NCBI GenBank assembly: GCA_013153865.1
Contig: JAADDR010000168.1
Location: forward strand, 1 to 39,201
DNA length: 39,201 nucleotides
Origin: Chlorobiota bacterium
GTDB lineage: Bacteria; Bacteroidota; Bacteroidia; Bacteroidales; JAADGE01
Direction: 5' to 3'
The notes beneath the pieces are model-generated. The model was not told where the DNA came from, did not search any database, and saw only the letters and a list, made by a program, of their open reading frames with translations. Shown here piece by piece: positions 1-39,201 of this stretch. Within the stretch, counting starts at the first letter, position 1. The number at the start of each line of letters is the position of its first letter. The position numbers and the translations under genes are program-made.

Positions 1-2
1 AA

Positions 3-2078
3 AACAATAACGAAGATACACTTAAAATAGAAGAAGTAATTATTAACTCAAACAGGATACCCGTATTACTGAAAAATACTCCGTGTGCAATTTCATTGGC
101 AGACTCTTCCGTTTTGGATATAATGCCCAAAACTTGCGGTGCGGAAGAAGCATTACGACTTGTTCCGGGTATTCGCATAGAAAATCAGCATAACGGCGAA
201 CGAGTTCATATTTCGATTCGCGGGCAAGGTATTCTTACGGAAAGAGGTTTGCGCGGAACAGGTGTTTTAACAGACGGTATTCCCGTTAACGACCCTTCGG
301 GTTTTGCTCCGGATTTATACGATATTGATTGGGCAGCGGTAGAAAAAATTGAAGTGTTGCGAGGTCCGGCAGCCGGATTATACGGCACCGGAGGAGCCGC
401 AGGAGTTTTAAACATTACCGTTGCAAGCGGAGCGAATAAACCCGCCGAAACTTCGGTTGAGCAAATATTCGGAAGTAACGGATTTTATAAGACTTTTTTG
501 CAGGTTAAAGGAACTGAAGGTATTACCGATTACGGTGTTTTTGCTTCAAATTCCGGCGGCGACGGTTATCGCCAACACCAAGCGTTTCGCAGTGATAAGT
601 TTTATGAAAAAGTAAGTTTTCGTTTTTCCGAAAAACTTTCCGTAACACAAATTGTTTCGCATACAGATTATTTTCATCAAAATCCGGAAGGGCTGAATCT
701 GTCTCAACTTGATAATCCTAAACAGGCAAATCCTGATGCCGTTCCGTTTAACGAATATCAAAAAACAAACAGAACTTCTTCGGGTGCTTCGGCAAGTTAT
801 AAGATAAACGAAAGAAACGAAATAAAATCGTATGCTTATTACAAGACCACGGATTATAAAGAAACGAGCAATAAATGTGCGGAATATCGCAATTATAGCG
901 ATCCGGGAGCAGGTATTCAGTATAATTTTAATTTTAAAACGAAGAAAACGGATAATGTTTTGGGAGCGGGTATCGATTATAAACATCAAAAAATAAATAT
1001 GTATAAATTGCAAAGTGCTCCGGATTACGACCGTGTTGAAAGTATAGACGATACAAATATCGAAACCGATTCTTTGCTTGCAAATCAAATTATTTCTCAG
1101 ACCGGAGCGGGCTTTTTTGCTTTTTATAAGTTTAAAGCCCGAAAATTTAATTTTCTGGGAAATGCACGTTACGATTTTGTGGATAACGAACTTACCGATA
1201 AAATGCTCGGCGGCGACAGTGCCGTTACCGAAAAGGATTTTTCGCAAACTTCGTTCAGAGCAGGTATAAGTTATGATTTTTCAGATGCCGTAACGGTATA
1301 TTCGGATTTCAGTCAGGGGTTTATGCCTCCTTCGACAGAAGAACTTGCGGCTAATCCGGTCGGTTATTCCGGGTTTAATACGCATTTGGTGCCTGCAACT
1401 TCCGATTGTTTCGAGGTCGGTGCGCGCGGATATATCGGAAAAAATTTATATTATGACTTTGCCGCATTTAAGATGAATACGGAAAATGATTTTTTCCGGT
1501 TTAAGCAGTCTGACAGAGGCAACCAGGAAGTTTTTTACGGAAATGCGGGAAACAGTCGCAGATACGGATTAGAGGCTTATATTGTTTACAATATTTTAAA
1601 AAATCTTAAATTATCCGCCGCTTATTCTTTTGCCGATTATCAATATACTTCGTCTGATATTGATCCTGTTTATCTCGATACAGCATATGTGCTGACCAAA
1701 CCTCCCGCCGACGGGCAGTATTTGCCGGATTCTCCCAAACATCATTTATATGCGGAACTTCTTTATAAAGTTAAAAATCTTAAAATAAGTTTAGCTTCAC
1801 AATACGAAAGCGAAATAGTGATATATACCGATGCCGATATTTATGCCGGAAAACTTGACCCGGCAATTTACCGCAATATTCAAGACGGATATAATATTTT
1901 TAATGCCGAAGTTGCATACGGTTTTAATTTGAAAAAAATTAATGCGGAGTTCAGTATTTCCGTTCGTAATTTTACGGATGTATCTTATATGGCTTTTACC
2001 GAACCCGACCCGGACGGTAACTCATACCATCCTGCGCCCGGAAGAGAATTCTTTGCGGCTTTGAAAATAAGGTTCTGA
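3..2078 (+). CDS. TonB-dependent outer membrane receptor (siderophore/FecA-like), 5' truncated by window edge
   Basis: The open frame continues upstream of the first ATG (96) to the window edge (NNEDTLKIEEVIINSNRIPVLLKNTPCAISLAD...). Plug motifs ALRLVPGIRIENQ, SIRGQG, VEKIEVLRGPAAGLYGTGGAAGVLNI; C-terminal beta-barrel ending in ...FFAALKIRF. Confidence 0.9.
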   Translation, partial: NNNEDTLKIEEVIINSNRIPVLLKNTPCAISLADSSVLDIMPKTCGAEEALRLVPGIRIENQHNGERVHISIRGQGILTERGLRGTGVLTDGIPVNDPSGFAPDLYDIDWAAVEKIEVLRGPAAGLYGTGGAAGVLNITVASGANKPAETSVEQIFGSNGFYKTFLQVKGTEGITDYGVFASNSGGDGYRQHQAFRSDKFYEKVSFRFSEKLSVTQIVSHTDYFHQNPEGLNLSQLDNPKQANPDAVPFNEYQKTNRTSSGASASYKINERNEIKSYAYYKTTDYKETSNKCAEYRNYSDPGAGIQYNFNFKTKKTDNVLGAGIDYKHQKINMYKLQSAPDYDRVESIDDTNIETDSLLANQIISQTGAGFFAFYKFKARKFNFLGNARYDFVDNELTDKMLGGDSAVTEKDFSQTSFRAGISYDFSDAVTVYSDFSQGFMPPSTEELAANPVGYSGFNTHLVPATSDCFEVGARGYIGKNLYYDFAAFKMNTENDFFRFKQSDRGNQEVFYGNAGNSRRYGLEAYIVYNILKNLKLSAAYSFADYQYTSSDIDPVYLDTAYVLTKPPADGQYLPDSPKHHLYAELLYKVKNLKISLASQYESEIVIYTDADIYAGKLDPAIYRNIQDGYNIFNAEVAYGFNLKKINAEFSISVRNFTDVSYMAFTEPDPDGNSYHPAPGREFFAALKIRF

Positions 2079-2093
2079 TTTTTTGCACTTATA

Positions 2094-2147
2094 CAAATTG
2101 CCGGACTTAAACCGCTTTGCGACTTATTGCCCGGCAATTTGTTTTTA
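2094..2147. terminator. Bidirectional intrinsic terminator between convergent genes
   Basis: Perfect inverted repeat caaattgccgg (2094-2104) / ccggcaatttg (2131-2141) followed by a T-rich run. Confidence 0.7.
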
Positions 2148-4337
2148 TCTGTTAAAAAGTAATTCCCTGTATTTTGGCAGAGGCCAAAGTTCGTCGTCAA
2201 CAATCAGCTCCAGTTTGTCGATATGATATCTTATTTTATCTAAATACGGTTTTACCTTAAATTCGTAATTTTCGATACGTTTTACGCAAGTGTTCAAAAT
2301 ATTTGCTTTTTTTCTTTCTTCGGTCATCTCTTCCGTCAGAATACTTATTTGCGTAGTATGAACGGATATTTTTTTTACCGTTTCTTTACGTCGAGCCGTT
2401 AATTTTTTCGATTCATTATCATCTTCGATAATATCTTTTAAATCTTTTATGCTTTTTACAAGTATGTTTTGGTATTTAATTGCTGTCGGAATTATGTGAT
2501 TTATTGCCAAATCGCCGAGTATTCTGGATTCTATTTGTATTTTTCGAACATATTCGCATATCCTTATTTCGTATCTTGATTGCAGTTCTTTGCTGTTAAG
2601 CACATTATTTCTTTCGTATAAATCCGTAGTTTTTTTACTTATAAAAGCTTTGAAAGCTTCGCTTGCCGATTTTATGTTGCTTAAACCTCTTTTTTTTGCT
2701 TCTTTTTCCCATTCGGGGCTGTATCCGTTACCTTCGAAGCGAACATCTTTTGATTCCGTTATGTATTTTCTTAAGATTTGCAATATTGCATCATCTCGTT
2801 TTATTTTTTTATCGATAAGTTTATCGACTTCTTTTTTAAACCGTTTAAGTCTGTCGGCAACGGCGGTATTAAGAGCAATAAGAGGTCCCGCATTGTTTTC
2901 GTTTGATCCTACTGCTCTGAACTCAAATCTGTTTCCCGTAAAAGCAAAGGGTGATGTTCTGTTGCGGTCGGTATTGTCGAGTAATATTTCCGGTATTTTT
3001 GCTATGTCGAGTTTCAGGTTCCGGCTTACTTCTTTTGTCTTTTTTTCTTCCGGGATTTTTTGCTCTATTTTGTTAAGCATTTCATCTAACCGGCTGCCGA
3101 GGAATACCGATATTATTGCCGGCGGAGCCTCGTTTGCTCCGAGTCTGTGTTGATTTCCGGCAGACATTATTGCGGCACGCAACAGGTCGCTGTGTTCTTT
3201 TACCGCCGCAATTATGTTTACTAAAAATGTCAGGAACATCAAGTTTGTTTTAGGGGTATTCCCGGGTTTTAGCAGGTTTATGCCTGTATCGGTTGCCAGC
3301 GACCAATTGTTGTGTTTCCCGCTTCCGTTAATTCCCGCAAAAGGTTTTTCGTGAAACAAAACTTTGAAATGATGTTTCTCGGCAACTTTTCTCATTATTT
3401 TCATTAAAAGTTGGTTGTGGTCGTTAGCCAAATTTGCTTCTTCGAAAACCGGAGCACATTCAAATTGATTCGGGGCAACTTCGTTGTGTCTGGTTTTAAG
3501 CGGTATGCCGAGTTTATGCGCTTCGTTTTCGAAATCTTTCATGTAAGCTATTACCCGCTCAGGAATAGAACTGAAATAGTGGTCGCTCAGTTGCTGGTCT
3601 TTTGCGGAAGCGTGCCCCATTAAAGTTCTTCCGGTAAGTATTAAATCGGGTCTTGCTTTAAATAATGCTTCGTCAATTAAAAAATATTCCTGTTCCCAAC
3701 CTAATGTCGCAAAAACTTTTTTTACCGATTTGTCAAAATAATTACATACTTCGGCAGCGGCTTTGTCTAAGACATTAAGCGATTTCAGCAGAGGTGTTTT
3801 GTAATCGAGAGCTTCGCCGGTATATGATACGAATATTGTAGGTATGCACAGTGTTTTATCTATGATGAAAGCCGGTGATGCGGGATCCCAAGCCGTATAT
3901 CCTCGTGCCTCAAAAGTGTTTCTCAGTCCGCCGTGAGGAAAACTTGACGCATCGGGTTCTTGTTGTACAAGTAATTCGCCGTCGAATGTTTCAAAAGCGT
4001 TTCCGCCCGGTTCTATACTGATGAATGCGTCGTGTTTCTCGGCAGTATTGCCCGTAAGAGGGTGAAACCAATGTGTGTAATGTGTTGCACCTTTACTTGT
4101 TGCCCATTCTTTCATGCCTGCGGCAATTTGGTCGGCTGTTTTTCTGTTTATTTTACTTCCTGTTTCTATTGAGTTAAGAACATTCTGATATGCTTCTTTA
4201 GAAAGATATTTTTGCATTTTCGGCAGGTCGAAAACTTCCGAACCGAAATAATCGGAAACTTTTTCGGAGGGGAATGTTACTTCCGGAACTGTTCGTTCGT
4301 TGAGTTTTTCCAGAGCTTTGAAGCGGATGGTTGACAT
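2145..4337 (-). CDS. glnN: Glutamine synthetase type III (GSIII)
   Basis: 730 aa; MSTIRFKALEKL start, THYTHWFHPLTGNTAEKHDAF, GINGSGKHNNWSLAT, FTGNRFEFRAVGSNEN motifs typical of GSIII. Confidence 0.95.
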   Translation of the reverse strand: MSTIRFKALEKLNERTVPEVTFPSEKVSDYFGSEVFDLPKMQKYLSKEAYQNVLNSIETGSKINRKTADQIAAGMKEWATSKGATHYTHWFHPLTGNTAEKHDAFISIEPGGNAFETFDGELLVQQEPDASSFPHGGLRNTFEARGYTAWDPASPAFIIDKTLCIPTIFVSYTGEALDYKTPLLKSLNVLDKAAAEVCNYFDKSVKKVFATLGWEQEYFLIDEALFKARPDLILTGRTLMGHASAKDQQLSDHYFSSIPERVIAYMKDFENEAHKLGIPLKTRHNEVAPNQFECAPVFEEANLANDHNQLLMKIMRKVAEKHHFKVLFHEKPFAGINGSGKHNNWSLATDTGINLLKPGNTPKTNLMFLTFLVNIIAAVKEHSDLLRAAIMSAGNQHRLGANEAPPAIISVFLGSRLDEMLNKIEQKIPEEKKTKEVSRNLKLDIAKIPEILLDNTDRNRTSPFAFTGNRFEFRAVGSNENNAGPLIALNTAVADRLKRFKKEVDKLIDKKIKRDDAILQILRKYITESKDVRFEGNGYSPEWEKEAKKRGLSNIKSASEAFKAFISKKTTDLYERNNVLNSKELQSRYEIRICEYVRKIQIESRILGDLAINHIIPTAIKYQNILVKSIKDLKDIIEDDNESKKLTARRKETVKKISVHTTQISILTEEMTEERKKANILNTCVKRIENYEFKVKPYLDKIRYHIDKLELIVDDELWPLPKYRELLFNR

Positions 4338-4488
4338 ATTGTATTTTTTAAAGTTTGTTTTACAAAAAAATAGTTTTTTCTTCTAAAAAGCAAATAAATC
4401 TGATTTGTTATTGTTATTTTTTGTATATTCTGTTTTTATGATTATTGTAAATGTAATGAATAATTTACATTTTTTAAAATATGCGTGT

Positions 4489-4520
4489 TTTGTTTTTCGG
4501 ACGGATTTTGTTTAACTTTG
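4489..4520 (+). promoter_or_regulatory. Bacteroidota-type promoter (TTTG-N20-TAACTTTG)
   Basis: TTTG at 4489-4492, 20-nt spacer, TAACTTTG at 4513-4520, matching the -33 / -7 TAnnTTTG consensus; about 115 nt upstream of the ATG at 4636. Confidence 0.6.
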
Positions 4521-4635
4521 AAAAATTGCAGACAGTTATCGTGTTGCTGTTTTATTTTAAACGGAAATAAAGTTTGGCGTATGTCAGTCGGTTAAGATAA
4601 TGATGCGACGGCTCTAATTATAAAAAAATTAAAAT

Positions 4636-5298
4636 ATGAATTTGAATAAGTTTTGGTTGCGAGTTGCCGGAATATCGGGTATTTCGGGAGCATTAATTTT
4701 ATTTGCGGGAGATATGCTGTTTTATTACGGTCCTTCGAGTATTGATTTGAGAGCAAATATGGGGCATGTGTCGGATTTGAGAATAAAACTCAGCGGTGTT
4801 GCGGCATTATTTGCTTCGTGGTTTTATTTGTTCGGATTGATTCAGGTGTATTATGCTTTTAAAACAAGTTCTGCAAAAGCAAGAAATATTGTAATAATAT
4901 GCTTTGCCGCAATATTAACGGCATACGGTGTTATTCACGGTGCTTATGTTGCAATTGCGGTTTCTTCGAAATTATCTGTTCAGCATAATATTGATATAGA
5001 TACCGCTACTGCTCTTTCTTTGGAGGTTAATAATTTGATGAGGTTGTTTATTTATCCGATATTTGCCGTTCTTTCTTTTGTTTTTATCAAAGAAGTTTGG
5101 AAAGGAAATACTTTATATCCCCGTAAAATTATTTTCTTTTTTCCTCTTATTCCGTTTCTGTTTCATGAGCCGTTAAAACGTATTTTAAGCGGAGGAGCAA
5201 GAATTATTATTGCCGGCGGTTTTTTTAATTTAATACTTTTGATTTTTTTTGTTGCTTCTACCGTTATTTTATGGAATAATAATCCGAATTCCGAATAA
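4636..5298 (+). CDS. Polytopic membrane protein of unknown function
   Basis: 220 aa ORF with several hydrophobic segments and an upstream promoter; family not recognised with certainty. Confidence 0.75.
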   Translation: MNLNKFWLRVAGISGISGALILFAGDMLFYYGPSSIDLRANMGHVSDLRIKLSGVAALFASWFYLFGLIQVYYAFKTSSAKARNIVIICFAAILTAYGVIHGAYVAIAVSSKLSVQHNIDIDTATALSLEVNNLMRLFIYPIFAVLSFVFIKEVWKGNTLYPRKIIFFFPLIPFLFHEPLKRILSGGARIIIAGGFFNLILLIFFVASTVILWNNNPNSE

Positions 5299-5310
5299 AA
5301 CAATCAAGGT

Positions 5311-6060
5311 TTAAAAAAAATCCGATTTTAATACATATTCGTATCCGATATTAAATGTTTCGCGTGCCTTTTTATTGCTGAAATAAGGTTGCTTATACAA
5401 TTCCGGAGGTTCTATAAGTATATCGCATTCCGAGATATATGTTTTCCGGTTGTGGTATGTCGAAACATCAAACATACGTGCGGTAAGTTGTTTGAAACTT
5501 TTAAATTCTTTGATATGTTGCAGATAAATTAAATTTACGCATATTATTTTTTCGCATTTTCCGAGCAAAGGTTTTACCGGCAAATTATCGATAAGTCCGC
5601 CGTCTGTGTATGTAATGCCGTTTATTTCCACGGGTTTCAGCAAAAACGGAACAGATGCCGAAGCAGTTACGACATCAACAAGATTGCCTGTATTAAGATA
5701 TTCCGCTTTTCCGGTATTAAGGTTTGTTACGCAGGCATAAAAAGGTATTTTTAAATCTTCGATTTTTTTTACCGAGTATGCTTCCGAAAGGACTTTCCTC
5801 AGGTTTTTGTAGTTTAATAATCCCTTTTTAAAGAAATTGAATTTTGTGTATGAAAAAAAAGGTTTCCGGGTTTGTCTGACAAATATTTCTTCGGGCGTAT
5901 AACCGTCGGCAATAAGCGAACCTGCAATTGCCCCGGCACTTGTTCCGGAAATGATATCCGGAAATATACCTTTTTCGTTAAGAGCTTTAATTATGCCGAG
6001 ATGGGCAAATCCTCTTGCACCTCCTCCGCTGAGAACAAGTCCTGTTTTAAATTTTTTCAT
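5311..6060 (-). CDS. Patatin-like phospholipase family protein
   Basis: GGGARGFAHLG oxyanion motif, GTSAGA nucleophile elbow (GxSxG), catalytic DGG. Confidence 0.92.
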   Translation of the reverse strand: MKKFKTGLVLSGGGARGFAHLGIIKALNEKGIFPDIISGTSAGAIAGSLIADGYTPEEIFVRQTRKPFFSYTKFNFFKKGLLNYKNLRKVLSEAYSVKKIEDLKIPFYACVTNLNTGKAEYLNTGNLVDVVTASASVPFLLKPVEINGITYTDGGLIDNLPVKPLLGKCEKIICVNLIYLQHIKEFKSFKQLTARMFDVSTYHNRKTYISECDILIEPPELYKQPYFSNKKARETFNIGYEYVLKSDFF

Positions 6061-6185
6061 TTTCGGTATCCGGTTTTACTGATGCCGTGAAGTTATAAAA
6101 AATACTTTATAATTGCGAACTTAAAGAAATCAAATTACTTATTCCGGTAAATACTTTGTATTTTTGCATTTTCAAAATAATGTTT

Positions 6186-7175
6186 ATGGCGGAAGCAAAT
6201 TTTATAGATTACGTAAAAATACATTGCAAATCGGGAAAAGGAGGCGCCGGGTCGGCACATTTTTACAGAGATAAGAGGACAGCCAAGGGTGGTCCGGACG
6301 GCGGCGACGGCGGCAGAGGAGGGCATGTTATTTTGCGGGGAAATCGCCATCGTTGGACTTTACTGCATTTAAAATATCGAAAACACGTAAAAGCCGAATC
6401 CGGAGAACCGGGCAGGGCAAATAATAAGTTCGGAGCCGACGGTAAAGACGTTATTTTGGAAGTTCCGCTAGGAACCGTTGCCAAAGATGCCGAAAGCGGC
6501 GATGTTTTATTTGAAATTACCGAACATGACGAAGAACGTATTTTGATGAGAGGCGGCAGAGGGGGTTTGGGAAATACTCATTTTAAATCATCAACAAATC
6601 AAACTCCGCGCTATGCACAACCCGGAGAGGAAGGAAACGAAGCATGGATAATTTTGGAATTGAAAGTTCTGGCTGACGTAGGGCTTGTAGGGTTTCCGAA
6701 TGCGGGTAAATCAACTTTATTGTCGGTGCTTTCGGCAGCTAAACCTAAAATTGCCGATTATGAATTTACTACTCTTACTCCTAATTTAGGGATGATAAAA
6801 TATCGAGAAGGGAAATCGTTTGTTATGGCTGACATACCGGGTATTATAGAGGGAGCATCGGAAGGGAAAGGTTTGGGATTGAGATTTTTGCGTCATATCG
6901 AAAGAAATGCGGTATTGTTGTTTATGATTCCTGCCGATTCGGATGATATAAAGAAAGAGTATTATGTTTTGCTTAACGAATTAAAAGCGTATAATCCGGA
7001 ATTGTTGGATAAAGAGCGGGTTTTGGCAATTACGAAGTCGGATATGATTGATGAAGAACTAAGAGAATACATGAAAAAAGATTTGCCTGATATTCCTTAT
7101 GTTTTTATTTCGTCTTTTACGCAAAGCGGTCTTACGGAGCTCAAAGATATGCTTTGGCATGCTTTAAATTCTTAA
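6186..7175 (+). CDS. obgE: Obg family GTPase
   Basis: Glycine-rich Obg fold ([15 protein letters not shown]), G1 [10 protein letters not shown]3 [20 protein letters not shown]. Likely start [12 protein letters not shown] at 6186 (or MFMAE at 6180), not the track ATG at 6156. Confidence 0.95.
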
Positions 7176-7185
7176 TTTTTTATTT

Positions 7186-8277
7186 TTATTTTTTGAATGC
7201 GAAAAATGACGGAATAATTCCTGTTCTGAAAGTATCGAGAATGGTTCCGTTTGACGAATATCTGTAAATATTGCCTCTTTGAATATAATCAACGGCATCC
7301 GAAACGTATATATCGGAGTTTGCAGGGTCTGTTCCTAAACCGTAAAATAATTTTCCGTCGGCGGGAATAAAACTATTGCCGGGTAATTTGCCGGAATTAA
7401 CGGACATTTTATATATTCCTTTGTAATCATCTTCGCCTGATGACCAAGACGAATTTATGAAAAATAACGTATCTCCGGAAGCATTAATTGTTAACCGGGA
7501 AGGGGAGGGTTCCAAAGACGGAAATTTAAATATTTTCTCGATACTGAAAGTTTCGGCATCTATTTTTGTGAGTGCGGCAGTATCTTGTCCTCCCGGAATA
7601 CCGTCAAAACCTCCGTCGGACAAAACCCATAATTTGTTGTTGCAATCGAGGCAAATGCTGTTTGGCTGTTTTGTAACGGTCAGGGAATCGGTCAAAATAT
7701 CGGTATCTGTATTTATTTTGTATATTTTATCGTTATACGACCAGCCGGTAACGTAAGCAAAGTTTTTGTATAAAGTGATTTGTTCGCTGCCTTTGCCTAC
7801 GGCAACAGACCCGGTTATTGTAAAATCGGAAGGGTTAATTACGGTAATGTTTGTGTTGTAAAGGTCGGTAACGTAAGCTTTTGTATCGGATATAATGCAC
7901 ATATACCGAGGAGAAGTCAGATTTGATATTGTTGCGATATGTTTAAATGTATTGGTATTTATAACCGAAATTTTTCCCGAATTGTTTATTATAAGAAAAG
8001 CAATGCTGTCTTTTATTGCAGCCGACATACATACGTCTCCGAGCGGAAAATCGTTGGCATTGTAGAAAATATCGTTAAGTATTTGTTTGTTTTCGGGGTC
8101 GTAAAATGAAAGACTCGCGTTTCCGTATGTATAATTTCCTTCGTTGCAGATAAATACGCCTTCGGATTTGTCGTATTCTTTAACCGGTTCGGGAGAGTCT
8201 TGTTTGCAAGAATAAATTGCCGACAAAAATAGTATTGCGCTTACTGTTTTTATAATCAACGTGTTTTTTTTGTTCAT
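7186..8277 (-). CDS. YncE-like beta-propeller surface lipoprotein, BtuG-like (putative cobalamin-binding)
   Basis: Signal peptide with lipobox (LFLSAIYSC); repeated propeller-type segments (KISVINTNTFKHIATI, TNITVINPSDFTITGSV); follows a BtuB-like receptor downstream of a cobalamin riboswitch. Confidence 0.8.
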   Translation of the reverse strand: MNKKNTLIIKTVSAILFLSAIYSCKQDSPEPVKEYDKSEGVFICNEGNYTYGNASLSFYDPENKQILNDIFYNANDFPLGDVCMSAAIKDSIAFLIINNSGKISVINTNTFKHIATISNLTSPRYMCIISDTKAYVTDLYNTNITVINPSDFTITGSVAVGKGSEQITLYKNFAYVTGWSYNDKIYKINTDTDILTDSLTVTKQPNSICLDCNNKLWVLSDGGFDGIPGGQDTAALTKIDAETFSIEKIFKFPSLEPSPSRLTINASGDTLFFINSSWSSGEDDYKGIYKMSVNSGKLPGNSFIPADGKLFYGLGTDPANSDIYVSDAVDYIQRGNIYRYSSNGTILDTFRTGIIPSFFAFKK

Positions 8278-8290
8278 AAAATTCGTTTTT

Positions 8291-10240
8291 TTAAATGGTA
8301 AATTTAACAGACAGAAAATATTGTCTTCCGGGCATTGCTCTCCAAAGAATTTCCTGATAGTTTTCGTTCAGCAGATTTTCGATTTTAAATTCAATATCCG
8401 TTGTTATTTTTTCTTTTTTAATTTTTTTGCCTGCCGACAAATTTTCCAGATAATATGCCGGCAAAGTATGTCTGTATTCTTCGTTTGACGAATCGGTGTA
8501 TCTTTTTCCGGTATAAATATGTGACCAGCGAAGATAATATCCTTTAAATTCGCAGTCTGCGGTTATGTTTGCTTTATGTAAAGGGATGTATGTAAGTTGT
8601 TTTCCCGCAGATAAATCGTATGTCGTTTTTTCGCTCTCGTCCGTTGTTTTGGTGTATGAGTAGTTTGCTCTTATTTGTGCGGTAAAGTTATTTGTTTTAT
8701 ATTTTTCCGACATGTATATTTCCGCACCTCTCGAGAATACTTTTCGTATGTTTTCCGCAGTCCAATATCCGTATTCTCCGGGTGTCCAAATAATCCAATC
8801 GTTTATGTATGATGCAAACAGCGATATGTTTATTTCGGTTTTAAAGATTTTGTTTCCGGAAGTATAAAAATTGAAATCCGTATCGCCGCTTATGCTTTTT
8901 TCGGTTTTTAAGTCCGGATTACCTCCGGGAATCCAATATAAATCGTTAAGCGAGGGATTACGAACATTGCGGCTTATGTTTGTTTTAATAATTAAAGGAA
9001 TATGTCCGGATAGGTCAAACTCCAGACCTGCCGAAGATATAAGAGGCAAAAAATCTTTATCGGTGCGGTTAATTCCGGTAAGTATATATCCGGCGGCGGT
9101 TTTATTAAATTGATAATGGGCGGACATAAGAATTTCCGCTGTTTTTCTGTTGCTTCCGTATCCTGTTTGCACAGTGCGGTCGAAATAATGTGCCGTATCA
9201 TATTTCAGAAGTAATTTGCCTTGCAATACCAGTTTGCTGCTTATTGTCCGGTTAATCTTATATTTTGCAAAAAATTGTTTTGTTTTACTTTCGGAATTTG
9301 TATGAAAAAATAAAGATGTTTCCGTTTTGTCTGCCAGTATGTATTTTATGTTTTCGGAAGTAAAACCCGCATTAATTTCTATTTGCGATTTTTTGCCGGA
9401 TATTTTACAGTTTGCGGAAATTCTTATGTCTTCGTCTTTTTGATTTTCGGTTCTTTCGTTACCGTCGAACGACATAATCGGAGGTATGTTACGGTCGATA
9501 TATTGCCACCATGCCGAAATATTTAATTGTCCGTTTTTTGAAAAAATAAAAGATGTTTCGTTTAAAACGGCATTTTTGTGATAGTCCGCATTTTTTTGTT
9601 TTGTGTAAGAGTTTGTTCCGTCTGCCGTGTTTAAGAAAGTAAAATCGTTGTCTGATTGTTCGTGAAAAAACTTCCATTCGCTGCGAAAAAAATCGTTGCC
9701 TGTTTTTATATCCGAAAATGTTTGATATGTATCGTTACTTCCGGCAGTTTGCATTATCGAGAACGAAAAATCTTTGTCGAAATCGGGTTCCGAGATAAGC
9801 ACTATGCTTCCGCCTAATGCTCCGCTTACCGATTTTAAAGAACTTCCGCCTTTGTCGAGTTCGGCTTTGTCGATAAAGAAAACAGGTATAAGAGAGATAT
9901 CCGCTTGTCCGAGCATGGGGTTGTTTAGAGAAATATCGTTCCATAAAATTTGTGTGTGCGATGCGCCTGTTCCTCTGAACGAAACAGTAGCGAGAGAACC
10001 TTGTCCGTATGATTTTACAAATACCGTTGTTTCGGAAGACAGTAATTCCGACAGCGAAGACATTATGTTCTCGGCTAATACGGCAGAATCGATTTCGTTT
10101 ATGTTGAATCCTTTGTTTTTTAATAAGCGAGGTTCCGTTATTTTTACTTCGCCGATGTTTATAATTGTGTCGTTGCGGTTTTGCGAAGTTGCAATGCCGA
10201 ATATTATAATGTATGATAATGTCAGTATCGCTTGTTTCAT
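8291..10240 (-). CDS. TonB-dependent receptor, BtuB-like (putative cobalamin transporter)
   Basis: Signal peptide; plug motifs SYGQGSLATVSFRGTGASHTQILWNDISLNNPMLGQADISLIP; C-terminal QYFLSVKFTI; riboswitch-controlled cluster. It starts inside the end of the upstream gene (4-nt overlap). Confidence 0.88.
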   Translation of the reverse strand: MKQAILTLSYIIIFGIATSQNRNDTIINIGEVKITEPRLLKNKGFNINEIDSAVLAENIMSSLSELLSSETTVFVKSYGQGSLATVSFRGTGASHTQILWNDISLNNPMLGQADISLIPVFFIDKAELDKGGSSLKSVSGALGGSIVLISEPDFDKDFSFSIMQTAGSNDTYQTFSDIKTGNDFFRSEWKFFHEQSDNDFTFLNTADGTNSYTKQKNADYHKNAVLNETSFIFSKNGQLNISAWWQYIDRNIPPIMSFDGNERTENQKDEDIRISANCKISGKKSQIEINAGFTSENIKYILADKTETSLFFHTNSESKTKQFFAKYKINRTISSKLVLQGKLLLKYDTAHYFDRTVQTGYGSNRKTAEILMSAHYQFNKTAAGYILTGINRTDKDFLPLISSAGLEFDLSGHIPLIIKTNISRNVRNPSLNDLYWIPGGNPDLKTEKSISGDTDFNFYTSGNKIFKTEINISLFASYINDWIIWTPGEYGYWTAENIRKVFSRGAEIYMSEKYKTNNFTAQIRANYSYTKTTDESEKTTYDLSAGKQLTYIPLHKANITADCEFKGYYLRWSHIYTGKRYTDSSNEEYRHTLPAYYLENLSAGKKIKKEKITTDIEFKIENLLNENYQEILWRAMPGRQYFLSVKFTI

Positions 10241-11646
10241 TTTGCGATGATAAGTTTTTCGGAAGTTACGGTTTCGTTTGTTTCCGTAATTATAAAGTAA
10301 ATACCTGAAGGCAGAGAAGATACGTCAATTTTGTTTCCGTTGTATTTTACTTTTTTTACGGTGCGACCGTAATTATCGGTTATGGTAATTTCGGCTTTAT
10401 TTATGTTTTTTATTTCGAAAAAATTATTTGCGGGTACGGGATATATTAAGATTTCGGAGCTTTCGGACTTGCCGATGCTTTCGGGTTCGTAAACTTCTCT
10501 TGTAATGCTCGTGCCGATATCCGGATTGTCGGTAAGATATGCCGTTATTGTTAAAGTTCCGGGTTGTGTCAGGTTGAGAATATTGTCTTCGTCGATATAT
10601 GCTCCGTCCAAATCGAGTTCGGTATTAATGTCATAAGACTGCAAACGTCCTTTGTTAAAAGCGAAAACTTCCAAAGTGTAAGATGTATCGGTATAAAGTT
10701 GCGGCGGTAAGTCTTTAATCACTACGGAAAGTTCTGTTCCGGATATGCTTTGGTCGGGCGAGATGTCAACGGCACCGCTTATTTCAGTAGATAATTCTCC
10801 AAGCATCATCATATCGGCATTTACGCCGCAATGTACTTTTACGAAATCTATTTCGTCTAAGTCCGCATAATTTCCGTTTTGGTCAACAGCCCATGATATA
10901 TCGAAAGAGTCTCCTCCCATACCTTCGGTATCGGCAGTATAGGGATTGTCCGGAACGTTTGAATTTATGTCTCCTCTGATTTTGTTGTCGGCATATCCGA
11001 AACTTCGGCAGTAAGATTTAATGTTGCCGGGATTTGAAGTATCTACTGAGGCAATTATTTTTGTTCCTTCGAGAGAGTATGCGTTTTGGTCTATATCGGG
11101 AAAATATTCTGCTGAAGGGTAGTAAGGTTGCGTGTGGTAGCTGTTTGCGTAAACGAATCCGCTGTTACCCGTATTGTCTGTCCATGCCACGTCGGCAGCT
11201 TCTTCCTGCTGAGGATTATTATATGTTATGCCGTAATTATGAATTGTGTTTGAAAAGAAGTAATCGCTTCCGGCAAGTTCGTACCATGTATCGTCCGGCA
11301 GTCCGTTGTTGTTTTCGTCTTTCATTACCGATACTATACCGGGTTCGGAGCTTTCGGCTGATGCAGGGTTTCCGAATACGGTAAAATCTATTCCGTAAGG
11401 ATTTTCAGGGTCGTTTTCTACAGGATTTTCAAATTTAAAGATAATATATCCTCCGAATGCTCCCAAACTTACGATACCGTTTGTTGTTCCGATGATTGAC
11501 AGTGCGGCGTCAGGGCTTCCGTAGGAGTCGGTATTTATAAATTGCCCCGGTGCGGGAGTATATTCGATAATTCCGGAAATATATTGAGCGTTTATTCGGC
11601 AGGCAAATATTACGATAAGCAATATCGTTAATGAAATGTATTTCAT
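10237..11646 (-). CDS. Cell-surface protein with T9SS type A C-terminal sorting domain, in cobalamin riboswitch operon
   Basis: Signal peptide; C-terminal IYPVPANNFFEIKNINKAEITITDNYGRTVKKVKYNGNKIDVSSLPSGIYFIITETNETVTSEKLIIAK is a typical T9SS CTD; first gene after the riboswitch. Confidence 0.85.
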   Translation of the reverse strand: MKYISLTILLIVIFACRINAQYISGIIEYTPAPGQFINTDSYGSPDAALSIIGTTNGIVSLGAFGGYIIFKFENPVENDPENPYGIDFTVFGNPASAESSEPGIVSVMKDENNNGLPDDTWYELAGSDYFFSNTIHNYGITYNNPQQEEAADVAWTDNTGNSGFVYANSYHTQPYYPSAEYFPDIDQNAYSLEGTKIIASVDTSNPGNIKSYCRSFGYADNKIRGDINSNVPDNPYTADTEGMGGDSFDISWAVDQNGNYADLDEIDFVKVHCGVNADMMMLGELSTEISGAVDISPDQSISGTELSVVIKDLPPQLYTDTSYTLEVFAFNKGRLQSYDINTELDLDGAYIDEDNILNLTQPGTLTITAYLTDNPDIGTSITREVYEPESIGKSESSEILIYPVPANNFFEIKNINKAEITITDNYGRTVKKVKYNGNKIDVSSLPSGIYFIITETNETVTSEKLIIAK

Positions 11647-11749
11647 TGTTTTCAGATTTTGGTAAAAATGACGGTACGTGATTTTACAGAAAACGGTCGG
11701 CAGGCAGGGATGTCGAATTTGCCTGTCTGTTCGCCGCAGACTGCAAAAC

Positions 11750-11925
11750 CGTAATCGACATCGGCAGGTCTTCTGACTTACTTCGTATTTTAAACACCTT
11801 CCCGCCTTATTGTTAAAGCAGTGGTATTTTGTTTAAAACATAGAAGCTTACAGCAGCGGGAACTGTTGCCGATTTTCACGGCATTCCCTTTTAACTCCGT
11901 AAGGAGACCGTTGTCTTTTGCAAAG
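11750..11925 (-). promoter_or_regulatory. Cobalamin (B12) riboswitch
   Basis: Reverse strand contains the conserved cobalamin element blocks: GGGAATGCCGTGAAAATCGGCAACAGTTCCCGCTGCTGTAAGC, a CCACTG block, GGCGGGAAGGTGTTTA, and a B12-box-like AGTCAGAAGACCTGCCGATG. Confidence 0.93.
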
Positions 11926-11961
11926 ATAATATTTTTTATATAAGAAAAATTTATATTAAGT

Positions 11962-12000
11962 AAAAAACCGGCAAATGTTTTATTTGTTTGCCGGTTTTTT
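11962..12000. terminator. Intrinsic terminator insulating the riboswitch operon from the upstream LRR gene
   Basis: Perfect 14-bp inverted repeat aaaaaaccggcaaa / tttgccggtttttt (11962-11975 / 11987-12000). Confidence 0.8.
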
Positions 12001-12020
12001 GCATTAATTTGCGAGTATGA

Positions 12021-12941
12021 TTATTTTTTTTTCGGTATAATTATTATTGTTGCGTCGGGATTTCTTTTTTGCAGTAAAGTTTCAAATTCTTTTACTTCGT
12101 CTTCCGATATGTTTATATTTTTAGCTCTGAGCATAATTAAATTCGGGAGTCCGATAAGATAATCCAAACTTTTGGCTTTTATTTGAGTGTCGGAGCAATC
12201 TATATCTTGTAAACTTTTGACAAGTTGCAAGGGTCTGAGAGAGCTTACTTTTGTTTTTGAGCAGTCTAATCTTTGCAAATTTTTCAGTTTTGACAGCGGG
12301 GTTAAGTCGTCTATGTTTGTTTCGCTGCAATTAAGCGAGGATAGTTCCGGCATATAGTTAAGTCCTTCGAGCGAGAATAATGAAATATTTTGCGAGACAT
12401 CTAAATCCGTAAGGTTTTTTAAGTCTTTTAATATTCTTAAATCGACTATTGTCGTATAGTGCACGTCTAAATTGCGAAGTTTGTCTAAGTATCTTAAAGG
12501 CACCAAACTTTTAACCATTGTATTGCCGCAATTTATTTTTTCGAGATTGGTTAATCCTGATAACGGTATAAGCGAGTTTATGTTGTCGTTGTCGGAGCAG
12601 TCAATTTCTTTAAGGTTAATTAATCCTTCAATTCCTTCCAGACTTTTAAGTCCGCTGTTTTTTGCTTTTATTATTTCGAGAAGTTGTAATGCTTCCGCCG
12701 GTTTGAGACTTTCTATCTGCTTATTGTTTTCAATATCGAGGAAAACCATTTTGCCTATTTCGGTAAGTTGTTCGTCGGTAGGCGTTACGTCTTTGCCTTT
12801 GAAGTGTTGTTTTTGTATTACTTTTTTCCATGCCGGCGACAGACTGTTCCACCATTCGCGATTGGTTGATTGGGCATTTGTTTCGCTTAATGCGGATATT
12901 AAAAATATTGCCGAAAAAAGGTATTTGTAAAATGTATTCAT
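12021..12941 (-). CDS. Secreted leucine-rich repeat protein
   Basis: N-terminal signal peptide ending ETNAQ; repeated LRR units (LTNLEKINCGNTMVKSLVPL, LKNLQRLDCSKTKVSSLRPL, VKSLQDIDCSDTQ). Confidence 0.85.
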   Translation of the reverse strand: MNTFYKYLFSAIFLISALSETNAQSTNREWWNSLSPAWKKVIQKQHFKGKDVTPTDEQLTEIGKMVFLDIENNKQIESLKPAEALQLLEIIKAKNSGLKSLEGIEGLINLKEIDCSDNDNINSLIPLSGLTNLEKINCGNTMVKSLVPLRYLDKLRNLDVHYTTIVDLRILKDLKNLTDLDVSQNISLFSLEGLNYMPELSSLNCSETNIDDLTPLSKLKNLQRLDCSKTKVSSLRPLQLVKSLQDIDCSDTQIKAKSLDYLIGLPNLIMLRAKNINISEDEVKEFETLLQKRNPDATIIIIPKKK

Positions 12942-12980
12942 GTGTTTTGATTTTTTAGGGTTAAAAAAAAGGTTTATAAA

Positions 12981-13934
12981 TTATCTGTATTCGAGTAATG
13001 CTTCCAATTTTCTTCCGTATCCGTCGTCAAACGAAATAACGGACGGGTAAAAATCGCTTTGCAAATCGCGTGATTCTATTCTGAATGTTACAACGGGTGC
13101 GGAGTTATCTTTACTTGACCATATTTCAAATTCCAGTATGTCTCTGTTATAAATGCCGTCGAACCAGTATAAATTGTGTGTCAGGGAAAAAGTTACGGGA
13201 AAAGATTCTGTGTATTCCGTATGTCTGCTTTCTTTTTCTTCGTGTCCGGCATACCAAACAACCACAAAAACATCTTCTCCTAAGTATGTGTCAGGCAGCC
13301 AAACGGTAACTTCGTCTATTAAAATATCGTCGGGCGGAGGTTTTATTGTTATTTGTTTTGAGAATTTAGAAGTGTCTCCGTTGCAAATTGCATTAAGAAG
13401 GCATGTGTATGTGCCTTGATTTTCGTAAATATGCGAGGGGTTTTTTTCTTCGGAAGTTTCTCCGTCGCCGAATTCCCAAAGGAATGATGTTGCGTATTTT
13501 GAGTAGTTTTGAAATTCGATGAAGGCGGGCATAAACAGGGAGTCTGTTTTTGATGCATAGTCCCAATCGGAGAATACTACCGTAGAATCACCGGTAAGGT
13601 AAAGCGTTTTTGATTTGGAGTCTGATGCTTTGTTTTGCACGACTGATAAGTTTACTTTGTAAATGCCCGGTTTTTCGTATATGTGAACCGGTTTAAATTC
13701 CGATGATGTTTCTCCGTCGCCGAAATCCCATGTATATTTTAAGTCTTTTACTCCGTGTTCCGCTTCGGCATAAAAATATACAACATAAGGTGCGCTGCAA
13801 TTTTCTACACTGTCAATAATATCGAATATTTCTGCATTGCCTTTGCAGCTTGTCAGTGAAGTTACGGTAAAGACAAATAATATTAATCCGATAATAAATA
13901 TTACGAAATGTTTACCGGGTTTGTAAGTTTTCAT
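12981..13934 (-). CDS. PKD-domain lipoprotein
   Basis: Lipobox-like LTSC; two PKD units (YTWDFGDGETSSEFKPVHIYEKPGIYKVNLSV and FLWEFGDGETSEEKNPSHIYENQGTYTCLLNA). Confidence 0.85.
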   Translation of the reverse strand: MKTYKPGKHFVIFIIGLILFVFTVTSLTSCKGNAEIFDIIDSVENCSAPYVVYFYAEAEHGVKDLKYTWDFGDGETSSEFKPVHIYEKPGIYKVNLSVVQNKASDSKSKTLYLTGDSTVVFSDWDYASKTDSLFMPAFIEFQNYSKYATSFLWEFGDGETSEEKNPSHIYENQGTYTCLLNAICNGDTSKFSKQITIKPPPDDILIDEVTVWLPDTYLGEDVFVVVWYAGHEEKESRHTEYTESFPVTFSLTHNLYWFDGIYNRDILEFEIWSSKDNSAPVVTFRIESRDLQSDFYPSVISFDDGYGRKLEALLEYR

Positions 13935-14023
13935 TTGATTAAGGTCTTTAGGTTTAATACTTTGTAAAGATACAAAAAAAGAACCGAAATCAAATTTGAG
14001 TCGGAAAAAACAGTAATTTTTTT

Positions 14024-15121
14024 TTAAACATTAAACCGAATATTAAGAATATCACCGTCTTGCACCACGTAATTTTTTCCTTCTATCCGGAATTTACCTT
14101 TTTCTTTGCATTTTTGTTCTCCTCCGAGTTCGATAAAGTCGTCGTAATGCATTACTTCGGCACGGATAAAACCTTTTTGCAAATCGCTGTGTATAACGCC
14201 GGCAGCTTCAGGGGCAGTCATGCCTTTTTTAAGAGTCCATGCTCTTATTTCTTTAGGTCCTACGGTAAAAAATGTTTGGAGATTAAGTAATTTAAAAGCT
14301 GCTCTTATTAATTTATCCACTCCGGGTTCGTTCAGCCCGGCATCTTCCAGAAATTCTTTTCTTTCTTCGGGAGTTTCCAACTCGGCTATATCCGCTTCTA
14401 AAGCGGCTGCGATAATTAAGATTTCCGTGTCTTGGTCTTTAAGGGCTTCGAAAACGGCTTCGGTATATTTGTTTCCGTTAACGGCAGATGCTTCGTCAAC
14501 GTTGCAGACATACATCACGGGTTTTACCGTAAGCAGATTCAGGTCTTTTATGTATTTTTTGTGTTCTTCTTTAACGGGAGCCGAGTATGCGGGTTTAAAA
14601 TTTTCGAGATGTTCTTTGTATATGTTTAATGTTTCGAGAGCTTTTTTTGCTTCTTTGTCGCCTGATTTTGCAACTTTTTCGAGTCGTGCTATTTTTTTTT
14701 CGATTGATTCTAAATCTTTGACCTGAAGTTCGAAGTTGAGTATTTCCATGTCTCTTACGGGATCTACCGAACCTTCTACATGCGGCAGGTTGTCGTTGTC
14801 GAAACATCTTAAAACATGTATTAAGGCATCGGTATTTCGTATGTCTCCCAAGAATTTATTTCCGGTGCCTTCTCCTTCGCTTGCTCCTTTGGCGATTCCC
14901 GGCACATCGGTAATATCTACGACTGTTTGAATTATTTTTTCGGCAGGTTGAATTTTTTCGAGTTCGTATAATCTTTGGTCGGGAACTTTAATTGTTCCGA
15001 GGTTTGATTTGTCGGTGCTGAAACTGAAATCCGTAACTTCGGCTTTTGTTTCCGAGAAACAATTGAATATGGTTGTTTTGCCTATGTTTGTGAGACCTAT
15101 TATTCCGCATTTTAAAGCCAT
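14024..15121 (-). CDS. ychF: Redox-regulated ATPase YchF (Obg-like ATPase)
   Basis: MALKCGIIGLTNIGKTTIFN (P-loop), DVPGIAKGASEGEGTGNKFLGDIRNTDALIHVLRCF, C-terminal TGS-like domain. Confidence 0.95.
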   Translation of the reverse strand: MALKCGIIGLTNIGKTTIFNCFSETKAEVTDFSFSTDKSNLGTIKVPDQRLYELEKIQPAEKIIQTVVDITDVPGIAKGASEGEGTGNKFLGDIRNTDALIHVLRCFDNDNLPHVEGSVDPVRDMEILNFELQVKDLESIEKKIARLEKVAKSGDKEAKKALETLNIYKEHLENFKPAYSAPVKEEHKKYIKDLNLLTVKPVMYVCNVDEASAVNGNKYTEAVFEALKDQDTEILIIAAALEADIAELETPEERKEFLEDAGLNEPGVDKLIRAAFKLLNLQTFFTVGPKEIRAWTLKKGMTAPEAAGVIHSDLQKGFIRAEVMHYDDFIELGGEQKCKEKGKFRIEGKNYVVQDGDILNIRFNV

Positions 15122-15286
15122 GTCATTAATGTTTTATTTATTAGGGGTGCAAAATTAGTCAATTATTCCGGAATATTGAATTTTCGTTTTTAAGTTTGCT
15201 TAATGAATTAATTTGAAAACTTTAAAAAATCATCTTAAATTTATTACTTTTGCGAAGAATTTGAAAATTATAAAAAATAAGATATA

Positions 15287-17842
15287 ATGATTGAACAATA
15301 TTTGAAACATGAAGCAGAGAGGAATGCCATGGGTATTCCCGCCTTACCGTTAAATTCGGAACAGACTGAAGATTTATGCCGTTTGCTTGAGAATCCGCCT
15401 GCAGGTAAAGAAGATTTTTTGATGCATTTATTTACGGAAAGGATATCTCCGGGAGTTGACCCCGCTGCAAAAGTTAAAGCTGAATTTCTTCATGAAATAA
15501 TTAAAGGAGAAAAGGAATCTCCTCTTATATCGAAGAAAAAAGCCGTTGAGATTTTGGGTACAATGTTGGGCGGTTATAATGTTGCTCCGTTAATAGATAC
15601 TCTTAATAACGAGGAACTTGCCGATGATGCCGTAAAATCGTTAGGGCAAACTACTTTTGTTTATGATGCTTTTGATACTGTTGCCGAGTTGTCGAAAACT
15701 AATCCTTATGCCGAGAAAGTTTTAAAGTCTTGGGCAAATGCCGAATGGTTTACTTCTAAACCTGCTTTGCCCGAAAATATAAAAGTTAAGATATTTATGG
15801 TTGAGGGAGAGACTAATACCGATGATTTATCGCCGGCGAGCGATGCTTGGAGCCGTTCGGATATACCGCTTCATGCTTTATCGATGTTGAAAGCCCGAAA
15901 ACCCGGAAGTTTGAAAGAAATTGCCGAATGGCGTTCTGCAGGTTATAAAGTTGCGTATGCCGGCGATGTGGTAGGAACCGGTTCTTCCCGTAAATCTGCA
16001 ACAAACAGTGTTTTGTGGCATATGGGAGAAGATATACCTTTTGTTCCCAATAAGAGGAGAGATGCCGTAGTAATAGGCGGTGTTATTGCTCCGATATTTT
16101 TTAATACCGTTGAAGATTCCGGCGGTTTGCCTATTGTTGCCGACGTAACGAAATTAAATCACGGAGATGTTGTAAATATTGATACCGTAAAAGGAGAAAT
16201 TCGTTCGGAAAGCGGGGAAGTTTTATCGAGATTTTCGTTAAAGCCCGATACTCTTGCGGACGAATTCAGGGCAGGGGGTCGTATTCCGTTGATAATAGGC
16301 AGGAAATTGACCGCAGATGCGAGAGCTTTTTTTGGTATGGAAGAAGCCGATATTTTTGCGAAACCCGTAAATCCCGTTCCTAAAGCCGGACAGGCATATA
16401 CTTTGGCTCAAAAGATTGTAGGTAAAGCGTGCGGATTGGATGGTGTATTGCCGGGAACAGCCGTAGAGCCCGTTATGACTACGGTAGGTTCTCAAGATAC
16501 GACCGGACCTATGACTGCGGACGAGATTACGGAATTGGCATGTTTGAAATTTCAGACACCTTTGTTTATGCAGTCTTTTTGCCATACTGCCGCTTACCCT
16601 AAAGAAACGGATACAAAAATGCATCAAATGTTGCCTAAATTTATTACCGAAAGAGAGGGAGTTTCTTTATTTCCGGGTGACGGCGTAATTCATTCGTGGT
16701 TAAATCGTATGTTGTTGCCCGATACCGTAGGAACGGGAGGAGATTCTCATACAAGGTTTCCGATAGGAATATCTTTTCCTGCCGGTTCGGGTTTGGTTGC
16801 TTTTGCCGGAGCATTGGGCAGAATGCCTTTAGATATGCCCGAATCCGTTTTGGTTAAGTTTAAAGGAAAAGCAAAACCCGGTATTACGTTGCGCGACATT
16901 GTGAATGCAATACCTCTTAAAGCCATAGAACTCGGATATTTGACGGTAGAGAAAGAAAATAAGAAGAATATCTTTAACGGCAGAATACTGGAAATGGAGG
17001 GTATGCCGGATATAACCGTAGAACAAGCGTTTGAGCTTACCGATGCTGCTGCCGAAAGGAGTGCCGCCGCCGCTACTTATAAGTTGTCCGAGGAATCGGT
17101 GGCAACTTATTTGAGGTCTAATGTTGCACTTTTGCGAAAGATGTTAAAAGACGGCTATCAGTATGCTCCGACTATTGAAAGACGTATTGAAGCCATGGAA
17201 GAGTGGCTTAAAAATCCTAAGTTGCTTTCGCGTGACGAAAATGCGGAGTATGCTGCGGTTTTGGAGATTGATTTATCCGAAATTAAAGAACCTGTTGTTG
17301 CTTGTCCTAATGATCCGGATGATGTTAAATATATTTCCGAAGTTGCCGGAACACCCGTTCAAGATGTATTTATAGGTTCTTGTATGACGAATATAGGTCA
17401 TTACAGAGCTGCATCGAAGATATGGGAAGGTTTTGAAAGGAATGCGGAAGTGAGGACATATATAGTTCCGCCGACAAGGATGGATCAGGCAAAATTAAAG
17501 TCTGAAGGGCAGTTTGCAAAGTTTAATAAGATAGGAGCCAGAATAGAGATACCGGGATGCTCGATTTGTATGGGAAATCAGTTGAGAGTTCCTGACGGAG
17601 TAACGGTATTCTCTACATCGACGCGTAATTTTGATAATCGTATGGGTAAAGGAGCTCAGGTGTATTTGGGGTCAGCCGAGATGGCGGCAGTAGTTTCCGG
17701 TTTGAACAGAATACCTGCTCCCGAGGAGTATTTCGAATATTATGAGAAATATGTAAAACCGGCAGAGGGCGAAGTTTATAAATATCTTCAGTTTGATGAA
17801 GATTCTGATTTCGATAAAGTTTATCGTCGTCGCGATATATAA
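15287..17842 (+). CDS. acnB: Aconitate hydratase B / 2-methylisocitrate dehydratase
   Basis: 851 aa; DTTGPMTADEITELACLKFQTPLFMQSFCHTAAYPK, FPGDGVIHSWLNRMLLPDTVGTGGDSHTRFPIGISFPAGSGLVAFA, GCSICMGNQLRVPDG, STSTRNFDNRMGKGAQVYLGSAEMAAV, all characteristic of AcnB. Confidence 0.95.
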   Translation: MIEQYLKHEAERNAMGIPALPLNSEQTEDLCRLLENPPAGKEDFLMHLFTERISPGVDPAAKVKAEFLHEIIKGEKESPLISKKKAVEILGTMLGGYNVAPLIDTLNNEELADDAVKSLGQTTFVYDAFDTVAELSKTNPYAEKVLKSWANAEWFTSKPALPENIKVKIFMVEGETNTDDLSPASDAWSRSDIPLHALSMLKARKPGSLKEIAEWRSAGYKVAYAGDVVGTGSSRKSATNSVLWHMGEDIPFVPNKRRDAVVIGGVIAPIFFNTVEDSGGLPIVADVTKLNHGDVVNIDTVKGEIRSESGEVLSRFSLKPDTLADEFRAGGRIPLIIGRKLTADARAFFGMEEADIFAKPVNPVPKAGQAYTLAQKIVGKACGLDGVLPGTAVEPVMTTVGSQDTTGPMTADEITELACLKFQTPLFMQSFCHTAAYPKETDTKMHQMLPKFITEREGVSLFPGDGVIHSWLNRMLLPDTVGTGGDSHTRFPIGISFPAGSGLVAFAGALGRMPLDMPESVLVKFKGKAKPGITLRDIVNAIPLKAIELGYLTVEKENKKNIFNGRILEMEGMPDITVEQAFELTDAAAERSAAAATYKLSEESVATYLRSNVALLRKMLKDGYQYAPTIERRIEAMEEWLKNPKLLSRDENAEYAAVLEIDLSEIKEPVVACPNDPDDVKYISEVAGTPVQDVFIGSCMTNIGHYRAASKIWEGFERNAEVRTYIVPPTRMDQAKLKSEGQFAKFNKIGARIEIPGCSICMGNQLRVPDGVTVFSTSTRNFDNRMGKGAQVYLGSAEMAAVVSGLNRIPAPEEYFEYYEKYVKPAEGEVYKYLQFDEDSDFDKVYRRRDI

Positions 17843-17863
17843 AACAAGACAGTTTATTGTTTG

Positions 17864-17905
17864 ACTGTCCGGAAATGTGTATTTGCATCTTCGGACAGTT
17901 TTTTT
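17864..17905. terminator. Intrinsic terminator downstream of acnB
   Basis: Inverted repeat actgtccg (17864-17871) / cggacagt (17892-17899) followed by ttttttt. Confidence 0.7.
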
Positions 17906-17936
17906 ATGTTGTATATTCGGGTAAGTTATATGTTGT

Positions 17937-20432
17937 TTATATGCGAATATATTTTTTTAAGACATCTATGAGTACTTCTTTTTTTATGGGTTTTGTGATA
18001 TAATCGTTACATCCTGCTTTTATGCTTGTTTGTTTTTCGTTTTCGAATGCGTAAGCCGATTGTGCAATTACCGGTAAATCGGGGAATAATTTTTTGATTT
18101 CTTTTACGGCATAATTTCCGTCTTTTCCGGGAAGTTGTATGTCCATTAAAACTAAATCGAATTTAATTTTTTTTACGGCATTTATTGCTTCTTTTGCGGT
18201 GCTTACATGTTGCGGGATTACGTCGTAATCTTTCAGCACTTCGGAAAGATATGCGAAGTTAAGAGGGTCGTCTTCCACTATCAATATTTTTTTACCTCTC
18301 AGATTGATATTTTGTTTTACCGTATGTTTTGATTTTTTAATTTTTGCTTTTTTCAGAGGTACCGTAAATTTGAATACGGAACCTTTTCCTTCTTCCGATT
18401 CTACCCATATTTTGCCTCCGAGCAGTTGCGTGCATGCTTTTGATATTGATAATCCCAGACCGGTGCCTCCGTAGAGTCTTTCGGTATTTACGGTTGCTTG
18501 ATTAAAACGTTCGAATATTTCTCCGAGTTTGTTTTTCGGTATTCCTATGCCGGTATCTTTTACAAAAAATGTTATGAATTGTTTGTCGGCAGTATATCCG
18601 AATTCCACATATCCTTTTTCGGTAAATTTGAGAGCGTTATTTATAAGGTTTGATAGTATTTGTTTCAATCGTGTTTCGTCTGTCAGGATTACCAAGTCTT
18701 TTTTTGTTTCGGGGATGCTTAGTTTCAGGTCTATGTGTTGTTGTTTTTTTTCTGTTTTGTAAGAGTGAAAAAAAGAATACAGTTCTCTTAGTGTTTTGTT
18801 GATATTTACCGGAGTTTTTATTATTCTGAATTCTCCGGCATCTAATTTTGATATGTCTATTATGTCGTTTATTATGTTCAGCAGATGATTTCCGCTTCGG
18901 GTAATTATTTCGGTGTATTCTTTAATCTTTTCTCTTGAGATGTCCGGAAAATTGAGAAGTTGTGCAAATCCGAGTATTCCGTTCATCGGTGTTCTGATTT
19001 CGTGCGACATATTTGACAGAAAAGCCGATTTCAGTTTGTTGCTTTCTTCAGCTTTTTCTTTTGCAAGCATTAGTTCTTCGTTAAGAGCGAGCAGTTTACG
19101 TCCGGTTTTTTTGAGTTCTTCGTTAAGTGTTTGATATTCTTCGTTTTGAGCTTCTATTTCTTTGTTTTTTTCCATAAGCAGTTTTTCTGCTTTTTTTCTT
19201 TCGGTAATATCTACGCTCAGTGTCAGGATTAATTGTACTTCTCCTTTTTCGTTTTTGATTGGTTGCCCGGCTCTTATTACATATATTTCGCTTTTGTCTT
19301 TTTTTATAAGTCGCATTTCGGCGTATTGTTTTTTTCCTTTTACCAGAAGCGGGAATTTTTTTTCGTATAGATGCATGTCATCCGGATGGATGATTTTTGA
19401 GAGATGTTGCCCTATGAGTTTGTTTGCTTTATATCCTAACATCTTTGCCGTTCCCGGACTTATGTCCGTAATTATTCCTTTCGGGTTTACTACTTCTGCT
19501 CCGTAGGGCAGGAGTTCGAACAGTATTCGATATTTTTCTTCTATGTTTTTTATGTGTTTTTCGGCAATTGTTTTTTCGCTGATATCACGGGATACTGTAT
19601 GTATAAAACTGTTATTGCCTATTTTAATGAGTTTTGCCGATATTTCCGCCGGAAAAGAAGTTCCGTCTTTTTTCAGGTGTGACGATTGAAAGGATATTCG
19701 TTCTCCTGTCATCAATTTTTTTGAAAGTTTTAAATATTCGTTTTTATTTTTTCCCGAAAAGATTTTATCTATTCCCGTTCCCGTAAGTTCACCTTTTTTA
19801 TAGCCGAGAGCTTTAAGTGCCGCTAAATTTACGTCGTTTATAACCGGCGGTGCTCCGGGGTTTAGTTTCAGAAGCATCATGAAGTCTGCGGCATTGTCGA
19901 ATATTTCTCTGAATTTGCGTTCGCTTTCTCCGAGTGCCGTTTTTAATTTTTCTTCTTTGGATATATCATGCATTATGCATATTAAGGTATTATCCGACAG
20001 TTTTTTTGATATCATTTCGACTAAAATGACATTCCCGTTTTTTTGTTTCAGGTATCTGTTGCTTTTTACGGATTGTCCTTGTAATACGAGGTCAAATCTG
20101 AGAGGTTTTTTAAGTAATTCGCTTTCGGGAAATAAATCTGAAATATTCATTTGCATCAGTTCTTCTTGGGAGTATCCGGTAAGTTTTGATGCAAATTTGT
20201 TTACGAGTATGAGGTTTCCGTTTTGGTCTCCTTTGAGGAGTACGTCTGTTTCTTGATTTATGAGCAGTTCGTAGTCGTCATCGCTTAAATCGGTTACAGG
20301 GCTGAAATATTTTGAGTGGATGTTTTTTTGCAGTTCTTCATTTTTTTGTTGCAATTTTTCTATTACGGAAATAAGTTCATCTTTTGTTTTTGTTTTGAGA
20401 TTTTTCATGTCAGGCAGAGATAATGTTCGCAA
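17937..20432 (-). CDS. Hybrid sensor histidine kinase with multiple PAS domains and C-terminal receiver
   Basis: Several PAS-like segments, HisKA SNMSHEIRTPMNGILGF, HATPase (NLINNALKFT, DTGIGIPKNKLGEIFERF, GGTGLGLSIS), receiver KILIVEDDPLNFAY...LVLMDIQLPGKDG. An alternative start MKNLKTKTKDEL lies at about 20408. Confidence 0.95.
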   Translation of the reverse strand: MRTLSLPDMKNLKTKTKDELISVIEKLQQKNEELQKNIHSKYFSPVTDLSDDDYELLINQETDVLLKGDQNGNLILVNKFASKLTGYSQEELMQMNISDLFPESELLKKPLRFDLVLQGQSVKSNRYLKQKNGNVILVEMISKKLSDNTLICIMHDISKEEKLKTALGESERKFREIFDNAADFMMLLKLNPGAPPVINDVNLAALKALGYKKGELTGTGIDKIFSGKNKNEYLKLSKKLMTGERISFQSSHLKKDGTSFPAEISAKLIKIGNNSFIHTVSRDISEKTIAEKHIKNIEEKYRILFELLPYGAEVVNPKGIITDISPGTAKMLGYKANKLIGQHLSKIIHPDDMHLYEKKFPLLVKGKKQYAEMRLIKKDKSEIYVIRAGQPIKNEKGEVQLILTLSVDITERKKAEKLLMEKNKEIEAQNEEYQTLNEELKKTGRKLLALNEELMLAKEKAEESNKLKSAFLSNMSHEIRTPMNGILGFAQLLNFPDISREKIKEYTEIITRSGNHLLNIINDIIDISKLDAGEFRIIKTPVNINKTLRELYSFFHSYKTEKKQQHIDLKLSIPETKKDLVILTDETRLKQILSNLINNALKFTEKGYVEFGYTADKQFITFFVKDTGIGIPKNKLGEIFERFNQATVNTERLYGGTGLGLSISKACTQLLGGKIWVESEEGKGSVFKFTVPLKKAKIKKSKHTVKQNINLRGKKILIVEDDPLNFAYLSEVLKDYDVIPQHVSTAKEAINAVKKIKFDLVLMDIQLPGKDGNYAVKEIKKLFPDLPVIAQSAYAFENEKQTSIKAGCNDYITKPIKKEVLIDVLKKYIRI

Positions 20433-20600
20433 AAATGTTTAAAAAAGAAGATGCAACAAAAAAGCAATAAATGTGTATATGTAACAAATATACAAAATGA
20501 AAACTTAACAGAGAATTTATTTTTGTGAAATGGTAATAAATGTTAGTGAATGATTACGGCGGAATGTTTTAATTTTTATTTCGGGCTCGGTTTTGTCGGA

Positions 20601-20650
20601 AAAAGCTGTTCGAAGATTTTATTTGCATGTTTTTCGAACAGCTTTTATTT
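20601..20650 (-). terminator. Intrinsic terminator downstream of the 20661-21467 gene
   Basis: Inverted repeat aaaagctgttcgaa (20601-20614) / ttcgaacagctttt (20633-20646). Confidence 0.6.
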
Positions 20651-20660
20651 TTTAAGCGTT

Positions 20661-21467
20661 TTATATAAATCTTTTATTTTTCCATTGAGTAAGAAGTTTT
20701 TCGGCACTCGGGAAGCATAGATATATTAAAAGCCCGGTTGAGATTAACGGTGCGGGTAAGAACATTGAGAAGCGGTGTACTTCCATGATATTTACTATTG
20801 CCAATGTGTATCCTCCGGTCATTGACATTATTGCGGCGGCAATGCCGAGGGGTATTGTGTATGTTTTTCGGGTGAGTACTCCGAAACTGGCAATCAGCCA
20901 TGCTGCCGATGCGAACCATGTAACAGCAAATACTACCGCATACATTCCTTTCCATACATCGTTGTATGTTGTAGTTTGGTATTTTGATATAATTGCAACT
21001 CCGTTTACGTAGCTCAGTACGTAGGCCATTCCGGCAATAAACAGGAATATGAGAACTTTTCTGTTTACTTTTCCTATGTACATTATGCCGAACCATAGAA
21101 TTGTTGCGATAATGAAAACAGGCATTGTGGCAGCCGGCAGGTGTATGCTTTTTGCGGGTATTGTCGGGAAGAAACCTGCAAGCATTTGTAATGCCGCCGC
21201 AATTTTTCCGTATCTCCAACTCCATTCTTTGTTTTTAATAAATCCGTAGAGGACGGCTCCCCAAAGACCCGATGCTCCTATTCCTAACCATCCCAGCATA
21301 GAGTAAGTTATTTTTACCGCAAGTGCTTCGTCCGGTCTTGGCGGAATACTGCTTATTTTTCCGTTAACTACGGTCATGTAATTTTCTGCGAGCAGATAAA
21401 ATAATAACAGTCCTGTAAAGATTCCGATTACGGAGATAATGATTCCTAAATACTTGTCTTTTTTCAT
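20661..21467 (-). CDS. Polytopic membrane protein of unknown function
   Basis: 268 aa, about seven hydrophobic segments, upstream promoter and downstream hairpin; no family recognised. Confidence 0.75.
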   Translation of the reverse strand: MKKDKYLGIIISVIGIFTGLLLFYLLAENYMTVVNGKISSIPPRPDEALAVKITYSMLGWLGIGASGLWGAVLYGFIKNKEWSWRYGKIAAALQMLAGFFPTIPAKSIHLPAATMPVFIIATILWFGIMYIGKVNRKVLIFLFIAGMAYVLSYVNGVAIISKYQTTTYNDVWKGMYAVVFAVTWFASAAWLIASFGVLTRKTYTIPLGIAAAIMSMTGGYTLAIVNIMEVHRFSMFLPAPLISTGLLIYLCFPSAEKLLTQWKNKRFI

Positions 21468-21484
21468 GATATTATGTTTTAATT

Positions 21485-21504
21485 GTTAGTTAGTGTTAAC
21501 TAAC
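21485..21504. promoter_or_regulatory. Inverted repeat, candidate repressor operator
   Basis: gttagtta-gtgt-taactaac, perfect 8-bp arms with 4-nt spacer, in the leader of the 20661-21467 gene. Confidence 0.4.
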
Positions 21505-21565
21505 TAAGATGAATAAATAAATTGTTTAATATTAATTAATTGTATAAATTAAGTTTTGTTTTAAA

Positions 21566-21596
21566 CAAATGTACGACAAATAAAAGAGTTTTTCAA
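21566..21596 (-). promoter_or_regulatory. Bacteroidota-type promoter (TTG-N20-TACATTTG)
   Basis: Reverse strand: TTG (plus 21594-21596), 20-nt spacer, TACATTTG (plus 21566-21573). Confidence 0.55.
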
Positions 21597-21803
21597 GTTT
21601 CTGAAATTTGTGAAATCTGTTTAAGTGTAAAGTTTATTAAGTGGTTAAAATCCTAAATAATGCTCTAATGCTTTAAATAATAGGGAACAAAAGGTATTAA
21701 AAATACGGTGCTTATTAAAGTATAAAACCGGAAAGTTGTTGTATAACATTTAAATAAAATGTTTTTATTTCGTAAGGTAAGAATTTTGATAAGATTTTTT
21801 ATA

Positions 21804-21840
21804 AAAAAACACACTTCTCAGAGAAAAGAAGTGTGTTTTG
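21804..21840 (-). terminator. Terminator of the tRNA-Leu transcript
   Basis: aaaacacacttct (21806-21818) / agaagtgtgtttt (21827-21839) immediately 3' of the minus-strand tRNA; A-run on plus gives a U-tract on the transcript. Confidence 0.75.
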
Positions 21841-21924
21841 TACCTGAGGCCGGGATCGAACCGGCACGACATTGCTGTCATTGGTGTTTGAGACCAACGC
21901 GTCTACCAATTCCGCCACTCAGGC
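21841..21924 (-). tRNA. tRNA-Leu (anticodon CAA)
   Basis: Reverse strand GCCTGAG...CTCAGGTA acceptor stem, anticodon arm TTGGT-CTCAAAC-ACCAA, long variable arm (class II), T-arm GGTTCGATCCC. CCA not encoded. Confidence 0.95.
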
Positions 21925-21982
21925 ATTGATTAACAGAGGTTGCAAAATTATTTAAATGTTTTTTATTGCAAAAATTATTTTA

Positions 21983-24301
21983 TTAATTTACGAATAAAAG
22001 TTTTGTAACATAAGTTTGAGTGCCGTCGGAGTTTGAACAGAAAACAAGATATACTCCGGTATTTACTTTTCTGCCGTCAAATGTTTTACCGTCCCATATT
22101 GCTTGTCCGCCGAGGGCTGTTGTTTCGTAAACGATGTTTCCGGATATATCGGTTATTTTTACGTTTACGTCTCGAGCAAGTCCGGTTACGGTAATTTTTC
22201 CTTTATATCCGGGTCTTACGGGATTCGGGAATACATATACGTTTTTAAAAATATTATCCGCATCGGTAGCTTCGGCTCTGAAAGACATTATTCCTATGTC
22301 GGTAAGGAAAAAGACTTCTCCGGTTTTGCCGTTTACGGTAATGTCGTTAATATTATCGGATATTAACGGGCTGTTATATTTGTCGAAATGATAAATTTCT
22401 TCTTTTCCGTTGTCGGAAACCAGAAAGACACCCGAATTAGCCGTTGCTATCCATTTTCTGTTTGCTCCGTCAGTTTCTATGTCATTTATTATGTCAGTAC
22501 TTAAAAGATATTGTTCGGTGGTATCTTTTCCGTAAGATGTAAGTTGTATTCTTTCCGCAAAAAAATTATCATCGAAAACTTCGTCAGGATTGTAATATAC
22601 TACTATGCCGTTTCCCGTACCCATCCAAATGTTGTTGTTCAAATCTTCCGTTAAAGCTGTTATTTCCGTAGAAATTTGTTCTCCTTCGCTTGTTTGCGGA
22701 TATATTATTTTATGGCGGTCGTCGTCGGGGTTGAGCGGTGTATTGTTGTCGTCGAATACCAGCATTCCTTTTCCTAAACCGAGTTCGACCCATTTTATAT
22801 TACCGGTTGTGGTATAAATATCTTCGACGTAATCGTTTGTGATACTTCCTCCGAAGTTGTAACTTTTCCATTGTCCGTCTTCTGTTTTTACCGAAACCGG
22901 TTCTCCCACGCCTTGGTTTGTTACCCAAAGGTTGTTGTTGAGGTCGAAAGTTACTCCGTATATTCTGATATATCCGTAGTCGTATCCGGGTATTGCTTCC
23001 AATGTACTGTTAAGGTTATTGTATGCATTTGTCCAAGTATTGTCGTTAAATTCGAATATTCCGTATCCCCATGTTCCGAAAAACAGGTTGTTTTTATTTT
23101 TCGGGTTTACCGCAACAGAGAAGAAGTTACGTGCCGTATCCGGAGATATTCTGTATGTTTTCCATTCGTTGTTTTCGAATATGTTGTAAACGGGAGTGTA
23201 CCATCCGGTAGCTTTTATGTTTCCGTCGGTTGTTATTACTTTGTTGTCGAAAGAAACGGCTTTTGCCGTATAATTGTTAAACGGTCCGTTAGGATAAACA
23301 TAGTTTGTTTGTTTGTTGTCGTTTTCGTAAACCAGACCGAAACTGTAATCGGCAATTATGAGGTTGCCGTTTTTGTCGAGTAATGCGTCGTTCATGTATA
23401 AATCCGGCCGGTATCCGGAAAAGTTGTATGTGTCGAATGTTCTTGTAAGATTTAAGGATGTATCGAATATTTTTATTTCATGTCGCATTGTAAGTATTAT
23501 GTTTTTTTCGGAAGAACGTATTGAGCAAAGTTCTTCGATGTCATTGCCGAAGAGTTCCCATGCGCCGTCTTTTTTTATGTAAAGAGTATCGTTTCCGGTC
23601 GCGGGATTTATTTGGTTTGTTATTATGTATTTGTCGAAAGTTTCTACCATATTGTATTTACTGTCGTTATCGGGTATATCCGGAACAAGGTTCCAATTTC
23701 TGTAATCCGCAAGATTGGAGTTTGTGAAATCGGCAAATAATAAACCTTCGTCGGTTGCCGCATATATGTATGTTTCGTCGAAAGCTATATCGTTTACTTT
23801 AACGTAAGATGCGTTGTTGCCGATAAACCAGGTATCTTTAAATTCCAAGTTTTCCATATCCAGAAGAACGATACCGAATCCGCAGGCAAGATAAGCGGTA
23901 TTTCCGGCAAAAGTAATGTTGTATATTGTTTTGTCAGTGCTTATTTGCTTTCGTTTTATTTCCGAGAAGTTGTATATTGTATTGTTTTTAAGTATGTCGA
24001 TATTTGAATTTTTGTATGCGATTAAAAGAGCTTTTTGATTACTGTTCCATGCTGTTGTTTGTATTTCGGCATCGGAATATCCTTGTATTTTAGTTAATTT
24101 TTCGATTGTTTTTTCGTTTTTGTCGAACGACCACACGGCAATTTCTCCGGCAATATATATTTTGTCTTCTGCATCGGCAACATAAAGAGCTTTTTTATAG
24201 GAAAAATGATCTCGCCATGTGCCTACCGGAATTTGAGCCGGTATTTTAAGTGATACTTGGGTTATAATCAGTAACAGTATTGCTTTTTTTATCGGGTTCA
24301 T
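21983..24301 (-). CDS. porZ: PorZ-like T9SS component (beta-propeller protein)
   Basis: PorZ-like opening after the signal peptide (PVGTWRDHFSYKKALYVADAEDKIYIAGEIAVWSFDK), two-component-regulator-type propeller repeats (DLNNNLWVTNQGVGEP, DLNNNIWMGTGNGIVVY), C-terminal NVYVFPNPVRPGYKGKITVTGL sorting-like domain. Likely start MNPIKKAILLL at 24301; the track ATG is 24325. Confidence 0.8.
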   Translation of the reverse strand: MNPIKKAILLLIITQVSLKIPAQIPVGTWRDHFSYKKALYVADAEDKIYIAGEIAVWSFDKNEKTIEKLTKIQGYSDAEIQTTAWNSNQKALLIAYKNSNIDILKNNTIYNFSEIKRKQISTDKTIYNITFAGNTAYLACGFGIVLLDMENLEFKDTWFIGNNASYVKVNDIAFDETYIYAATDEGLLFADFTNSNLADYRNWNLVPDIPDNDSKYNMVETFDKYIITNQINPATGNDTLYIKKDGAWELFGNDIEELCSIRSSEKNIILTMRHEIKIFDTSLNLTRTFDTYNFSGYRPDLYMNDALLDKNGNLIIADYSFGLVYENDNKQTNYVYPNGPFNNYTAKAVSFDNKVITTDGNIKATGWYTPVYNIFENNEWKTYRISPDTARNFFSVAVNPKNKNNLFFGTWGYGIFEFNDNTWTNAYNNLNSTLEAIPGYDYGYIRIYGVTFDLNNNLWVTNQGVGEPVSVKTEDGQWKSYNFGGSITNDYVEDIYTTTGNIKWVELGLGKGMLVFDDNNTPLNPDDDRHKIIYPQTSEGEQISTEITALTEDLNNNIWMGTGNGIVVYYNPDEVFDDNFFAERIQLTSYGKDTTEQYLLSTDIINDIETDGANRKWIATANSGVFLVSDNGKEEIYHFDKYNSPLISDNINDITVNGKTGEVFFLTDIGIMSFRAEATDADNIFKNVYVFPNPVRPGYKGKITVTGLARDVNVKITDISGNIVYETTALGGQAIWDGKTFDGRKVNTGVYLVFCSNSDGTQTYVTKLLFVN

Positions 24302-24340
24302 AATGTTTATATTCCGAGATGTCAATGTTTTAACGAAAAT

Positions 24341-24931
24341 TTATTGTCTAAATTGCCGTATGTTTTCCAAGAAATTAATAAGTTTCTGAGTAGCAAGGGC
24401 TCTGTGGCTTATTTTATTTTTTTCTTCGGGCAGCATTTCGGCAAATGTTTTGTTAAATCCGTCGGGTAAAAATATAGGATCGTATCCGAAGCCCGATTTT
24501 CCTCGTTTCTTGTCGATAACAGTTCCGTTTATAATACCCTCGAACAAATATTCTTTATTGTTTATTATTAGAGAAATTACGGTTTTAAAACGGGCTTTGC
24601 GATTTTTAATTCCTTCTAATTTTTGTAATACTTTTTTTACGTTATCTTCGAAAGAGCAATTTTCTCCGGCATATCTTGCCGAATATACGCCCGGTTCGCC
24701 GTTGAGAGCTTCTATTTCTAATCCGGTATCGTCGGCAAAGCAGTTTTTTTTATATTTATCGTAAATATAATGTGCTTTTTGAGAAGCATTCCCTTTAATG
24801 GTTTTTTGAGTTTCCGGTATTTCTTCAAAACAGTTTATATCGTTAAGACTTAGTATCTTGAATTTGTTATTAAGTATTTTTTTTACTTCTTCGAGTTTAT
24901 GTTTGTTGTTTGTTGCAAATACAAGTTCCAT
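24341..24931 (-). CDS. rdgB: Non-canonical purine NTP pyrophosphatase (RdgB/HAM1 family)
   Basis: [68 protein letters not shown]. Confidence 0.95.
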
Positions 24932-24949
24932 AACATTTTTTTTAGTATT

Positions 24950-25381
24950 TTAAATGCCCGTATGCCCGAATCCTCCGGTTCCTCTTTCGGTTTCGGTTAG
25001 TGTTTCGACTTCAGTAAGTTCAACTTTTTCGTATTTTGATATTATCATTTGGCATATACGTTCTCCGTCTTTTACGGTAAAATCTTTATCGGAAAGGTTT
25101 ATCAGTATAACTCCTATTTCTCCTCTGTAATCGGCATCAATGGTTCCCGGAGCGTTTACTATGCTTATTCCGTGTTTGTATGCGAGTCCGCTTCTCGGTC
25201 GTATTTGAGCTTCGTATCCTTCCGGAAGTTCTATAAAAAGCCCTGTTTTTATTAGCTTTCTTTCCAGAGGCTTTAATGTTACGGGCTTGTCGATGTCGGC
25301 TCTTAAGTCCATACCTGCCGACATTCGAGTTTCATAAGCGGGGAGGTTGTGTTTTGATTTATTTACTATTTTTATTTTCAT
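24950..25381 (-). CDS. dut: dUTP diphosphatase
   Basis: [46 protein letters not shown]-terminal [10 protein letters not shown] (trimeric dUTPase motifs). Confidence 0.96.
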
Positions 25382-25489
25382 ATTTTTATTGATTTTTAAA
25401 GTTCCGAATATTATAAAAAAAATTTTATAAAACCGAATGAATTTACGTTATTTGTTTTTTATTTTAAATCATATAAAAACTGAATAATA

Positions 25490-26935
25490 ATGACAGAGAA
25501 AATTAAACAATCGTTAAGAGACTCTAAAGGTGCTCGTTGGCTGGCATTGGGAATTCTTTCTTTTACAATGTTTGCCGGATATTTATTTACGGAAATTATT
25601 TCTCCCATAAAACCTTTGCTTGAATCAACCTACGGTTGGACCAGTTCCGATTTCGGGACGGTTGTAAGTGCATACGGTTGGTTTAATGTATTTTTTCTTG
25701 CACTGATATTTGTCGGAATATTGCTTGATAAATTCGGTATTCGTTTCAGCACTATGAGTTCTGCCGGAATTATGGTATTGGGTGCATTGATTAAATATTA
25801 CTCTTTTGCGGGTAATTTTGATCCTCAAGCAACAATTTTAGGAATGAATATTCGTGTGTTTTATGCTTCTATCGGATATGCCTTGTTCGGAGTAGGGGTA
25901 GAATATGCCGGTATAACGGTATCAAAAGCGGTTGTAAAATGGTTTAAAGGAAAAGAAATGGCTTTAGCCATGGGAATGCAGGTTGCGATAGCACGCTTGG
26001 GATCTTTTGTACCTTTGGCTTTCGGAGCCAAAATTGCAAAAACAATAGATATTCCCAATTATATTTTGTTGGGTGTAGTTTTTTTGGTAATAGGTTTAGT
26101 TGCTTTCTTTGTTTATAATACTATGGATAAGAAATTAGATAAGGAAATAGGAGTAAGTGAGGAAAAAAGCGACGAAGATGATTTTAAACTTTCTGATTTA
26201 AAAGAGATATTTTCAAATCGGGCATTTTGGTATATTGCAATATTATGTGTGTTGTTTTACGGAGCAGTTTTTCCGTTTTATAAATACGGACCGGATTTAA
26301 TGGTTAATAAATTCGGAGTTCCTGATGATTGGGCAGGTTTAATTCCCAGTTTAGTTCCTTTCGGAACAATATTTTTGACTCCGTTTTTCGGCGGAATATA
26401 CGATAAAAAAGGGAAAGGTGCTACAATTATGATTATAGGAGCAGTTATGTTGATTATTGTACATGTAATTTATTATTTACCTTTTATTACTAATCTTTAT
26501 GTTGCCGTTGCTAATGCAATTTTACTCGGAATAGCATTTTCTTTGGTTCCTTCTGCAATGTGGCCTTCGGTTCCTAAAATTATTCCGGAGAAACAGCTCG
26601 GAAGTGCTTATGCTGCCATATTTTATATACAAAATTGGGGGCTGATGGGAATACCGTTTGTTGTAGGAAAAGTTTTAGATAAAACAAACCCGAAAGTTGT
26701 TCAAGCTATAAAAGATTTAAATGCCGAATTAACCGCCCAAGGATTAACTCCCGACCAAATTCAGAGTAAGATTACCGAGCTTAAAGCAGCAGGAGAATTT
26801 CCTCTTTATAACTACGAAACGACTTGGTTAATTTATGTAGGGTTAACTGTTTTGGCATTGGTATTTGCATATCTTCTTAAAGTTGAAGATAAGAAAAAAG
26901 GTTACGGGTTGGAATTACCTAATATTGAAAAATAA
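25490..26935 (+). CDS. MFS transporter
   Basis: 481 aa, about 12 TM segments; MFS signature-like GILLDKFGIRFSTMSSAGIMVLGALI; substrate not inferable. Confidence 0.88.
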   Translation: MTEKIKQSLRDSKGARWLALGILSFTMFAGYLFTEIISPIKPLLESTYGWTSSDFGTVVSAYGWFNVFFLALIFVGILLDKFGIRFSTMSSAGIMVLGALIKYYSFAGNFDPQATILGMNIRVFYASIGYALFGVGVEYAGITVSKAVVKWFKGKEMALAMGMQVAIARLGSFVPLAFGAKIAKTIDIPNYILLGVVFLVIGLVAFFVYNTMDKKLDKEIGVSEEKSDEDDFKLSDLKEIFSNRAFWYIAILCVLFYGAVFPFYKYGPDLMVNKFGVPDDWAGLIPSLVPFGTIFLTPFFGGIYDKKGKGATIMIIGAVMLIIVHVIYYLPFITNLYVAVANAILLGIAFSLVPSAMWPSVPKIIPEKQLGSAYAAIFYIQNWGLMGIPFVVGKVLDKTNPKVVQAIKDLNAELTAQGLTPDQIQSKITELKAAGEFPLYNYETTWLIYVGLTVLALVFAYLLKVEDKKKGYGLELPNIEK

Positions 26936-26950
26936 AATAAAAAATATTAA

Positions 26951-26984
26951 AAAACCGCTTGTTTATTTGCAGGCGGTTTTTAAT
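26951..26984 (+). terminator. Intrinsic terminator downstream of MFS gene
   Basis: aaaaccgc (26951-26958) / gcggtttt (26973-26980) plus T-rich run. Confidence 0.7.
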
Positions 26985-26997
26985 TTTGCGGAAAAAT

Positions 26998-27072
26998 GAT
27001 CCTTTAGCTCAGTTGGTTTAGAGCGCTTGCTTGACAGGCAAGAGGTCGGCAGTTCAAATCTGCCAAGGATCA
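26998..27072 (+). tRNA. tRNA-Val (anticodon GAC)
   Basis: Acceptor GATCCTT/AAGGATC, D-arm GCTC...GAGC, anticodon arm CTTGC-TTGACAG-GCAAG, T-arm GGCAG-TTCAAAT-CTGCC. Confidence 0.96.
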
Positions 27073-27075
27073 CTT

Positions 27076-27117
27076 AAAAAAAGACTTGCGTATATGTTTA
27101 TGCAGGTCTTTTTTTTT
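27076..27117 (+). terminator. Terminator of the tRNA-Val transcript
   Basis: aaaaaagacttgc / gcaggtctttttt hairpin with T-run directly after the tRNA. Confidence 0.7.
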
Positions 27118-27258
27118 GATATAATTTATTTTTTTGTCTGAAATTAAAAAGCGGTTTATGTGTTTTATAATAGTAAATTTACTTTTTTTTATCACGTTTC
27201 TAATATCTATATTTGCATATGTTTAAATTTTATTTTTAAATCTAAAAATCAGTAGGTT

Positions 27259-28887
27259 ATGTTTATTTTAATGGTTGTTATTTTTATTCTGGGGTATATT
27301 ATGATAGCATTGGAGCACCCTATAAAAATTGATAAAGCGGCTTCCGCTTTGCTTATGGGGGCTGTATTGTGGGCAATATACGCATTCAACGGACAAGAAA
27401 TTTTGAGCTTGGGATACAGTCGTGCATGGCAACATTTCAGCGAAATGAACCCGGAATTATCCGGAACGGCAGAAGGGATAAAAGAATTTATAACTAAGCA
27501 TGATGTTATGGAACATCTTGCGGATATATCGACTATACTTTTCTTTTTGCTCGGTGCAATGACTATAGTAGAAATAGTTGACCAGCATGAAGGATTTAAA
27601 ATTATTACCGACAGAATTAAGACCACCAAAAAAGTGAAATTGTTGTGGGTCTTGAGTATTCTGACTTTTTTTATGTCTGCTGTTTTAGATAACTTAACAA
27701 CAACAATTGTTATAATAGCTTTATTAAGAAAATTGGTTGACGATAAACAAACAAGATGGTTTTTTGCGGCAATGGTTGTAGTAGCCGCAAACGCAGGAGG
27801 AGCTTTTTCTCCTATCGGAGATGTTACAACCATTATGCTTTGGATAGGAGGGCAGGTTACCACGGCTAATATTATAATGAAATTGTTTATTCCGAGTTTA
27901 TTTACAATGATAATACCGTTGCTTCTTTTATCATTTACTTTAAAAGGAGAAGTAACCAGACCCGAAAACGTGCCTGCCGGTGAAGATGAAGTTACCACTA
28001 CACCTAAACAACAAATTATAATGCTTGTAATGGGAGTATCCGCTTTATTGTTTGTGCCGGTTTTTAAAACAGTAACTCATTTACCTCCTTATCTCGGAAT
28101 GCTTCTAGGACTGAGCATTATTTGGATAGCAACGGAAATCATGCATAAAAAAGCCAAATCTAATTATGAAGGAGATTTTAAATTGTCGGTAAATACTATT
28201 CTTACAAGAGTAGATGTACCTACAATTTTCTTTTTCCTCGGAATATTAACCGCCGTTGCAGCTTTAGAATCGGCAGGACATTTAGATTTGCTTGCAACAT
28301 CTCTTAAAGACTGGGGACTCGGAGTATATCCCGTTGCAATTATTATCGGATTACTGTCATCAGTTGTGGATAACGTTCCGTTGGTAGCAGCTTCAATGGG
28401 TATGTATCCGATAGATCCTTTTCATGTTCAATATATGCAAGACGGAATATTTTGGGAATTAATTGCTTATACGGCAGGAACCGGCGGAAGTATTTTAATT
28501 ATCGGCTCTGCTGCCGGAGTTGCGGCAATGGGTATGGAAAAAATAGATTTTATTTGGTATATGAAGAAAATAAGTTTGTTGGCTTTACTCGGATTCTTTG
28601 CCGGTGCGGGAACTTATTATATTCAAGAGATGTTTATGCAGGAAGGACTTGAAGCAAAAATTATTTCTTTTGATAAAATACCGGCTAAAGCACAAGAAAA
28701 AATAACAGCCGACTTTTCCGATTATACCGTAAAAGATGTAGAAAAATATATTGAGGGAGGAAAAGAACTTGTCGGATATGTTGTTGAAGCCGAAAAAGAC
28801 GGAAAGCTATATGATATTCGGTTTGATAAAGACGGAAAATTTATGGAAGTTAAAGATGACGTAGAATCTCCTCACGAGTTAAATTAA
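27259..28887 (+). CDS. nhaD: Na+/H+ antiporter NhaD family with C-terminal PepSY-like extension
   Basis: FILGYIMIALEHPIKIDKAASALLMG, VLDNLTTTIVIIALLRKL, AANAGGAFSPIGDVTTIMLWIGGQV, SSVVDNVPLVAASMGMY (NhaD/ArsB-type motifs). The last ~83 aa are soluble-looking. Confidence 0.9.
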   Translation: MFILMVVIFILGYIMIALEHPIKIDKAASALLMGAVLWAIYAFNGQEILSLGYSRAWQHFSEMNPELSGTAEGIKEFITKHDVMEHLADISTILFFLLGAMTIVEIVDQHEGFKIITDRIKTTKKVKLLWVLSILTFFMSAVLDNLTTTIVIIALLRKLVDDKQTRWFFAAMVVVAANAGGAFSPIGDVTTIMLWIGGQVTTANIIMKLFIPSLFTMIIPLLLLSFTLKGEVTRPENVPAGEDEVTTTPKQQIIMLVMGVSALLFVPVFKTVTHLPPYLGMLLGLSIIWIATEIMHKKAKSNYEGDFKLSVNTILTRVDVPTIFFFLGILTAVAALESAGHLDLLATSLKDWGLGVYPVAIIIGLLSSVVDNVPLVAASMGMYPIDPFHVQYMQDGIFWELIAYTAGTGGSILIIGSAAGVAAMGMEKIDFIWYMKKISLLALLGFFAGAGTYYIQEMFMQEGLEAKIISFDKIPAKAQEKITADFSDYTVKDVEKYIEGGKELVGYVVEAEKDGKLYDIRFDKDGKFMEVKDDVESPHELN

Positions 28888-28911
28888 GAAATTTTTTTAC
28901 AGATATTTACT

Positions 28912-28945
28912 GCGAGCATTATGTTGTGTAATGCTCGCTTTTTAT
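28912..28945 (+). terminator. Intrinsic terminator downstream of nhaD
   Basis: gcgagcatt (28912-28920) / aatgctcgc (28930-28938) followed by tttttattt. Confidence 0.75.
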
Positions 28946-28985
28946 TTATTTAGTTTTATATTTGCAATCGAACATTTAAGAAAAA

Positions 28986-29777
28986 ATGATTTACGTAAAA
29001 ACAAAAGAAGAAATAGAATTAATGCGCGAAAGTGCATTGGCGGTATCAAGAACTTTAGCATTAATAGCCGAGTATATAGACGAAGGAGTTACTACCGGCA
29101 GATTAGATAAACTTGCGGAAGAATTTATAAGAGACAACGGCGGCGAACCCTCATTTAAAGGGTATCACGGTTTTCCGGCTACATTATGTATGTCTGTTAA
29201 CGAAGAAGTAGTACACGGTATTCCGGGTAAATATGCTCTAAAAAGCGGAGATGTTATTTCTGTTGATTGCGGAGTATATAAAAACGGGTTTCACGGAGAT
29301 CATGCTTACTCTTTTAAAATAGGAAATGTAAAACCCGAAGTTTCAAAATTACTGAAAATTACCAAAGAATCTTTATATAAAGGTATAGAAGCGGCAAAAA
29401 CAGGAAACAGAATCGGAGATATAGGATTTGCAATTCAAGATTATGTCCGGAAACACGGTTACTCGGTGGTCAGAGAACTTACGGGGCACGGTTTGGGGCG
29501 AGAGCTTCATGAAGAACCTCCCGTACCCAATTACGGTAAAAGAGGGAGAGGCGCAAAAATTACGGAAGGTATGGTAATAGCAATTGAACCGATGATTAAT
29601 CTCGGGAAAAAAAACGTTCGACAATTAGCCGACGGATGGACTATAGTTACCGAAGACAAAAAACCTTCGGCTCATTTCGAGCATGATATAGCAATAATAA
29701 ACGGACAGCCGGAAATATTATCCACCTTTGAATATTTAGAAGATGTTTTAAGGAAAAGAGGAATGGAAATAAGCTGA
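28986..29777 (+). CDS. map: Type I methionine aminopeptidase
   Basis: KTKEEIELMRESALAVSRTL, SVNEEVVHGIPG, SVDCGVYKNGFHGDHAYSF, GHGLGRELHEEPPVPNYG, AIEPMI metal-ligand motifs. Confidence 0.96.
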   Translation: MIYVKTKEEIELMRESALAVSRTLALIAEYIDEGVTTGRLDKLAEEFIRDNGGEPSFKGYHGFPATLCMSVNEEVVHGIPGKYALKSGDVISVDCGVYKNGFHGDHAYSFKIGNVKPEVSKLLKITKESLYKGIEAAKTGNRIGDIGFAIQDYVRKHGYSVVRELTGHGLGRELHEEPPVPNYGKRGRGAKITEGMVIAIEPMINLGKKNVRQLADGWTIVTEDKKPSAHFEHDIAIINGQPEILSTFEYLEDVLRKRGMEIS

Positions 29778-29784
29778 TATAAAA

Positions 29785-29816
29785 AAGACACGAATATATC
29801 AACTCTCGTGTCTTCT
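29785..29816. terminator. Intrinsic terminator between map and the 29857-29955 small ORF
   Basis: aagacacga (29785-29793) / tcgtgtctt (29806-29814). The A-run before the stem (aaaaaa) gives a stronger U-tract on the minus strand than on the plus strand. Confidence 0.7.
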
Positions 29817-29856
29817 TTTAACGATAATTAAAATTTAATTATGAGAATCACAATGT

Positions 29857-29955
29857 TTACGCTTTTTCTACTAATTTAATGAATTTTTCCAATAATTCAT
29901 CAACAACTACTTCGGTATCGCTCTGGCTTTGATTATTTTTTACTTGTTCATTCAT
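29857..29955 (-). CDS. Candidate small protein, 32 aa (MNEQVKNNQSQSDTEVVVDELLEKFIKLVEKA)
   Basis: Not in the ORF track (below its length cutoff). ATG at plus 29955-29953, TAA at 29859-29857; Bacteroidota-like codon choice, amphipathic helical C-terminus, followed by a terminator with a minus-strand U-tract. Confidence 0.4.
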   Translation of the reverse strand: MNEQVKNNQSQSDTEVVVDELLEKFIKLVEKA

Positions 29956-30114
29956 AGCTTTCGGGATTTTAAAGATTTAAGGTTGCTTTCTGTTTTAAGA
30001 TACGTAATTCGGACAAAAAGGTTTCATTTTTTCTTAAAAAAATGCGAAAAAAATGAAAAGAAAATTTTAAAAGCCGAAATTTCCGTTAATTTTGTAGTAA
30101 AAAAATATTAATTT

Positions 30115-30561
30115 ATGATAACACTGAAAGAAGGAGACAAAGCTCCCTGTATTGAAAAAATAACAGATTTAAAAAAACTGAAAGGCAAAAAACTTATTTT
30201 ATATTTTTATCCCAAAGACAATACTCCCGGATGCACCAACGAAGCGTTAAACCTCAAAGAACATTACGAAGAACTTAAAAAAGACGGCTTCGAGGTTATC
30301 GGCGTAAGTCCCGATTCGGAAGAAAAACATAAAAAATTTGCAGAAAAATATAACCTTCCGTTTAAGTTAATACCTGATACCGATAAAGAAATATTAAAAA
30401 AATTCGGTGTTTGGGGCGAAAAAAAGATGTACGGAAGAACTTACGAAGGTGTTCATCGCACAACTTTTATCATAGATGAAAACGGGACAATAATAAAGAT
30501 ATTTCCTAAAGTGAAAACAAAAGAACATTACGAACAAATAATGAAAGCATTAAACAATTAA
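30115..30561 (+). CDS. bcp: Peroxiredoxin, BCP/PrxQ family
   Basis: [74 protein letters not shown]. Confidence 0.93.
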
Positions 30562-30565
30562 CAAT

Positions 30566-31585
30566 ATGGCAAAAAAAGAACAAGATATTAAAGCCGCAAA
30601 ATTACAGGCATTACAGTCAACACTTAATAAAATAGACAAAGAATACGGAAAAGGTACCGTCATGAAATTGGATTCTGCAGCCGTAGCCGATATCCCGGCT
30701 ATATCGACAGGTTCCATAGGATTGGACTATGCACTCGGAATAGGAGGAGTACCTCGCGGAAGAGTTATAGAAATTTACGGTCCGGAATCCTCCGGAAAAA
30801 CAACTCTGGCACTTCATATTATTGCCGAAGCTCAAAAACAAGACGGTATTGCCGCTTTTATTGACGCAGAACATGCTTTTGACAGTTATTACGCCAAAAA
30901 TTTAGGAATTGACATTGATAACCTGCTGATATCTCAGCCCGATAACGGCGAACAAGCTCTCGAAATTACGGACCATTTAATACGTTCGGGTGCCGTTGAC
31001 GTTATAGTTATAGATTCGGTTGCGGCACTTACACCCAGAGCCGAAATCGAGGGAGATATGGGCGACTCAAAAATGGGACTGCAAGCACGACTGATGTCTC
31101 AAGCATTAAGAAAACTGACTTCGACAATAGGCAAAACCAATACATGCGTTATTTTTATCAATCAATTACGCGAAAAAATAGGAGTAATGTTCGGAAATCC
31201 CGAAACCACAACCGGAGGGAATGCCTTAAAATTTTATGCTTCGGTTAGACTTGACGTAAGAAGAATAGGACAAATAAAAGACGATACGGATGTTACCGGA
31301 AATAAAACTCGAGTAAAAGTAGTAAAAAACAAAGTAGCTCCGCCTTTCAAAAAAGCCGAATTTGATATTATATACGGAGAAGGAATTTCCAAAACGGGTG
31401 AAATAACAGATTTGGGCGTAGAATATAACATTATACAAAAAAGCGGTTCATGGTACAGTTACGGAGATACAAAATTAGGACAAGGTCGCGAAGCTGTTAA
31501 AAAAATATTATCAGACAATATCGAGCTTGCGGAAGAAATAGAAAATAAAATAAGAGAACGCTTAAAAAACGGCAGTCCGGAATAA
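30566..31585 (+). CDS. recA: Recombinase RecA
   Basis: [87 protein letters not shown]. Confidence 0.98.
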
Positions 31586-31593
31586 AAATAAAA

Positions 31594-32349
31594 TTAATAC
31601 AACAATCGTCTTTTAAATTCGGATACGATAATTGCCGCGGCAACTGAGGCATTGAGAGATTCTCCGGTTTCGGATTCATTAAAACGGGGAATGTAAAGCC
31701 GGGTTTTTATATACCCGGCAATCGTTTCCGATATTCCGTTTCCTTCATTGCCTATTACAATTATGCCTTTGCGGCTTAATTTCGTTTCGTAAATATTACT
31801 GCCGTTTAAAAATGTACCGTAAACAGGCAAATCAGGAGGCAGGTTTTTGAAAAAATCTTTTCCCGTATAATGAACTTTTACCGAAGCAACGGCACCCGCA
31901 GTTGCCTGAACTGTTTTCGGATTGTAAACATCGGCGGTATCTTTAGAGCAAAAAATATTCTTTATGCCGAACCAGTCGGCAGTTCGTATAACAGTCCCGA
32001 GATTTCCGGGGTTTTGCAACCCGTCAAGATATAAGCTTAAAGATTCCGAAATTGTTTTTAAGTCCGTATCATACTTCGGAATTTCAAAAACACCTATTAT
32101 TTCGGGAGCGGTTTTAAGAAAACTTATTTTCTTAATATCAGAATAATTCGTTTCTATAAACTCAAATTCGTTATTGTTTTTCGGTAAATTAATATTTTTA
32201 TTTACAGAAATTATAAATTTCGGCTTGATTTCCGATTTAAGCAGTTCCGAAACAGATTTTTTACCTTCGGCAATAAATAAATTATGTTTTATTCTGAATT
32301 TTCTTAATTTTAAAGAATTAAAAAATTTAATTTTGTTTTTTGATAACAT
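31594..32349 (-). CDS. TrmH/SpoU family RNA 2'-O-methyltransferase
   Basis: LDGLQNPGNLGTVIRTADWFGIKNIFCS, GIIVIGNEGNGIS, IPRFNESETGESLNASVAAAIIVSEF (SPOUT motifs 1-3). Confidence 0.93.
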   Translation of the reverse strand: MLSKNKIKFFNSLKLRKFRIKHNLFIAEGKKSVSELLKSEIKPKFIISVNKNINLPKNNNEFEFIETNYSDIKKISFLKTAPEIIGVFEIPKYDTDLKTISESLSLYLDGLQNPGNLGTVIRTADWFGIKNIFCSKDTADVYNPKTVQATAGAVASVKVHYTGKDFFKNLPPDLPVYGTFLNGSNIYETKLSRKGIIVIGNEGNGISETIAGYIKTRLYIPRFNESETGESLNASVAAAIIVSEFKRRLLY

Positions 32350-32365
32350 AGGAAACCGAAATTAT

Positions 32366-34945
32366 ATGAATTTACGCAAAATAAATCATTTTAATCGATA
32401 TTTTCCGATTATTGTCGGAATGATTTGGTTGCTCTTTTCATGTAATTTAACCAAAAATGTTGCCGATAACGAGCAACTGCTGGTAAAAAACAAAGTCGAA
32501 ATTAAAGCAAAACATTTTAAACAAAATAAAGCCGGATTCAACGCAAAAGACATAGAACAAATTTTAACTCCCGAACCTAATGCCCGGTTCTTGTTTTTTC
32601 CTTTAAAATTAGCAGTATATAACCTTTCCGACAAAGAAAAAATTGACCGTAAAAATAAACGCAAAACATCAAAATGCGTAAACAAAAAAGAAAAACGTCG
32701 CTCTAAACTTGCCAAAAAGTTAAAAACTTACGATAAAAAAAACGAAAACCTCTCGTCAGAATCACGCAAATACAAAAAATATGCAAGACGAATTTCTTCA
32801 TTACAAAACAGAGCAGAAAGGAACAATCTTAAAAAATGCGAAAAAAAACATTGGACAGAACGCCTCGGCGAAGCACCGGTTTTATATCGTTTAAACGATA
32901 AATACCGTAACCTTCGCAAAATAAGAATTTTCCTTAAAGCCAAAGGATACTACGACGCACGAATTACCGCCGAAAATAAAACTCGCAGATTTAACGAAAA
33001 AAAAGTAGTCGTAAAATACAAGATAGAACCGGATACTGTTCATAAAATCAGACACGTATATTACGAAATAGACGATAAAAACATAAGAAACATTGTTTTA
33101 AAAGACACCGTACATACTTTTCTTAAATCCGGAAAACGCTTTGACACGGGTTATTTGGAGAGCGAGCAGGAACGTCTGGCAAACCTGATACGAAATTCCG
33201 GTTATTATAATTTCTCCAAAGAATTTGTACGTTTTACGGCAGACACGATTAATAAACGTAAACAAGACGATATTTACGTAATAATAAAAAAAGATACATT
33301 AAACAATATATATAAAGATGTGTTCAAAAAATATATTATAAAAAACGTATTTATATACCCCGATTTTGATGCGAGAGAAGCACTTACACGCAAAGAAGAT
33401 TATTTTCTTTCCCATGACACTTTAATATATTATTCAAAAAACGATACAAAATATTATTTTCTGTATAATAAAATGCCGCGTATAAACCCTAAAGCGGTAA
33501 TGAAAGGTATTTACATAACTCCGGGCAAATATTTTAACCTGGATGATGTTAATGCAACCTACAGATATTTAGCTTCATTGCCGATAATAAAAATAGCAAA
33601 CGTAAAATTTACGGAAGATACGAAATACTCTTCAGACACACTTGCTTACTTAAATTGCGAGATTCGACTTACTCAGGCAAAATTACAATCGCGAAAAACA
33701 TCGGTGGAATTTACAAATACTTCCGGCAATTTGGGAGTGGGAGCAAATTTGTCTTATACTCACAATAATATCTTCAGAAATACCGAAGTTCTTGACCTCG
33801 GAGTAAAACTTGCTTTTAAAAGACTCTCAAAAAGCGATTCTTATGACGACAATTCATACGAAACATTCTTCGGAGGTTTTAACAGTCGCGAATACGGTAT
33901 AAACTTCAGTTTAAGATTTCCGAGATTAATGGCTCCCGTACCCATGAAAAAATTTATGAAACGAAGAAACCCTAAAACGGTTGTTTCCGGAAAATACGAT
34001 TTTTGGGATCATCCGGATTTCTCATATACCGTTGCCGGCGGAAATATCGGCTACTTTTGGAACTCCTCAAAAACAATATCTCACGGTTTTCTTCCGCTTA
34101 TCGCGGATATCGTGGAACTGAAAAATCCGAGCGACGATTTTTTGGAACTCATAAGCAAATTTCATCTCGAAGAAACATACGAAACTCATTTCATCTTCGG
34201 GTCTTCTTATAAATTTACTTACAATAACCAGTTTTACGAACGTAAAAGAAATACCGTATTTCTGTCGGCAGAAACAAAAATAGCCGGCAACAGTCTTGTA
34301 GCAATTATGGATTGGACAAACCGGGAAAAAGAAAACGGAAGTTATAAAATAAATGATATAGTATTTGCACAATTTATAAAAGGAGACATAGAATTAAGAT
34401 ATCATCTGAAACTATTAAGAGATAACGATAAAATAGCTTTTCGGTTTTTTTCGGGAATAGCTTATCCTTACGGAAACCTTAAAGTAATACCTTTCGGCGA
34501 ACGCTATTTTGTCGGAGGAGCAAACAGTATCAGAGCATGGCAAAGTCATTCGCTGGGTCCGGGTTCGTATGTAAAGAACGATTCACTCGAAAGTTTTCCT
34601 AACCAAACTGCCGACATACGTCTCGAAGCAAATATCGAATACCGCATGCATCTATTTTGGAAAATAGAAGGTGCAATATTTGCGGACGCAGGTAATATTT
34701 GGGCGGTAAACAGTCGCGATACGCGACCCGGAGCATTATTTCAATTCGATACTTTCTATAAAGAAATAGCCGTAGGAACAGGATACGGATTACGTCTCGA
34801 TTTAAGTTTCGTGTTGTTGCGGCTGGATATGGGGCTGAAACTTCGAGACCCGGAACTTCCGGAGTCAAGGCGTTGGATTATAGGAAACAGACCTTTTAAC
34901 CGGGATGATTGGACATTATTCTTTGCAATAGGATATCCGTTTTAG
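32366..34945 (+). CDS. BamA/TamA family outer membrane lipoprotein (TamL-like)
   Basis: Lipobox-like signal (IIVGMIWLLFSC), LKAKGYYDARI and RNSGYYNFSKEFV POTRA segments, C-terminal barrel with RYFVGGANSIRAWQSHSLGPGSY and ending FFAIGYPF. Likely start MNLRKINHFNRYF at 32366; the track start at 32174 overlaps the divergent methyltransferase. Confidence 0.88.
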   Translation: MNLRKINHFNRYFPIIVGMIWLLFSCNLTKNVADNEQLLVKNKVEIKAKHFKQNKAGFNAKDIEQILTPEPNARFLFFPLKLAVYNLSDKEKIDRKNKRKTSKCVNKKEKRRSKLAKKLKTYDKKNENLSSESRKYKKYARRISSLQNRAERNNLKKCEKKHWTERLGEAPVLYRLNDKYRNLRKIRIFLKAKGYYDARITAENKTRRFNEKKVVVKYKIEPDTVHKIRHVYYEIDDKNIRNIVLKDTVHTFLKSGKRFDTGYLESEQERLANLIRNSGYYNFSKEFVRFTADTINKRKQDDIYVIIKKDTLNNIYKDVFKKYIIKNVFIYPDFDAREALTRKEDYFLSHDTLIYYSKNDTKYYFLYNKMPRINPKAVMKGIYITPGKYFNLDDVNATYRYLASLPIIKIANVKFTEDTKYSSDTLAYLNCEIRLTQAKLQSRKTSVEFTNTSGNLGVGANLSYTHNNIFRNTEVLDLGVKLAFKRLSKSDSYDDNSYETFFGGFNSREYGINFSLRFPRLMAPVPMKKFMKRRNPKTVVSGKYDFWDHPDFSYTVAGGNIGYFWNSSKTISHGFLPLIADIVELKNPSDDFLELISKFHLEETYETHFIFGSSYKFTYNNQFYERKRNTVFLSAETKIAGNSLVAIMDWTNREKENGSYKINDIVFAQFIKGDIELRYHLKLLRDNDKIAFRFFSGIAYPYGNLKVIPFGERYFVGGANSIRAWQSHSLGPGSYVKNDSLESFPNQTADIRLEANIEYRMHLFWKIEGAIFADAGNIWAVNSRDTRPGALFQFDTFYKEIAVGTGYGLRLDLSFVLLRLDMGLKLRDPELPESRRWIIGNRPFNRDDWTLFFAIGYPF

Positions 34946-35721
34946 ACTTTTTCGTTATAAATCAAATCGGTAAGATATACAAACTCATCTGTGCTCAGTT
35001 GCTCCGGACGGCGGTCGAAAATCTTATTATCTGTATTAACGCCGGAAGTTAAGCTCTTCAAAGAATTACGAAGCGTTTTACGTCTTTTGTTAAAACTTGT
35101 TTTTACTATTTGCATAAAAAAATCTTCGTTGCAACTCAGTGTTTTATTCTCTTTGCGTTTTAACCGTATAACTCCCGATTTTACCTTAGGCGGAGGATAA
35201 AAAACATTTTCGTTTACGGTAAACAAATATTCCGTATCAAAATATGCTTGAACAAGAACACTTAATATACCGTATGTTTTGCTTCCGGGACCTGCGGTTA
35301 TGCGTTCGGAAACTTCTTTCTGAAACATACCGACAACTTCACCAACAACAGAACGTTCTTCGATAATCTTGAAAATAACGGGACCCGAAATGTTATACGG
35401 AAAATTTCCCGTTACGGCAACAATTTTATTCTTAAAATAACCGCTTAAATCAAACTTTAAAAAATCTTCGTTTAACAAATTATCCTTTAATTCGGGAAAA
35501 TGAGACTTTAAATATTCTACGGACTCTCTGTCTATTTCGATTACATGAAGACGTATGTTTTTTTTAAGTAAAAAACCCGTTAAAATACCCGTCCCTGCAC
35601 CCACCTCCATAACATCTTCGATATTATCGGCTTGTAATGAGTCAACAATCTTTTTTGCAATATTCTTATCTTTCAAAAAATGCTGACCGAGATATTTTTT
35701 CGGCTTTACCGTATTCCTCAT
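34942..35721 (-). CDS. rsmA: 16S rRNA (adenine(1518)-N(6)/adenine(1519)-N(6))-dimethyltransferase
   Basis: KKYLGQHFLKDKNIAKKIV, VMEVGAGTGILTGFL, VTGNFPYNISGPVIFKIIE, GMFQKEVSERI. Confidence 0.96.
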   Translation of the reverse strand: MRNTVKPKKYLGQHFLKDKNIAKKIVDSLQADNIEDVMEVGAGTGILTGFLLKKNIRLHVIEIDRESVEYLKSHFPELKDNLLNEDFLKFDLSGYFKNKIVAVTGNFPYNISGPVIFKIIEERSVVGEVVGMFQKEVSERITAGPGSKTYGILSVLVQAYFDTEYLFTVNENVFYPPPKVKSGVIRLKRKENKTLSCNEDFFMQIVKTSFNKRRKTLRNSLKSLTSGVNTDNKIFDRRPEQLSTDEFVYLTDLIYNEKV

Positions 35722-35822
35722 AACAATAAAATCAACCGTATTAAAGTTAATGCAAGTATAAGGATATTTTCCGTATATTTGTAAATCTCTCTGTTTTTTA
35801 TTTTTAAAAAAATAAATGTAAT

Positions 35823-37379
35823 ATGACTGAAGTTAAAGTTTTATGGGTTGACGACGAGATAGACCTTCTGAAAATTCAAATCCTTTATCTCGAAGAAAAA
35901 GGACATAAAGTATTTACCGCAAATAACGGTTACGATGCCGTTGAAATGATAAAAAACAACAGCTACGATATAATTTTTTTAGATGAAAACATGCCCGGAA
36001 TTTCCGGATTGGATGTTCTTACAAACATAAAAAAAATAAAACCTTCCGTTCCGGTAGTAATGGTTACAAAAAACGAAGAAGAAGACATTATGGACGATGC
36101 CGTGGGAGCTAAAATAGACGATTATCTCATAAAACCCGTAAACCCCAAACAAATAATTCTTGCAATTAAAAAAAACGTAGAAAACAAACAACTTATAAGC
36201 GAAAAAACAACTTTAAGATACAGAGCCGGATTTTCCGATTTGAGTATGAAAATAAATGATGCCTCAACATGCAACGATTGGAAAGAACTTTATAAAGACC
36301 TCGTATATTGGGAACTCGAACTTGACAAAACCGAAGACGATGCAATGGACGATGTATTGATACAACAAAAAAAAGATGCCGATATAGAGTTTTCGAAATT
36401 TATTAAAAAAAATTATATAGAATGGTTTGAAGAAGACAACGAAAAACGCCCCGAGATGCCTTTCGATTTTTTCAGAAAAGAAGTTATTCCGCTTTTAGAC
36501 CGAAAAGAAAAAGTATGTGTAATAGTAATAGATAACTTGCGTTACGACCAATGGAAAGTTCTGCAACCCGTTATTTCACCCTATCTCGAAACCGTAAAAG
36601 AAGAACTTTGGTTCTCGATACTTCCTACCGCTACTCAATATGCGCGAAATGCCTTTTTTGCCGGACTTATGCCTCTCGATATAGCAAAACGCTACCCCGA
36701 ATATTGGCTTAACGACGACGAAGAAGGCGGGAAAAACGCTTACGAAAAAGAATTACTCGCCGAACTTTTTCAAAGATACAGACGAAAAGTTAAATTCTCA
36801 TACGATAAAGTTTTAAACAACAAAACAGGCGAGAAATTAAACGAAAGATTTGCCGATATTATGCAAAACCGATTATCGGTAATAGTATATAATTTTGTGG
36901 ATATTTTATCGCATGCACGCACCGATACCAAGATGATAAGAGAACTTGCCGACGGCGAATCGGCATATCGCGATTTAACGTTAACATGGTTTGAACATTC
37001 GCCTCTTTTAGAAACCGTAAAACTCCTGTCACGAGAAAATATTACCGTATTTATAACTACCGACCACGGTTCGGTTAATGTCGATAATCCGGTAAAAGTG
37101 GTGGGAGACCGTAATACAACCACAAACTTGAGGTATAAACAAGGCAGAAATTTAGCATATAACCCTAAAGAAGTCTTCGAAATTACAAAACCGGAGCAAG
37201 CAGGTTTGCCGGTTTCAAACATCAGTTCCACTTATATATTCGCATATAACTTTGATTTTTTTGCATATCCCAATAATTACAATCATTACGTAAAATACTA
37301 CAAAAACACTTTCCAGCACGGAGGAATTTCACTTGAAGAAATGATAATTCCTTACATCATGCTTAAACCCAAAAAATAA
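35823..37379 (+). CDS. porX: PorX-like response regulator with PglZ domain (T9SS regulation)
   Basis: N-terminal receiver VLWVDDEIDLLKIQILYLEEKGHKV...IIFLDENMPGISGLDVL...KIDDYLIKPVNP; C-terminal PglZ phosphatase-like VCVIVIDNLRYDQWK, ILPTATQYARNAFFAGLMP, FITTDHGSVNVDNPVKV. Confidence 0.93.
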   Translation: MTEVKVLWVDDEIDLLKIQILYLEEKGHKVFTANNGYDAVEMIKNNSYDIIFLDENMPGISGLDVLTNIKKIKPSVPVVMVTKNEEEDIMDDAVGAKIDDYLIKPVNPKQIILAIKKNVENKQLISEKTTLRYRAGFSDLSMKINDASTCNDWKELYKDLVYWELELDKTEDDAMDDVLIQQKKDADIEFSKFIKKNYIEWFEEDNEKRPEMPFDFFRKEVIPLLDRKEKVCVIVIDNLRYDQWKVLQPVISPYLETVKEELWFSILPTATQYARNAFFAGLMPLDIAKRYPEYWLNDDEEGGKNAYEKELLAELFQRYRRKVKFSYDKVLNNKTGEKLNERFADIMQNRLSVIVYNFVDILSHARTDTKMIRELADGESAYRDLTLTWFEHSPLLETVKLLSRENITVFITTDHGSVNVDNPVKVVGDRNTTTNLRYKQGRNLAYNPKEVFEITKPEQAGLPVSNISSTYIFAYNFDFFAYPNNYNHYVKYYKNTFQHGGISLEEMIIPYIMLKPKK

Positions 37380-37432
37380 TTTAAAATTTTTATTTTATAT
37401 CTTTGTTTCTTAAAAAACAAAAACACACAAGC

Positions 37433-37861
37433 ATGAAAAAATATATTGTCGAAAAACTTGAAGACCTGCCGAAAACAGCCGCAGATATCGTAAAAAATTT
37501 CGACACCGAAAATCTTTGGGCTTTTTACGGAAAGATGGGCAGCGGAAAAACAACACTTATAAAAGAAATATGTAAGGTGAAAAATGTTACCGATAACGTT
37601 ACCAGTCCGACTTTTTCCGTTGTAAACGAATATCATACCTCTACCGAAGACATTATTTATCATTTCGATTTTTATCGTATTGAAAAAACAGAAGAAGTTT
37701 TTGATATGGGATACGAAGAATATTTCTATGCCGGTAATTTATGTTTAATAGAATGGCCCGAATTAATAGAACCTCTGCTTCCTGAAAAATATCTTAAAAT
37801 TGAAATAGACGAAAAAGAAAACGGTTTTAGGTATATATCTTGCAGTAAAATAAAACGTTAA
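37433..37861 (+). CDS. tsaE: tRNA threonylcarbamoyladenosine biosynthesis ATPase TsaE
   Basis: FYGKMGSGKTTLIKEIC (P-loop), VTSPTFSVVNEY, IYHFDFYRIEKTEEVFDMGYEEYF, CLIEWPE. Likely start MKKYIVEKLED at 37433; the track start is 37403. Confidence 0.95.
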   Translation: MKKYIVEKLEDLPKTAADIVKNFDTENLWAFYGKMGSGKTTLIKEICKVKNVTDNVTSPTFSVVNEYHTSTEDIIYHFDFYRIEKTEEVFDMGYEEYFYAGNLCLIEWPELIEPLLPEKYLKIEIDEKENGFRYISCSKIKR

Positions 37862-37877
37862 AAAATATAACTTACAA

Positions 37878-39095
37878 ATGACTTTATCCGATAAAACCCC
37901 GGGGCAATTCTCATACGGCGAAAAATTGATGCCTCAAGCCGAAATGCTTGAAGAAAAAAAGAACAAAAGAAATCTGACCATAGGCATTCCGAAAGAAAAA
38001 GACAAATACGAAAACCGCATTATTTTAAGTCCTCAAGCCGTAAAGCAACTTACCGAAGAAGGACATCGAATAATCATAGAATCGGGAGCCGGAATGAGAA
38101 GCCGCTGGTACGACGCCGATTACACAAAAGCCGGAGCTCTGATATCCGACCGCAAAAAAGTATTTGCTTCGGAAATTATTCTTAAAGTATCACCTTTCGA
38201 AAGCGAAGAAATTAAACTGATGCCCGCTAACCGGTTTCTGATTTCGGCTTTGCACTTTAATACGCAAACTCCCGAAAGAATAAATGCTTTAAAAGCAAAA
38301 AAAATGACTTGCATAGCATTGGAACTTATAGAAGATACCGACGGATTTCGTCCTTTTGTTCAGAGTATGAGCGAAATATCCGGGATATTGGCTATTAACA
38401 CGGCAAGCGAATATTTAAGCAATCCCGTTACCGGCAAAGGCATTTTGCTCGGAGGCATTACCGGTATTCCGGCTGCGAAAGTGGTTATTTTCGGTGCAGG
38501 CACCGCCGGCGAATATGCCGCACGCGCGGCAACGGCACTCGGCGCACAAGTTAAAATATTCGATAACTCGCTGTTACGTTTACAAAAATTGAAAAATAAA
38601 CTCGGCATTCATCTTTTTACTTCCGTTTTTCAGTCGGAAATTATTATGAAAGCCCTGAAAACAGCCGATGTGTTAATCGGTGCTTTGGAAGAAACATCCG
38701 ACGAAGATTTGTTTATTATTACCGAAAAAATGATTGCCGGCATGAAAAAAGGTTCGGTTATTATAGACCTTAATACCGACAGTGCTTCGTGTATAGCAAC
38801 CTCGAAAGTTACGCATCTCGGAAATCCGGCTTTCGAAACTCACGGCATAGTGCATTATTGCGTTCCGAATATCGCATCGAAGGCGGCACGCACGGCTTCG
38901 GTGGCTTTAAGCAATACGATTTTTCCGTTGCTGCAAAAAATAAGTCGCGAAAAAACGGTTCCGAATATTATAAGAAATATTATCGATTTGCGTAACGGAG
39001 CTTATATTTTTGAGGGTATTCTTACTAACGAAAGATTAGGCAAAAAGTTTAATATAGATTATAAAGATATTGATTTGCTGTCGGCGGTTTTTTAA
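37878..39095 (+). CDS. ald: Alanine dehydrogenase
   Basis: LTIGIPKEKDKYENRIILSPQAVKQLTEEGHRIIIESGAG, VVIFGAGTAGEYAARAATALGAQVKIFD, HYCVPNIASKAARTASVALSNTIFP. Confidence 0.9.
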   Translation: MTLSDKTPGQFSYGEKLMPQAEMLEEKKNKRNLTIGIPKEKDKYENRIILSPQAVKQLTEEGHRIIIESGAGMRSRWYDADYTKAGALISDRKKVFASEIILKVSPFESEEIKLMPANRFLISALHFNTQTPERINALKAKKMTCIALELIEDTDGFRPFVQSMSEISGILAINTASEYLSNPVTGKGILLGGITGIPAAKVVIFGAGTAGEYAARAATALGAQVKIFDNSLLRLQKLKNKLGIHLFTSVFQSEIIMKALKTADVLIGALEETSDEDLFIITEKMIAGMKKGSVIIDLNTDSASCIATSKVTHLGNPAFETHGIVHYCVPNIASKAARTASVALSNTIFPLLQKISREKTVPNIIRNIIDLRNGAYIFEGILTNERLGKKFNIDYKDIDLLSAVF

Positions 39096-39180
39096 AAAAA
39101 ATAACTTGACAAAAATTTATTCTTTTTATTATTGCACGTAAATTTATAACATTGCAATTTAAAAACCGGAAAACATTTTA

Positions 39181-39201
39181 ATGATTAAATTTCTTAAAAA
39201 A
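39181..39201 (+). CDS. Possible start of a further CDS (MIKFLKK...), truncated by window end
   Basis: ATG at 39181 with open frame to the window edge only; too short to identify. Confidence 0.3.

Follow-up and report, generated by a model that had tools for sequence, protein, structure and literature searches.

Capture of vitamin B12 in Bacteroidota has so far been described via surface lipoproteins of gut species. The stretch of DNA analysed here (the window; 39,201 nt, contig JAADDR010000168.1 of a Chlorobiota bacterium placed in the Bacteroidales) holds a cobalamin riboswitch followed by genes for BtuB- and BtuG-like proteins, and the gene nearest the riboswitch encodes a protein that ends in a sorting domain of the type IX secretion system (T9SS). 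This raises the question of what this protein is and how it would serve B12 uptake. Our analysis makes it very probable that the window carries a cobamide-scavenging operon in which a T9SS-exported, surface-held BtuH would feed BtuG and BtuB.

The preliminary description of this DNA had proposed a cobalamin riboswitch ahead of three close-packed genes on the minus strand, and both the Rfam match and the coordinates of the open reading frames bear this out (Table 1). The genes follow each other in the order btuH, btuB and btuG. btuH and btuB overlap by 4 nt (ATGA, 10237-10240), as had been described, and the gap between btuB and btuG is 13 nt (8278-8290) instead of the 50 nt given there. The riboswitch leader begins with a candidate promoter element, TATCTTTG, which matches TAnnTTTG, the -7 consensus of Bacteroidota. 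The operon is delimited at its 5' side by the terminator-like hairpin of the upstream gene and at the other by a convergent gene ending at 7175. The hairpin is a palindrome with T runs on both strands, and the scan listed it on the plus strand. The leader folds mildly better than shuffled sequences (z -2.0), and neither this comparison nor the hairpin scan resolved an expression platform in it. In B. thetaiotaomicron, B12 shuts riboswitch-controlled promoters of such kind (PMC12751083), and by analogy with those reporters the window riboswitch would turn expression off.

Table 1. Features of the B12 locus and of T9SS genes in the window (nucleotide positions refer to the window, residues to the window BtuH).
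Feature	Position	Strand	Evidence and remarks
Terminator-like hairpin of upstream gene	11960-12002	-	18-pair stem and T tail; consensus scan
Candidate Bacteroidota-type -7 promoter element	11921-11928	-	Sequence reading; start of riboswitch leader
Cobalamin riboswitch aptamer (RF00174)	11746-11927	-	113.9 bits, gathering score 31.5; E 5.2e-28; model 1-189 complete
T9SS-type btuH	10237-11646	-	469 aa; BtuH homology and Por_Secre_tail
Signal peptide	residues 1-20		
BtuH B12-binding domain	residues 22-294		Matches 8blw_B and 7biz_A
Ig-like spacer	residues ~300-386		AlphaFold2 model
T9SS type A C-terminal sorting domain	residues 400-467		Por_Secre_tail (PF18962), TIGR04183
btuB, TonB-dependent cobamide transporter	8291-10240	-	Plug domain 49 bits; 8bmx_C E 5.7e-80; 8p98_A E 3.9e-76
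btuG, DUF5074 seven-bladed propeller surface lipoprotein, BtuB lid	7186-8277	-	DUF5074 90.3 bits (cut-off 27.2); 8p97_B E 1.8e-91
porZ, T9SS anionic-LPS delivery protein	21983-24325	-	NF052228 596.3 bits (cut-off 260); outside operon
porX, T9SS response regulator	35823-37379	+	NF052313 787.8 bits (cut-off 300); outside operon

A search of the first protein against Pfam and NCBIfam returned the sorting domain only, at residues 401-467 and above both cut-offs (PF18962, 48.7 bits against 27; TIGR04183, 45.3 bits against 23), in agreement with the earlier assignment as a T9SS-sorted protein; the rest was without match. Comparison with solved structures, by contrast, identified residues 22-294 as homologous to the H-domain of BtuG1 (8blw_B, E 2e-46) and to BtuH2 with bound B12 (7biz_A, E 4.5e-44). 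A structure prediction of the protein alone had been suggested beforehand; the resulting AlphaFold2 model (27 sequences) is confident, with a mean pLDDT of 89.4, and consists of three parts. Foldseek placed BtuG1 (8blw_B) and BtuH2 (7biz; E 1.7e-21) on top, with a large drop in significance from E about 1e-22 to 2e-7 for the next match. Therefore, by sequence and fold, the first protein is a member of the BtuH-domain family, with a domain of about 270 aa. The preliminary description had missed this domain and suggested that the protein could be an additional, uncharacterised cobalamin- or corrinoid-binding surface factor. The T9SS and cobalamin-binding part of that proposal agrees with the homology, the pocket and the linkage to B12 loci, whereas "uncharacterised" has to be given up, the domain being BtuH.

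BtuH was published in 2022 (PMC8941943). BtuH2 (BT_1956) of B. thetaiotaomicron binds B12 directly and is required for efficient B12 uptake; mutants without it grow more slowly when B12 is low and are less fit in mice (PMC8941943). BtuH2 and BtuH1 share with the window protein the B12-binding domain, a riboswitch-controlled locus with btuB and btuG, and a predicted surface location (PMC8941943; 7biz). However, the BtuH proteins characterised so far are lipoproteins in which the domain comes last; BtuH2 has N-terminal PKD/Ig domains and BtuH at its C-terminus, whereas the window protein runs from a Sec signal through BtuH and Ig to the T9SS sorting domain; BtuH1 is without the extra domain of BtuH2. 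BtuG1 (BT_1490; 8blw), whose BtuH domain is the nearest by E-value, combines propeller and BtuH in one lipoprotein, whereas in the window they are separate proteins with different predicted export routes. Because no conserved lipobox was found in the window BtuH (its Cys16 is absent from close relatives) and its domain is N-terminal, we did not place it in the B. thetaiotaomicron lipoprotein subtype.

The residues by which BtuH2 contacts cobalamin (Q333, N399, H476, Y510, W511, W577 and L578; PMC8941943) were mapped onto the domains of the relatives. Across 41 T9SS-class domains, window included, the pocket is largely kept: Q333 and N399 are present in all 41, H476 in 40, L578 in 39 and W577 in 35, and positions 401, 510 and 511 are variable in every class. 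The window BtuH retains Q333, N399, H476 and L578 and has Met for W577, Asn for Y510 and Ile for W511; BtuG1 has Thr and Trp at the latter two positions. Trp577 touches corrin side chains in BtuH2 (PMC8941943), and it is found in the genus relatives with a readable motif. B12 binding by the window BtuH is predicted from homology, with caution as to its affinity mainly because of the Met at 577.

The two downstream genes are close homologs of the BtuB and BtuG proteins of BtuB2G2 and BtuB3G3, in the same order (PMC10404256; 8bmx, 8p97), and their earlier reading as a BtuB-like TonB receptor and a propeller lipoprotein holds. The window BtuB scores 87.6 with the E. coli-type model TIGR01779, below its cut-off of 599.7, and BtuG begins with a lipobox-like AIYSC. 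Unlike the BtuB2G2 and BtuB3G3 loci, the window has a single locus without adjoining btuFCD; as previously remarked, btuC and btuF are absent from the window.

The neighbourhoods of homologs had been named beforehand as the place where a cobalamin-related role could be refuted. Scanning one genome for each species gave 508 relatives, and the best 79 loci were analysed; having been picked for their similarity to the window domain, they are biased towards T9SS types, so that the counts are not population frequencies. Among these 79 of the 508, the B12 box motif was counted 77 times on the gene strand and never on the opposite strand, with 0.4 expected from shuffles; of 14 relatives checked with Rfam, 13 had a confirmed riboswitch. 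The T9SS class accounts for 40 of the best 79 loci (39 plus one ambiguous): in 35 a B12 box lies upstream on the same strand, in 29 btuB comes directly after btuH, and 26 have btuG as well. Within the family of the window genome, btuH occurs in 8 of 21 genomes, and riboswitch motif, T9SS-type btuH and btuB occur together in the seven others, of which six are congeneric species and one belongs elsewhere in the family. Among the best 79, the homologs are thus not mostly outside B12 loci, and linkage to such loci recurs in dozens of genomes. An additional cobalamin-binding surface factor, exported by T9SS as predicted from sequence, is well supported for this BtuB/BtuG operon.

Anchor classes were called with our own sorting-domain profile and a pattern for lipoboxes. 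Among the best 79 of 508, 39 proteins have the sorting domain only, 32 the lipobox only, one (L034) possibly both, and seven neither or are truncated. In the lipoprotein type, the BtuH domain lies at the C-terminus (a median of 117 residues precede it and 3 follow); in the T9SS type it usually stands right behind the signal peptide, with medians of 25 residues before and 506 after. In the simplest forms, this mirrored domain order places the Ig/PKD spacer between BtuH domain and anchor in either type. In the domain tree, the lipoprotein types are united in one well-supported group (99/97), which also holds a few T9SS types, and the anchor labels change 11 times versus 32 when shuffled, suggesting that anchor exchanges were few rather than frequent. 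BtuG carries a lipobox by pattern in 23 of 26 T9SS loci, and two of the other three resemble start-site misses; the lid therefore keeps its lipid anchor and BtuH does not. When genomes of the class were sampled evenly, 9 of 395 had the BtuH domain at E 1e-6. The T9SS-type variant occurs in many environmental relatives.

A literature search found no paper on BtuH with type IX secretion, nor on type IX secretion with vitamin B12 cargo. The BtuH domain family itself is already known, and its export route is undescribed for BtuH. What is new is the predicted delivery of BtuH by T9SS, the mirrored domain order, the conserved operon, and fusions to other B12-binding folds in relatives. A conserved operon that joins a BtuH with predicted T9SS export to a BtuG lipoprotein implies that the tether is exchangeable, suggests that only the BtuB lid needs a lipid anchor, and points to T9SS-bearing environmental lineages as a place where B12 capture may be sought.

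The host genome encodes a T9SS, as judged from its genes: PorU scores 1248 bits (cut-off 420) and adjoins a PorP-family gene, SprA lies in one frame of 2530 aa, and there are 56 sorting-domain matches. porZ in the window belongs to the machinery that would export and anchor the btuH product, its predicted cargo. The genome also codes for a methylmalonyl-CoA mutase and for a partial IcmF-type mutase; CobS was not detected in the 92.5% complete assembly, which together with the methylmalonyl-CoA mutase fits a need to scavenge. The sole FecCD permease (BtuC-like) is on another contig, and no BtuF-type or Peripla_BP_2 protein was found in the genome, but such absences weigh little at 92.5% completeness. 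The only other cobalamin riboswitch of the genome precedes a DUF4465 gene (125.7 bits, cut-off 25), and here too the product has a T9SS sorting domain at its end (58.4 bits). B12 binding is known for DUF4465 proteins, and the T9SS sorting domain annotation IPR026444 is attached to 229 of 824 of them (PMC12751083). Both riboswitch-controlled accessory binders of this genome, BtuH and DUF4465, are therefore T9SS cargo by prediction. DUF4465 proteins and BtuJ are likewise B12-binding surface proteins in riboswitch loci, for which a T9SS route has already been noted, but their fold is a jelly roll, unlike BtuH (PMC12751083, PMC13398666).

Based on these data, we propose the following sequence of events. 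When cellular cobamide is low, the riboswitch would permit expression. Sec would take BtuH through the inner membrane and T9SS would take it through the outer one, as its domains and the gene content suggest; PorU would then cut off the sorting domain and, with PorZ, BtuH would probably be joined to anionic LPS (A-LPS), with the BtuH domain outermost on its Ig-like spacer. There it may capture cobamides, as expected from homology, and pass them to the BtuG lid, which would load BtuB for TonB-driven import. In B. thetaiotaomicron, BtuH2 and BtuBG do not associate stably, and the hand-over is taken to be a transient event (PMC8941943, PMC10404256).

Some T9SS cargo is released. The window BtuH could accordingly be a soluble or vesicle-borne cobamide trap that returns B12 to BtuBG in the manner of a hemophore; BtuH2 is partly found in the supernatant (PMC8941943), and vesicles bearing BtuJ bring B12 in B. 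thetaiotaomicron (PMC12751083). We consider release unlikely, although it is the most serious competitor, since a type A sorting domain and genomic PorU and PorZ fit attachment to A-LPS. The window BtuH might instead have drifted after loss of the pocket Trp, to bind another corrinoid or nothing, as the Met at 577, where 35 of 41 members of its class have a Trp that contacts corrin side chains in BtuH2, would allow. This is improbable, however: Q333, N399, H476 and L578 are kept, the frame is intact, the gene stands first in a riboswitch operon, and most lipoprotein-type relatives, of which 8 of 34 have Trp577, lack this residue and sit in B12 loci all the same.

It is more improbable still that the window BtuH is a true lipoprotein whose sorting domain goes unused. 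Its Cys16 occupies a lipobox-like place in the signal peptide (IFAC-R), as does a Cys in L034, but the close relatives L024-L028 have no Cys there, and their signal ends in AQ as for signal peptidase I. With a sorting domain far above cut-off and a T9SS encoded in the genome, we rejected this reading of Cys16. An unrelated surface protein standing behind a B12 riboswitch by chance, for which only the lack of a Pfam or NCBIfam match outside the sorting domain would speak, has a negligible probability; homology to B12-bound structures and an operon that recurs in dozens of genomes count against it, and the family survey refutes it. An anchored BtuH that feeds BtuG and BtuB is thus the reading that we retain.

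Some larger relatives appear to join BtuH to further B12-binding folds. Fourteen of them, about 810 aa long, have an extra domain behind BtuH; a fold search with the model of this domain (pLDDT 85.7) returned, in the first 14 places, transcobalamin, haptocorrin, intrinsic factor and a single related protein from bacteria, the best match being 5np4 (E 1.9e-3, probability 1.00). A profile of this domain from the 808-aa relatives found no match among PDB sequences, and Pfam gave only sub-threshold DUF4430 in 6 of 14 members, in line with the transcobalamin fold match. Given the modest E-values and the missing sequence match to a solved structure, the likeness is a strong lead, short of proof. The beta-domain of transcobalamin and intrinsic factor is thus resembled in these longer T9SS-type relatives, whereas the window BtuH has no such part. 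A role of transcobalamin-like domains in B12 scavenging by bacteria has been predicted before, in that case alongside CbiO/CbiQ-type operons; bacterial SLBB B12 proteins likewise accompany CbiO/CbiQ-like transporters, not BtuB/BtuG (PMC1796856). In a 1400-aa relative (L059), a propeller-like part had no sequence match to BtuG and is therefore not assigned to it.

We tentatively suggest, as a possibility somewhat short of an even chance, that T9SS-bearing environmental Bacteroidota display A-LPS-anchored modular cobamide traps, in which BtuH and a DUF4465 or transcobalamin-beta-like domain in one polypeptide feed BtuB-BtuG and the transcobalamin-like domain offers a second B12 site, independent or cooperating. 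Such traps would be a bacterial surface analogue of animal B12 carriers, and the fusions with other B12-binding folds are candidates for multi-site cobamide traps. Three T9SS-type relatives (L032, L033 and L036) have a DUF4465-like domain fused ahead of BtuH, which Pfam confirms for L036, and in four others (L029, L030, L031 and L038) a DUF4465-like protein with a T9SS tag is encoded by its own gene upstream.

T9SS-type BtuH relatives of about 810 aa contain an additional domain that, by fold, is best matched by transcobalamin, haptocorrin and intrinsic factor. It may form a second B12 site. The BtuH proteins of L059-L064 are about 1400-1800 aa long; they contain Ig domains and a propeller-like stretch, and their T9SS sorting domain is weak to moderate. 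Their hosts are Coprobacter, Bacteroides nordii, Paraprevotella and Mariniphaga, and the B12 box, btuB and btuG all lie upstream of the BtuH gene.

The second cobalamin riboswitch of the window's own genome apparently controls a single gene, which encodes a BtuJ-like DUF4465 protein with a T9SS sorting domain. PorZ and PorX are encoded in the window itself, alongside their likely cargo, the T9SS-tagged product of the operon. The leucine-rich-repeat and PKD-domain genes lie directly upstream of the operon on the same strand, with a terminator-like hairpin in between.

The whole genome encodes BtuB, BtuG and one BtuC-like permease, and no Peripla_BP_2 (BtuF-type) protein was found in it; this reflects either an assembly gap or a different periplasmic carrier.

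Features of the window and of related loci
Feature	Location	Strand	Remark
Transcobalamin-like extra domain	L040:4153-4785		corresponding part in L035, L037, L041, L042, L044-L048, L050-L053
Second cobalamin riboswitch	L009 (contig C42:10255-13456) 1501-1702	-	
DUF4465 (BtuJ-like) gene with T9SS sorting domain	L009 422-1375	-	317 aa
PorZ (T9SS component)	window 21983-24325	-	
PorX (T9SS component)	window 35823-37379	+	
Exported leucine-rich-repeat protein and PKD-domain lipoprotein-like gene	window 12021-13934	-	

The BtuH domain also occurs under non-Bacteroidota record titles, within a 1933-aa protein of Sporosarcina (L094) and in a lipoprotein preceded by a BtuG-like gene (L099, titled Beijerinckiaceae); the latter may be a misbinned contig. 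L027, titled Chlorobi, is nearly identical to the Bacteroidales record L028 and also matches L113, a genus relative of the window; this record is probably misnamed.
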